Position numbers and translations under genes: made by a program
The notes under the pieces: model-generated
Told to the model about the DNA's origin: nothing
What the model saw: only the letters and a program-made list of their open reading frames with translations
The model's database searches: none
From: Tieghemiomyces parasiticus
Lineage: Eukaryota > Kickxellomycota > Dimargaritomycetes > Dimargaritales > Dimargaritaceae
NCBI GenBank assembly: GCA_027575765.1
Contig: JANBPT010000064.1
Coordinates: 22,619 to 86,618 of the forward strand
Length of the DNA stretch: 64,000 nucleotides
Direction: 5' to 3'
Part shown: positions 1-64,000 of the stretch, piece by piece
Layout: each line of letters starts with the position of its first letter
Numbering within the stretch: the first letter of the stretch is position 1

Positions 1-1395
1 CACTTCTCTACCGCCACGGTCCCGCGCGCTCCCACTGACAGTCTGTGTCGGACTTTCGCCGAGGCCGGGCCCCGGGCCAGCGCACAGCAGAAGGCCGACC
101 TGTACGTCCGGTGGGCCCAACAGCACTACCCTCAACGGCAGCAAGCATGGATGGCCGGTGAGGACGTCGCGACCGACCGGCACCCGGCCCCAGCTACGCA
201 CGACCCCACCTCGGGTCGCCAGCGGCTCTGGCAGACCTGCACCCAACTGCGCTACTGGATTACCGCGGGCCCGTTACCCCACAGCCGCCGGCTCCGGTCC
301 GCCCTGCTTACCCCGGAATACTTTAGCCGGCAGTGCTCGGCCCATTTTCCCGACGCACCCAGCCTCATCGCTAAGCTCAATAGCTCGACATCGAATCGCC
401 TAGCAGGCTCCGCGGCTCCGTCTCAGTTTACCATGGAAGGCGTCGCCGAGGTCCAGCACACCGACGGGATCCTGTACATCGACGGTGGCCGGGACCCCTG
501 GCGTCCGCTGACCGCCAACGCTGCCACCTCCGTCACTAGCCAGACGAGCCCGCCGTTGGTCATGACGGCTCACCACGGGCCCCCGTGCGACCGCTGCGCT
601 AAGGTTGTCATTCCCGACGAGGGCCACTCACCGCTCTTCCGGTGGACGGTCACCCGGCGGATGCAGCCCTTCCACCGGCAGGTGTACGACGTGATCAAGC
701 GTTGGCTCGGACTCGTATCGGCTACCTCGGCTTCCAGCGGCGCGGGTTTCAGCTCTCCGCTTGGCAACGCTGCGGTTGCCGATGCCGTTACCCCACTGGT
801 CACGACATCCCGACCGACCTCAGCGGCCCATGGCGTCGACAATACCAACCACCGGGATCCGACGAATGCCGAGCGAAAAGGTAGCGGCAAGTCCACAAGT
901 AGTAGTAGCGCCACCCTGTCACCCTCCAACCTGGTAACCTCATTCTTTGTGGCCGGTGGTGAGTACTCTTCGTCGTTACATGACAGTCTGGCTTCCATCT
1001 TCCCGGACGTGCCTCCGGCCCGCCCTCGTAACGGTCGGCCACGATCTCTGCGTCGTCGCCACCCCTTTGCGCCGCCCGCCCCAGCTTCTTCGTCGTCGTT
1101 GTCATCTTCATCATCGGGCCTGATATATACGTCACCGGCGTCACCCCTGTTTGCCACCGGCCCTTCGGCTGACCACGCTGCCTATTCGTCGTCTAGCCAT
1201 CAACCTGGTGGCGGCAACCCACGCGCCCCCTTCTCGTTTGATAGCCGGGCGGTGTTTATATTCCAAATCACCTTTGTTATCTTGGTGCACTTGGCGGTGG
1301 AACACTTTTCCTATGTATTTGAAAAGAATTCTTCGGTATCTTCCACGCGCCCTAATTCTACCTCGACCGCGGCTACTACCGACGGACGCTCCTAA
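1..1395 (+). CDS. Serine peptidase family S28 (Pro-X carboxypeptidase-like), 5' truncated
   Basis: The reading frame is open from base 1 to the TAA at 1393-1395, so 464 residues of the C-terminal part are seen and the start lies left of the window. S28 peptidases are lysosomal or secreted prolyl peptidases. Visible family landmarks are LWQTCTQLRYWITAGP (the WQ.CTE.GY block), IDGGRDPWRPL at about residue 160 (the catalytic Asp in the family's G..DPW motif) and DEGHSPLFRW at about residue 203 (catalytic His). The Gly-x-Ser-x-Gly nucleophile would be upstream and is not seen. After the His the protein continues for some 260 residues of Ser/Thr/Pro-rich sequence, with one hydrophobic segment near residues 418-441 (FIFQITFVILVHLAVEHF) that could be a membrane anchor. 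The family call is good; the tail is unusual. Confidence 0.75.
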   Translation, partial: HFSTATVPRAPTDSLCRTFAEAGPRASAQQKADLYVRWAQQHYPQRQQAWMAGEDVATDRHPAPATHDPTSGRQRLWQTCTQLRYWITAGPLPHSRRLRSALLTPEYFSRQCSAHFPDAPSLIAKLNSSTSNRLAGSAAPSQFTMEGVAEVQHTDGILYIDGGRDPWRPLTANAATSVTSQTSPPLVMTAHHGPPCDRCAKVVIPDEGHSPLFRWTVTRRMQPFHRQVYDVIKRWLGLVSATSASSGAGFSSPLGNAAVADAVTPLVTTSRPTSAAHGVDNTNHRDPTNAERKGSGKSTSSSSATLSPSNLVTSFFVAGGEYSSSLHDSLASIFPDVPPARPRNGRPRSLRRRHPFAPPAPASSSSLSSSSSGLIYTSPASPLFATGPSADHAAYSSSSHQPGGGNPRAPFSFDSRAVFIFQITFVILVHLAVEHFSYVFEKNSSVSSTRPNSTSTAATTDGRS

Positions 1396-1779
1396 TTTCC
1401 CTTCCCCCCCCGGCCCTCCCTATCTCTCCCTCTGCCCACCCTAATCTTGCGCCACATCTCTCCCCGCTTTTGGCTTCTTGACGAACTTTGCCTTATTCTG
1501 CATCCCCTCATACATCTCTCCGACTGGAAGCTCTGCCACTCGCTCACTCCTCCCCCCCCACAACTCTCACTTTGTCACAATACCACTAAATTACCGCTTC
1601 TCTCCCGGCGCCTCCCCTTGTTTCGTTTATCAGAGCATCCACTGCATTGAAAGTTGTTTGGTTGGTGAGACTGTCCGCGTTCAGATACCTGTCTTAATTC
1701 ATCAGGGTTATATTGACGTGTGTAACACAGGAAAGTTGAATGTAAACATCCCCAAGGAAGAGAGGGGGGTTCATACATG
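1396..1779. other. Convergent intergenic region
   Basis: This is the space between the convergent 3' ends of the S28 peptidase and the methyltransferase. It is C/T-rich just after the peptidase stop. No gene, RNA or repeat was recognised. Confidence 0.5.
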
Positions 1780-3426
1780 TCATAATGCCTCAGCTAATTG
1801 CCAGACCTGAAACCGGTAAAGGGACGCCGCGTCGTCGTGGCCGGGATTATCGAATTCTAAGCTGACCACTGGGGTTAGACCGTGGTCAAGCATGGCGGCC
1901 GTCCAGGCCTCCATCTCGCGGGCGTGACTAGCACGTAACGGTGAAACGATCACGAAGGACTTGCAGCGATCCAGGATACCCTTCGCGCTTTCGGTGGCTC
2001 CGCCCGTGTGAGTGGCAACTGCGGCAGTTGGGAACGGCATCTCAGCGTCCGGTTGCAGGTAGTGTCGGATGAGAGAGGCTAACCAAGGAGCATGATCCAA
2101 TTCGTAAATGATATCGGCCGCCACCACCATATCGAATTTTCGGTTCTGAATCTGCAATCTAGCGCTACTGCTCGCACCATTATCGCCATCATCATCGCTG
2201 TTATCAGTCGTGGTAGTAGTGGTGGTGGTAGTAGTAGTAATACCACCTCCTTTCGTAGAAATTCCGGTCACTCCAGTTTGCTCGCTCGAGTTGAACCAAC
2301 TCCAATCCAATGTGGCCGCGCGGGCCACCCGTTTTTCACACCCATTAAGCTCCAAATTATGGGTCAAGTTATCCACGATGGGCCGCAAGTAATCCGTTGT
2401 GCATAAGTACTTGGCCCCCATCACTGCACAAGCCAGCCCGACTAAACCGGTGCCGGCCCCGATTTCCAGCACCCGGCGGTGGTGGACGGGCACCTCCCTC
2501 CGGGCGACCAGTTCGGCGAGGAGGAACGCGGCCCCCCAGGTTTTGTAACCGAGGTCGACCTGGGCGAACGATGGTTCGCGGAGGAGGATGGACGTGGGGG
2601 ATGGGGTGCGGGTGGCGAGCCGGAAACACTTGGTGGTTGGGCCCGCGGCGGTTTTGCCGCAGAGGTTGGCGATGGTTTCGGCGGCAAGGTCGAGCGCCTG
2701 GGCAACCGTGGCCTTGAGGGCCGTTAGATTGGAATGGTGGTGGTGGTATACCGCAGCGTCGGGGTGGTTATCCACCGTAGCAGCCGGGGTCGGGGAGGTG
2801 GCAGCGACGGCAGTGGTCAGTTCGTCAAAGAGCTCGGTGCCTCGACGGATAAACTTCGTGAGCCACTGGACCCACTCTGTCGGATTGGCCATTGGTGGTG
2901 GGGTGGTCACCGATTCTTCTTCGAGTTGGTCGGTTCGATTGCCGGGGTGGAACGGCGACTTTGGACTGTGCGGAATGGCATCGGTGGGGACCAGGCCTAA
3001 CTGGACGTGGGCCCAGGCTTCGGAGGTTGGGGTGGAGTGACAGGCTAAACTGACCCGTGTGCGGTGGTCGACTTGGTAGACCACGGGCCAGACTTGGGCG
3101 AAGGTCAGAGTCCGGCTGAAGTACTGGCTACGATGGGTGATTAGGGCCCGGGGTGCCGTGGTGGAGGTGGCCACCCAGGTGAATACGTTATTGGTTGTCG
3201 ACGGGGCTCCCGGGCGATCGACCGTGGCGGACTGAATGTCTAGGCCTCCGATGGCCTCATCGGAATCTCTCTCAGCTGCCGCTTTCGTTTGGTTCGAATT
3301 TTCTGGAGGCTCATCTCGGGTGAGCGGCAGAACGAGGGCGTCGTCGTCGTACACCGTAATGGGTAAGGCGGGGAACCGGCGCCAGGTCGGGCACAGACCG
3401 TCCAGATCGAATGGCCGGGTTGTCAT
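1780..3426 (-). CDS. Family-16 protein methyltransferase, Efm2/Rrg1-like
   Basis: A single exon encodes 548 aa, with its ATG at 3426. The C-terminal half is a seven-beta-strand SAM methyltransferase. FAQVDLGYKTWGAAFLLAEL is the family-16 entry motif, VLEIGAGTGLVGLACAVMGA is the SAM-binding motif I, and FDMVVAADIIYELDHAPWL is the post-I/motif II strand. This subgroup (yeast Efm2, fission yeast Rrg1, animal METTL21-type) methylates lysines, Efm2 acting on elongation factors. The long N-terminal region (about residues 1-260) has no recognised domain. A run of 11 threonines followed by an acidic stretch is inserted in the catalytic domain between TLDWSWF and the FDMVVAAD strand, encoded by a GGT/AGT microsatellite. 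The exact substrate cannot be told from sequence. Confidence 0.75.
   Translation of the reverse strand: MTTRPFDLDGLCPTWRRFPALPITVYDDDALVLPLTRDEPPENSNQTKAAAERDSDEAIGGLDIQSATVDRPGAPSTTNNVFTWVATSTTAPRALITHRSQYFSRTLTFAQVWPVVYQVDHRTRVSLACHSTPTSEAWAHVQLGLVPTDAIPHSPKSPFHPGNRTDQLEEESVTTPPPMANPTEWVQWLTKFIRRGTELFDELTTAVAATSPTPAATVDNHPDAAVYHHHHSNLTALKATVAQALDLAAETIANLCGKTAAGPTTKCFRLATRTPSPTSILLREPSFAQVDLGYKTWGAAFLLAELVARREVPVHHRRVLEIGAGTGLVGLACAVMGAKYLCTTDYLRPIVDNLTHNLELNGCEKRVARAATLDWSWFNSSEQTGVTGISTKGGGITTTTTTTTTTTDNSDDDGDNGASSSARLQIQNRKFDMVVAADIIYELDHAPWLASLIRHYLQPDAEMPFPTAAVATHTGGATESAKGILDRCKSFVIVSPLRASHAREMEAWTAAMLDHGLTPVVSLEFDNPGHDDAASLYRFQVWQLAEAL
2210..2245. repeat. GGT/AGT trinucleotide tract in methyltransferase gene
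   Basis: A stretch of GGT and AGT triplets on the + strand encodes the threonine run of the methyltransferase on the - strand. It is likely length-variable between strains, always in multiples of three. Confidence 0.7.
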
Positions 3427-4895
3427 CGGGAAGGCGAGGTGAGGCGGGCGGTAAGGCTTCGTGTCAACGGCATAAAGGGATGTCGAAATCGAGTAGGGGT
3501 TGGGGGATTTTCTCGGGGTATTGTGGTGTTTCGAGTTGTTGATGGGCTCTCAAGAGAGCGGACTTGGTAACGAGTGAATGTATTCTTTCCACCGACCAAC
3601 TTTAAAATATTTTCAGGAGTGACAAATTGTTAGCGACAATGTGCTACAGGTGCTCTCGTTGGTCGACGCATCGGGTTGGCCAGAGGGAATGCAGGGGGGG
3701 GGAGAGAAGGCGAAACCGGGACTGATTGGAAGGGGGAAGGGACTGGAATTAATCAACCATCCGGGGTGACAGTGGCATTAAGGGCGCGGGCTTAGCGCGG
3801 GGTCCGGGCACGACCCTCCCGGGTAACAGCGGCCTTGAGTGCCCAGGGGATGCAGTGGAACACCTGAGTCGCATCATTATCGCCCACGAGGTCAATGCCG
3901 AATCGGCTACGGACGATAGGATCGCCGGATTCCCCACCCCCGCCACAAACGGTTTTTTAGGCGGGTGCTAACCGGATATCCCAACTGACGCCGGCCGGAC
4001 CGAGGTGCACCTTAGCCATTGCGCAGGCGAATCCCAGGTCGGTGTGACGCAGGTAACTACAAATCAATACTAAGTGGAGCAAGCTAGCCCAGGCGGTGAC
4101 GGGGGTTCACCATATGCCCTACTTAACTTCGGAAATCGGTCTGGTTGGGATCCTTGGAGCGGGGAACATACTAGTAGATCGGGTGAGTAGCCAGACTAGG
4201 CCAAAGCAGAAGTGCCAATTTATGGCGTAACCAGCGAGGGTAGTTACTGTACCGAGACACCATTACCAGCTGAAAAAGGGACAGGTGACAAAAGCGGAAA
4301 TGCTGCTCGGGTGCGACGGGCTGACGAGGGCAATTAAATATATACGAGAGGGAGAGAGTAGAACGTGATATCCGACGTGGAGAAGGTGCGGCGGCTGGCA
4401 GTCACCCGACCGACGTGGTCTGATCAGTAAAGACCATCTTGCCGTGACGAAGGAGATTTCCAAAGAATAATAGAGAGTAAAGGCTATCCTGAGTAGTGTG
4501 TCCCACTGGGGTCCATCGTGCAACGTTGCGCACCCTCCTCCCCTGACCTATATCTCTAACTGGGTCAGTCATATTATCGACACAAGTAAGAGGTTTCCGC
4601 CTTCAGGGTGGCAATCTCTCCAGTGGCTGGACTCGGGAAGCAAGGGCGAGATTGATATAGCGGCCACAATCAAAGTTCCCTCTCCTCCTTCCCTGCATAA
4701 GCTCTCAGGTTGGCATTCCATAGTGAGCTTGCATTACGATAATGATGCGTACACGCGTAGCCAAAATTACGGCAGAGCCTTGATATGAAGCGCTTTATCA
4801 ATGTAAGGCAAATATCGACTTGCAAAGTGGGTCACAGCAATGTGAAGCAAATATGGTACTAACCCATGAAGACTTTCCAGGTCGTACAATCAAGA
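3427..4895. other. Intergenic region, no gene recognised
   Basis: About 1.5 kb upstream of the methyltransferase and downstream of the questin-oxidase-like gene. Short ORFs here show no family resemblance and have no good splice partners. No tRNA box B was seen on either strand. Confidence 0.4.
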
Positions 4896-6628
4896 CTACT
4901 CTTGAGGGAGAGCCTGGAACCGCCAGTCGTCCTTCACCTGGATCTGGTCAACGGTATGTAGGGCCGCGTGGTGAAACAGTTCGTCGTTGGTATCACCGTA
5001 GACCCGCCGGAAGAAATCGAGGGCACGCACGACCTTAGCTACATGGTCATCATCGGCGGCCACCGCGCGCTCCCGGATATCATGCCAGCTGCCAGGGTAG
5101 GCCCTCATGGTCCCGTCGCCGTTACCATCATTGCTGTCACTCTCGGTATCGGAAGGCGAGAACGGTGGGGTCGCATCATTCCCTGCCACCCGGTGGTTCC
5201 CCTGGCGCCGCCGCAGGTGGGCATCCGCCGGCACGTGGGGTTCCTTAGGCAGGGTCCCGCGCCCCTCGGCAGCGTACACGGCTAGTAGGATAAACAGTTG
5301 GAGGCGGAGCTGACGCACCTGGTCACGCGGGTCGGTGAGGTGCGGAACAATCATGAAGGTGGCGTAGAGCGAGGTGACAGCGTGGGCCAAGAAAAAATCC
5401 AGACGGGCGGGTCGTTTGGTCACGAGACCGGCATAGGCCCCCACCGTGCTCACAGCCAGTCGGCGGAGCACGTCGGGCGTCACCGGGCTGGAGCGGCCGG
5501 CGTCCGTAGACTGGTCCGCCGGAGCCAGAGGGAGGTAGTTCTGTACCAGTCGGCTTAGCTTTTGCATGACGGCTGGGCGGCCCAACAGGGCGGCGGCGCG
5601 GCCCGAGAACCGGGGTTCGGCTGCGTTGACCTGGAAGTCACCACTGGCGTCCTCAGCCACCTGGTGCAGGGACAGCCAGGGATCAGTCGCTGTCTGAGGC
5701 TGCGGCGGCTCCTGCATGGCGGTAGTGGCAACAGTGGGCTGGTCGATGACGGCGGCCATATCCAGGTAATGGCTGCAGGCGTAGGCCAGGCCCTCGCTGA
5801 GCAGCTGGTCGTTGTGGAATTCGATAGCGTAACCAATGTGGATCATCGGGTGGGTCAGGCCTCCGTACATGCCCGCGAGGAGCAACGGGTAGTAGGTTTG
5901 GAAGACGGACTCCATGCCGCGCTCGCTTATCTCGTGGTCGAAAAAGCGGAGGTAGGCGCCATACGTCCTGTCCGTAGGGGAGTGGGTGGCGGTTGGTGTG
6001 AGTGCCAGGTATGATGAAGTGAGGGCGTAGGGTGGTGAGAATTGTGGGGCGGGTCCTGAGTCAGTATCCACTGGGGGTTATTATACTACCATCCACCGCC
6101 AGATGCGTCAACGTGAGGGGGGGGCGGGGGTGAGGCAATTGGTATTCAGTTTACTTACTCACGCTGGCCGAGGTGGTCCATGAGGTTATCGCGCGTAATG
6201 GTGACATTTGTCTTGGGTAGGGGTTCCAGGCGCGGAAGGTAGTCGTCGTACGTCTGTCGCAATCGCTCAGGCGTGGCACCCAACACCCACTGCGAGTACA
6301 GCTTGTGGGGAAGGTGCTTGGACCGGAACCCCATGTAGACAATATTGCTACGGTGGGTGTTGTGGATGTATTTGAGCAGCGCCAACTCGGCGTGTGGGTA
6401 CCCGCCCATATTCACGTGGTCGGTATGGACGCGAGCCGTCAGGGCCGGGAGGTCAGCAAGGCGGCTGATCATGGTGGTGGCGGTGAGGATGTGGGTGGAG
6501 CGGGCGAGGGCTTTGGATAATAGCAGGGGTCGCAGGAAGCCAGCGCTGAGCGTGGTGGCGGCGTTGCGGCGAAGGGTAGGAAGGGGGGACAGGTGATAAG
6601 CGCGCAGAATACTATGCGCGCGGAACAT
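4896..6628 (-). CDS. Questin oxidase-like protein (DUF4243 family)
   Basis: Two exons are inferred, 6628-6163 and 6070-4896, joined over a 92-nt intron with donor GTGAGT and acceptor CAG. They give 546 aa. The join links ITRDNLMDHLGQ to a linker followed by YGAYLRFFDHEISERGMESV, which is the order expected in questin oxidase-like proteins (AflY/GedK relatives). The block HPMIHIGYAIEFHNDQLLSE is the best-known signature of that family. The characterised fungal members open aromatic rings by Baeyer-Villiger-type oxidation in secondary metabolism. Here the neighbours are housekeeping genes, so no pathway can be named. The ATG at 6628 is the first in frame after an upstream in-frame non-ATG stretch; the basic, hydrophobic start could act as a targeting signal, which is only inferred. 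Confidence 0.72.
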
Positions 6629-7544
6629 GGGAAGAGCAGGCGGACCTTTGAGGGGATCCAAGCGACGCTATCCGGGTATGCTGAGGACGACTAAGGGTGA
6701 AAGCAGACGCTAGGGAGAAGGGCGAGGGCGGGGTAAATAAAGGCTGACTTAGTTGGCGGGGACCAAAAACTGCGAACGTGTGACGACGCAGCACCTTGCA
6801 TCTAATCGTTCCGGCCCTTCATGCTTATCCACCTGAATCCGACCGGAAGGTTTCGCCTTTGGCAGCGGGGACGAGCATCCCTCGCCCGTGCCAGTCAGTA
6901 GATAGAGTTCGGTCCCACGGTCGGCAGGCCTCGGTCCATCTCTCAGGCTGACGTGTTTCACCCTGTGACACGGAGCTTATGCCGCTTTATGGGATCTACC
7001 GCAGCGGCGGTCGAAGCTTGGGTCCATCCGCCTTTCGTCCTCCTATCACCGGATAGGGGCAGGGAGCCCTTCCCCCCCACCTTCGCTACCCTTACCCTTA
7101 TCCATAATACCTGGCTCGGCTCTATAAACCTCCTAGAGATCCTTCCGTTAAAGACGTCGCTAATCGACACCACATTGTATTGGCCCTACCAATCACCCTC
7201 CCCTATAATCACCTCCCACAGTTTAAACCTACCATTAGGATGCGGATCCGTGCGCTTTAGTCTTTTAAAACAAACGTGAGAGAGGGAGAGATCCACGCGC
7301 CGCGCTCGATACAAGCAAAAGCACACCAAGGCTCTGGATTGGGCTAGGGTGGTGAAGTAAAAAAAAGGGGCAGTCCATCCTGCGAGTAATGGTCGAACCG
7401 CGGTATTAATTACACTTGATTGCACACTTACTGTGCCGTCAACCAAGTTCCAAGGGTGATGCTCAGCTCAAAGTACTCCAGGTTCGGGATGCAAATATTT
7501 ATACACTGTAGAAGTAAATAGAACGGGGGTGGGCAGTACGTAGA
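6629..7544. other. Intergenic region, no gene recognised
   Basis: This is the promoter side of the questin-oxidase-like gene and the 3' flank of the GT15 gene. Short ORFs here look random in composition and lack conserved blocks. Confidence 0.4.
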
Positions 7545-8762
7545 CTAAAGCCGGGCCACGTTTTGTTTCATGGTGGTGATGTTAAAGTCGCTGCGCGGGT
7601 CCAACCTGAGGAAGTCAGGGGTACACGAATGGTCCTGTGTGTTGACACTCCGCTTGGGGTTGCAATCGCAGTTCTGGAGGTTTACCGTGAGCCCCGTGGG
7701 GCAGTTTTCGAAGACTGAGTGGCGGTAGCCGATATCCTCAAAGAAGTGGATCTCGTCCTTGCGCAGAAACATGGCGGCCGCCAGCGAGTGGACGGGGGCG
7801 TCGCCCCAGCGCTCGTAAAAGAAGCCGCCGGCCTGGTCCAGGTGGTCAAAGTAGGCCTGGTACCGCTCGGAGCGCAGCAGATTCAGGCTGGCAATCTCAA
7901 AGTTGGACCAAAAGTGACACATGTTGTAGTCGCCGGTGCGTTTGTCCACCACCCACTCGAGGGTGTTGGGGTGCGACACGTACTCCGGGTGCTGGGCCAT
8001 GAATTGCTTGGTGGTCTCCCAGAGCGTGGTCACCGTGGCGCTGGTCTCGTGGAAGGCGATGTTGAAGCCGTACTTGAGATCCCGCTCCTGCATGTACACA
8101 AACGGGTCGTAGTCAATATTACACGTGAAGTCGACATCGGGCTCCACGCGCCAATAGTAGTCGTACTGGGCGAGCAGCGGGTGGTGGAAGAAAAAGCCCG
8201 AGTTGAAGCGACACATGTGGCGGTACGACTCGCTGCTGCCGTAGAGGATATCCTGCAGCTTCTTGCGACCCGCGGCAGCCTTGTGGCGGTCGATCCATGG
8301 CGGATAACTCCAGTGCTCCTTGGGGATGAGGCCGTAGGACACGTTGCCGCTTACGACAGCGTCCACCGTCTCCTTGAATAAGTCGTCGAACGGCTCATCA
8401 TTGAGTATCACGTAGGGATAGTGGTATTTGTGGTTGAAACGCTGTTCAAGCTGCTTCAGGCTGCTCCGTAGACCGGAGGCCTCGCGGTTCCGGGCCAGAA
8501 TCACGAGCACGGCGTTGGCCCGCTTGTCAGTCGTGGTCACGGCTGGGCTGGCCCCGGCGGTGATGAGGGGCGTAGTGGCAGCCTTCTCCGCCGTGGCCGC
8601 GCCCGTGGGGCTAGTGGGGACGGCGTGGTTGACGGGCAAAAGTGTGCTGCTGGGACTCGGCAGACGAGACCCGTGGAAGGTGAATAGAAGGTGCAGGAGG
8701 AGAACGGTCATGCCCAGGCCAAACAGGACCCGGTACGGCGTGCGGCAGAAGGCTATACCCAT
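7545..8762 (-). CDS. Alpha-1,2-mannosyltransferase, GT15 (KRE2/MNT1/KTR family)
   Basis: A single exon encodes 405 aa, starting at the ATG at 8762; the frame is open further upstream but only with a TTG. A short basic N-terminus and a hydrophobic segment at about residues 12-29 (VLFGLGMTVLLLHLLF) make a type II Golgi anchor. A Pro/Ser/Thr stem follows, then the GT15 catalytic domain. Family blocks are HWSYPPWID, YRHMCRFNSGFFF, YYWRVEPDVDFTCNIDYDPF (the metal-binding EPxV region), YNMCHFWSNFEIA and FFYERWGDAPVHSLAAAMF. These enzymes move mannose from GDP-mannose to O-linked and N-linked glycans of secreted and wall proteins. Length and block order are normal. Which KTR subfamily it belongs to cannot be decided. 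Confidence 0.93.
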   Translation of the reverse strand: MGIAFCRTPYRVLFGLGMTVLLLHLLFTFHGSRLPSPSSTLLPVNHAVPTSPTGAATAEKAATTPLITAGASPAVTTTDKRANAVLVILARNREASGLRSSLKQLEQRFNHKYHYPYVILNDEPFDDLFKETVDAVVSGNVSYGLIPKEHWSYPPWIDRHKAAAGRKKLQDILYGSSESYRHMCRFNSGFFFHHPLLAQYDYYWRVEPDVDFTCNIDYDPFVYMQERDLKYGFNIAFHETSATVTTLWETTKQFMAQHPEYVSHPNTLEWVVDKRTGDYNMCHFWSNFEIASLNLLRSERYQAYFDHLDQAGGFFYERWGDAPVHSLAAAMFLRKDEIHFFEDIGYRHSVFENCPTGLTVNLQNCDCNPKRSVNTQDHSCTPDFLRLDPRSDFNITTMKQNVARL

Positions 8763-10141
8763 GGCAGGAGGGGGTGACGCGCAGTGAAGATAAAATGTGG
8801 CTGAATACAATAGGGGGGATTGGAGATACAAAACATGCAGGAAGTGCGGTGACGGATATTAAATAGACATGCTCAAGGTTAGGGGAAAGGAGGGGGCGGC
8901 TGGAAGCGCTACAACCGCTGAACTAGGATAGAGTGGGAGAGAGCGAGGGCGAAGCACAAAGGTATCTGGTGAGTCGTGGCTTTTGAGGTGCTCACCATGC
9001 AGCCCCAGTTATACGGGCACCGAGATAATCTTGGCGGGTAGGTGAAGAAAATCCCCCCCCCCTTCCCTCCAATAGACATAAAGAGGAGACGGAAGGGGAG
9101 GACACATTGCAGCCGGAGATTGACCGGGTCCCCCAAGAGAAGGGAAGCGAGGCTGGGAGGTTTTGAGCGGTACCAGTGGTAACAATGACACGAGTGTCAC
9201 CAACCGCTACAGTGCCGCATATATCACGAATACCATCTTAGCATCACTATTGGCGAGCCCGAGTACACCGTGATTGAGGGCCAAGGAGGGCGAAGGGGAA
9301 CATCGCCATTACAGAGCACAAGTATATGGATTGTGTTGGCGATGGTTTTCATTACCGGTCACAGCGGGTTTTATTTATTTTCATTGGATGTGGGCCGGAA
9401 GAGACGCCGGTACCTTGAGGTGGAGATTAAATGCACACTACTTGTGGTGTACGGCCGTTTATTCCGTAGGAATGGGCAGACCGCAACGGACCGACCGAGG
9501 GGTGCGTTTTAAACATATATCATTGCCGGCACGGCGATTGTATATAAGTAAACCCAGCACATAACAGAGGGGCCAGTGACCTGGTCACACCGTTATGTCG
9601 GGAAAGAGATAAACGAAGAGAAATAAAAAAAGAGAGCCCGCGCGCATCAAAGAGGGAGCGCAGGCGTGGAGAGCTAAGCGGTGAGGGTGGGTGAGGCCCA
9701 GCGAAAAAATGCGAAAAGATAGGCGAATAAAGGCGAACTGCTAGGCCGGCCAGCCCAGTATTGAACGGCTGTCTTTGGGTCATTACAGGCGGTATCCCCC
9801 TCACTAAGGGCGCCACCAACCCATGGTGTCACCCATGATATCACGTGACATAATAAAGGTACTTGCTCCACCCAAAAAAACCTCCCCAATTCTCTTGAAA
9901 TTTTTATTCCCATTGCTAGGCAACCAAGGGCCTGCAAGTTTTTTTTACCTCCCACATGCCCACCATGGCAGTGGATGGTGTGTTAGCAGCTAAGGTGAAG
10001 TAAGACAAGCAAAAGGAATAGCCAAGGAAAAAGTGCCTAGTAGGCCATTAAAAGCTGTCCGGCCTGGTGCCCACCAAGCGACTCCTCCTCTTTCTCCGCT
10101 GTTGATTAACTTGCAGCCAGTAACCGCCCCCCGCCTTCAAC
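8763..10141. other. Divergent intergenic region between GT15 gene and RPL7
   Basis: About 1.4 kb shared by two divergent starts. It holds a TCACGTGA octamer at 9841. Several short ORFs near 9.5-9.9 kb have no recognisable product. No RNA gene was recognised. Confidence 0.45.
9841..9848. promoter_or_regulatory. TCACGTGA octamer upstream of RPL7
   Basis: A palindromic E-box-type site about 290 bp upstream of the RPL7 ATG. It is one of five in the window, all between genes. The binding factor is inferred to be a Cbf1-like bHLH protein; this is not shown. Confidence 0.5.
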
Positions 10142-11509
10142 ATGTCTGCCAGGTAAGTGAACCCCTCCATTCGGGGGAGGCGATTCAGATCTGGGGATCT
10201 CCCCAGATCTACTTTGGATCCCACCTGGGATTCTGATCATCACCGACCGGTATCCCTTGTGGGATCCCACTTCTACTAACCAGATAGTGGAGAGTCTCTA
10301 CAGCCAGCCTAACCGGCTGGCTGTAGTTAATCCCCCCCACCGGTTGAGTGGACCTGGACTTCGGGTCCGGGCTACGTGAGGACTGGTAGATATCCACCAG
10401 TCCTCATGTAAGCTGTCCACTTTTGCCGTGTGTCATTTTAAATGAATTGGGGTCTCATAACTAATCTGATTAGTTTTCCCTTATTCTCCCTTCCCCCGCC
10501 CACCACAGCAACGCTACCAAGGTTTTCGCTCCGGAAACGGTTCTCAAGAACCGTAAGGTTAACGCCGAGCAGGCCGCTCAGCGCAAGGCTGAGCGTGCCG
10601 AGCTCACCAAGGTAAGTACTGCCTCTTATTGTGCCTACCAAATAGATGACCCCATCTCTATCGTGAGATGATGATAATTGCCACTTGTTGGCGCTATGTC
10701 CCATCGGGGACAACTGTGCGAAACCATAATAACTGTCTTTCGGAACTGATTTCACGATACAAGCTCTCCTTGCTTATTAGGTCGAGGAGTCTGTTTCATC
10801 CTATACCCACCGCACTTACTAACTTATTTATCGCACACCCCTTTTTGGGCTTTGTATTCGTATTGTTTTTTCCATCGAGTAGAAGCGCGCCGAGACCTCC
10901 AAGGTCATTTTCAAGCGCGCCGAGCAGTACCTGCAGGAGGCCATGCAGGCTGAGCGTGCCCTCGTCTCTGCTCGCCGTGAGGCCCGCGCCACCGGCAACT
11001 TCTTTGTCGAGGCGGAGCCCAAGGTTTTCTTCGTGGTGCGCATTAAGGGTATCATGAAGATGCCCCCGAAGCCCCGCAAGGTGCTCCAGCTGCTGCGCCT
11101 GCTCCAGATCAACAACGGTGTCTTCGTTCGCGTGAACAAGGCCTCGTTGGCCATGCTGCAGCTGGTCCTTCCCTACGTGACCTTCGGTGAGGCCAACCTG
11201 AAGACCGTCCGCGAGCTGCTTTACAAGCGCGGTTTCGCCAAGGTCAACGGTCAGCGCATCCCTCTGTACGACAACAGCGTCATCGAGAACTCCCTTGGTA
11301 AGCTCGGTCTGATCTGCGTGGAGGATATCATTCACGAGATCTTTACCTGCGGTCCCCACTTCAAGGAGGCCAACGCCTTCCTGTGGCCCTTCAAGCTGTC
11401 GAACCCCAACGGTGGTTTCTCTGGCCGCAAGGTTAGAAACTTCATCGAGGGTGGTGACACTGGCTACCGTGGTGACTTCATCAACGCCCTGGTTCGTAAG
11501 ATGAACTAG
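10142..11509 (+). CDS. RPL7: 60S ribosomal protein L7 (uL30)
   Basis: Three exons, 10142-10152, 10509-10611 and 10883-11509, give 246 aa. The first exon has only 11 coding bases (MSA plus part of a Ser codon), a common design for fungal ribosomal protein genes. The protein has the basic eukaryotic L7 extension ([20 protein letters not shown]) and then the L30 domain: [40 protein letters not shown] and [18 protein letters not shown]. It is a structural protein of the large subunit. Intron 1 (10153-10508, 356 nt) carries an array of strong hairpins. Intron 2 (10612-10882, 271 nt) carries a C/D snoRNA and a perfect TACTAAC branch site at 10817-10823. Yeast RPL7 introns also host snoRNAs. AATAAA lies about 70 nt past the stop. 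Confidence 0.97.
10162..10409 (+). other. Hairpin array in RPL7 intron 1
   Basis: Starting 9 nt after the donor, the intron folds into a row of hairpins: 10164-10180 (CCTCC/GGAGG); 10187-10210 (10-bp perfect stem AGATCTGGGG, 4-nt loop ATCT); 10216-10267 (GGATCCCAC/GTGGGATCC, with an inner GGGA/TCCC pair); 10298-10326 (12-bp perfect stem CTACAGCCAGCC, 5-nt loop); 10353-10371 (CCTGGAC/GTCCGGG, one G-U pair); and 10374-10409 (14-bp stem with one G-U pair, 8-nt loop). The probable branch site CTAATC follows near 10461. Nothing else in the window has stems of this quality. The function is unknown. Confidence 0.85.
10661..10757 (+). ncRNA. Intronic C/D box snoRNA, snR39b-like
   Basis: Within RPL7 intron 2. 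The C box ATGATGA is at 10668-10674 and the D box CTGA at 10746-10749. The ends pair as a terminal stem, TCGTGA (10661-10666) with TCACGA (10752-10757). The bases just upstream of the D box (10732-10743) pair with the 25S rRNA segment CCGAAAGAUGGU over 12 positions, two of them G-U. By the D+5 rule the modified base is the G of CCGAAAGA, which I believe is the yeast Gm805 site guided by snR39B; the numbering is from memory. Yeast RPL7 genes also carry intronic C/D snoRNAs (snR39, snR59), which supports the call. D' and C' boxes are not clear. Confidence 0.82.
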
Positions 11510-12279
11510 AGATCTGTCGCACACTGCTTGAGTTGGATGGTTTTACTGCGCTAAATCGTCCACTCTCGCTCCTAAACCCAATAAAACGTGAGAATTGCTC
11601 ACAATAGAGGTGTTAAAGAACGGGACTATGTGGTACCTGGGTTAAGGGGAATGGGGAGGTGCTACTTATAGCGGTGGCGGTCATGCGTCAACAACGAATT
11701 GAAAAACAGAAGGAAGAGTTACGGTTAAACCAGGCGGCCGCGAGTAGTAGTTAGGTATAGGTTAAGTTCGGGGATTAGTTTGGTAGTCGTTTCCGTGGAA
11801 ATATGCCGTGATCGGGTACACCCGCTCCGGACGTACGGCTGGTACTTCATGCCGCGCTAGTTCACCACAGATACCCATGGGCATTCCGACGTACTCCATC
11901 TTAAACCAAACGATTATACTATACTGTTAACACGGGCCTCCTTGACCATTCACCCTACCGGGCCTACCTTACCTTACCCGGTAACAGTACTACCCGAAGA
12001 ACGCCAGATTTGACATAGATATACCAGGTAGCTCATAGTATCTAGGGCATCAGGGTCTCTTCCATAGGCCAACGCTCAGCAACCCCCCTCCCCCTCAGCT
12101 TCATTCCACCTCGGCTAAAGTATCATAAGGAAAACTGGCTATGAAGCAACGTATTTATTAATAGCACGCTCGCATTCTCCACCCTAGATAATCGACTAGA
12201 CAGTACAATCCCAATGTGTGATCCACATGTCGGCCCCTGGGTTGTAGGGGGTGATTGTGTGTGTTTTGGTTGTTTTCTT
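11510..12279. other. Convergent intergenic region RPL7/BUD23
   Basis: This is the space between two convergent 3' ends. It includes the RPL7 AATAAA signal. No gene or RNA was recognised. Confidence 0.45.
11580..11585 (+). terminator. Polyadenylation signal AATAAA of RPL7
   Basis: A canonical hexamer about 70 nt after the RPL7 stop codon. Confidence 0.55.
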
Positions 12280-13712
12280 TTAAAACTGCGGGCGACGCTT
12301 CCGGCCGGTGAACTTGGAGTCACTAGCGGTCTTTTCGCCGCGCAGCTTCGCAAGTTCCTTCCTCCGCAGGATCCAGTCCTTGCTCTTGATGGGGGTGCGA
12401 GTTTTACCCTTGCCGCCTTTAGATCGCTGCTGCATCATCTGGAGACGGCGGTCGCTGGCCGAGTATTTGACCCCGGAGGCCGCGCCCTGGGGGTCGTCAA
12501 CCCCCAGACCCTGGGGCAATTCCTGGCGGGGCCCATTAGCGGCCTGGCCGGCGAAGAGGCACAGGTAGAACTTTTTGGCCTTCTTACTGTTGGGGTAGTC
12601 AATGACCAGACCGCCCGTGAACCCGCAGCGGGTCGCACAGGTCATGATGAGGTCGAGTTGATTGTCGTTCTCCGGGTACATCTGGAAGACTGCCCGAGAA
12701 CCCCGCGCCAGGGCGCTATATAGGGTGCTAAAGAACCGCGTAAGGCGCGCCTTGGGGACCTGGACCTTGCTGTCGGCATTACAGAGCCATTGTAGTACTG
12801 AGATGCTGCACAATGGGAGATTGGAAGGCGGGCCGGGAAGGGTTGGTCAGTTACAAAAGTTGAAGCGCGTAGTGCCAATTCAGCCCTGGCCGTTACCAGG
12901 TGGCGAGACCGATGCCTGCTAGCGAGTGTGTGCGATGGATTTGGTACTTACCTAATGGCACCATCGAACACGCCGGGACGGAAGGCCATCCCCTGGCCAA
13001 TATCGTGAAGCATCAGGTCACCCTCGACCTCCCGTTCCAGGGCCACATCTAGCATCCAGTGTTGGGCGGGATCAGGGGGGTAGATTAAGTTGCGAACCTC
13101 GTTAGCACGCTGGAGGCTGGTTGCGACAGACCGCGAATAGGGTTTACAATCAAGACTGTCCGCAAACTTACCCAGCATCGAAGGCGAAATGTCCAGACCG
13201 ACCCAAGTGTGGCCCTCGTCCTCTAGTACTTCACCGCTGAGACCAGAGCCACAGCCAATGTCGAGCAGCAGGGAGCTCTGGTCTTCAGGGAGGCAGAGGA
13301 GCTCAAGGGCACGCAGAGCCATCTCAGCCTGAACGGTGGCGATCCGGGAGCTATAGGAGGAAGGGCAGTGCCGGATAGGAGGCCATGTCGGTAAGAAATC
13401 TGCTTAGCAATGGTTCACGACGAGTGAGTTCGGGAAGTGGACCGCGCCACAGGCCATGATGGCGGGGGTAGTTGAGGCTTACTTGTTGGTGTATTTGGTG
13501 GCCTCATCTTCGTTATAAAACTGGGCGGTAGAAGGTACAGTGCGGGAAGGCGGCAAACAAGGGGAATATACCGTTAAGTTCAACTCGCTGGTGCAGCCAA
13601 GGTCGTATAATGAGAGGCGGTCTGGTGTGGAATACAGCCTATGGAAGGCCTTTCGGCCGTTTGCTTCCTAACTTACCACCTCGGGAGGTGCAATGTGCTC
13701 GGGGCGTGACAT
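12280..13712 (-). CDS. BUD23: 18S rRNA (guanine-N7) methyltransferase Bud23
   Basis: Five exons, 13712-13677, 13520-13483 (a 38-nt microexon), 13350-13172, 13048-12952 and 12805-12280, give 291 aa. The order is [24 protein letters not shown], then [17 protein letters not shown], the SAM motif [61 protein letters not shown], and a basic C-terminal tail ([25 protein letters not shown]). Bud23 makes the m7G in helix 33/34 of 18S rRNA together with Trm112 during 40S maturation. The intron 13171-13049 is 123 nt, a multiple of three and free of stops, so a plain ORF reading wrongly includes 41 extra residues. Donor GTAAGT, a CTAAC branch and acceptor TAG show that it is removed, and the conserved [12 protein letters not shown] join is restored. 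Confidence 0.95.
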
Positions 13713-14338
13713 GGCTTGATAGCTCGGGGAGTGGCGGTGTGGGAGACGGCTAACTTTGCAATCGATGGCTCTAGTAATCGAGCAATGCACTAGGAGAGGA
13801 TGAATTCAGACAATGGCAGACTAGCGGGCAGGTGAGGTAGAGGGGTAGCAATGCGTTGTACTGCCGCATCGGTTGCTGCGGGTCATGAGTTCACCTGAAG
13901 GAATCTGGGCTGCTCAGTAAGTCGGAGGAGGAGGGACAGCCGATTCCGTATTTTTACTTTTTTAATACTTTTTTTTTTCTCACTCCTTAGGGCGGTGACT
14001 AGGGTATTAGTATTGCCCTGCTTAGCACTCCCTCCCCCCGTTAGGAAGTGGCCGCTGGGAGTATAGTGGGTAAGTTTTTCAAGGCCCGTCCGATGCCAGC
14101 AGTCATCCCCGTGCCGATGCCACCTCTCAGGACTGCGAGGGCCTCAGCTGTCAGATGGAATCCCCCTCCCCCAGCCCGATGCCGTTTAGCGCCATAAATT
14201 CTTGCGGATGTTCCCGTCAGTCCTTGAGTACGCCAATTTCCACCCTCAATCTAAGTCTTACGTCTCAACGACTCCTGTACAGTATCCACCTTCCAAAAGA
14301 GAATATCTCAGATATTAACCCGCATCCTTCCGTCAGCC
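13713..14338. other. Divergent promoter region BUD23/SKI8
   Basis: About 630 bp between two divergent ATGs, with T-rich runs near 13.97 kb. No gene was recognised. Confidence 0.45.
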
Positions 14339-15413
14339 ATGTACACCGTCACGCGCGAAGTCTCTGCCCACGACGATGGGGTCTGGGGCGTAGCTTGGAC
14401 CCCGACTACCAACCAAGTCCTAACAAATGCAGTAGATGCCACCGTCAAGTGCTGGGACGGTGCCACGGGGGAGCTAGTCCGTACGCTCGACGGAGCCCAC
14501 CAGCTGGGTATCCACAGCCTGTCCGCAGACGCCACCGGCCAGCGGGCCCTGACGGCCGCTCTGGACCACCGGATGGTGCTCTGGGACCTAACCAACGGAG
14601 AGGTGGTCCGCGAGATCACGACGGAGCCTAACGCTAACGCCGCCGCCCGGTTGGCTCCCGCCGGGGATGTGCTGGCCGCCGGTGGCCCGACCGGCAATGT
14701 GACGTTCTGGTCGGCTACCACTGGCGAGAAAGTCCAAACGGTTCAAGCGTCCCCAAAATACACGACCGCTTTGGCCTATGTAAGTCGCTGGGGAGGGGGT
14801 TGTAATCCTCATTAGAGGGCGCTGCTCTATAGTATTATTGCTATTATGTTAACCTAACGGCATCATCTAGCGGACGATCCACGCCCATAACAGCAGCCAT
14901 CTCACACCTCTATACCAACCTCCATCACCGCCTCCATACGCCCCCCCGACCCCCGCCCCCCTCCAGAGTCCCGACGGCAAGACCCTCGCCTGCGGCACGC
15001 AAGCCGGCCATGTCGACCTGATTGATGTCGAATCGGGCAAGCTACTCCACAGTCTGAGCGGCCACGCCTCAACGGTACGCAGCCTTGCCTTTAGTCCTGA
15101 CGCGACACAACTCTATTCGACCTCCGACGACCGGCGTGTCCACCTCTACGACGCCCAGTACGGTAACCTCATCGCCGCCCTGGTGGGTCACAGTTCGTGG
15201 GTCCTAGGGGTGACCTGCCACGCTGATGGCGACCAGCTGGCTACGGCGTCTAGCGACCGAACCGTCAAGCTGTGGAGCTCCCGCATGCGTCAGTGCGTTG
15301 ACACGTTGAACCACCATACGGATCACATCTGGGGCGTGGCTTTCAGCCCCAAGGGCGACGAGTTGGTGTCGAGCGGCGAGGATGGCATGCTCATGTGGTA
15401 CAAGGCCTTATGA
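14339..15413 (+). CDS. SKI8: WD40 protein Ski8/WDR61
   Basis: Two exons, 14339-14779 and 14967-15413 (donor TAT/GTAAGT, acceptor CTCCAG), give 295 aa, the normal length for WDR61. WD repeats run through the whole protein, for example AHDDGVWGVAWTPTTNQVLT, HASTVRSLAFSPDATQLYST, GHSSWVLGVTCHADGDQLAT followed by SSDRTVKLWS, and HTDHIWGVAFSPKGDELVSS. Ski8 is the propeller that ties Ski2 and Ski3 into the Ski complex, which feeds mRNA to the cytoplasmic exosome. In many eukaryotes it also joins the Paf1 complex, and in some fungi it helps meiotic Spo11. The intron has a long C-rich tract before its acceptor. AATAAA lies 47 nt after the stop. Another small WD40 protein is possible but less likely given length and repeat sequences. 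Confidence 0.86.
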
Positions 15414-15459
15414 GAGCAGGGGGGCCTTTGCACCATACTTAACCGGCGGCGCCTGTGGC

Positions 15460-15465
15460 AATAAA
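15460..15465 (+). terminator. Polyadenylation signal AATAAA of SKI8
   Basis: A canonical hexamer 47 nt after the stop codon. Confidence 0.55.
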
Positions 15466-15622
15466 TGTCGCACCGTTAGTCTACTTTGGAACGTTTAATC
15501 CACACCACATTGCCTACTGTCGCAACGCTAATTGTCGGGTACTGCTAGCTTGTATTTTTGAAAAAAAGGGGTCCTAAATGACCAGGACTGCTGGTGGCCT
15601 CCAACGGGTTGTGATCCGCAGT

Positions 15623-17775
15623 TCAGCGCCACCATTCGTCAGTTAGACCCACTCTCAAAGGATCCAACTCCGTTAGGGCTGCCGCATGTTCGGCGGCTGC
15701 TGTCCGGTCGGCGTCGGTGAGCCCCACGGTATTTTGCTTAACCTTGTAAATGTACAGGATGTTGCGCAGGATTACTAGGGGGGCCGTCAAGCCAGAGTGG
15801 GCATACCGGGGAGAGGGAGAAAGTGAGAGGGGGTTGAAGGGGTTAGCGTACCTGTGTTTGACGAAAAGTACCAAGGCCAGAAAGAAAGCCGTATGGTACC
15901 GGCACAAACTTATCAGAGAATGCTAGTGACTTACGTTTGACATCGGGCGCGAGTTCGTAAAGCTCCTGGATAATCCCGAGTTGGGCTTCAAGTAACGCAT
16001 CGGGTTGTTCGGCACCGTTATCTATAGCTGGAATCATTGGGCAGTCAGGCCAAAGCCGAGAGGGAGAGGGGGTGAGGTGTTACGGGTTCGTTGCGGAGTA
16101 GTTGGTTCTCGTGTTCAGGGATTCTTGCAGTTAAGGGTTCAATATGGGGGGGGGAATAATGTATTCCAACCAAGACGATCCGCCCTGCTCACCTTGTTTA
16201 ACTAACCAACGCCAGTGTAGCCACCCGCACTCGTCGCGCGGCTCAGTGTACAGGGCACCTTGGACAAGCTCGAAGTCTTGGGTCAAATGGGCAGTGGAGG
16301 ACCGTGATGGGGGGGGGGGTCAGGATGACGACCGTTAGTGCACGCAGGTGGGGAAAGTGTGAACCTAGTCCTCAGTATTCGCTTCCCATGGTAGATGTAG
16401 TGGTTGGCTATCTTGATGGTCCAAACCTACCATCCTCGATCAATTTCCGACGCTCGGCTATCGTTTTATGAGGCAGGATCGCCTCGAGCAACTTGAGACG
16501 GTTGTGCCAGGCTGAAAAGTTGGAAAAGTCAGTCATGATATGGGTGGTGGTGTACTCCAGTTCCTCCAGATTGATGGTGAGTACGCGGTCGGGCTGGGCC
16601 TCACGGAGGCGGTTGACCACGTAGCGCCGGTAGTTCCAGCCGTGGACTGGAGAGATGGGGATAGAGATCCGGAGGATGGTGCGAACGAGTGTGAGTGATA
16701 ACGGTCGTTAAGACATAGCCCCTCCTCGGCGGTATCATCATCAAACAATCCCAGCAGGATGGCCCGGCAGTCCTGGGACCGGTTCCGTACACACGTGCGT
16801 GCTATATATTATATCCGCAATTAGCTGCTCCAGGGGGACAAAAACGCGGACATTGCCCACTTACAATTGCGCGCGTCTAAGCCCAGCATCTTGCCGACTA
16901 ACTTGAGCTCGGCCGACCAGTCGGGGACCGGAGTGACATTGAGGGTCCAGAATCGGTGGTTCCAGATCCAGTAGGACTTGGGATTGAACCGAATGCACTC
17001 CATGAAGAAGGCGAGCTCGGCCTGGCAGGCCCGAATCTTCTCATCGTCGCTCCTGTGCGTCGTCAGAAAGGGGAGGGGAGGGCGTGAACCACCGCGGTTA
17101 GACGAATATTTAGGCTTACTCAATCAACATGGACCAGCTTTCGCAGGAATGACTGGTCGGCAGACTGGTCGCCCCGTTCGTTCACTTACATGTTGAAAAA
17201 CCGTGAGAGTAGAATCTTGCGCCGGTAGTTCCAAACGGTATACAGGTCCGGGTTTAGCCGGAGCTGTTGCGTCGTGAGCTCGAAGGCCTCGTCGTCAAGT
17301 GCGTGGTCATCGCGCTATTCAAATAAATACCAAGAAAGCGAAGAGCAGGGATGCGAGTAGAGAGCAGGTAAATATCTGAAATAGGGCAGCGATGTGTCGC
17401 CATGCACCACATGGGGAACGGCCGAGCGAGACGGGAGTTGCTTCTCCGCTCTCAAGGCGACCTTAGCCAAAAATATAAAGTAGTACCTTGGTAAACACCG
17501 CCTGGTTAACTGAACGGTAGCTCTCAATTAACTTGGCTTCTTTCTGCTTCTTCAGCAACTGGACTTCCTTGGGGTCCTTGACCCGTCTTACGCCGTGGGA
17601 CTGGTAGAGGGCACGTAGGGTGGATAGGTGGGCAGCTGTAAGCCAGAGGGGAAAATGAGAGTCAATGGAGAGGGGAGGGCGATGCGCCGGGCCAGGGCTG
17701 GTCATCGTAGGGAGGCAATCCGACGTCATTGTCAAGAACATGGGTCCGGGCGGTGAACGGCGGAGTTCTTACCAT
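15623..17775 (-). CDS. BET4: Rab geranylgeranyltransferase alpha subunit
   Basis: Eight coding exons: 17775-17773, 17600-17487, 17314-17190, 17052-16865, 16646-16431, 16276-16193, 16027-15935 and 15774-15623. All phases agree and give 324 aa (yeast Bet4 has about 327). The first coding exon is only ATG; exon 2 begins SHGVRRVKDPKEVQ, matching the MHG start of the family. Prenyltransferase-alpha repeats are visible as TVWNYRRKILL, YWIWNHRFWTL, FHGWNYRRYVV, SAWHNRLKLL and GWLHWRWLV. The C-terminal block is LTELDPLRVGLTDEWW. With the beta subunit (Bet2) and the Rab escort protein it attaches two geranylgeranyl groups to Rab GTPases. The last junction (15935 to 15774) was chosen because it gives the expected ELAPDVK-LILRNILYIYK continuity; the intron also has an open hydrophobic frame that does not fit the phases. 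Confidence 0.93.
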
Positions 17776-18493
17776 CGTACTGGGACAATTTTAACAATGG
17801 GGCTAAAGACACGGAATGGAAATAAATATCTATAGAGAGAGTGGGGGGCGAAATGCGAAGGTGGCACGGCAACTAGTAGACGAACGGAGTAATTTTGAGA
17901 GTAACATTCAGCTCCCCCATTTCCGAGCAACTCGAGGGGGGGGGGGGGTGGGGTGGCCCCTCTGTTGCCTAGCTCGTCAACCCGGGTCAACATGGAGAGG
18001 GGGGGCTGTGCCCTGACAGGAGCCTCCAGTATGGTACTTCCAGACTCGTACAAAATCATGGTGGTTGAGCGGCTTCCTCGTCTTCAGGAAATGCTTTTGG
18101 CGGCCAACGTGACTTACCATAGCCCCTACTGCTCGCGTTCTATTTTAATGTTACGCAGGGCGCGCACTGGTTCCAGGTGCCACCATCCATGAGCTCTGGG
18201 CTTCGGCTCATTCCATCCCAGCCCAGCCCCTCCCCCCCGCTAACCGTTTCCCTCGCCACGCATCGCTGCTCGGAACTAGTGTGTACCAAGGGGCCGGGTC
18301 TAAGCTGAAGGCTACTGAAGAAGCCCACGGTGCATGCCACGGCTGTTCACGTACCTACAAAACCAATAAAAAATAAAAACCGTTGCTATGTATTTTATCG
18401 TTCACCGTGGGTGGCGGCGTTCGTGCGGTACTGTAAGAAAAACAGTCCCAAAGAAAATAATGGTAATCCCAACTGCTAGAAGGACGCCCTCGA
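17776..18493. other. Intergenic region BET4/eIF3b
   Basis: Promoter side of BET4 and 3' flank of eIF3b. It contains a 13-nt G run near 17.94 kb. No gene was recognised. Confidence 0.45.
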
Positions 18494-20758
18494 TTACTCG
18501 ACGACCTCCTCAGTCTCCTCGACGACTTCCTCGACCCACTCCTCAATCGTCTCGACATTGGCGTCGCCCTCGGTGTCATTCTCGACGGCCGCGGAGTGCT
18601 TACCGAGCACCTCACAGTCCTGGGCGTACTCCTTCGCCTGGCGCTGGCGCCACTGCTTCCAGTCCTCGTTGAGACGGCGGCGCTTCATAATCTCGGCAGA
18701 GCTGGCGGCGCTCTCGGACATGAGGTCCTCCTCCTCGAACTTGGGCGCGAGCTTGGGCAGCTCCTTGACAATGCGGGCCTTGTCCTCGGCGCTGAGGAGC
18801 GAGGCCGGGCGCGGGCGCCAGAGGAACTGCTTGAACTTCTCAAAGGTGTGCTTGCCCAGGAGGGAGCCGCGGAGGTCGTACAGGGCGAACCCGTTCTCCA
18901 TCGAGTGGCGCCAGGCCGACGCGTAGGCGGCCACGTAGCGACCCGTGGGGTCCCACTCCACATCGGTGACACCGTAGAGCTCGGGGCTGGCCAGCAGACG
19001 GAACTCGGTCGTGCGGCCCTGGGCGTTAGGCGCCGACAGCTCGTACGCCGTGTCCCAGAACTCCAGATCCCACACCGATGTGGTGCGCACCGTACCCAGC
19101 ACGGCGTAGCGGCCGTTGGGCGACCAGAGTACCTCGTTGGTGGTCTTCTTCTCCAGGCGTTCGACGCACTCAAAGTTGCCAATCACGCCAGCCGCCTCGC
19201 TCTTGAGCTTGCTGGCCCCCTGCAGCGCGTAGAAGCTGACGGTGTTGCGGTTGGTGTTGACGGCCATCCCGCTGGCGTTATACTGCACGGCCTGGGGGTC
19301 GACGGTCGACACCGTGGCGAAGCGCGGGACGGGGCCCTTGGGCTCCCAGGCAAAGACCACGACGTTATCCTTGAACTCGACCGTCTCAACGGGCACCGAG
19401 CGCTCGCGCATCCAAAATAGCTCAAGGTTGGTGAAGGTGGTCTTCTTGGACTTGGACAGACGGTCGGCCTTGACACACAGGTAGTCACCCGACGGGTGCC
19501 AGTACAACTTACAGTCACTGATGCTGAACAGGTTCTTGGTCCGTACCACCTCCTTGGACGGGACCGAGAGCAGGGTGACACGTGCGGGTTGGTTGGCCAC
19601 CTCGGGGGTCCAGTAGGCCAGAGAGTGTTCACCACGCTTAGCCGCGTCGGCGCTGGCCGGGCGGCCGGCCTTGCCGCCGGTGGGTGACCAGGCGAAGTTG
19701 ACGATCCCCTCCACCTTCAGGCTCTTGCGGTCGAGCAGGCCCATGCCGGGGGCCTCGTAGATGGACAGCATCTGGCCGGGGACGACACGGGCAAAGTAAC
19801 GGTCGTCGGCCGACCACTTAAAGTGGGGCCAAGCCTCCTTCATGGACAACGGGACGGGGCTCTTGCTGGCGAGCTGGGGCATGACGAAGGTGCGTAGGAG
19901 GGCGCCCGTACGCAGGTCCCAGATGGCGATGTGCTTGTCGTCGTCCTCGGGGCCAAAGGGGTTGTCCTGGGGGTTGACAGCGGCCACGGCTTCCGAGTTG
20001 ATGGGCTCGGGGCTGCAGGTCACCAGGTACTTTTCATTGGGCGAGTAGTCGGCGAACTTGACGCCGGGGTGCACGAACCGTACAATCTTGTTCCAGCTCG
20101 GACCGCCCCACAGGACCACGCCCTGCCGATGGAAGGTAGTCAAGTAGGTACCCTTGGGCGACCACTGCAGATACGACTCGGTCCACTTGTTGCGGGTAAA
20201 CACGTTGTCGGGCTTGCCGTTCTTGTTGTTGACCGACACCACGACCTCGTCGCCGCGGAAGGTCACAAACTCGTCGCGAGCGCGTTCGTCCAGCAGCCAG
20301 CTGCGCAGGTGCTCGCGTTCCTCATAGGCCGGGATGACGGGCGCGCGGAACGTATCGCTCAGGGTGGCGTAGCGCTCCACATCGGTGAACTTGTGCACCG
20401 ACAGGATGTGGGTCTTATCCATCTTAAAGCCATTGAGCTGCTTGATGGCGGCGGCGGCCTGCTCGGGGGTGTCCAGCTCGATAAAGAGGTAGCCCTGAGT
20501 CGTGGTCTTGCCCGTCTCGGGGTCCTCCTCCTTGGGCATAAAGAGGCCATCGTCCTTGAGCGGGGCTACGGCCTTGAAGATCTTCTTGACCACGGTCAGC
20601 AGCTTCTCCTCCTTGGAGGAATCTACCACGGGTAGATGGTCGACCACGATCACGTTGTCGAAGGACTCATTGAAGGTGAGCTGGTACTTCTCCTCGATAT
20701 CAGAGAAGTCGATGTCAGCCTCGGAGGCCGGCAGGTTCCGGGGATCCAGGGCGGGCAT
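18494..20758 (-). CDS. PRT1: Translation initiation factor eIF3 subunit b (Prt1)
   Basis: A single exon encodes 754 aa, with its ATG at 20758. An N-terminal RRM spans about residues 35-125 (NVIVVDHLPVVDSS, then TQGYLFIELDTPEQAAAAIK). A WD40-type propeller follows (TESYLQWSPKGTYLTTFHRQ, HIAIWDLRTGALLRTF, VNFAWSPTGGKAGRP, EVLWSPNGRYAVLGT, GVTDVEWDPTGRYVAAYAS). The C-terminal tail is helical and acidic. eIF3b is the scaffold that holds eIF3a, eIF3i and eIF3g on the 40S subunit during initiation. Length matches fungal Prt1 (yeast 763). eIF3g, another subunit, lies at 43.3 kb in this window. A TCACGTGA site lies 504 bp upstream, in the region shared with RPA1. Confidence 0.97.
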   Translation of the reverse strand: MPALDPRNLPASEADIDFSDIEEKYQLTFNESFDNVIVVDHLPVVDSSKEEKLLTVVKKIFKAVAPLKDDGLFMPKEEDPETGKTTTQGYLFIELDTPEQAAAAIKQLNGFKMDKTHILSVHKFTDVERYATLSDTFRAPVIPAYEEREHLRSWLLDERARDEFVTFRGDEVVVSVNNKNGKPDNVFTRNKWTESYLQWSPKGTYLTTFHRQGVVLWGGPSWNKIVRFVHPGVKFADYSPNEKYLVTCSPEPINSEAVAAVNPQDNPFGPEDDDKHIAIWDLRTGALLRTFVMPQLASKSPVPLSMKEAWPHFKWSADDRYFARVVPGQMLSIYEAPGMGLLDRKSLKVEGIVNFAWSPTGGKAGRPASADAAKRGEHSLAYWTPEVANQPARVTLLSVPSKEVVRTKNLFSISDCKLYWHPSGDYLCVKADRLSKSKKTTFTNLELFWMRERSVPVETVEFKDNVVVFAWEPKGPVPRFATVSTVDPQAVQYNASGMAVNTNRNTVSFYALQGASKLKSEAAGVIGNFECVERLEKKTTNEVLWSPNGRYAVLGTVRTTSVWDLEFWDTAYELSAPNAQGRTTEFRLLASPELYGVTDVEWDPTGRYVAAYASAWRHSMENGFALYDLRGSLLGKHTFEKFKQFLWRPRPASLLSAEDKARIVKELPKLAPKFEEEDLMSESAASSAEIMKRRRLNEDWKQWRQRQAKEYAQDCEVLGKHSAAVENDTEGDANVETIEEWVEEVVEETEEVVE

Positions 20759-21735
20759 AGTGGGAAGGAGGGCGGGGGGGAGGAACGCTGGGCCAGGTAA
20801 GGCTTGGTTGATACAGGGCGAAAGGGAGGCGGATGAAAGGGTAGTTGAAGAGGAGGGTGGGGCGAAGACACAAACTGGGGACGATGATGATGCAAGGATC
20901 TATGAGATCGAAATGGAGTGGTGCGTAACGCGGATGAGGAAAGTACCAGGCAATGATCGATCGGGCAGTATTTGCGCCGGGCGCATAGGCAGGTCAGTCG
21001 GCGATCTCGCAGGCCCAGGCACTGGCGGGAGTGTACGGCTGCCAGCAATTAGCGGTATATCGCTCGCTAAATTACTAGCGTCTCCCGGTCACTGACACTC
21101 CCCTCATCCACCCCTTCCGTTTGGGCTTGACCCCTCAAAATTTTGGCATAGCGGGCTGGAGTGTCAATCCACGCCTGTTCGTTGCGCCTGGCGGGGCGGT
21201 AGGGAGGGAGTGGGGAGAGTCATTTTCCTCAATGGTACAACTCCGCCTGGCCAGGTATATATCACGTGACTACTCGGCCAGACCTTCACCTGAACTGGCT
21301 CAAGCAATGGACCAGAGCATAAGCTCGGTGGACTGGCCTGTCCGCCCACCACTCACCCCTCCCCTGCTACCTGCGCCTACTTTTGCCCCTCGCACTCCAC
21401 ACGTTCCGCAAACCGGTTGCTGCGGCCCATCCTCCCTGTGTGTGGATGTCCGATGTTTACCTTTCATTCCCAGCGTGGGAGGTTTGTTTGGTTTCCTCAA
21501 GCTCTGGCGGGCCTGCCAGTGGTACCCGCTACTGTTTGCGAGAGATGCTGCCTTGCCTACACACCCTCTTGCTAACAACCCTCCACGCATTGGTGGTCTA
21601 CACCCTTTGAATCCCATTGCTTGACCGACTCGTCCAACCCTCCTTTGATTCCTAGCCGCCGCCACCGCCACGCCCCTTGCCCACTTCCTTGTTACAACCT
21701 AACGACCCCGCACGCATCCGAAACCGCTGCCCAAC
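20759..21735. other. Divergent promoter region eIF3b/RPA1
   Basis: About 980 bp between divergent ATGs. It contains a TATATAT stretch directly joined to a TCACGTGA octamer near 21.26 kb. No gene was recognised. Confidence 0.5.
21262..21269. promoter_or_regulatory. TCACGTGA octamer between eIF3b and RPA1
   Basis: A palindromic E-box-type site next to a TATATAT run. It is 504 bp from the eIF3b ATG and 467 bp from the RPA1 ATG. Confidence 0.5.
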
Positions 21736-24157
21736 ATGACGTCCCTCAGCCAGGGTGCGATTATGGTCATTGCCACCAATAACACCGACTCGCCGTTGTA
21801 CTATAAGCCGGTCCTGCAGGTGCTGGCCCTGCGCCGCGCCCAGCAGCAGGTCCCTTCGGGCGGCGCTGCGGCCGACCGTTACCGTCTGATCCTCTCGGAC
21901 GGTGTACATAATATCCAGGCCATCCTGGCCACCCAGCTGACCGATCTGGTTTCCTCGAACCAACTGCAGGTCAACACCGTCATCCGCCTAACGTCGTTCG
22001 CCTGTAACGAGATTCGCGGCAAATCGTAAGTGCCACCGTGCGCTTCTCGCCACACGTAGGACTGGTAGGTAACGACGGCGGTCTTGTTGCGTCTCTCCAC
22101 GCCGCACTGTCTCACACGTACACAAATCCTCCCCTGCCACACCTCTCTATGCCCACGTCCGACCTCCTTGCTTTGCCAGATTCATCATGATGCTCGGCCT
22201 AGACGTTCTCCAGCAGGCCCCAGGCCCGATCGGCGCCCCTGTGTCGGTGTATAACGAGCTGGGGGGAAACCAGGAGGCTGCCCCGGCCGCTGCGCCCGCC
22301 CCAGCCCCGGCCCGGCCACCCGTCCAAAGCTACCAGCAGCAGCAGCCGGCGCAGACCTACAATTCGTACCAGTAAGTGAAAGGATGGTGGTTTTTGGGTT
22401 GCTGCGGCAGGTCCCCAGGGCTGGACGGGAGGGGCAATTTCTTCCCTCTCTAATGGCCCAATCCCCACCGCATCCCACCCATTGGCCGACCGTTTTCCTT
22501 TTTCTGTAGCCCGCCCTCGCCGAAACCCATGCTCCGGACTAACTCGCTCCACCCGTTCAAACCTCCCTGCCCCGACCATTCCCCTATCACAGGCCTGCCG
22601 CCCCCCAGGCAGCCCCTGCCGGTGGCTACGCGGCCCCGCCGGCTGTGATTTGCCCGATCCGCAGCCTGAACCCCTACCAGAACAAGTGGACGATCCGGGC
22701 GCGTGTGGTGCACAAGAGCGACATGCGCTTCTGGAACAACGCGCGTGGGGAGGGTAAACTGTTTAGCGTGAACCTGCTGGATGAGAGCGGTGAGATCAAG
22801 GCCACTGCCTTCAACGAGATGGCCGATACGCTGATGAACCAGCTGCAGGAGGGCAAGGTGTACTACTTCTCGAACGCCCGCGTCAACATGGCCCGTGCCC
22901 AATTCAACAACACCAAGAACGAGTATGAGCTCAGCCTAGACCGCGGCACCGAGGTGGTCCCCTGCAACGAGCCGGCGGCCGACGTTCCCAGCGTGCGCTT
23001 GGACCTGGTGGGTCTCGACAAGCTGATGGACTACGAGAAGGATGCTTCGGTGGACGCAATCGGCGTGCTCCACGAGGTGGGGGACCTTAACGAATTTGTG
23101 TCCAAGACCACCCAGAAGCCGCTCAGCAAGCGTGACCTCACCCTGATTGACATGAGTCAGCAGGCCGTGCGCCTCACCGTCTGGGGCAAGCAAGCGCAAG
23201 AATTCGCCGTTGAGGACCACGCCGTGCTGGCCGTGAAGGGCGCCAAAGTAGGCGATTTCGGTGGCCGCACCCTGTCCCTTCTCTCCTCCAGTACCATGAC
23301 CGTCAACCCGGATATTCCCGAGGCCCACCGGCTACGTGGCTGGTACGATGCCGAGCGCCACAACATCACCCCGCGCTACTATACTTCCGCCGGTATGTCC
23401 GGTGGAATGGCCGGCGGCAGCGGTGGCATGGGCGGCGGGGCGCGTCGCGACGTGCGCAAGAACTTGGCGCAGGTCAAAGACGAGAACCTCGGTAACGAAG
23501 ACAAGCCCGAATACTTTAACGTGCGCAGCACCGTCACCTACATCCGCGCCGAGAACTTCGCCTACCCGGCCTGCCCCAACGAAGGGTGCCAGAAAAAGGT
23601 GGTGGACAACGGCGGCTCGTGGCGTTGTGAGAAGTGCGACCAAAGTTTCCCGGCTCCACAGTACCGCTACATCATGTCGGTCAATACCTGCGACCATGTC
23701 GGTCAGATTTGGCTGCAGGTGTTTAACGAGGTCGCCGAGCAGATGCTGGGCAAGACGGCTAACGAGATGGAGGAGCTCAAGGTAAGTGGAAGCGCTAGAC
23801 TCATTGGGTGCGCCGTGCGGGGAAGAGGGTGAGGGTGGAAAGAGGGGGGGGGTTCGATGCTTACCGGCTGATGCTGCCTGTCCCTGGAGTCTCTCGCTGC
23901 GTGATTATTTACACTTAATTATTCACCTCCTCCATTCCCAACTGTTCACTTCCGCATCACCACAGAATACCGACAACCTCCTCTTCAAGCAGGCCTTTGA
24001 AGTACCCCTGCTCAAGACCTTCGTGTTCCGCTGCAAGGCCAAGGCCGAGACCTACAACGAGACCCGCAAGACGCGGTACACAGTAATGTCTGCCGCGCCG
24101 CTAGACTTTGTGTCCGAGTCGAAACAGCTGATCCAGTCCATCGAGAGCTACGCCTAA
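21736..24157 (+). CDS. RFA1: Replication protein A large subunit
   Basis: Four exons, 21736-22025, 22180-22371, 22593-23781 and 23966-24157, give 620 aa. An N-terminal OB fold (DBD-F; LSQGAIMVIATNN to VLQQAPGPIG) is followed by an Ala/Pro/Gln linker. DBD-A begins at PIRSLNPYQNKWTIRARV, then DBD-B. DBD-C carries the zinc ribbon with Cys-x4-Cys (CPNEGC) and Cys-x2-Cys (CEKC). The C-terminal helix that joins the trimer is in exon 4. RPA binds single-stranded DNA in replication, repair and recombination. Domain order and length are normal. A Gly/Met-rich insert (about residues 430-450, SAGMSGGMAGGSGGMGGG) precedes DBD-C. TOF1 and MCM8 elsewhere in the window act at forks and in recombination. Confidence 0.97.
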
Positions 24158-24430
24158 GGATCTGCTCTGGATCCTGCCAGCTGCCATGTTTTCTGAGCCA
24201 ATTAGCTGTGTATTCGATGCTGTCTAACTCTTCTTTTTTGCTACACTTTCCCTATAGGTTATCCTCTGTCTCTGCTATTATAGTATCTATTCGGTTTAGA
24301 ATACATATCTCGAAAAAAAATAGATACATACGACATAACGTTGGTGCCCTTAACGATATCCTCATGGCCTGACGTGGGATTGGCTTTTGAGTGTACTTGG
24401 GTTTTATATCAACGGCGCGAATGTTCCGCT

Positions 24431-24960
24431 TTACTCCTCCCATTTAAACTTGGGCTCCTTCGGCTGGGCCCCTGTGACCCCGGCGGCCTCATCGGCTAGC
24501 CTCTGTTTCTTCTTTTGATGTTCAAGGTAGCCGTAACCGACCAGCGCCAGTACCGTCAAACCCTGGGTGAGCACACGGTAGAAGAGCATACGGTTGCCGG
24601 CAACCTTGTTACCCCGGCGCAGGTGGTAGACGGCCGAGGTCAAGGCGGCGCAAGTGAGGATGGAGCCTGGGAGGTAGTAAAGGTGTTGTGGGGGAGGAAG
24701 GGAGAGGACGAGAAGAGGATGTCAGCCACAATGAAAAGGCGGTACCGTCCGACATGGATCGTAGGCCGCGTAGGCGGGTTGGCCACTGGCACCTGACACT
24801 CCTGTCTGTTCGGACGACGACGCAGGCCTTGGTCGAGGTGCCTGGACCCTTCCACTCCTGTATAAATTCGTTTCTTACCAACGGTCACGATTGGTTCCTC
24901 CATGGACTTGCGCATAATGCGCCCGAAAATAGACGTGTCGCGCACTTGCTCCTCCGGCAT
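24431..24960 (-). CDS. RCF1: HIG1-domain respiratory supercomplex factor (Rcf1-like)
   Basis: Two exons, 24960-24879 and 24666-24431, give 105 aa. The intron has donor GTAAGA and acceptor CCCAG. The HIG1 domain is complete: IMRKSMEEPIVTVG, then GSILTCAALTSAVYHLRRGN (first membrane helix), then MLFYRVLTQGLTVLALVGYG (second helix) and a basic, Lys/Gln-rich tail. The (Q/I)X3(R/H)XRX3Q-type helix is partly visible as RMLFYRVLTQ. Rcf1 sits in the inner mitochondrial membrane and helps cytochrome oxidase assemble and join supercomplexes. The gene is divergent from that for ATP synthase subunit g. It is shorter than yeast Rcf1 (159 aa) but usual for other fungi; an Rcf2-type relative is less likely. 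Confidence 0.88.
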
Positions 24961-25940
24961 CGTGGAATGAGGGGGGTCGGGAAGGGGAAATCGAAAATCT
25001 GTACAGCGTGGAAAGCAATAGGTTTCAAATGAGCTAGAGAGGTGATGCGGATTCAGGAGGTTTCAAGAAGCCATGCTGAGACGGATAGGGCATAGATAAA
25101 AGGATAGAGGGCGGCTGGAGTGCTGCGAGGTGACAACCTGGCCGCTCAGTGGTTGCAAACCTCGAGCGACCGTGATGATGTGTTCTATCCCCCTTTCCTT
25201 CCTGACCAGTGCCAGTTGTAGCCATACCGGTAGCCCCTGTATGTACCCTACAGACGGCGTACAAAGGCTCTATCGATCGAGGGGGTATGGTGGACCTGCA
25301 CGAGGCCAATCAGCCTACCCCCCCCCCCTCCGTGAACCTTACCGTCCATCGGGTTCCCCTTGACGCTAATGGCAGACGACGTCCATGTAACCCCAGACCC
25401 TATTGCGTCCTATTTAGGGGAAACTGACCGGACCACGGGTGGTGTCCACGCCGAGCCCTCGTCAATTATGTGGATATCTGAACCACGTTGCCCGACGCGG
25501 CAGCGTATGTCATGGTAGCTGCAAGCTACGCCTACCGGAGGCTGCGCGGTAGATTGGGGGTGAGTAATAAGGATGGCTCCTGGTGGTGAGCATGGCGGCG
25601 GAAAACTCCCATTGGTGCCGATTATTTGTCTGAAAACACCCGCCTGCAGAGCTTGTAAGGCAGTGGGGGACGGCAGGCTATCCTGCGGCCTTTGACACGT
25701 CGTACCGAGCACTCTACCCAACCTACCCCTACCAGCTTCACACCGTCTGATTCACCACCACCAGAACCCCTCGATTCACGTTGCTCTCACCCGGATTGCA
25801 CCTGCCCACGCCCTTCATACTAATCTCGACCCCTACGTTGACTAGATCGCAATCTTCGGCTTTTAGGATCCTTTCTTTCGCCAACCGTCCTTCCCATTCC
25901 CTGTGAATCCATCGTATAAAACGTTTTTTTATTTTTCACC
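24961..25940. other. Divergent promoter region RCF1/ATP20
   Basis: 980 bp between two genes for inner-membrane respiratory proteins. Short ORFs are present but show no family signs. No RNA gene was recognised. Confidence 0.45.
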
Positions 25941-26521
25941 ATGAGCGCCTCTCTCTTCACCCGCGCCTCCACGGCCGCCCGCCAGCTCACCCGTAATGTG
26001 AACACCCAGGAGCTGCTCGACAAGTCTAAGGTGTACGCCAACAAGGCCGGTGTCCTCATGTCCAACCAAGCCAGCAGCCTGGCCAAGTCGGCCCAGGGCC
26101 TATCCCCCAAGATCGGCGGTAAGTCAATCCACAGCCTTTGAATCAGGTCGTGGCGGTTCGGTCGTTTGCTGGGGCATCTCCCCCCCCACCCTACCCACCT
26201 CATCACTGCTGACCCTCCCTCCTTTGTCGCCCGCGCAACATACTACCCTTGATAGGTTTCGTGGACTGCACTACATACTGGGCAAAGGTGACTAAGGAGC
26301 TCGCCAAGCAGGTGTACACCAAGGAGCAGCTTGCCCCGCCGTCTCTGGCCGAATACCAGCCCGCCCGCAAGGAGCTGCTCAAGCTGTTCAAAACCGAGAA
26401 CCTCAAGAACATCACCCGGCAGGACGCCGTCAAGGCCACCGTAGTAGCCATCGAGGTCGCCGGATTCTTTATGATCGGTGAGATTATTGGTCGCCGCAAC
26501 CTGGTCGGCTACAACGTCTAA
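25941..26521 (+). CDS. ATP20: ATP synthase subunit g, mitochondrial
   Basis: Two exons, 25941-26118 and 26256-26521, give 147 aa. The N-terminus MSASLFTRASTAARQLTRNV is basic and hydroxylated, as in a mitochondrial presequence or early domain. The body contains FVDCTTYWAKVTKELAKQVY. The C-terminal membrane helix and end are VVAIEVAGFFMIGEIIGRRN and VGYNV, with the GxxxG-like spacing (GFFMIGEIIG) typical of subunit g. This subunit belongs to the Fo peripheral domain and promotes dimerisation of ATP synthase and cristae shape. The donor is GTAAGTC and the acceptor GATAG. AATAAA follows at 26631. Confidence 0.94.
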
Positions 26522-26874
26522 AAGGGCCCGGATTTAATGGTGAGATGATCGGATCGGTCGAACTGGGTGCTTTTCTTGTTTATGCGTCCTGTAGATGAGG
26601 GCTGTCGGGTTCTACACAGGCTTCTGCTATAATAAAATTACCCACGCTTTCAACTCCTAGCTGCCTTAACTTTGAGGTGCTCTTTTTTTAAAAAGGTTAC
26701 GATTCCGCTGCTTTAAGAGGAAAGGGGAAAGATACTATGTTCTTCTGAACCAATCTATCAGCAATTCTCGCTTTACTGAGCCACTTTAGGTTACAATAAT
26801 CGACCCGACGGGTCTTATCAGACAGCAAAGTTAGGTACGGGAGGGAGGTGCTCAACGCGGATATCGCCCGCCAC
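26522..26874. other. Convergent intergenic region ATP20/CDC37
   Basis: 3' flanks of two convergent genes, A/T-richer than the surroundings, with the ATP20 AATAAA. Nothing else was seen. Confidence 0.5.
26631..26636 (+). terminator. Polyadenylation signal AATAAA of ATP20
   Basis: A canonical hexamer 110 nt after the stop codon. Confidence 0.5.
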
Positions 26875-28476
26875 TCATTTCTTGGCTGCGTTGGCGGCGA
26901 TTTCCTCCTCGAACGGGTCGACAATCTTCTCGCCGGCAATGGAGATAAACTGCCCTTCCATACACTTTTCCAGGACCTTGTCCGCCTCGGCCCCAGGCAT
27001 CTTGGCGAACGCCTGGTTCACCGCCTCGAGGGTACCGACCTTGAGGGCATCCCGGAAGAAATCGGGCAGGCCCTCGTATAGCTCACGACGCTGGCGTTCC
27101 TCGGAGCCTTCCGGGAGAGTTTCGAGCGGAACGGACTCGTCAGGGAGGTCGACCTCAACGGTGGCGTTCGGGTCGTCGGATTGGAGCTGGATCGACTCCA
27201 CGTCCTCGCTCTGTGGGGGTTGTTTACGGCGTTCCTCAAGGAGGACGGCCGAGCGTTCGCGGATCCGGTCGTACATGGTTTGGACTTCGGCCTCAAACAT
27301 GGCCCGTGCGCGCGGCTCAGAACGGTAGCGCATGATAAACAAGGAGACGCCGTCGCGACCCAGGCGGGCGCAATACTGGAGAATAAGAGCCTGGTGTACC
27401 GCGCGTTTGGCTGTGGTTGCGTCGCCCGACATCTGCGCCTCGAAGGCCTTCACCAGGATCTCGTCCGAGATGGACTCGTCCACAATGTTGGGGTACTTGG
27501 AAATGTAGGCCGTCGTGGCGTCCAGGTTCTTGAGGTGGGTGAACTCCTCAACAATCTGCTCGACTGTGAGCTGCGGACTGGCCGCGGACTTGGGTCTGGC
27601 GGTTGCCGCCGTTGTTGACGACGATGGCTGGGACGGTGCCTTGGATTGACCGACGCTTTCCGGGTTAAGAACTTCAATGGCCTGCGTTGTGGTAGCGGTC
27701 GATCGGTTTGAGGGTTCCGCCTGGCCGCCCTCGGCCTTGTAGCCGCTGTTCCACCCGCTCCGAGCCTCGCCGGTATCCTTGGCGCGCACGATGGTGGGTA
27801 CCTTGGCGGCCTTGTTGACTGCCGAATGACTGAATCCATCCCGGCACAGCTCGTCGGTCGAAATCTTGTGCCGCTTCTCCTTTTCCAGCCGCTCCCGTTC
27901 CGCCTTAGCCTTGACCAGGTCGGACTCGAACCGGTCGGCGTATTCTGCGAGCTGCTTCCCGTAGGCCGGTAGGAGGCCGTCAGCGACGGTCGCCGCGTCA
28001 TCCTTCGAATCGGACCCTTGGACCTCAGCGTGGATCCGGTTAAGTAGGCCGCCCAGTAGGTCGTCGTGAGATAGTTCGGCAAGGGCCGGATTGGCCGCTA
28101 GGGCAGCCGCCACTGCGTTCTTGTCCGACGTTGAACCGCCTACCTTGGCCTGGGCCTGGGCCTGGCTCTGCGCCAATGCCATGGCCTTCTGGCGGTCCTG
28201 AAAGTGGGTCAAGTACCGTTGGACCTCGCACTGGAACGCCGCGGCGTCGCCGCGCTGAACCACTTCTTGTAGACGGCGGAAATCCTGGAGCAACCCGGTC
28301 TGCTCCTGAATCTGCCGGGTGAGACCTTGAATCTTGGCGTCACGTTCCTGACGTTCCCGGTGGATGGCCTCCTGGCGGGCCCGGATGAAGGAACGTTTGT
28401 CAACGTTGGGGTGGACTTCGACATCCTCGTCGTCCGACAACTCGATGTTGTCCCATTTTGAGTAGTTGAGCGGCAT
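26875..28476 (-). CDS. CDC37: Hsp90 cochaperone Cdc37
   Basis: A single exon encodes 533 aa, with its ATG at 28476. The N-terminus NYSKWDNIELSDDEDVEVHP is the Cdc37 kinase-binding motif, including the Ser in the acidic context that casein kinase 2 phosphorylates in other species. A charged coiled-coil region follows (RSFIRARQEAIHRERQERDA). The Hsp90-binding domain lies at about residues 290-430 (LTVEQIVEEFTHLKNLDATT, ALILQYCARLGRDGVSLFI). The C-terminal helical domain contains LYEGLPDFFRDALKVGTLEA. Cdc37 delivers client protein kinases to Hsp90. Length is typical for fungi (yeast 506). SGT1, another Hsp90 cochaperone, lies at 60.4 kb. Confidence 0.97.
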   Translation of the reverse strand: MPLNYSKWDNIELSDDEDVEVHPNVDKRSFIRARQEAIHRERQERDAKIQGLTRQIQEQTGLLQDFRRLQEVVQRGDAAAFQCEVQRYLTHFQDRQKAMALAQSQAQAQAKVGGSTSDKNAVAAALAANPALAELSHDDLLGGLLNRIHAEVQGSDSKDDAATVADGLLPAYGKQLAEYADRFESDLVKAKAERERLEKEKRHKISTDELCRDGFSHSAVNKAAKVPTIVRAKDTGEARSGWNSGYKAEGGQAEPSNRSTATTTQAIEVLNPESVGQSKAPSQPSSSTTAATARPKSAASPQLTVEQIVEEFTHLKNLDATTAYISKYPNIVDESISDEILVKAFEAQMSGDATTAKRAVHQALILQYCARLGRDGVSLFIMRYRSEPRARAMFEAEVQTMYDRIRERSAVLLEERRKQPPQSEDVESIQLQSDDPNATVEVDLPDESVPLETLPEGSEERQRRELYEGLPDFFRDALKVGTLEAVNQAFAKMPGAEADKVLEKCMEGQFISIAGEKIVDPFEEEIAANAAKK

Positions 28477-29003
28477 GGTGGTAGAGGTGGCTATTGGAGA
28501 AGGTCAGAATGCGCAAACGGGGGTGGGGTTGAGGGTAGTAGTAGGGATGGGAGACGCTTGAGCTTGGGCAAGGAGAGTAAGATGGTTAATGACGGATACG
28601 GACTGATGTGGAAAGTTTGGGCAGACTGCTGATACCTACGACTTCCGACCTGCAGCTGTTTGAGTGACTAACCTGTTGTCCGAAACCCGGCCTCGGGGTG
28701 GGGGGCCGTATGAATGTGTCTGTGGGGAAGGTGGGAGGAGTAAAAGCGCGAGCGGCTTCTAGAACTCTCCCCTGCGTGGTCCACTCCGCCCACATCTTAC
28801 CGTGTGATCTATTCCCAGTAATAATTATGGCCATTGTTGCCAGTACTAACGGCCGACCATGAAGAGCTCCTAGCAATTTAACGCCACACGCGGGGCGCAG
28901 TCAATACTACTAGAAAGTAGGTTACTGGTTTAATAATAAAAGGTCGTTATCCCCCTTAATAGCCGACGCGTGATCCCGCCGGTTCAACAGCCAAAGCCAC
29001 TCT
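28477..29003. other. Intergenic region CDC37/KAP120
   Basis: CDC37 promoter and KAP120 3' flank. No gene or RNA was recognised. Confidence 0.45.
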
Positions 29004-32000
29004 TCAAGTCGCCGGTGCTGTATTGAACACCAAGTGAAGCAGTTCGTCGAGGATGGTAGGATCCACAGTAGACCTGAGCCAGGCCTGGAACTCAGCTGGC
29101 CCGCCGTTGAAGACGCCCTCCGCATGGCCAAGAGCATCGCGGATGGCTGCGGCCGTGCTGACACGCAATGTGATGTCGTCATCAATCAGCTGGAGAGAGA
29201 GAGAGAGAGAGTAAGAGAGAGTGAGAGGATAGTGCGGGATTCATCAGTAACGTGAATAGGGAGGGCAGGAAATGGTTAGCTTGACAATTGGCCTTGGCGG
29301 CCAACGACCAATACATTAGCGGACGGGACTCGCATAGATCACTTGGTCGTTACAACTCACCTTGGACCACCGGCCAGTGAACGCGTCGCAGTCGCTTGCG
29401 TACCGCAGCTCTGAATCGGGGGGGTTGGTATCCTTGTAGTATGCCGGGACATATCCGTCGACGTTCTCATGGAATTCCGACAGAAAGCTGGACCACAGCG
29501 CGGCGAAGGCCGGGAGCTGCTGTACGGCATCGGGGCGACAGGACCGGAACACAGTTACCATGGCCAGTATCTCCAGTTTACGGGCGCGGGCGTCATAGGC
29601 ACCGTCGTAAATATCGATCCAGCGGGTAATGTACGTCGTCAGTGTGGGGGCCAGGGACGATTCCAGAGCGGTGTCCAGGCTCGGCGCCGGCGTTTCGACC
29701 GGTAGCTGGGCGAGAACGAACTCCGGCGCATGGATAAACAGACGTGAAAGGACCCCGGAAATCATGACCTGGTTGGGACGGATTCCGTCCGTGTCGAGAA
29801 CGTAATTGACGAGGCTGGTGAGCAACCCTGAATCAAGGAGCATCGGGGCGAAGATGGTCGGATCGACACGCTGGAAGACGACGTGGAGGAGGGCGCAGAG
29901 TAGAGGGAGAGTGCGCTCGAGGTCAGGGCTGATGAATTGGGAGAGGAAGCGGAAGATGGCCGCTCCGTGGGTCTGGACTAAGGCGGTGGGGTCGAACAGG
30001 GCGACTTGGAGGTACACGTCGAGCTGCTGAACGGCCACTTCGTCCTCGTAGTGATTGTGGGCCAGGGCCAAAGGGAGAGCCTCCAGCATCGCCGGTGTAA
30101 GTAGCGGTGCCTGGCGGAGGGTCACCATCCAGAGATCGAACGCATCCACCTGTAGGAGGTCGTGGTCCGGGACAGCCGGGTCGATACTGCGTTGCAAGAT
30201 GGGGAGGAGAACCCGGTGAAGTTCAACCGAAAGGGGCCCCAGCGAGATGACAAGGTGAACGAGGGCGACCACGATCTCATTGCGCAGGAGAGTCTCCTGG
30301 CAGCGGTCCCAGAGGCTGTAGAGGAGGTGCACGAAGGCAGTGGCGGCGGGAGCCACGGCGGACTCCATGCGTTCAGCCACGATGGCCAGGCATCGGACCA
30401 CCTCCTTCTGGGCGGCCGGTTCCTCCAGGCCCTCGAGGAGGTGGCCCAGGTGCTGGAGGATGGGTTCCAGGTAGGGCGTAAAGTCGTGCGGGTAGAATTC
30501 TAGGTTGTCCAGCCAAGCGCGGAGGGTGGCGGCGCCGGACAGGCGGACAAGCAGATGTTGATCTGGCCCCGTGAGACGGGCCAGGGCCGCATACACTTCG
30601 ACACGGGTTTCTCGCGCCAGCTGGGTCTCGGAGAGCTGGCCAATAAGCCACGCGATACGCCAGCGCAACACACACGCGTACGGACCCGGGGTCTGCGTCT
30701 CCGGGAGGAGCCGCGTGGTGAGCCACCGGTCAAAATCAATGGCGTTTCCAAGTTCGTAGACGGCGATGCCCACCGAGGCATAGAAGGCGTCGGTGGCCTG
30801 GACGTCCGTGGAAACGGTGTTAGCCTTGACGGCGTCCCCGCCCTCGAGGGAGGCGTTGAGGCGCCGCTGGAGGATCGGCAGGAGCCAGGTGCGAAACCGG
30901 GCCACGAGGCCAACGAACACGCTGCGCGCGCGGGCGCGGATACTGACGTCCGACTGTTCGTTACGCTCCTCCTCGAACCATGTCTCAGGCTCGTCCGTCC
31001 AGCGCTGCAAGTCTAGCGGGGTGAGGATGAGATACTGATGGAGCAGTGTCTCGGCGAAGTGGGCCACGAAGGGCTCGGTGAGGACCCGGGTGGCTACCAG
31101 GCGGTCGTCTGGCCGTGTGGCTCCGTCCTGGGCGCTGTCGTACGCCCGGCTGCGTACGGTGAGCTGTGGATTGTCCACCACTCGCTGGAACAAAGTGAGA
31201 GTTTGGATGATCAGCTCGGTAGGCAGGGCCTCGGCATCGTCAGGGGTCGAGACGCGGGGGATTCGGGGTCCCAGTTCGGAGATGATCTCCCACGCAAACT
31301 CGAGGGCCGCCAAGCTCCAATCGGACTGGAGGAAGCGATCCGGGTGGTGTTGGTGCAAGTCCAGCAGAAGCTTGTAGTCTACCCGTAGCAGGCGGTATAC
31401 TAGGGCACTATCGGGGGTATCCGGGGCGGCCCGGTACAAGGCATAGAGCTGCCGCATGTGGGGGACTAGCTTTGCGAGGAAGGTTTCCACGGCCGGGGCG
31501 GGTGAAGTTTTGGCGGAAATACCGTGGACGACCAGGCGACGGATCCCCTTGACGGCGAACAGGGCGAGCGACCAGGACGTCGGGGCCGCACTCTGGCCCA
31601 GAGTCGACGGGGCGGCGGCCAGAGCGCCCTCGTAAATATCCACTAGAGCTGGTAGAGTAGCGGTCGCCACCTGTTCAAATTTGATGCGGTCACGGCCTAG
31701 CGACTTGGACGATATATTCTTGATGGTGCGCGCCACGGCGTCCATTGTCTGGAGCCGCACAGCCACCACGGCGTCAGGGTTCCCGGCTAGGGCCTCGGGG
31801 ATACCCTGGTACAGAGCGAGCAACTGTTCGACCACGTCAGGCCATACGAGCGAAAAATCCTTGCGAGCCACCAGGGCAAGAAGTCGGGTGGCCTGTCGGG
31901 TGAGGAGCGGGGCCAGGGGTTCATGGCCCAGAATACCCAGTAGTGTCTCGCGGATATACTGCTGGTCGGACGCTGGAATCATACCCGGTGCGGTACTGCG

Positions 32001-32213
32001 ACGCCAGTAGCGGTCAATGCCGTTCTTGATTTGGATTATGGCCAAGGTACGCACCACTGGGTCGACCTGGGATGCGCGCACTACATCGGCCAGGGCGCGA
32101 TAGTAGTTTGGTTGGGTTTTCCAGGCCTTGAGTTGCTCCTCGGCGGCCTGCAGGCGGACTGGGTCTTGGGAAGCGGCCTGCGTCAGGCACTCGAGAAGAA
32201 CGGGCGCGACCAT
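29004..32213 (-). CDS. KAP120: Karyopherin, importin-11/Kap120 family
   Basis: Two exons, 32213-29361 and 29189-29004, give 1012 aa (yeast Kap120 has 1032). The frame is open upstream of 32213 but the ATG there starts the conserved MVAPVLLECLTQAASQDPVR. The importin-beta N-terminal block (residues 20-90) is followed by VRTLAIIQIKNGIDRYWRRS, a signature of the importin-11/Kap120 group, and by HEAT-like helices throughout. Importins of this group carry ribosomal proteins and ubiquitin-conjugating enzymes, and Kap120 helps 60S export in yeast. Exon 2 adds the last helices (LIDDDITLRVSTAAAIRDAL to VFNTAPAT). The polypyrimidine tract of the intron is a CT dinucleotide repeat. Confidence 0.9.
29193..29211. 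repeat. GA/CT dinucleotide tract at KAP120 3' splice site
   Basis: On the gene strand this is a CT repeat that runs up to the CAG acceptor and serves as the polypyrimidine tract. Shorter interrupted GA runs continue to about 29226. Confidence 0.8.
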
Positions 32214-33343
32214 GGCGAACAGAACGAGAGAAACGGTGGGGGGAATGTGACAATCTAGTGGTGAACGGGATGAGGCAACGCAACAAAACGTAAAGGCGAG
32301 TGTGGTCCCGTCCGGTCTAGCCGTTGCTAAAAAATAAGCAAGGGCATGCTGGGCTGCGTTGAACACCGCAAACTTTCCTTATTAGAAAGGGTGGGTAGAG
32401 GACGTGTCTCCTACTGTCGCGCAGGTGAAGTGTGCCTGTATGTATGCGGAGAGCGGAGGCTAAGCTGTGATGTTGATGCTATGCCTTAAAAAAACAGCCT
32501 GTGGTACACGGTTAAAGAGGTATGCGTTTGACCTGGTAGTAAAAGTGGGTAAATAGAAAAGAGCTCATAGGACGGCTAGCTCTCTCGGTGTAGCCACGGC
32601 TCAGTCGTCCCCGTTGGCATCGACTTTGGTCTGGTAGTACCGATGTCCACTTTCCCGTAGCTTGGGTCCAGCCCAGGCGGCGTTGGTGGTGTACTCTGGT
32701 ATTTGGGGGAGACACTCGCCAGAACCTTAATACGGGTGCATAGGTTAGGAAGAGGAGCGCCGGGCCGGCCTACAGTGGAAGCCTTGACGATGCATACCAG
32801 TCTTGCAGCCGCAGCCATTACTCACAGCCACCACGCTTGGTCGACTGGAGGTGTAATCCCGGACCGCAAATTAGATGTAGACGGTAGGAGAGCCCGTGGC
32901 AACAACGCACTCAGGCCATCCACACGTCCCCGTATTAAACCAGCCAATGGTAGACCACAGGGGGAGTCTGGGGCTATCTACCTAAACGGGTGGAAGAGGC
33001 CGGCTGTGCCCTGGCCGGATTATTCAGCGTGGCCTGGGGAGGGGGAGCACAAAACTGTGGTGCCGGGTTGTCAATGGGATTGCTGCGCTTGGGTTTAGGC
33101 TCGCTCACCGCCGGGGCTGAAGCAACTACACTTTGGACCCTGACAACCTATATCCCACCCCCCACCGCTTCCCACCATTCCAGGCGTTGGACCGTTCATT
33201 CGCCCACGTATCTTTCCGCACTCCTTCCTTACCGTAGTCCCATTGCTTCCTGCTACACTTCCGGCTTCTCCACTGTTACATTTAGCCCTTCCCCGATCGT
33301 CCTTAACTTTCCCCCCTCTTTACCAGACTTCACCACTTCGACC
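32214..33343. other. Divergent promoter region KAP120/GRX
   Basis: About 1.1 kb between divergent ATGs. An open frame reaches back from the glutaredoxin ATG to 32990, but the translation there is unlike any glutaredoxin. No RNA gene was recognised. Confidence 0.45.
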
Positions 33344-34081
33344 ATGGCCACCACCAACGTCCTCAACCTTGCGAAGGAGGAGGAGCTCTACAGTCTCCTC
33401 CAAGATAACCCGGAGGCCACGATCCTCATTTTCTTCAGCGCCAGTTGGTCGCCTCAGTGCCAGCAAATGGGGCCACTGTTTGACGAACTCGTCAAGAAGT
33501 ACCCGACCCTGCGGTTCGTGAAAGTGGAGGCCGAGGATTTCGAGGAGGTGGCCGAATCGTACGAGGTGGCCGCCGTCCCGGCATTCGTCTTTGTCCGTAA
33601 GCTAGCCATCGTCGACCGGGTGGACGGCGCCAACGCCCCGGAACTCTCGCGCCTGGCCGAGAAGCATGCCCGCGGCCAGGGCTCGGCCTCCACCCAGTTC
33701 CCGTCCGCGCAGGCTGCTGCCACCCCTTCGAACGTGACGGCGACGACGTCCGCGGGGTTCAAGCAGGACCTCAACACCCGCCTTAAGGAGCTCACCCACC
33801 GCGCCCCCGTCATGGCGTTTATCAAGGGCACTCCGGCTCAGCCCCGGTGCGGGTTCTCCAAGACCCTGGTCGGTCTGCTCAGTGACCACGGCATCAAGTT
33901 TGGCTACTTCGATATCCTCACCGACGACGACGTACGCCAGGGCCTCAAGGCCTACTCTAACTGGCCCACCTACCCGCAGCTCTATATCGATGGTGAGCTA
34001 ACCGGTGGACTCGACATTATCAAGGAGATGATCGATAGCGGTGAACTCATGGAGACCGTGCCCGCCTCGGCCCGGAACTAG
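33344..34081 (+). CDS. Monothiol glutaredoxin Grx3/Grx4 type
   Basis: A single exon encodes 245 aa, with ATG at 33344 in good context (GACCATGG). The N-terminal thioredoxin-like domain (residues 1-100) has ILIFFSASWSPQCQQMGPLF; its site is W-S-P-Q-C, with a single Cys, as in PICOT/Grx3. A Ser/Ala/Thr linker (about 105-130) leads to a glutaredoxin domain with the monothiol site RCGFSKTLVGLL and the glutathione-binding TYPQLYIDGELTGGLDIIKE. These cytosolic or nuclear proteins bind a [2Fe-2S] cluster through CGFS and glutathione and report iron status to transcription factors in fungi. Only one Grx domain is present, as in yeast Grx3/4. AATAAA at 34232. Confidence 0.95.
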   Translation: MATTNVLNLAKEEELYSLLQDNPEATILIFFSASWSPQCQQMGPLFDELVKKYPTLRFVKVEAEDFEEVAESYEVAAVPAFVFVRKLAIVDRVDGANAPELSRLAEKHARGQGSASTQFPSAQAAATPSNVTATTSAGFKQDLNTRLKELTHRAPVMAFIKGTPAQPRCGFSKTLVGLLSDHGIKFGYFDILTDDDVRQGLKAYSNWPTYPQLYIDGELTGGLDIIKEMIDSGELMETVPASARN

Positions 34082-34453
34082 AGGGCACGGGTTTCTAATT
34101 TTGTACTTATTTCTTTCCGTGCGGATTCGCCGAGCGCGAGTTGCCGGCCGATTAGGAGTTGCTATGGTTGACGACCAACCTTCGACCTGATCAGCTTCCA
34201 CTACCCGATTGAGCATCTTTATCAAAAATTAAATAAAATAGTGATCACATTGCAATGAAACTGGTTCGCCTTATGACTCATCGCGAAGGAGGGTACACCC
34301 TAGAAAATATACAACCGATTAGGATGGTAATCAAGTTCGCTATAAAGCGTAAGATTATTATTACTGTTTTCTTTTTTTAAAAAAATTACCGATAACAATA
34401 GGTAAAGATCGATTGCGAAATCGGAGCTCGGGTATTGGTTACCGTGGCGATTC
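34082..34453. other. Convergent intergenic region GRX/TOF1
   Basis: 3' flanks of convergent genes, A/T-rich, holding AATAAA at 34232-34237 for the glutaredoxin gene. No gene was recognised. Confidence 0.5.
34232..34237 (+). terminator. Polyadenylation signal AATAAA of glutaredoxin gene
   Basis: A canonical hexamer 150 nt after the stop codon. Confidence 0.45.
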
Positions 34454-37400
34454 TCACTCGTCATCGGATGCCGATCCGGCAATGCGCCGACGGCGGCTCT
34501 GGTAGACATTCTTGGAGCGCGACACCGCAGGTAGCGCAGGCACAGGCCGCTCGTCATCGTCTTCCGAGCTCACTACCGACCCGTTGTCGCTATCGAGGAC
34601 GCTCATGGACTTGGCGGTAAGACGGGACCGGAGCGCCGCGACATCGAGCGGCGCCGAGTCGGCCCTTTCGTCGTTTACAGCGGTCTCGGGGGAGCCCACG
34701 TCGGTAGAATTTGTGGTGCTTGCTGATACAGACTTGATGAACCGACGCTGAAGCGGGCGGATCCGTTTCGGTGCGGGTGAGCCGTCAGAACCAGACTCCG
34801 AATCGCTGTCCAATATTGCCGTCGCCGCCTCGGTTGGCGTGGTCTTAGTCGGTGGTTTCGGTTTGGCGGTGAACGCTGACGTTGGATGGTCGGGTTTGGA
34901 CCGCGGCGGCTCCACCGCTTCCGGCTCACTAGACTCAGCGCCGTCCGACTCCGAAGATGCAGAGGTGGTATCGAGGGAGGACGTGTCGCTCGTGTCCGAG
35001 TGGTGAGTGGTCACCGCCTTGGACGGGTGAAGGGCCAGCATCTCCTGGAGATTGCCAGTTTTCAGTACTTGTAGGGCCTGCTCCTCCGTTTGCTTGCGCT
35101 GGGCTGCCTCCCGATGGTAAAACTCTTCGTCCCCATCAGCGTCATCGTCCGAGTCCAAGACAAACTGAGCTGATTTGTATACCGGGATGGCGGCTTCCGC
35201 CTGGGACTGCTTAGGTTTGCGCTTCTTCTTCTTCTCCCTGTTCTCATCTTCCTCGTCAGTCGTACGGCGACGGCTCTTGCGAGGTTTGCGGGCCTTCTTG
35301 AGCGGCTGACCGTCGGGGCCCAGGGGCTCCTTCGTGAACTGGCGGATGAGCTTTTGGTTGTACTTGAGCTCGTCAGTGGATAGATCACCCGGGATAATCC
35401 AAGCCTCGTCTTCTTCGGTGGTATGTAACAGCTGATCAGATTCTCCGTCGGGATCTTGGCCTGCTGGGATTGCACCGCTTACGCGGCGGAAGTCCAGCAG
35501 TTCCAGGGTCTGGCGGACGGCCGCGTTTCGCTGCATCATCTCAGTAATCTGGTCAGTGAATACGAGCGGGTAGCCCTGGGGTGCTCGTTTCGATCCGGCG
35601 GCCCCTTCCTCCTCGTCCCCAGAGTCGCCCTCAGTGCCCGCCGTTTCACGGTGCACAATGGCCTGGCCCAGGTTCTGAGAAGGGTAGCAGTGGTAGCAGT
35701 AAACATACGGGTGGCAGTCGAGATAGGTGTCAACAAGGAGACGCGCAAAAACATGTAGGCGGGAAACCAAAATACATCCATAGTCGTCGGGGGCTTGACG
35801 GGCCAAAGGCTATCTGTGATCCTGACCTTGATACTTACCAGTTGTAGCCAGATGAGTACAGGCTCCATCTTTGCGTAGAGCAGCAGACCGACGGTGGCAC
35901 CCAACTTTTGGTTGGAAGTGAGCTGCGTCGGTAGGGGTACCTCGCCGTTACCAACCTGGAGGGCGGCGAAGGCCTTGAAATTGAGTTTAGAGGCGTCCAG
36001 TAGGGCCTCGTAACCGTCCTCTGACTCTTCGTCCCGGCGGCGGCGAGGTTTATCGTTCTCTTTGGCCGCCTGTATCAAGTCGGGGCGGAGACACTCCGCG
36101 CGAGGCATGGTAAAGAAAACCTAAATGATGGCATGCAGCAGGTAATCGTGAGGGTAGGATGAGGTTAGATTCCCAAGGAGCGTAGTTATAGGGCCATTTT
36201 CGACGGGTCAGTACAGCTCGGTCACATACCTCCACCATCAGTAAGGGGTTATCCTTCAGCCGCCGGAAGAACTGGCGTGTCATGTCCTGGACGAAAAAGA
36301 GTAGGGCGGTCCAGGGTGACAGTTGCCCTGTCAGCTGTGCGCCGCGCTGCCAATACGACCAGGTGATGGTCGACGCATACTCGCTAGGCTGTTCCTTCTG
36401 TAGGGAGGCGAACATCTTGACGCGCTTCTGATCTATCAGGATAGAATTGAAGAGCTCCAGAGTGGAGAGCTGCAAGGGATACATGAATATATATATGGAG
36501 GGGGGAATGGTCAACGGAAGGCAATGTGTGGGTCAGTACCAGTCGCGGTTGACACGACGTAGTGGTCCTGACCTGGTAGGCGCTATATGTCGTGTTCACT
36601 CCACGTACCTTAAAAAATAGGCCCTCGAACCCCAATTTCAGACCGAGGCGGTGCAGCATGACGATGATGTGGTAGATCGTGCTGGCCGGCAGGTCGCGGT
36701 AGTGCGCGAGTACTCGACAATAATTTTTAACCAGCGCTTCACGGGCAAAGTTCTGGAGTAGGTGAATATCAGTGCAGTGTGTCAATTAACAAGTTAGCAA
36801 AGACGAGGTATTCGAGCTTTGGATGTGTAGGAAGCGCCCCGTTGGGACACATTGGTGGCCACTTACTTTCTCACACATGTGCAACTGGAGCTCACGTTCT
36901 ACGTAGCGCGGCACCGAAGCCTGCCCGTCGTCCTCTTCGTCTTCTGCGCCACTGACTTCCCTTTGGTCGGCCTCGGTGCTCGGCATCGCGGTCATCTCGT
37001 CGCCCTCGGCTGGCACTGATGGCTCCCCTTCGGGCCGGTCGGCTACGGCTTTGGGCTTCTTCTTGCGAACGCGTTCCTTCTTGCGCACCACAAAGTGACG
37101 CTCGGACCCAGTGTAGTACTCGAGGATTCGGAGGTAAAGGTGAAGCAGCTCAAATACTTCAGCGGCGTGGCTAAGGACATGGAAGATGTAAAAAAAGAAA
37201 ACGCTTAGGATCATTGGGTTAGCGCCACGGAATTTGCCTTAGCTGCACCAAGGGCTTCCGTTGAGAAAGGCCTCCCCCTCGCTGCCACAGTCTAGAAACC
37301 TACCTGCGTTCGGCCGCACCCAGAGCCGGGTCGCGGCCCAGTCCAGCAATGAGGTCAAGCGTTGACTCCTCATAGCACAGATTTCGCAACACATGATCGC

Positions 37401-39150
37401 TCAGCTCGCGGTAGGCCGCCAGGGGGTAATTGGATAGGTAGATGAACAACCGCAACATCTGCTTCAAGCACCCTACGGCAGCCTCGGCGGCGGCCGTCTC
37501 CTTGTCGTCACGGAAGGTGACCAAAGACCGAATAACGATAGCTAGACCACGGAGACTAGCGACGGCCTCGATGCGTTGAAATGCCTGCGGGTCGTCGTCG
37601 GAAATTACTAGCTCGGCAACTGGGGCCGCCCCCATCGCACCATCGAGGGCATTCTCGGCAGCCGGGGAGGCATTGGCACATTTGAACGGGAACTCAAACC
37701 GTCCCACCTCGGCGGTGGTCACACCATCTCGTCGGTCGTTCAACAGGATCACATATTCCATGAAGAACGCTGTAACGTAAAGGTAACGCTGCGTGTCACG
37801 GGTATGGATGGTAGGTCGGCGAAGCTCGATGTCGCCACCCACGGCTGCCAGGAGAGTGTTGAGCGACGAGGCTACAGCCGCACGGGCAACATCGTCCAGC
37901 GTGGCGAAGGTCCGGCGATCCTGAAAAGGGTGGCGGGTCTTCTCGTAGGATTCTACCGTGGGTGCCTTAATACGCTGGCGGGACCGTTTGCTCAGGTCGA
38001 GCTGCACTTCGAGCGGCTGGGTGACGGTTTGGGCGTTGAGGACCGAGAGGATTTGGCCAGCACCACTGCCACCCATGCCGCCGCGACAACTGTTGAAGCC
38101 GCCTCCGCCCAGGCCGCCGCGAGACTGAACTACGTAGGTCCCGCCGAATCGCGAGTGACGGGAAGTGGGTCGCGGCCCCCGGTCCAGGGCCTGGAGACGC
38201 TTCTCGGCTTCAAGCCGGTCGGTGATGCGGCTAGTGGGGGTCTGGGGCCCGCGGAGCACGGCCGCCGGCAGGACATCCTTGAACGACAGGTAAAAGATGT
38301 CGAGGAGAACCAGCTGGAACCGCGCGTACGCCTTGGAGTCAACCAGACCGGCGAGGCGAAGGACAAGTGGGTAGATTCCACTGGCTTGGTACTTAGCAAT
38401 CAGCACCTCTTGGACCTGCCCGTGGCTGAACAGTTCGCCCGACGAGGTCACAGAGGCGTGCGGGTCGGGGATCTCCAGCAGGTTACGAAACGCCAACAGG
38501 CATCCGTTGATGATTACCCGTTCCCGTGGGGATTGGTGCGCCGGAGTACGGGCAAGGCAGATGCGGAGCAGTCGTACCAAGGTCGGGAGGGCCGTGGGGT
38601 GGGATGCGAAGGCCAGTTTATAACTACGCAATGTACGGTCGAACCAGGGGGCCTGCTTGCGGTCGGCCTTATCGAGGTACCACGTCAAAACAACCAAGAG
38701 TTCCAGTACGGTGACACAGTACTGGAAGGCACGGTTGAGCGGATCATCGAACGCAGCAGGCCAGGGTGCCAGGGGCTCGTCGGTTAGCGCTTGAATGTCC
38801 AGGCCGCGTTCAGCGGCGACCGGAAAGGCCTTGATCACGGTGCGGGCGTTGAGTTCGAGGATCGGGAGGAGGTCACGCTGGAGGATACTCCAGTCGCCCA
38901 GCCACCGCAGCACGTGGCGTGCTGGGTCGCCGTCGTCCTCGCGGATATAACGTTTGAGGTCACGCAGACAGCTCATACACTCGTCACCCATAACGTATTC
39001 CAGTCCTTTGGTAAGGTGGTCAGCGGAGGTTGGAGCCGTAACCAGGGCGTCGGTTTGCTCTAGGCCGCCCAGCGCTGAACAAACCGAAAAGACCTGGTTC
39101 TGGAAGCCATCCAAGAGGCGGCGGTACGCAGGGTCGTCACCGTCAAGCAT
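34454..39150 (-). CDS. TOF1: Fork protection protein Tof1/Swi1/Timeless
   Basis: Six exons, 39150-37304, 37170-36867, 36752-36609, 36469-36230, 36120-35839 and 35674-34454, join in consistent phases to 1345 aa (yeast Tof1 1238, human TIM 1208). The Timeless N-terminal domain includes YVMGDECMSCLRDLKRYIRE, GDWSILQRDLLPILEL and RHSRFGGTYVV. The middle has SHAAEVFELLHLYLRILEYY and FAREALVKNYCRVLAHYRDL; after this come EMMQRNAAVRQTLELLDFRR and WIIPGDLSTDELKYNQKLIR. Tof1 with Csm3 (Tipin) travels with the replisome, slows forks at barriers and passes checkpoint signals. The last exon codes a long disordered, acidic/basic tail with the phrase (V/I)LDSD three times. The gene diverges from CFAP20 over 354 bp. 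Confidence 0.95.
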
Positions 39151-39504
39151 GACTGACGATGGGAAGCGGGTGGCGTATTAGTAGGGTATAAATCGTCTAA
39201 AGTTTACGAATGGGAGGTGGTGAGCAGTAAACAAGTGGATGCCGCAGGCGAGGGGAGGGGGATCGCCAATGGTGGTGGACACCAAATCGTGGTAGGGCCT
39301 CTGGGGGGGGGTGGGGCTTGTTTACACCTGCACGTTGCTGGAACATCCACGCGGCACTACAACCTACTAAGGAGCATGAGCTCCATTGTGGTAAGTTGGC
39401 GTGAATGCTCACCCTTCCTCTCGTTTGGCTTCTTCATTGGGATATACTCGTCTTGCCTCCCAACGCATTTCACTCTTAGACCAGCCCTCAATTAGTCGAC
39501 CACC
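39151..39504. other. Divergent promoter region TOF1/CFAP20
   Basis: 354 bp between two divergent ATGs, with a nine-base G run near 39.30 kb. No gene was recognised. Confidence 0.5.
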
Positions 39505-40518
39505 ATGTTCCGCCAGCGTCAGCAGGTCAGTATACACTTACGCTAGCCGTTGCTATCAGCCGTTACTCATTGTCCATAGTAATAGGCCGATAGTAGCGAA
39601 TCGTGCGCCTCAGGTGGCTCCTATCGTCCCTGCCTTCCCTAACCAACACCTATCCCCCTCGACTGTCGACGTTCATGATCCCTTCAATTTGTCGCACGCA
39701 GGGTGGCCTTTTGTCACTGTTCTACAGCGTCAAGTAAGTGACAAGGTATGTACAAGAAGCCTGGCTAGGTAATCCAGGTGATTTAGGCGCGCCCTAACAT
39801 TTCGTCCCTGAACGCGTCAACATATTCTAGCTCCCAACCACTTTTGATTTGGGACCAGATTCCAGGGACAAGCTCGCAGGGGGTTGGTCCCACGCCGGTC
39901 GGTACGATTGAGCTCATCGAAGAGGCCGAGGAGGACGGAGTCGCCTCACCAGTCCTCGAGCTCACCAGCGATGACGTGCGTCAAACCTATATTAGCTGCC
40001 CGAGAGGCGCCGGTCGGACCCTCGGGATCAAGAAGCCCATGTTGGGTCTGGTCATTAAGTACATCGATCGCTACTTGACCCTAGAAGTCGCGGTACAGGA
40101 CCACCTCGGATGCGAAAAATTCATTCGCGTCTCCAATTTTGAAGTAGGTAGTCAATGGGTTGTGCGGCTGCGTACGGCCAGTGGTTAGCTCTTGGTTGCA
40201 GCATACCAGATAGAGGTTAGGTGCTCATATACCCTGACCACGTCGATGTCTACTTTTCCATGCGTGTCATCTCAGATCAAGGCCAAGCGCCACGATTCCA
40301 TAGCAACTCTCCCGTTACAACTGCAAGACGGGTGGAACCTGGTCCAGCTCGACCTACGGGACCTCACCTTCCGGGCCTTCGGCACGAAGTACGCGGAGAC
40401 GAACCGCATAACCATTCACGCCAATTGCCGACTGCGTCGCGTATACTTTACGGACCAGCCGCAAGCGGAAGACAGCTTTCCACCGGAGTTTCGGCTTTAC
40501 CAGCGGGTATTAGTGTGA
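39505..40518 (+). CDS. CFAP20: Cilia- and flagella-associated protein 20 (BUG22)
   Basis: Four exons, 39505-39525, 39702-39733, 39831-40143 and 40276-40518, give 202 aa. The start MFRQRQQGGLLSLFYSVK matches the family's MF....Q.G.LSLLYS start. Further conserved blocks are SPVLELTSDDVRQTYISCPR, TLGIKKPMLGLVIKYIDRYL, LQLQDGWNLVQLDLRDLTFR and ITIHANCRLRRVYFTD, ending PPEFRLYQRVL. CFAP20 is an inner-junction protein of axonemal doublet microtubules and in animals also acts in the nucleus with RNA polymerase II. Compared with the human form there is an insert of some 10-15 residues after SVK (ending near VGTIELIEEAEEDGV). The frame and all splice sites are intact. AATAAA lies only nine nt after the stop. 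Confidence 0.93.
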
Positions 40519-41100
40519 CGCCCATAAATAAAGCTGCATACCTGACGCGCTCATATGCAAACACCGCTCAGCCACCGACCGCCGAATCTGCCCTGCACCC
40601 TGCGGCGGACAATTAACCATCCATGAACCATCTAGCCCTGCACGTTATATCCAGACCAGACTCCGCCCTCCTCCCCGATCGGCTTCCGTCTGCTAACATA
40701 CACTTCGTACCGTTTAGCAATCGTTTGGCATTCTTGCTACTACCTTCCTTACGCCTATCCCCTACTCTACACCTTTGCTCTACCCGCCTTGCTACAATCA
40801 CTTGTACACGCTTTACCCTTGCACCCTTCCTATTTATCGTTTATTGCCTATGCCCTTGTACCATCAGCAAAGCCCGTTACGACCCCCACGTCCGCTACGC
40901 CCCTTTAGCGGCATCATAATCGGTTACTTCCGACCGAGGCTACATGAAGACAATTTAGGAGTACTACTGTTTGCCAACGAGTTTGAGCCATGCCAATGAC
41001 GGATAGCACGCCGCCAGTGCGTAGTATTTGCGGCACGTGTCCCGTGAATTTGCATTTCAATGGAGGCATATTTTTCGTTTAATGAGCCAAGCCGTTTGCA
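40519..41100. other. Intergenic region left of the CpG-poor island
   Basis: 3' flank of CFAP20. Base composition is still like the rest of the window, with normal CpG frequency. No gene was recognised. Confidence 0.45.
40527..40532 (+). terminator. Polyadenylation signal AATAAA of CFAP20
   Basis: A canonical hexamer beginning nine nt after the TGA, so the 3' UTR must be very short. Confidence 0.5.
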
Positions 41101-42660
41101 TGTACACCAATGAACTTACAGCAAAGTGAAAATGTCAGCAGAATGGCCAAAGGGACGAGCCTATTAGTATGTGGTCTCACAGCAGGCAGCAGTTATTCCA
41201 ATTATTTCGTAGCTGGGGCTTCTCTGCCCAGATAACTTGCTTTTAGAGTGCTGTCCCTCCATTTCATTGAATGGAGAGTGGCCTAAGTAGCTTGCTTTTG
41301 TTGCATCTTAGCCCTGAAATAACAGGGCTGGAAAGTTCTTTATGGACCCAGTGAGGAACAACCTTTGTGCTGGGACTTTGCATGCCAGAGCTGATCTGGA
41401 ATCTCAACATTAGCCTAGAGGCTCAAGAGGATGTGCTTGAAGTTAATCACTGCTGCCATATCCCAGTTCCTCAGCCATGAGCATGTGGCAATTGGGAAAC
41501 ACCACATTAGATTATACCAAGGTAAAGTCTAAGTAAGCTATTTTCAGAACCATAAATTCTGTGATAGTATAATAGCCTTTTGGTATGGTATTAGACTTGG
41601 GCCTAATATCAGCATACCTGGCATGCTGGCCCCCAGATCCTCTCCTCACAGGCATGGTGGAACTCACGTTCATTGTCATTGGCCATTTACTTGTGCAGAG
41701 CCTCCTTCCACTGGCACACATTCAGTAAGGCATTGACAGCACACTGGAGGTACTCACCAAACCACAGCTGGACATTGGCCTTGTAGGCAGTCATGATGTT
41801 GGTGCTGACATAGGCTGCCACCTGGGCCATGATACTGTGTTCCCCAGGCTCAATGTTGGCAGCCTCCATGTAGCCTTCTAAGTGTTTTTGAGCACCCTAA
41901 TGGCCTTGGTTGACAGCTTGACCTTCTCATGCATGACCTTCCTCCCAGCCAGGCTGAGAAAGGCTTTGTAAATGATTGTTTAGCTGAGAAGCTCACTGGG
42001 GTTGAAGTCATGGTTCTTCTCCAGCTTGTGGAGGAAAATCCAGTGTGCCAGCTGGTATGTATGCATTGTGAGAAAGTGGGTGGTCCACATCAGATCCTCC
42101 AGCAACTCCTGGTACTTCCACTTCCACCCAACAGACCACAGAGAGGTCTTGAGGATGCTGACCTTGCCTTTACCCTTCTCTTTGATTTTGGCACACTCTT
42201 TACTATGCAATTACCCAACTCTTTATTACACCATTAATGGCCAAAGAGACATGCTGTGTAAGGAGGTGTGTGAGGTGGCGATTTATTGAAGACAATCTCT
42301 CCTAGGGGGCAAATGAGGTCAAACAGTTAAAAGTCTAGAGAGCTAGAAAACGGGTGGTGGATAGAGGGCATGGGACACAGTGAAAATAAGGTAGAACAGA
42401 ATGATAAAATGAATGATTGCTGAAGAAGGAGGAATGGGCTGTGGCCAGGCCCAGCCCTTTGTCTATATGAAATTCCGGGGCTAGGTTTCTACCGTACATC
42501 CTGAATGGTTGATGACCTAATGGTGCACAGAGTTGTCAGGGTAAGCTTTTACTTTCATTGGGGTCTTCCACCCTCACCACTTAACCCACACCTGCACTCC
42601 CCCTTCTGCTACACTCAGGTTCTCTTTACTCCTTTTTCATTTTCGTTTTTCTCTTTCTCC
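41101..42660 (-). mobile_element. CpG-depleted, degenerate mobile-element-like island
   Basis: Over about 1.56 kb the sequence has only some eight CpG dinucleotides by eye, while TG and CA are abundant; flanks are CpG-rich. GC content is also lower. The - strand holds pieces of one protein broken by stops and a frame change: SLWSVGWKWKYQELLEDLMW, HTYQLAHWIFLHKLEKNHDF (42210-41980), then MEAANIEPGEHSIMAQVAAY and NIMTAYKANVQLWFGEYLQC (41869-41687). I do not recognise a named family; the AYxxNVQLxFG style recalls repeat-borne proteins of early-diverging fungi, from memory only. Terminal repeats and target duplications were not found. Most likely an old inserted element that was methylated and decayed. 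Confidence 0.6.
41687..42222 (-). pseudogene. Broken protein-coding remnant inside the CpG-poor island
   Basis: Reading 42222 to 41980 gives a helical segment ending HDFNPSELLS and a stop. A short stretch with further stops follows (RKVMHEKVKLSTKAIRVLKN), and after a frame change MEAANIEPGEHSIMAQVAAY to LLNVCQWKEALHK and a stop at 41687. The three pieces read as one protein of 180 residues or more that has lost its frame. The reading after the last stop (MANDNE) also looks related. No catalytic motif can be named. Confidence 0.5.
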
Positions 42661-43313
42661 CATATTGTTGTGACCGGTTTACCTGGTCCCCTACTAATAT
42701 GTACTAAGTGTTCTTAAATAAACTGTTGTGGAGGTAATAAATCTGCTGTCTACGAACACCAATGCAAATACAATAGATCGTATTGCCCTTGCCAGCGGTC
42801 GAGCAAATGTGGTGAACGGGTTTATACCCGAGTGGTTAGAAGTCCGCCCTTGAATATCACGTGACAGAGGTGATTTTTTATCCCTACGACACTCTACCAT
42901 GCCTACGAATTTAAACTGCGGGAACTGTAGGCGGCATTGACGCTGGCACCTGGCCAAGGTTACCGCCTGCAATAGCAGCGAGGATTCTGGATGGCAGCCT
43001 AAGCCCCCCTCCCGCACGCCCAGTCGAAAAGCTCAGGCCTCCGCGATCTGGCCTGCATCCATCCTGATCGTGTCGCGCCGCCCTAGATTCCGTAGTGAGC
43101 ACAGCCGATCTACTGCAAGACTTGACCTTGACCATCTTACATTCCATCGGCATTTACACTTCGGAACTCCCTTCATCTGCAACATACTGTTGACCGCATC
43201 GTCATCTAGTTTTTCTCAGCCACGGTCCTGCCGCTAACCACTTTACGGTTGTTTTTTTGCACATTTACCAGCTTCTCTAGTCAAGTTTTTACATCCTATC
43301 ACCTTTTTTCAGT
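42661..43313. other. Promoter region of eIF3g
   Basis: Normal CpG content returns here. It contains a TCACGTGA octamer at 42857 and a T-rich stretch before the ATG. No gene was recognised. Confidence 0.45.
42857..42864. promoter_or_regulatory. TCACGTGA octamer upstream of eIF3g
   Basis: A palindromic E-box-type site 450 bp before the eIF3g ATG. Confidence 0.5.
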
Positions 43314-44509
43314 ATGGCCGCCAAGATGCACAAGGACGACTGGGCGGAGGACGTCGAGGACTTCGGTAAGCCAGATCTGCCCTGACACTGGGACCCCTCG
43401 CCACTCTCCCCCTCCCCCAATGCCCGGCGCACCGGGAAGTTTCGCTGGCCTCGCTGGTTTTAGTGCTCTACGGAGTACGGCATTCTCGGGGAGACAGGGC
43501 CGTCCATCTCTATCGCCACAACCTGCTAATCGGCTACCCCCACTGCATCGCCGCAATTGTCTCCACCCCCACAGAGGACCAGCCCACTATCACCGAGGAA
43601 GATGGCATTAAAACGATTGTCGAATACCGGACGAACGACGACGGCCGCAAGGTCAAGGTACGTCCACTTTGTAGTTGCCATAAGCACAGCTAACCGACTT
43701 ACCTAACATTGTCTGGCGTCTGACTCACTAATATGATACCCTTATACTCCTCCTCTCCACCCACCCTAATTCAGGTCACGCGTAAGATCAAAATGAAGCT
43801 GGTGACCGAGATGGTTAACAAGGTCGTGGCGGAGCGCAAGAAGCTGGCTAAGTTCGGCCTGGAGGCCGGTAAGAAGCCCGGTCCGGACCCGGCCACGACC
43901 TCGCTCGGCGACCAGGTCTACCTCAAGCTGCAGATTGGTTTCACGGACACCAACGAGGACGAGTCCCAAAACAAGCTGCGGAGCAGCCTCAAGGGCAAGA
44001 ACATTGTGTGCCGTATCTGCAAGGGCGAACATTTCACGTCCAAGTGCCCCTACAAGGACACCCTGCAGCCCCTCCAGGACCTGGCTTCAGCCAACGAGCC
44101 CGCCGTCCCGGCCGCCGAGGAGGATGCCGGTACGGCCGACGCCGCCGGTGGTCCCGGTGGAAAATCCGCCTACGTGCCACCACATCTCCGCAACCGCGGC
44201 CCCGGTGGGACCGGTCCGGCCGGTGCCTCCATGGACGGTCCCCGCGAGCGGCGGGACGACAACCCCACCCTCCGCATCACGAACCTGTCGGAGGATACCG
44301 AGGAGGCCGACCTCCAGGAACTGTGCCGCCCGTTCGGCTCCCTCGCCCGGGTGTTCCTCTCCAAGGACCGGGAGACCGGCATGTGCCGTGGCTACGCCTT
44401 CGTCAGTTACTACGACAAGGCCGATGCCGAGCGCGCCATGGCCGCCCTCAGCGGGTTCGGTTATGACAACCTTATCCTCCACGTCGAGTGGGCCAAGGCT
44501 GCCAACTAA
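43314..44509 (+). CDS. TIF35: Translation initiation factor eIF3 subunit g (Tif35)
   Basis: Three exons, 43314-43365, 43575-43657 and 43775-44509, give 289 aa. The N-terminus MAAKMHKDDWAEDVEDFGED is followed by IKTIVEYRTNDDGRKVKVTR, KIKMKLVTEMVNKVVAERK and the zinc knuckle CRICKGEHFTSKCPYKD (Cys-x2-Cys-x4-His-x4-Cys). AYVPPHLRNRGPGG precedes a C-terminal RRM with RNP2 LRITNLS and RNP1 RGYAFVSYY. eIF3g binds eIF3i and eIF3b near the mRNA entry channel and helps scanning and reinitiation. Length and order fit fungi (yeast Tif35 274). eIF3b is also in this window. Donors are GTAAGC and GTACGT; acceptors are ACAG and TTCAG. Confidence 0.97.
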
Positions 44510-45173
44510 ATGTGGATTTTTGGCGGCTACTGCGCGTCTGGTTCCAACGGATCCAACATTCGTATTCGTTTACCTGGCCGTGGGAGGGCTTCTGGCTTCA
44601 TTTCGCTCCTTTTTTTTTGGCACACTTGTTCTGTTTTCGTAGCGTCGCATTAAAAATTAGCGCTGCACGGTCCCTCAATGTTAAGTTGGCTTGTATGAAG
44701 CTCAAGGCTACTGGGAGTTTCGGCCCCTAGCTGGGTCACTGATGAGGAGTTGTGATCTCTGTGAAGATTTTCGCTGGTAGGATGTATGTTGTGCAGGGCC
44801 AATTGGCCACAATTGTTGGGAAGTCCAGCACCCCGAACCCTGGTTATCATTGGTAATTTAGGTGGAAGTTACAATGCCTCCATATGCACGGTAGTTGAAA
44901 ACTGACCCGGAAAGCCTGTCACCTTGGAAGAGAATCCGTCAAATTCCGGCGTTAGAGAATTCTCTCCGTTAGTATTCCATGTTGGCTGCTAACCCGTGCC
45001 AAATCGAACGGTTTAGTGATGCGTCGTTCATTCGACCAACGGTTTTCGTAACGCGTTATTTCCTCATCTCTAGAATTTTCAGTACGACCCGCTCGCCGTA
45101 GCCCGAGATACTATACCCGATTTCTACCCACCCCTCCAGTAGTTCGATTCGGCCGCTTAGTCGAGAGATCGCC
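44510..45173. other. Intergenic region eIF3g/mitochondrial PheRS
   Basis: 3' flank of eIF3g and promoter of the PheRS gene. No gene was recognised. Confidence 0.45.
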
Positions 45174-46795
45174 ATGCTCCTCCGCGCCTGCCTAACGACC
45201 TGCTATATTCAGCCGGTCCGCATGCTAGGTGGTGTCCGACTCACGCCAGCCAGCTCGCGGGCCTTCAAAGCCGTATCGTATCGGTCACAGGCTGCCCAGC
45301 CCGCAGCGTCACCTACTGCCCAGCCAGGTAAGTGTCAGCCAGGGTCCTCTTCTTTAAACAGAGAGTGTCATGTCCCCTTTATGGCTACGGTACTAGGCGT
45401 AATCTAATAGGAACCCCAACCACTCCCCCATATCCCGAAACTGAAGGCGTCAGCAAAACCACCGCCGGGTCTGCCCCTCTGCAGGTCCTCGGGCAGACCT
45501 TCCCGACGGACGCCTGGACCAACCTGACACCCTCGATCGCCTCCAAGACGGATCGCAAGCTGCACCTCATTCCGGGCCACCCATTGGGCATCCTTAAACA
45601 GCTCATATTCGACCAGTTTCCAGGCTACGCCTACTTGGATACCCTACCCCCGGTTGTCACCACCGAGGCAAACTTTGATTCACTGTTAATCCCCACAGAC
45701 CACCCGAGCCGCAGCCGGCACGATGCCTACTATCTGAACGCCACCACCATGCTCCGCAGCCACACCTCGGCGCACCAACTTGAGGTCCTCCGTGACCACG
45801 GCCATCGTGCCTTTCTGGTCGCCGCCGACGTGTACCGTCGTGACGAGATCGACGCCAGCCACTACCCGGTGTTCCACCAGATGGAGGGCGTCCGCGCCTT
45901 CTCTCCGACCGAACGAGCCGATGGGACTATCCAGCGTGAGATCGCCGCCATGCAAGAAACCATCCGACGTGCCGGCGTCACCGCTACCGAGGACAACCTA
46001 GTCGGACAATCCGACCGGGCCGCATTACAGCCCGAGCACACTGGGCAGGCCGACGAGGTGTACCCCGTGATTGACCACCTCAAGACGTCGCTCAACTACT
46101 GGGTCGCCGGAATCTTTGGGCGCATGGCCCGCTACCACGAGGCCACGGGGCGACCAGACCTCGCCGAGCGACTAGGCACGACCGACCGGATCCCGGTCCG
46201 CTGGATCGAGGGCAATTTCCCGTTTACCACCCCCAGCTGGGAGATGGAGGTGCTCTACCAGGGCGCCTGGCTCGAGATTTGTGGGTGTGGGATCATGAAA
46301 CAGAAGATCATGGACGACGCGGGCCTGCAGGACCATATTGGGTGGGCCGCCGGGTTCGGTCTCGAACGATTGGCTATGGTACTGTTCGATATCCCGGACA
46401 TTCGTCTCTTCTGGAGTGAGGACCCCCGTTTCCTCGAACAGTTCCGACCGGGTACGATTACCCAGTTCGCACCGTTTTCCAAGTACCCACCCTGTCCCAA
46501 AGATATCAGTTTCTGGGTACCCACCCTCCTGGCCTCTGCGGGAAGTGACGCGGCCACCGAGACCGGTTTCCATGAGAACGACCTTATGGACTTGGTCCGT
46601 GAGATCGCCCAGGACCTAGTTGAGGATGTTAAGTTGGTTGACCGGTTCGCGCACCCCAAGACCGGCCAGACCAGTTTGTGCTATCGAATTGTGTACCGCT
46701 CCATGGACCGCAGTGTCACGAACGAGGAAATCAACGAGCTCCAGGAGCGGGTCCGGACCCGGGTGGCCGAGCAGCTAGGGGTCACCCTGCGCTGA
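45174..46795 (+). CDS. MSF1: Phenylalanine--tRNA ligase, mitochondrial
   Basis: Two exons, 45174-45327 and 45411-46795, give 512 aa. The N-terminus is basic and Ser/Ala-rich (RACLTTCYIQPVRMLGGVRL), as in a mitochondrial presequence. The class II core shows LHLIPGHPLGILKQLI, LRSHTSAHQLEVLRDHG (motif 2 area), WMEVLYQ-type active site EMEVLYQGAWLEICGCGIM, and motif 3 GFGLERLAMVLFDIPDIRLF. The C-terminal FDX-ACB anticodon-binding domain covers FAPFSKYPPCPKDISFWVPT to the end. This single-chain enzyme charges mitochondrial tRNA-Phe. The acceptor TAATAG at 45410 was preferred since it keeps phase and has a TACTAG element just upstream; an AAG at 45444-45446 would also keep phase and shorten the linker by 12 residues. 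Confidence 0.94.
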
Positions 46796-47084
46796 CGCCT
46801 GGGCTCAAACGGTAAACGCGTGCAAGGAACTTTCTACTGTGACATCCGGTGGTTGTCTATTTGATTCCTCCAATGAGGCTAGTCAGTACCAACTTTACTA
46901 ACAAAAGCTCAAAACGAATATAGTGTAGAAATAAACAAGGGCAAAAAGCACCCAGAGTGCGGGCATACTCAAGCGTGGACATTGGAGACGAAAGACAAAC
47001 GGGGGAGGGGCGCTAATGGAGAGAGTGGGAGAAAGCAGGGAAGGCAAGCGAGCGGCAGTCCGCGGACCAAGAACGCGATCGGGC
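46796..47084. other. Convergent intergenic region PheRS/SRP54
   Basis: 3' flanks of two convergent genes. Nothing was recognised. Confidence 0.45.
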
Positions 47085-49970
<2,886 letters not shown>

Positions 49971-50440
49971 CGTGGTGAATTAGTGCTGAGTGCGGATGGG
50001 ACAGTTGAAATGAAGGAGCGGAAGAAGAGCAGAGAGGTGGTGAGGAAGGAGATGGAGGACGAGGCGGGGTTGTGAATGCCAGAGAATAATGGACCTGGGA
50101 GTAGGAAGATTGAGGACGTCGAATTGAGCAGAGCTGGTGTGTGACCATGGCACGACACGTAGGCCGGCCAGGGACGGCAGGGAGGATCTCTGTCGGTTTC
50201 TCGGGGATACTGAGTGGCCCTTCTAGCTTCCGCAAACCCCAAGGTATAGTTTGATGGTTGGTGTGAGGTCGAAGTGGTTTATTGCTATCGGAGACCCGAC
50301 AAGTTGAAAAGAATTGGAAAGCACAGAATACACGCTGGCGCCGCTATCGTCTTTATTCGTGGCGCCCGTTCGATGGCGGGTGAGGGGCCTGAAACTATCA
50401 TCCGCCCCGCCGCTAAACACCACCTGGAAAGAGAGTCCGC
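49971..50440. other. Intergenic region SRP54/proteasome alpha5
   Basis: SRP54 promoter and proteasome gene 3' flank. No gene was recognised. Confidence 0.45.
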
Positions 50441-51943
<1,503 letters not shown>

Positions 51944-53885
51944 CTAACCCGTCTTGGATTTGGCCACCGGAGGCCGGTTGTAGAGCCAAATGGCGCAGAA
52001 TGCGAGGAAGCTGACCATGAGTGACGCGGCGCTGGCGTAGTACGGGAAGGCGGCGGTGAGATAACGCGGGTAGTCATTATGCTTGAATGGCAGGATGGAC
52101 ACAATGTCCAGCTGCTGGACGCGGGTGAGGCCGGTACGCAGGAAGTCTAGCTTGAAGGTGAAGACACCGTACACGTCGGGAAGCTTGAAGGCCGCCGAGT
52201 ATACTGCGGTGGTGGCCGTGGTATGTTCCAATGGTAGGGTCTTGCGCAGATACGGGTCGATCATCACCGCCTCGAACTGCACACCGTCATTGCGGAACGG
52301 GTGCCACTTGTCGTCGTAGTACTCACTGAGCTCGGCCGTGTAGACCTGACGAGTGTCAGTGGGGAAGGTACGGGGGTGGGAAAAGAGGGGGGAGTATATG
52401 GTCAGCAAAGATCGTTTCCTACGGCGCTTGGGTCCTGACGTGCAGTATCCTAACAATCACTCGGGCCGGCAGTGGACGCCGTACTTACAATATCGTCACT
52501 GACCCGGAAGGACGTCGGATTATTCTCGGGAACAGGCTCGCCGGCCTTGTGGTAGGTGACGCTACGTAGCTTCACCACCCCCTTCTCGTGGAAGGCCCAG
52601 GCGGAAATATCGTCGGCAAATTTGGCATTCCCCGCGGGGACCTGCGCGTTCGTGGTGCTCCCCGTACCGGCCGGCAACTCGGTCTGGAAGAAGGTATTAC
52701 TGAACAGCCGCGGCGAGCCGGCTACGACCACGCGGGCGTTGTTGTGGGCCTGAAACGCGCTGACCAGGTGGAGTTTACCGGCGGCGAGGACGGTGTCTTT
52801 ACCCGAAACTGACTGGCCCTCTGAGGTGTCGAAGGAGTAGGTGGTTGGGTAGCCACTGAGCACGGGCCACACGAGAGGGGCCTGCGGGCCGGGCAGAACG
52901 CGGTGGGCCACCCCTTGGAATAACACGGGCGCGCCCTGGCGTACGCTGTCGCCGACGATGGCCGTGGCGTTGGCGTTGAAGTTGTCAGCAAGCAACCAGG
53001 AATGGGTCTCAGCCTCGTCTTCCAAGTGAGCGGGTCCAAGCGGAAGGTAGTGGAAGTGGTCAATCACTATGTTGCCACGAACATCAAAATCCACACCCAG
53101 TTGCTTGACAAAGTCGCGCTGCGCGCCACCGAAATCCGTCCCGGCCGTCAGCAATAGATTGCCGCCGTCATCGAGAAACTCGATGAGTGTTTTGGCGTTG
53201 ACCTCGGGCGAAATCCCTAAATAAATGTAAATGGTACCGAGAGTGTAAAAAAAGGGAAACCCTCTAAGGTGGTGGGTAAGTTTTGAATGGGCGCTAGAGA
53301 CCTGTAAGGGCAGATAGAGCGCTGGCCAAGGCAGACAATACATGTCGGCCGATTAACTTACGCTTGGCTTTGGGTGCAAGTAGAATGAGATGGTCGTACT
53401 GGCGTTCACCGTAGGAGAAGAGCTTTAACGAGGCCGCGTTGACGGCCTCGATGGCGACCTGAAAACCGCGACCTGGATAGTGGAATCGTTCAGAGTGGGG
53501 AATGACATGATTAGTCTCGCATAGACTGGGCTGCGCCAGTTGGAGTCTGCCATTCTACACTAATACCTGGTCAGGTAAGCCCGCTGTAAACAAACAAGTG
53601 GTCTAGGGCTTAGGATACCATACAAACGACGGCAATCCTGGGGGTTAATCAACCAAGGTAGCAATGGGGGAGTATAATTCGACGGACCCCGACGCACCTG
53701 AAGGTTGTAGACCTTGTAAACGTACCTTTTAGCGAGTCGATAAAGTTGCTGTACTCATCCGTAGACTTAGAATCAGCTTTAGGCAATACGACCAGGAGGC
53801 GGTCGCCGGTCAACGACTTGGCCGTGGCGAAGGTGAAGGCACTGGTAAGCGCAGCGGTCGCCGCGAGAAAAGTGCTGAGCCGCAT
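51944..53885 (-). CDS. WBP1: Oligosaccharyltransferase 48-kDa subunit (OST48/Wbp1)
   Basis: Four exons, 53885-53726, 53472-53362, 53216-52489 and 52345-51944, give 466 aa. A signal peptide (MRLSTFLAATAALTSAFTFA) is followed by the lumenal domain: GDRLLVVLPKADSKSTDEYS, FSYGERQYDHLILLAPKAK, VKTL-like NAKTLIEFLDDGGNLLLTAG, and FHEKGVVKLRSVTYHKAGE. Near the C-terminus lie PFKHNDYPRYLTAAFPYYAS and one membrane helix (SLMVSFLAFCAIWLYNRP), then a short cytosolic tail with Lys near the end (KSKTG). OST48 is a non-catalytic subunit of the ER complex that adds N-glycans to nascent proteins. The order and length match human DDOST (456). Exon 2 is 111 nt. Confidence 0.95.
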
Positions 53886-54579
53886 TACGGGACGGGAAGG
53901 TATACAACCGACGGGTGGGTACGGGAGGTGACGGGATGGACTGTCGCAGATGGGCGGTTGCCGGAACTAGAAAAGTCGATGAGATTAAACACGGAATGAG
54001 CCCTACGCCTAGATGGACTAGTGAGGTGGTGTGTTTAGAGTTGTCAACTGACAGATGACTCGCTGGGTCCCCCACGGCTGATGGTGTCGTCCGCGGGAGG
54101 TCCCACTGCGTACTCTGCTGCTACACTCTACCCTTCCCCTTCTCCTGCCCCCCGAGCTGTCTTACTGGAAACATTTTTGACCTAGCAGAATGGCAGTAGG
54201 GTCCTTTCTCGGTATTGATCGCAAGGCTAAGGAGCCAGCCGCAGGACCTATGGCTTCCTCCCCCAGTGTAAGGATCACTCCTAGCAGGGATTCGATAAAA
54301 GACGGCTGGCGACTACAGAGGCTATGAGCCGTCGCCTTCCTAGCGCCGACACATCGTGGATACCATGCCTAGGCCAATTATTTTGTCCTACAGGTTTACA
54401 GACATCAAAAAGATACTATTTATCAATACAGAGGTAATCGCAGTGTCCAAAAAGAGTGCGAAGTATGATCATGCGCAATTCTGCAAAAATCGGAATATGC
54501 AATGGCGGTGACTCATTAACCAATCTAGGCCGAAGCTGTCCAAAGGTAATGATTGTGTATGGTGACAGCCCTGAGCAGG
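53886..54579. other. Intergenic region OST48/mitochondrial carrier
   Basis: OST48 promoter and carrier gene 3' flank. No gene was recognised. Confidence 0.45.
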
Positions 54580-56164
54580 CTAGCCACGGCGGTCGCGCCG
54601 GGCCCAGTAAGAGTTGGTCAGCTTTTCGAGCACCATAAAGGTGATGATGGTGTGCGGGCCGAGCCGCGAGAAGGATGGCAACCAGCCCTTAAATAACGCC
54701 ATGGAGCCCTCGTGACGCACAGTCTGCACCAGGGCATCGATGGCACCGCGGTATCGCCCGTCACGGGAACTGTTCATGATGCGTGTCTTAATCACATCGA
54801 CTGGAGAGCACACGGTGGTAGCAAACACGCCCGCCAGGACACTGGCTGCGAAGTGAGTGGTGGTCGCAGCCTCGTCAAAGTAAGGTGTGGAGACGAGATA
54901 CTGTTTGATGAAGTCGTAGCTGGCGAGTTGCGAACACGTCATAAGGACCGCCCGGTTCATGTTGGGACCTAGGCCGCGGAAGAGCGTGAGAACGCCCTCC
55001 TCTCGGCTGATCCGGAGCAGGCCATCCAGTGCGTGCTTATAGTTGCGCCGCCGCGCTGCTGGAAGCTGGCCGTCATTCTGCATGCGCACGTTGACAATGT
55101 CTGCCGGGTTACCGAAGCCACCGCCCACTATGCCTAGAATGGATGATAAGAAGAGGAGGGGGGAGTCGTGGTTGAAGGTATGGGGGCCAGAAGCGGGTGA
55201 GGGGAGGGGGGATGCTGGAGAACGTGTTAAGCGGCGTCTCGGCCGTCAAACGGGTGACCTAGGCTAGGTGACTACAAGGTTGGGAAAACTCGGCTTACCT
55301 GCTATGGACGCCGCCAATAGCATCTTGTACACGGGGGTCTTGGCTGGGAAGATAGGGTTGTTGGATATTTGAAGGCCAAATAGATGAGTGGTATCGGTTA
55401 AGTAAGAGCCACGGTCCCTCTCAAGGATGGCGGAAGGATCAGTTATCGACATTTCGGCGCAAGGTGTCCCGCCTGACTCCGGCCATTCAATAGCCGACAC
55501 TCACTTTCGTCTTCCCGGGCAAATTTGTGCTTGAGGTAATCATAAGTGCCGAAACGCACGGTCGAGTACGTCTAGTCAAAAGAGCGAGGTTAAGGGCGCA
55601 CGGGGGTGATGCAGAACAGTGTAAGTAGGGTAAGCCATCGCTACCACAAGCTTGGAGATTCTAGGCTTTCAGTAGCACCCGACGCCTGATATTATCTACG
55701 AAGCCATAAGGTAAGCACTTACCGCTTGGCGTAGGATACTCGCACTGAGACCATTAAAAAGGGCTAGCAGGCCTTCGTGCCGGCCAATGTAAAGCAAGGT
55801 ACGCACCATGCCACGGCCTTTGGTGTCCTGGGTCTGTAAGCGCACTTTGACCAAGTCGAGCGGGTGCGTACACACCGTGGCGAAGCTGGCCGCGAGCCCT
55901 AGTTGGTGTGGGGGGGTCATGCATATATCACGGTAATTCAGACAAGGTTAATAAAATTGCCACCTCGGCTGGCAAATTGAGCCTGTGTTGGTACGAGGGT
56001 TGATCGTGAGCCGGGACAATGATTTTCGCCTTCTCTAAGGCAGTAGGTTTACCATGTCCTTGCGGAGTTGAGAGCTACACAATCGGGTGACGCCTAGGTC
56101 CCAGGGTGGCCAGAGCTAACCTACCGCCAAAATAGAACGGCGCGGGTTGTTTATGCGAAGCCAT
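54580..56164 (-). CDS. Mitochondrial carrier, dicarboxylate type (Dic1-like)
   Basis: Five exons, 56164-56125, 55898-55723, 55571-55505, 55343-55299 and 55133-54580, give 293 aa in consistent phases. The three carrier signatures are HPLDLVKVRLQ, NPADIVNVRMQ and SPVDVIKTRIM, each followed by the usual helix pair with GL/GW (FNGLSASILRQ, FRGLGPNMNRAV, FKGWLPSFSRLG). The matrix and contact residues RMQND and MTCSQLASYDFIK resemble yeast Dic1 and the animal dicarboxylate carrier, which exchange malate or succinate for phosphate across the inner membrane. Exons 1 and 4 are only 40 and 45 nt. The substrate is inferred by similarity; other members of the DIC/UCP/oxoglutarate branch are possible. Confidence 0.9.
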
Positions 56165-57071
56165 GGGTGCCTTTGCGCAAAATGAGAGGACGTGGTGATT
56201 GAAAGAGAAGCAATGGCACACGACGGAGTAGCCAAGCAATGCGCTGTCGACCGGTGGTGAATAACCTAGGAGGGTCTACGTCTCAGGTGTTGGAGCTGGG
56301 TGCGACGGTCACGAAGGAGGTTTGGGGCTACTGGGAATCGGAGCAACCTGGGGTAAGGATGACTAGGTGAAGAGGGACATGAGCGATAGGAACCAGGGTT
56401 CCTGGTCAGAGTAGCAAATAATAATAATAATATCAGGAGACGAGGGTAGAACAGACACGTATGAACTGGTCGAGCTGGCGTGGTTCTTTTAACCAGAGCG
56501 CTGGGTACAACTGGAGACGGACGTGGCTCGGTACTGCAGTGAGAAAGGTGGATGATATATACTAGGAAAAGTTCGTGGGCAACAGAGGGGCGGTGGACAC
56601 AGGACAGCGCTACTAACCTGGACCAATGGTAGGGATCGGTGTACCTTAGGAGCTCGTGATTTTGCCCCCTCCCTTGCCCACGACCTCGGGGCCTTCCGTG
56701 ACGGTACATCAAGACCAGTTTTGCAACGGGTGGCTAATTATGAATAGCCATCAACTCTGGTGCCAACCCTCCAAATACCTTGCTGTCAACCCCACCCGGC
56801 TCGTAGTAAGCACGCCACACCAACAATCACATTATGGCCGAGATACCCTCGGGTTAGAGGGAATTGCTCAACCCGGGTATATTGGTTAAATCGACCCGTA
56901 CAGCGTATTAGCCGCGCAGGGCGTGGTTGCTAGAATGGTAATTGGGGCAGAAGTAAAAGAAACCTTTGTTTAATACAAGGGATACCCAGATTTAGAACGA
57001 AATAAGTCTCAGACAGGGTCTCGTGGTGAAAGAGTGAAGGGGAGTGTATGGACTCTTGTCAGGTTGGTGGC
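56165..57071. other. Intergenic region mitochondrial carrier/RPS8
   Basis: Carrier gene promoter and RPS8 3' flank. One ORF here is low complexity and unlike any family. No gene was recognised. Confidence 0.4.
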
Positions 57072-58114
57072 TTATTTCTTGGACTTGATCCGCTTGACGT
57101 AAAAGTCGAGCTCCTCACCCTCAAGGACGTAGCCGTCGGCGCGACCGCACTGGCCAGGGCGGGACGTGATCTTGGCGTAGAGACGACCAGTCTGGAACTG
57201 CTCCTCGAGGGCGGGCGAAACCTTGCCGTTCTCCTGGCGCTTCTTGATCTTCGACATGACAGACTCGGAACGCTTCTTGAAGAGCACGTCCTTCTCCTTG
57301 TCCTCCTCGCTCAGACCCTCCAGCTGGTACTGCTTACGGCCCAGAGGGAGCACGTAGTGCGACTCGTACCAGTTGCGGAAGGGAGTGGCGTCAATCTGCA
57401 CAACGGCCGACTTGACCAGGGTGTTGGTACGGACCAGCTCGTTGCTGGTGGCGTTGAACACCACGGACAGGATGCGGGTCTTGTGGGCGATGGCCTCAGA
57501 ACCCCAGGAGAAGTTACCGGCCTCCAGGCGGAGAGCGCGGAACTTCTCGTTGCCACCGCGGGTGCGCACGGGGTGGATACGCTTGCCACCGAGCTTGGTG
57601 TTAGCGGGCTGACGTCCGAGATCAAACTTTCTCTTCTTGCGGTAGTGGGCGCGTTTGGCGCCGGTGTGGCTGCGCTTATGGCGCGAGGAGCGGCTGATAC
57701 CTGTGGGGAGATGAATGGGTAGCGGAGATGAGGGATGTGGAGCAGGTCAGTATAGATCCGAGTGGGGCGATTCAAGATCACCTCGTCAGAAAATTGTGGA
57801 GTCGTCGCTGGCCGACACGGCGCAGTTGGGCCCCAGCTCAATCGGTCTGTGCCAAAATCTATCAACCGATCCATCCGTCAGCCGTTTGGCATCCACGGCC
57901 ACGACAATAGCGACGACCTTGGCATGAGAGAGGTCATCCAATCGGCAGGCGGTCAGATGGATGGATGGATGGATAGCATAGGCAATCCGACACAGCAGGG
58001 ACCGTACTGGCGGGAGGGGGACTGAACCTGCCGACTGCGCTGGTATGAGCTGCGCGTGTACGGGCGGCGTAACGATGGGCTGGGTCACTGAAGCGGGCGA
58101 CGATGCTTACCCAT
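57072..58114 (-). CDS. RPS8: 40S ribosomal protein S8 (eS8)
   Basis: Two exons, 58114-58111 (ATG plus one base) and 57700-57072, give 210 aa. Splicing restores [20 protein letters not shown], the invariant S8 start. Conserved blocks are [60 protein letters not shown] and [21 protein letters not shown]8 is a body protein of the small subunit that binds 18S rRNA. The intron is long for this genome (410 nt, 57701-58110) and holds an ATGG tetranucleotide run at 57956-57974. It is the first of two neighbouring ribosomal protein genes on this strand. A TCACGTGA site lies 401 bp upstream and a CCT tract about 120 bp upstream. Confidence 0.97.
57956..57974. repeat. ATGG tetranucleotide run in RPS8 intron
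   Basis: About five copies of ATGG on the + strand. A shorter GGAT run also occurs at about 59.85 kb. Confidence 0.7.
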
Positions 58115-58230
58115 CTTGGACTATTCGGAAAGTTGGGGACAATAAAGTCAGACGAGGGGAAAAGGAGGAGCCTCAACGTCAAGTCAATAGACACCTTTAT
58201 GGTTGTTAGATATCCTTTCGCCGCGCACTC

Positions 58231-58287
58231 CCCTCCTCCTCCTCCTCCTCCTCCTCCTCCTCCTCCTCCTCCTCCTCCCCCTCCTCC
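58231..58287. repeat. CCT trinucleotide tract in RPS8 promoter or 5' UTR
   Basis: About 18 nearly uninterrupted CCT/TCC units, one interruption near the right end. On the RPS8 sense strand it is a purine GGA tract, 117-173 bp before the ATG. Confidence 0.85.
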
Positions 58288-58514
58288 CATGGTAGTCCTG
58301 AGATCAGGGCCATGGGCTTGGCCAGCCCGACAAAAAAAATGACGGCCGGGCGGCATGGTTGGCTGGCGGAGGCATCTAATTGCCGAGGGGCCAGCCCGCT
58401 GGCTCGCCTTACTTAGCAGTTTATTCCCATGGTGGGTGAATTTAGGTAGACAAAATTAGTCACAGACCTACGATACCTCAAGCCACTCTCCCGGCTTGGC
58501 TTGCGCTGCTAACC

Positions 58515-58522
58515 TCACGTGA
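58515..58522. promoter_or_regulatory. TCACGTGA octamer upstream of RPS8
   Basis: A palindromic E-box-type site 401 bp before the RPS8 ATG. Confidence 0.5.
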
Positions 58523-59291
58523 CGGGAGTTTCGGCAATTGGAAAGCCCTACACCACTTACCCCTGCCAGACACGTTAACCATTGTTCGGCATGAGTGGTG
58601 CCGGTATTGGGTGAACCAGGTTGTTTCAATGGTAGCGCAAACTGATTTCGACATCAGCCACGGCTGTTGTTCGGCAACGCAATCGGTGCTGTGACTACAG
58701 GGTGTTGCGGCGAACCGTAACATTACGACGCCTAACTGTCGAATAGGGGATTTAAACTTCACAGCGGGCGCCTCTGACGCGAACAGCTTGATGACTACAC
58801 AAACACCATACCAAGCTATGTGGTACAATCCGCAAGGTATCCTTCAACTGCGTAGAATGTCTGTTTAATTAGATAACGGACGTGATGGCCTTAACCTGGC
58901 CCCTCCAATAAATGTAGCGCACCAAAGTGGACGGACCACATCGGCGAAAGTCAATTGAGAACCACAAAACGAGGTCTAGGGTGTCAGGCGACGGCAGTCT
59001 GAATTTTGACATTACTTGTGACTGCGTTAGACCTCGTTCATCCCGTACCAAGCTCATCAGCCAACAAAGGCCTGGTTGCCCAGCCGCTCTTAGGGTACGC
59101 CACACACACGGTAGAAATTTGATCGAAATACATGGCTAATCCCTAAATCGTTAGGTGCACTGGACCGAGTATTTCGTATGTTTAATGGGGAAGACTACAA
59201 GACGTACCGAGCCGTCAGCCAAGGGAGCGGCGGAGAATCGTGCCATGAGGACGACACCGCCGGCGAGAGCACACACCCGAGGACGTCGGCT

Positions 59292-59480
59292 TTAAGCCTG
59301 GGCCTCAGCAGCGGCCTTCTTGGCCTTGATCATACCGAGCGTGGCGTAACGCTGGTTGCGGCGGAACTTGGGGCACACGTGGCGGAGAGAAGGCTTCAGG
59401 CCAGTCTTGGGCTTCTTGATACCATTGCGGTGAGCCTTGGCGTTCTGGTTGTGGTTGGTGTGGTTCTTGGACTTGGACAT
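59292..59480 (-). CDS. RPL29: 60S ribosomal protein L29 (eL29)
   Basis: A 62-aa ORF with the full, near-invariant eL29 sequence: [40 protein letters not shown] and [15 protein letters not shown]. eL29 is a small basic protein of the 60S surface; yeast Rpl29 has 59 residues. Directly before the ATG the gene strand reads CTCTACTCAG then AATATTCACC, which looks like a 3' splice site, with CTAACTC further up. A 5' UTR intron is therefore likely, with donor perhaps at GTATAG near 59.57 kb. That part is inferred only. The next TCACGTGA lies 683 bp upstream. Confidence 0.96.
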
Positions 59481-60365
59481 GGTGAATATTCTGAGTAGAG
59501 TAAGAACGTGGTCAGAGACAGCAGGGCAAAGAGTTAGGAAATAGGTTCAGCCAAAGAGAAGCCCATCGCTATACTTAGCGGGGCATATTTCGGATGAAAA
59601 GTACCCCCGTCAGGTCAAATCAGTTTGAAGATCGCCACCAGATGCAAGCGGACCGCGTGCCAATCGCATCTATCCCGCCATCGTCAACCCTCGAGGTCGC
59701 TCTCGTCAAGATTCCATACTCGCGTCCGGACAGGTACATCGGTTGCCTCGAAACAAAAGAAATGGCGTCCCGGTGTCTCCTCGCTGGTCGAGAACCCCTT
59801 CTCCGAAGATGGATGACGGGCCTAAAAATAATCTCGTGGAGACGGATGGATGGATGGATGCGATATCGGCCGGCGGCCGGGCGTGGGAAGGGAAGCAGCC
59901 TGACGGGCGTGATAGGCGGACGTACCGAAAGTCGTCTTGATGACCGAAACGGCAATATCAGAAACGAAGACTAGGAGTTGAAGAGGCGGGCCAGCGACGG
60001 GAGCCCTTCGGGTACACCTTTGAGGTTTCCGATGGCGTTGACGGGGGGGGGGAGGCTATACTGCTGAGGGCTTAACGAGTAGTGCCTTGTCGACTCCCAT
60101 TCTCCGCCCAGATCCTCCTCCACCCCGCCCTGATGGCGTCGAGGCTCTAAGGGGTAAAATTCTCACGTGATGATATCCCCCCTCACTGGGCTTTAACTGA
60201 CTTAACGTTTGGAGGGATACCACTATTGAGGCTGTCTTGGTAATGATAAAGTCAGGGTCGTCAATGACAGTCTTAGCCTATATGGGCCAACTGGCATTTT
60301 ATTAACTACCAATAGAGCCACTCTCCACCGTGCGTATCGGCGGGCCCTGGCGGAATCTGCCAGGC
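59481..60365. other. Intergenic region RPL29/SGT1
   Basis: RPL29 promoter and probable 5' UTR intron, then the SGT1 3' flank. It holds GGAT repeats at about 59.85 kb and a TCACGTGA octamer at 60163. Confidence 0.45.
60163..60170. promoter_or_regulatory. TCACGTGA octamer upstream of RPL29
   Basis: A palindromic E-box-type site 683 bp before the RPL29 ATG and past the SGT1 stop. Confidence 0.45.
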
Positions 60366-61456
60366 TTAGTACTTCTTGGCCGTCATGCCCTCCGGTGGCT
60401 GGGTCTCCACAGTGCCCTGACCAACCTTCTCCCAGTCGGTGCTTAGGCAGGTGCCGTTACTCTCGACATAGCTCTTCATCATGGCCCGCTTAGTCTCGTC
60501 TGACGCGTCCTTATAGATCGTCTGGAACAGCTCGTTCAGGGCCTGGTCGCCTTCGGCCTTATTTTCCGGGTCCTGCTCGGCCTCCCGGGCCAGCCGGTCC
60601 CAGTCCACGGGGGCCTTCCGGGCGGCCGATGACGGATAAGCGGGTGGAGCGGGATTGTTCGAGCTGGTGTTCATGGCCGGGGCTGGAGCGGAAGTATTAC
60701 CATCTGGGGCCTCCAAGGACGTCCACTGGATCCCAGTCAGTTTCTTTTGCAGATAAATTTCCACTTTGGTGGACAGGACCTCGTAGCCGCTGGCCGTCGG
60801 ATCAATCTCGCCGGCTAGTGGATCCAGATCCAGTACGTAGTTACCGCCGGCTGGGAGCGCAAGGCAGACCGTCAAAGCCTGCGGCTCAAAGGTGACCTCG
60901 ACAGCATCGGCCGATACTTTTTTGGCGAAAATACTGATGTAAACCCTTGTATCGTTCTGATACCATTCGTGCCTGGTAGGTGGTGGTGTTACCATGGGCA
61001 TGGAAGGGGGGCGGAAGTTGAAAAATAGGTATCGATGCATCGTCGGACGGAGAGGGGGTTAGTGGAGCCCATGGTAAGCCAAGGGTCGCATAGGGTTGTT
61101 TCAATGGGTCTAGGCGGGGGCTCTGGCATTACAAATTCACTTACCGACACTGCGCCATGACTATCCGAGGGTTCGCTGGGGCTGGGGCTGGCTTGGCTTG
61201 GTTCCTTTTTGACAGTGGAGCTGCAGGTTAGAGGTTGATGCCTATTCCGAAATACCAAGTTAAGACGAGATGGAATGTGTGATGGGGTCGAAACAAGCGG
61301 AATAGACGGTCTGAAAACGGAATTAGCGCAACAGGAACGTCCGCAAGGTAAGTCAGGCGACCGCACGACAGGTTGGAACTTTGGCGAAGCTTAACCTTTT
61401 CCACATTTCCCCCACATGCCTCTGCTACCACCCTATGCACTGAGCTCACTGAGCAT
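60366..61456 (-). CDS. SGT1: Sgt1-like CS/SGS cochaperone without TPR domain
   Basis: Best model: exons 61456-61450, 61220-61145 and 60972-60366, giving 229 aa. The CS domain starts at RHEWYQNDTRVYISIFAKKV and the SGS domain covers APVDWDRLAREAEQDPENKA to PPEGMTAKKY, the invariant Sgt1 end. Sgt1 links Hsp90 to SCF ubiquitin ligases and kinetochore assembly. The middle exon encodes a Lys/Pro/Ala linker (NQAKPAPAPANPRIVMAQC) read in the frame set by the 60972 acceptor. The 7-nt first exon (ATGCTCA then GTGAGC) is phase-compatible but weak; a start at the internal ATG at 61158 is the simplest alternative. No TPR repeat was seen upstream, in contrast to yeast and human Sgt1 but like the Drosophila form. 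Confidence 0.85.
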
Positions 61457-61766
61457 TGGTCCGAGTTAGCTCTAGCGGATTCCACCCCCCCCCTCCCCAC
61501 CCCCGCGTACTCCTAAGCAGACCTGTAAACCAACTGCTGCCGCAGTTACTGTCGACTAAACGTAACCACATACAACCTTTTAGGTAGCATATGGTCAGAG
61601 CGCACGGCATTAGCACCGCCTACGCCCAATATATCCGACGTCGTCTAATTCGAGTTTCTACCCCATGCCGTTTCTCTGAAAGCTTGTTCATTCACTTCAC
61701 GGAGTTCCTCCGAGGCCCTCACTTGACTCCTCAAACCTATTGGCCTTTCCGCCGCCATCAGTTGAC
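61457..61766. other. Divergent promoter region SGT1/MCM8
   Basis: About 310 bp between divergent starts under the SGT1 model used here. No gene was recognised. Confidence 0.45.
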
Positions 61767-64000
61767 ATGAGCAGCCCTAAGCGAGCCCGCCTGGACCCAC
61801 CCCCGGGCACCGTCGTGTGGGACGGCATTCCAGAGTTGGACATTTATTTTGCTGGCCAATGTACGTACCCTAAAATGGAGTCCTTGGTGTCACTGCCAGC
61901 GTAGTCCGCCGCAGTGCGAGGCCAGCAAGGCCCAATACGGTCTGCCGGTGCAGCGTTAACCCGGCCCAACTGCATTTCTGACCTTGTATTATTGTTTTTT
62001 TTAAAAAACTCCCCTTACCCTCACGCAGCCCTCGACTACGACGAGGACCTACAGCCATTTCTCGACCACTTGTACCAGTTCTTCAAAAGATGTGGCGTCC
62101 GGCCGGTAAGCTTCGATGATAGCGACATGATACTTCGACCGCCGCGTCCACAGCCTCTCCCCCCTCTTAACCCGCGTCCAATGACTAACTTTATGTCTAA
62201 ACCGTTAAAATTCATGATGCGGTCACCCCCAGAGCCTACCTCACCGGTCCGTAGCGGTTAATTATGCTAAACTGATCGAAAGTGAAGACCGGGCGTGGCT
62301 GACGGAGGTGATCGCCCGCAAGCCACAACTGGCCCTGAACGCCATGGGCCTCGCATGCACCGCCGTGCTGCGCCAAGAACCGCGGTTCCGGGATCTGTTC
62401 GTTGATAACCCCACCGCCCGCGATAGGCTCCAGGTGCGGCTGATCAACTACGAACCGGTGACACCGCTCAAGAGCCTCAAGTCTAATTTAGTTGGTAGGT
62501 ATGGCGGCAATAGGGCATGTCCGACTGCCCCCGCGATTGGCCTTTATCATCTACTTCACTAACGACTTGTCACTGAGCTCTATCGCCGGATAATATGCGT
62601 AAACCTTCAATGTCTTTCAGGAAAACTGATCTGTATCCGCGGTACTGGTAAGTTGTGCCTTTTGGCCCGGGTCACTGCTTACCACTTCCCCCGCCGAATC
62701 GGAAGTCATATTTATATCTATACCCTAAACCTACCATCTGTTTACCGTCTACCCCTGCACTCAACCCACACCTTCCCTCCCTACTTGCAGTCGTGCGTAC
62801 ATCCCTGGTTCGCCCGCTGCTACTCCAAGTCTCCTTTGTGTGCGCGGGTTGCAACCGCCGTCAAATCATCAAGGCGGAGGATGGCAAGTACAACAAGCCC
62901 ACCAAGTGTTACACGCCGGGCTGTAAATGCCGCGAGTTTATACCTGAACGAGGGACCCAGGGCGAGACGGAGACCGTGGACTGGCAAAAGATCCGCATCC
63001 AGGAAAAGTTTGGCGACGACCGCCTCGACTCGGGGCGCGTGCCTCGCACCGTGGAGTGTGAGCTCACCCACGACCTGGTCGACAGCGTTCTCCCCGGGGA
63101 CGTGGTCAACTGTACGGGTATCATCAAGGTGATCCAGTCCAGCGGCGAGGCAGGTGGGGGTGGTCGGGGCAAACGGGCCCAGAATGCCATGTACGTCATG
63201 TATCTGGATGTAGTGGCCATCGGCCGGATCGGTGCCACCGTGGCCGATCCGACGGCCGAGTTGGGGACCCCCGACGCCGTTAACAGCAAGGATGCGATCC
63301 AGTTTACGGCTACCGACCTGCGCTTCATCCGCGAGATATTCCAGGAACCCCAGCTGTTCCGCCTGGTCGTCAATTCGTTCTGCCCGGCCATCTACGGCAA
63401 CGAGCTCATCAAGGCCGGAATCCTGCTGTGCCAGTTCGGCGGTAAGCGGCGCCAGCAGCCCGACGCCGCAATGGCCGCCAACCACGTTCCCATGCGGGCG
63501 GACCCGCACATTTTGGTGGTAGGGGACCCCGGCATGGGCAAGTCCCAGATGTTGACCGCGGCGGTCCACGTGGCGCCACGCGGGGTCTACGTGTGTGGGA
63601 GCAGCGGTATCTCATCCTGCGGTCTGACCGTGTCCATATGTAAGGACCCGGCCACCGGCGATTTCGCCCTCGAGGCCGGGGCGCTGGTCCTCGGGGACCA
63701 AGGGTGCTGCTGTATCGACGAGTTCGATAAGATGACCTCTGACCATGACGCGTTGCTGGAAGCTATGGAACAGCAGTCCATCAGTATCGCCAAGGCCGGC
63801 ATCGTATGTAACTTGCCCGCCCGCACCAGCGTCATCGCCGCCGCAAACCCCGTGGGTGGCCATTACAATAAGGCCAAGACGGTGTCCGAGAACCTCAAGA
63901 TGGGGAGCGCCCTACTGTCCCGTTTCGACCTGATCTTTATCATGCTCGACCGGCCCAACTTACAGCGCGATGCTTTCCTCTCGCACCACATCATGGCGGT
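61767..64000 (+). CDS. MCM8: Minichromosome maintenance helicase MCM8, 3' truncated by window
   Basis: Exons 61767-61860, 62029-62105, 62233-62494, 62621-62647 (a 27-nt microexon) and 62791 to the window end agree in phase, giving 555 residues so far. The N-terminal domain contains VRLINYEPVTPLKSLKSNLV then GKLICIRGTV, and a zinc finger VCAGCNRR with CYTPGC. The AAA+ core has Walker A VVGDPGMGKSQML, Walker B CCCIDEFDKM and the arginine-finger region MGSALLSRFDLIFIMLDRPN. VCGSSGISSCGLTVSICKDP and NPVGGHYNKAKTVSENLKMG identify MCM8 rather than MCM2-7. MCM8 with MCM9 acts in homologous recombination and crosslink repair. Most Dikarya lack it. The C-terminal winged helix is beyond the window. Confidence 0.95.

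Follow-up and report, generated by a model that had tools for sequence, protein, structure and literature searches.

The first intron of the ribosomal protein gene RPL7 in Tieghemiomyces parasiticus, a mycoparasitic fungus of the Dimargaritales (Kickxellomycota), is predicted to fold into a chain of hairpins followed by a three-way junction. The fold is real and extreme, and it probably is a functional RNA structure, since it is matched nowhere else in the window (the whole stretch of 64,000 nucleotides that was analysed, part of an 86.6-kb contig) and is present in both copies of the gene. Tentatively, at slightly less than an even chance, we read intron 1 as a cis-acting structured RNA that controls the splicing of RPL7 and consists of two parts, a 3' part recognised by a protein and a 5' part that keeps its own stretch compact.

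Architecture of RPL7 intron 1

RPL7 lies on the plus strand and starts with an exon of 11 nt (10142-10152, with the split MSA-S), followed by intron 1 (10153-10508, 356 nt, GTAAGT...CACAG), exon 2 (10509-10611), intron 2 (10612-10882) and exon 3 (from 10883). A gene finder that had no knowledge of branch sites recovered the boundaries of both introns exactly, and the spliced product matches the T. parasiticus protein in the database at 100% identity. An unspliced message would meet an immediate stop (AGG TAA).

All structural elements of intron 1 are given here on the plus strand. Hairpin 1 (10162-10180) is weak, and its arms also pair with C-rich and G-rich segments elsewhere in the intron. 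Hairpin 2 (10187-10210) has a perfect stem of 10 bp and the loop ATCT, and is weaker in the other gene copy; hairpin 3 (10216-10267) is a long imperfect stem. Further downstream come hairpin 4 (10272-10291), with 7 bp including one G-U pair, and hairpin 5 (10298-10326), with a perfect 12-bp stem and the loop TAACC, which was located in the two RPL7 introns only. The remaining helices lie at 10338-10432: two closing helices (10338-10344 with 10425-10432, and 10346-10353 with 10415-10422) enclose a UUCG hairpin (10355-10369) and a long hairpin of 14 bp or more (10371-10413), and the 3' part is thus a three-way junction. Sampled pair probabilities in the junction were 0.97-1.0 in both gene copies. 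A sequence-only reading of this DNA had described a row of six hairpins in the intron, and every one of them was found, including the weak first one. It had listed the 12-bp stem ahead of the 7-bp stem, whereas the 7-bp stem comes first on the sequence, and it had overlooked the UUCG hairpin and the two closing helices, hence the junction itself.

Strength and specificity of the fold

Intron 1 folds at -168.4 kcal/mol against -112.1 +/- 6.2 kcal/mol for 100 dinucleotide shuffles (z = -9.13), and none of the 100 shuffles folded as well, confirming the earlier assertion that such a density of hairpins is beyond chance. We also scanned 255 positions of the window, taking both strands at each and comparing every one of the 510 resulting segments with 16 shuffles. 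Segment 10160-10409 was more stable than its own shuffles by 50.9 kcal/mol (plus strand) and 49.8 kcal/mol (minus strand); the next-best segment was the adjoining one, 10410-10659, with 17.7 kcal/mol, and the best elsewhere reached 16.9 kcal/mol. For intron 2 the fold is unremarkable (z = -1.2), and 26 of its 200 shuffles folded at least as well. The array was therefore rightly said to be unique within the window. The minus strand of intron 1 folds as well as the plus strand, which weighs against taking its action as RNA for granted; this action, the effect on splicing and the role of L7 as the ligand are inferred.

A strong fold of this kind could have been a general trait of ribosomal protein introns. 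We scanned nine other ribosomal protein genes at 16 loci with 1.5-kb flanks (422 windows per strand, 12 shuffles each); these were 16 of 25 loci, after first exons of RPS14, a fragment and weak matches had been left out. No comparable fold was present at these 16 loci, where the largest excess over shuffles was 15.2 kcal/mol on one strand and 18.5 kcal/mol on the other, and a general trait was rejected on this sample (18.5 versus 50.9 kcal/mol). Moreover, a covariance model of the junction, run on 21 sources, matched the two RPL7 introns, each also on its reverse strand, and nothing else.

The hairpins might also be mobile palindromic elements inserted in intron 1, as the sequence-only reading had suggested, and several perfect inverted repeats do stand in series there. 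However, searches of the 46.5-Mb genome, by similarity and with patterns of two hairpins, returned no loci besides the two RPL7 introns, and we give this origin almost no credence. An Rfam search of intron 1 matched nothing at gathering level, and a known intron-encoded RNA was rejected on that ground. The result also bears on the idea that the excised intron gives rise by processing to a free, trans-acting noncoding RNA. There is a precedent in the processed RNA from intron 1 of yeast RPL7B, reported with RT-PCR support (PMC4937481), and intron 1 of T. parasiticus does contain conserved sequence; against it, a permissive Rfam search gave three matches with E values of 0.34 or worse, and no C/D box was seen by eye in intron 1. 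We hold a trans-acting RNA to be very unlikely.

A conserved block shared by two gene copies

The assembly contains one further RPL7, diverged, on a contig (C665) that is colinear with the first 31 kb of the window, where that contig ends; searches of the assembly with the protein and with each of the two introns found no third copy. Of the nine other ribosomal protein genes, seven were likewise present as two diverged copies, RPS18 as a single copy and RPL23 as one copy and a fragment, and the assembly probably represents two haplotypes or subgenomes. In the second RPL7 copy, intron 1 again folds far below its shuffles (z = -8.72).

The two copies differ at 110 of 735 positions upstream and at 117 of 681 positions downstream (15-17% in the flanks). 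Within intron 1, the first part (10153-10267) differs at 18 of 115 positions and the last part at 13 of 44, and only 4 of 196 positions differ in 10268-10463. The conserved block, 10269-10468 on the plus strand, carries three substitutions and one 2-nt indel, all in columns left unpaired by a model of local helices; 114 of its 202 columns are paired, and none of these changed. All four events would land in unpaired columns with a chance of 0.036, a placement that lends the fold modest support. Compensatory changes, for which the sequence-only reading had called as a check, were not seen: none of 108 consensus pairs changed on both sides in this comparison of two copies only, where invariant helices neither support nor oppose pairing.

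At the mean noncoding divergence of 8.1% (crudely masked, over 31 kb), three or fewer changes in 200 nt have a binomial P of 5e-5, a value to be read in the light of the block having been chosen for looking conserved. Equally low divergence occurs elsewhere, in windows starting at 17369-17489 that a crude gene mask left noncoding. Six aligned pairs of ribosomal protein genes also have windows with at most four changes per 200 columns outside the matched coding stretch (unannotated, so that some may be coding). The RPS16 pair was left out of this comparison, its loci lying in opposite orientations (reversed alignment 93.9%), and RPS18 and RPL23 are without a full second copy, so that no pair was formed. 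A gene-conversion tract could also be the source of the alike stretch in RPL7. The conserved block as a coding sequence was rejected, given stops in all six frames and the 2-nt indel. As a separate observation, the low copy divergence at 17369-17684, where the crude gene finder called no gene, possibly marks a missed one.

The block also includes what might be taken for a poison exon. A UACUAAC (10274), an ACAG (10303) and a GUAAGC (10408) would frame a cassette with an in-frame stop at 10377, masked by stems and spliced in under an excess of L7. The UACUAAC (10274-10280), within hairpin 4, is perfect and far from the acceptor, and the motif is rare, with 8 occurrences in 128 kb on both strands; the conserved block contains the whole cassette together with its sites. 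The splice sites of the cassette, however, compare poorly with those of reference introns: the acceptor was at least as good in 33 of 33 reference introns and the donor in 31 of 33, by a matrix built from 33 predicted introns, which the splice-site preferences of the gene finder bias towards good sites. With internal sites this weak we disfavour the poison exon, which appears highly improbable.

Drift in sequence and retention of fold in the 5' hairpins

Hairpins 2 and 3 have accepted substitutions at about the rate of the flanks. Their fold is maintained despite this drift: random mutants carrying the same substitutions were destabilised far more, and those folding as well as the real copy numbered 5 of 2000 (from copy A to copy B) and 0 of 2000 (from B to A). 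For hairpin 2 alone the corresponding fractions were 0.43 and 0.005; hairpin 3 drifts in sequence and keeps its fold in the other copy. The test is weak for the junction block with its three substitutions, where chance alone preserved the energy in 1.2% of trials in the direction A to B and in 11.7% in the direction B to A.

On the minus strand, 0 of 2000 and 0 of 2000 random mutants were as good for hairpins 2 and 3. Since retention of their fold is equal on both strands, template switching at the DNA level could account for it just as well as selection on the RNA. The inverted repeats would then have been made and kept by replication template switching, a process reported to yield near-perfect inverted repeats (PMC8794818), and the 5' hairpins would be functionless, in keeping with the flank substitution rate of 10153-10267. 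Such an origin leaves two things unexplained, namely the low divergence of 10269-10468 and the confinement of the array to one intron, nothing alike having been found at the other 254 positions of the scan except the adjoining one. We therefore consider it distinctly unlikely as an account of the intron.

Branch site, donor and long-range pairing

The probable branch site is AACTAAT (10459-10465, plus strand), 50 nt before the acceptor, as judged from motif and distance. Eight other introns have NACTAAY near the acceptor (TACTAAC and GACTAAC twice each; AACTAAC, TACTAAT, GACTAAT and CACTAAT once each). The ending AAT is present in 3 of these 8, and AACTAAT falls within the range of the genome. 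In yeast RPL7B, the branch site of intron 1 is reported as non-consensus (PMC12311795), whereas that of T. parasiticus is not clearly weak; because AACTAAT is not clearly unusual for this genome, a parallel with the weak branch site of yeast is unsupported.

It had been proposed from the sequence that the stems bring the donor close to the branch site. Folding is indeed predicted to shorten the path of 311 nt between them to some 9-40 nt, according to the share of the intron that folds; with the splice sites left free, the best fold leaves 15 nt in each copy (16 and 20 nt in the ensemble). The proposal is thus compatible with the fold, but specificity is another matter: 60 shuffles of one copy gave paths of 23 +/- 7 nt, and since shuffled introns shorten almost as much, the effect is unspecific.

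These figures weigh directly on a simpler account, in which the hairpins serve constitutively to compact a long intron, letting the donor meet the branch site with no ligand involved. The short predicted path agrees with it, as does the manner in which hairpins 2 and 3 preserve fold and not sequence, and stems of this type, known from yeast introns as zipper stems (PMC2536676), were assigned to 32 of 88 introns in yeast (PMC12350175). Besides the shortening seen in shuffled introns, the conservation of linkers within 10269-10468 has no explanation in this account. Furthermore, zipper stems are described with linkers to donor and branch site of at least 42 nt together (PMC12350175), and by that published limit the best candidate in T. 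parasiticus, with about 8 + 10 nt, falls short (about 18 versus 42 nt). We regard a purely constitutive splicing aid as unlikely.

Two competing forms of long-range pairing were predicted, within 4 kcal/mol of the best fold. In one, the 5' G-rich arm pairs with the pyrimidine tract. In the other, ACCCC..AUUC near the donor pairs with GAAUUGGGGU ahead of the branch site; this pairing reaches donor nucleotides 5-6, stops beside the branch site and lies 3.9 and 3.6 kcal/mol above the best fold in the two copies. Like yeast zipper stems, this candidate would stand between donor and branch site; unlike them, it sits closer to either site than published limits allow, besides its cost in energy. In these models the competing pairings resemble a switch, the form of which differs between the copies.

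Comparison with known RPL7 introns

In T. parasiticus, the stretch of intron 1 from donor to branch site holds a conserved structure of several stems, as seen in two copies from one species. The closest known system is that of Saccharomyces cerevisiae RPL7B and RPL7A (the 'Hooks structure'), likewise in intron 1 of the gene for L7 (uL30) and likewise made of several stems that precede the branch site. In yeast RPL7B the conserved structure is reported to be bound by Rpl7, to repress splicing and to exclude a zipper stem (PMC12311795). Structures in RPL7 intron 1 have been reported in Saccharomycetaceae and Candida (PMC4937481), and that of RPL7B in most of the Saccharomycetaceae (PMC8216456). 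The T. parasiticus structure differs in being a hairpin chain with a three-way junction and in belonging to the phylum Kickxellomycota, the likeness being drawn apart from any comparison of sequence.

Other structured RNAs are known inside RPL7 introns. The short rpl7 motif was described from RPL7 introns of 17 fungal species, and splicing of an Aspergillus nidulans transcript bearing it was checked by RT-PCR (PMC5640933); at about 30 nt it is unlike the structure found here. The rpl7-l8-s3 motif of Li and Breaker is reported also from RPL8 and RPS3 introns (PMC5640933), whereas around RPL8 and RPS3 of T. parasiticus there was no comparable fold and no match to our junction model, the motif itself not being the query. 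Intron control by inhibition of splicing is also reported for RPL22, RPL18B, RPL28 and RPS22B (PMC4838235, PMC13232506), again ribosomal protein genes under autoregulation, but other genes with other structures. In the literature searched, mostly outside subscription journals, we found no description of an RPL7 intron 1 structure in Dimargaritales.

Intron 2 of T. parasiticus RPL7 contains a C/D-box snoRNA-like stretch at about 10660-10758, with C and D boxes and a terminal stem recognised by eye. The guide UCUUUCGG ahead of box D is SNORD2-like, and the Rfam matches lay below threshold (SNORD2, E 2.5, with UCUUUCGG-ACUGA; snoZ122, E 0.92). The stretch shows 4 substitutions in 111 positions between the gene copies. 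S. cerevisiae has its RPL7 snoRNA (snR39/snR59) in intron 2 (PMC5295604), and the position of the snoRNA-bearing RPL7 intron, which by the context of the source is the snoRNA intron and not intron 1, is given as kept in 82% of fungi (PMC8476143).

In searches for RPL7 relatives, prokaryote contigs yielded one eukaryotic RPL7 locus with introns, 60% identical, at about 4763-5676 of JAIYDP010000142.1; this contig is filed as a Verrucomicrobiaceae MAG, in which the locus is probably a contaminant, and its first intron, read by eye, is short. Viral contigs yielded no relatives. A 373-aa protein from Lupinus angustifolius, although just 53% identical, outscored the related fungi Dispira and Dimargaris.

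Discussion

The reading that we tentatively favour is splicing control by a two-part RNA. The 3' part, 10269-10468, comprises two hairpins, the three-way junction and a linker to the branch site, and would most likely be recognised by a protein, plausibly L7. The bound protein would slow the splicing of intron 1, lowering the output of L7, and the 5' hairpins (10187-10267) would mainly be a fold that keeps their stretch compact. Autoregulation by L7 fits, by analogy, the precedent of yeast RPL7B. Going further, the intron may be an L7-sensing RNA of new architecture in the Kickxellomycotina, either ancestral but rebuilt beyond recognition or re-evolved in the same intron; we consider this conceivable but doubtful.

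Structured RNA in RPL7 introns was known already, in budding yeasts from intron 1 and in further fungi, among them Aspergillus nidulans. With an extreme case in a distant phylum, it becomes testable whether intron control of L7 is ancestral or was invented repeatedly, and the genome, with its two diverged copies of the gene, offers a ready natural mutagenesis.
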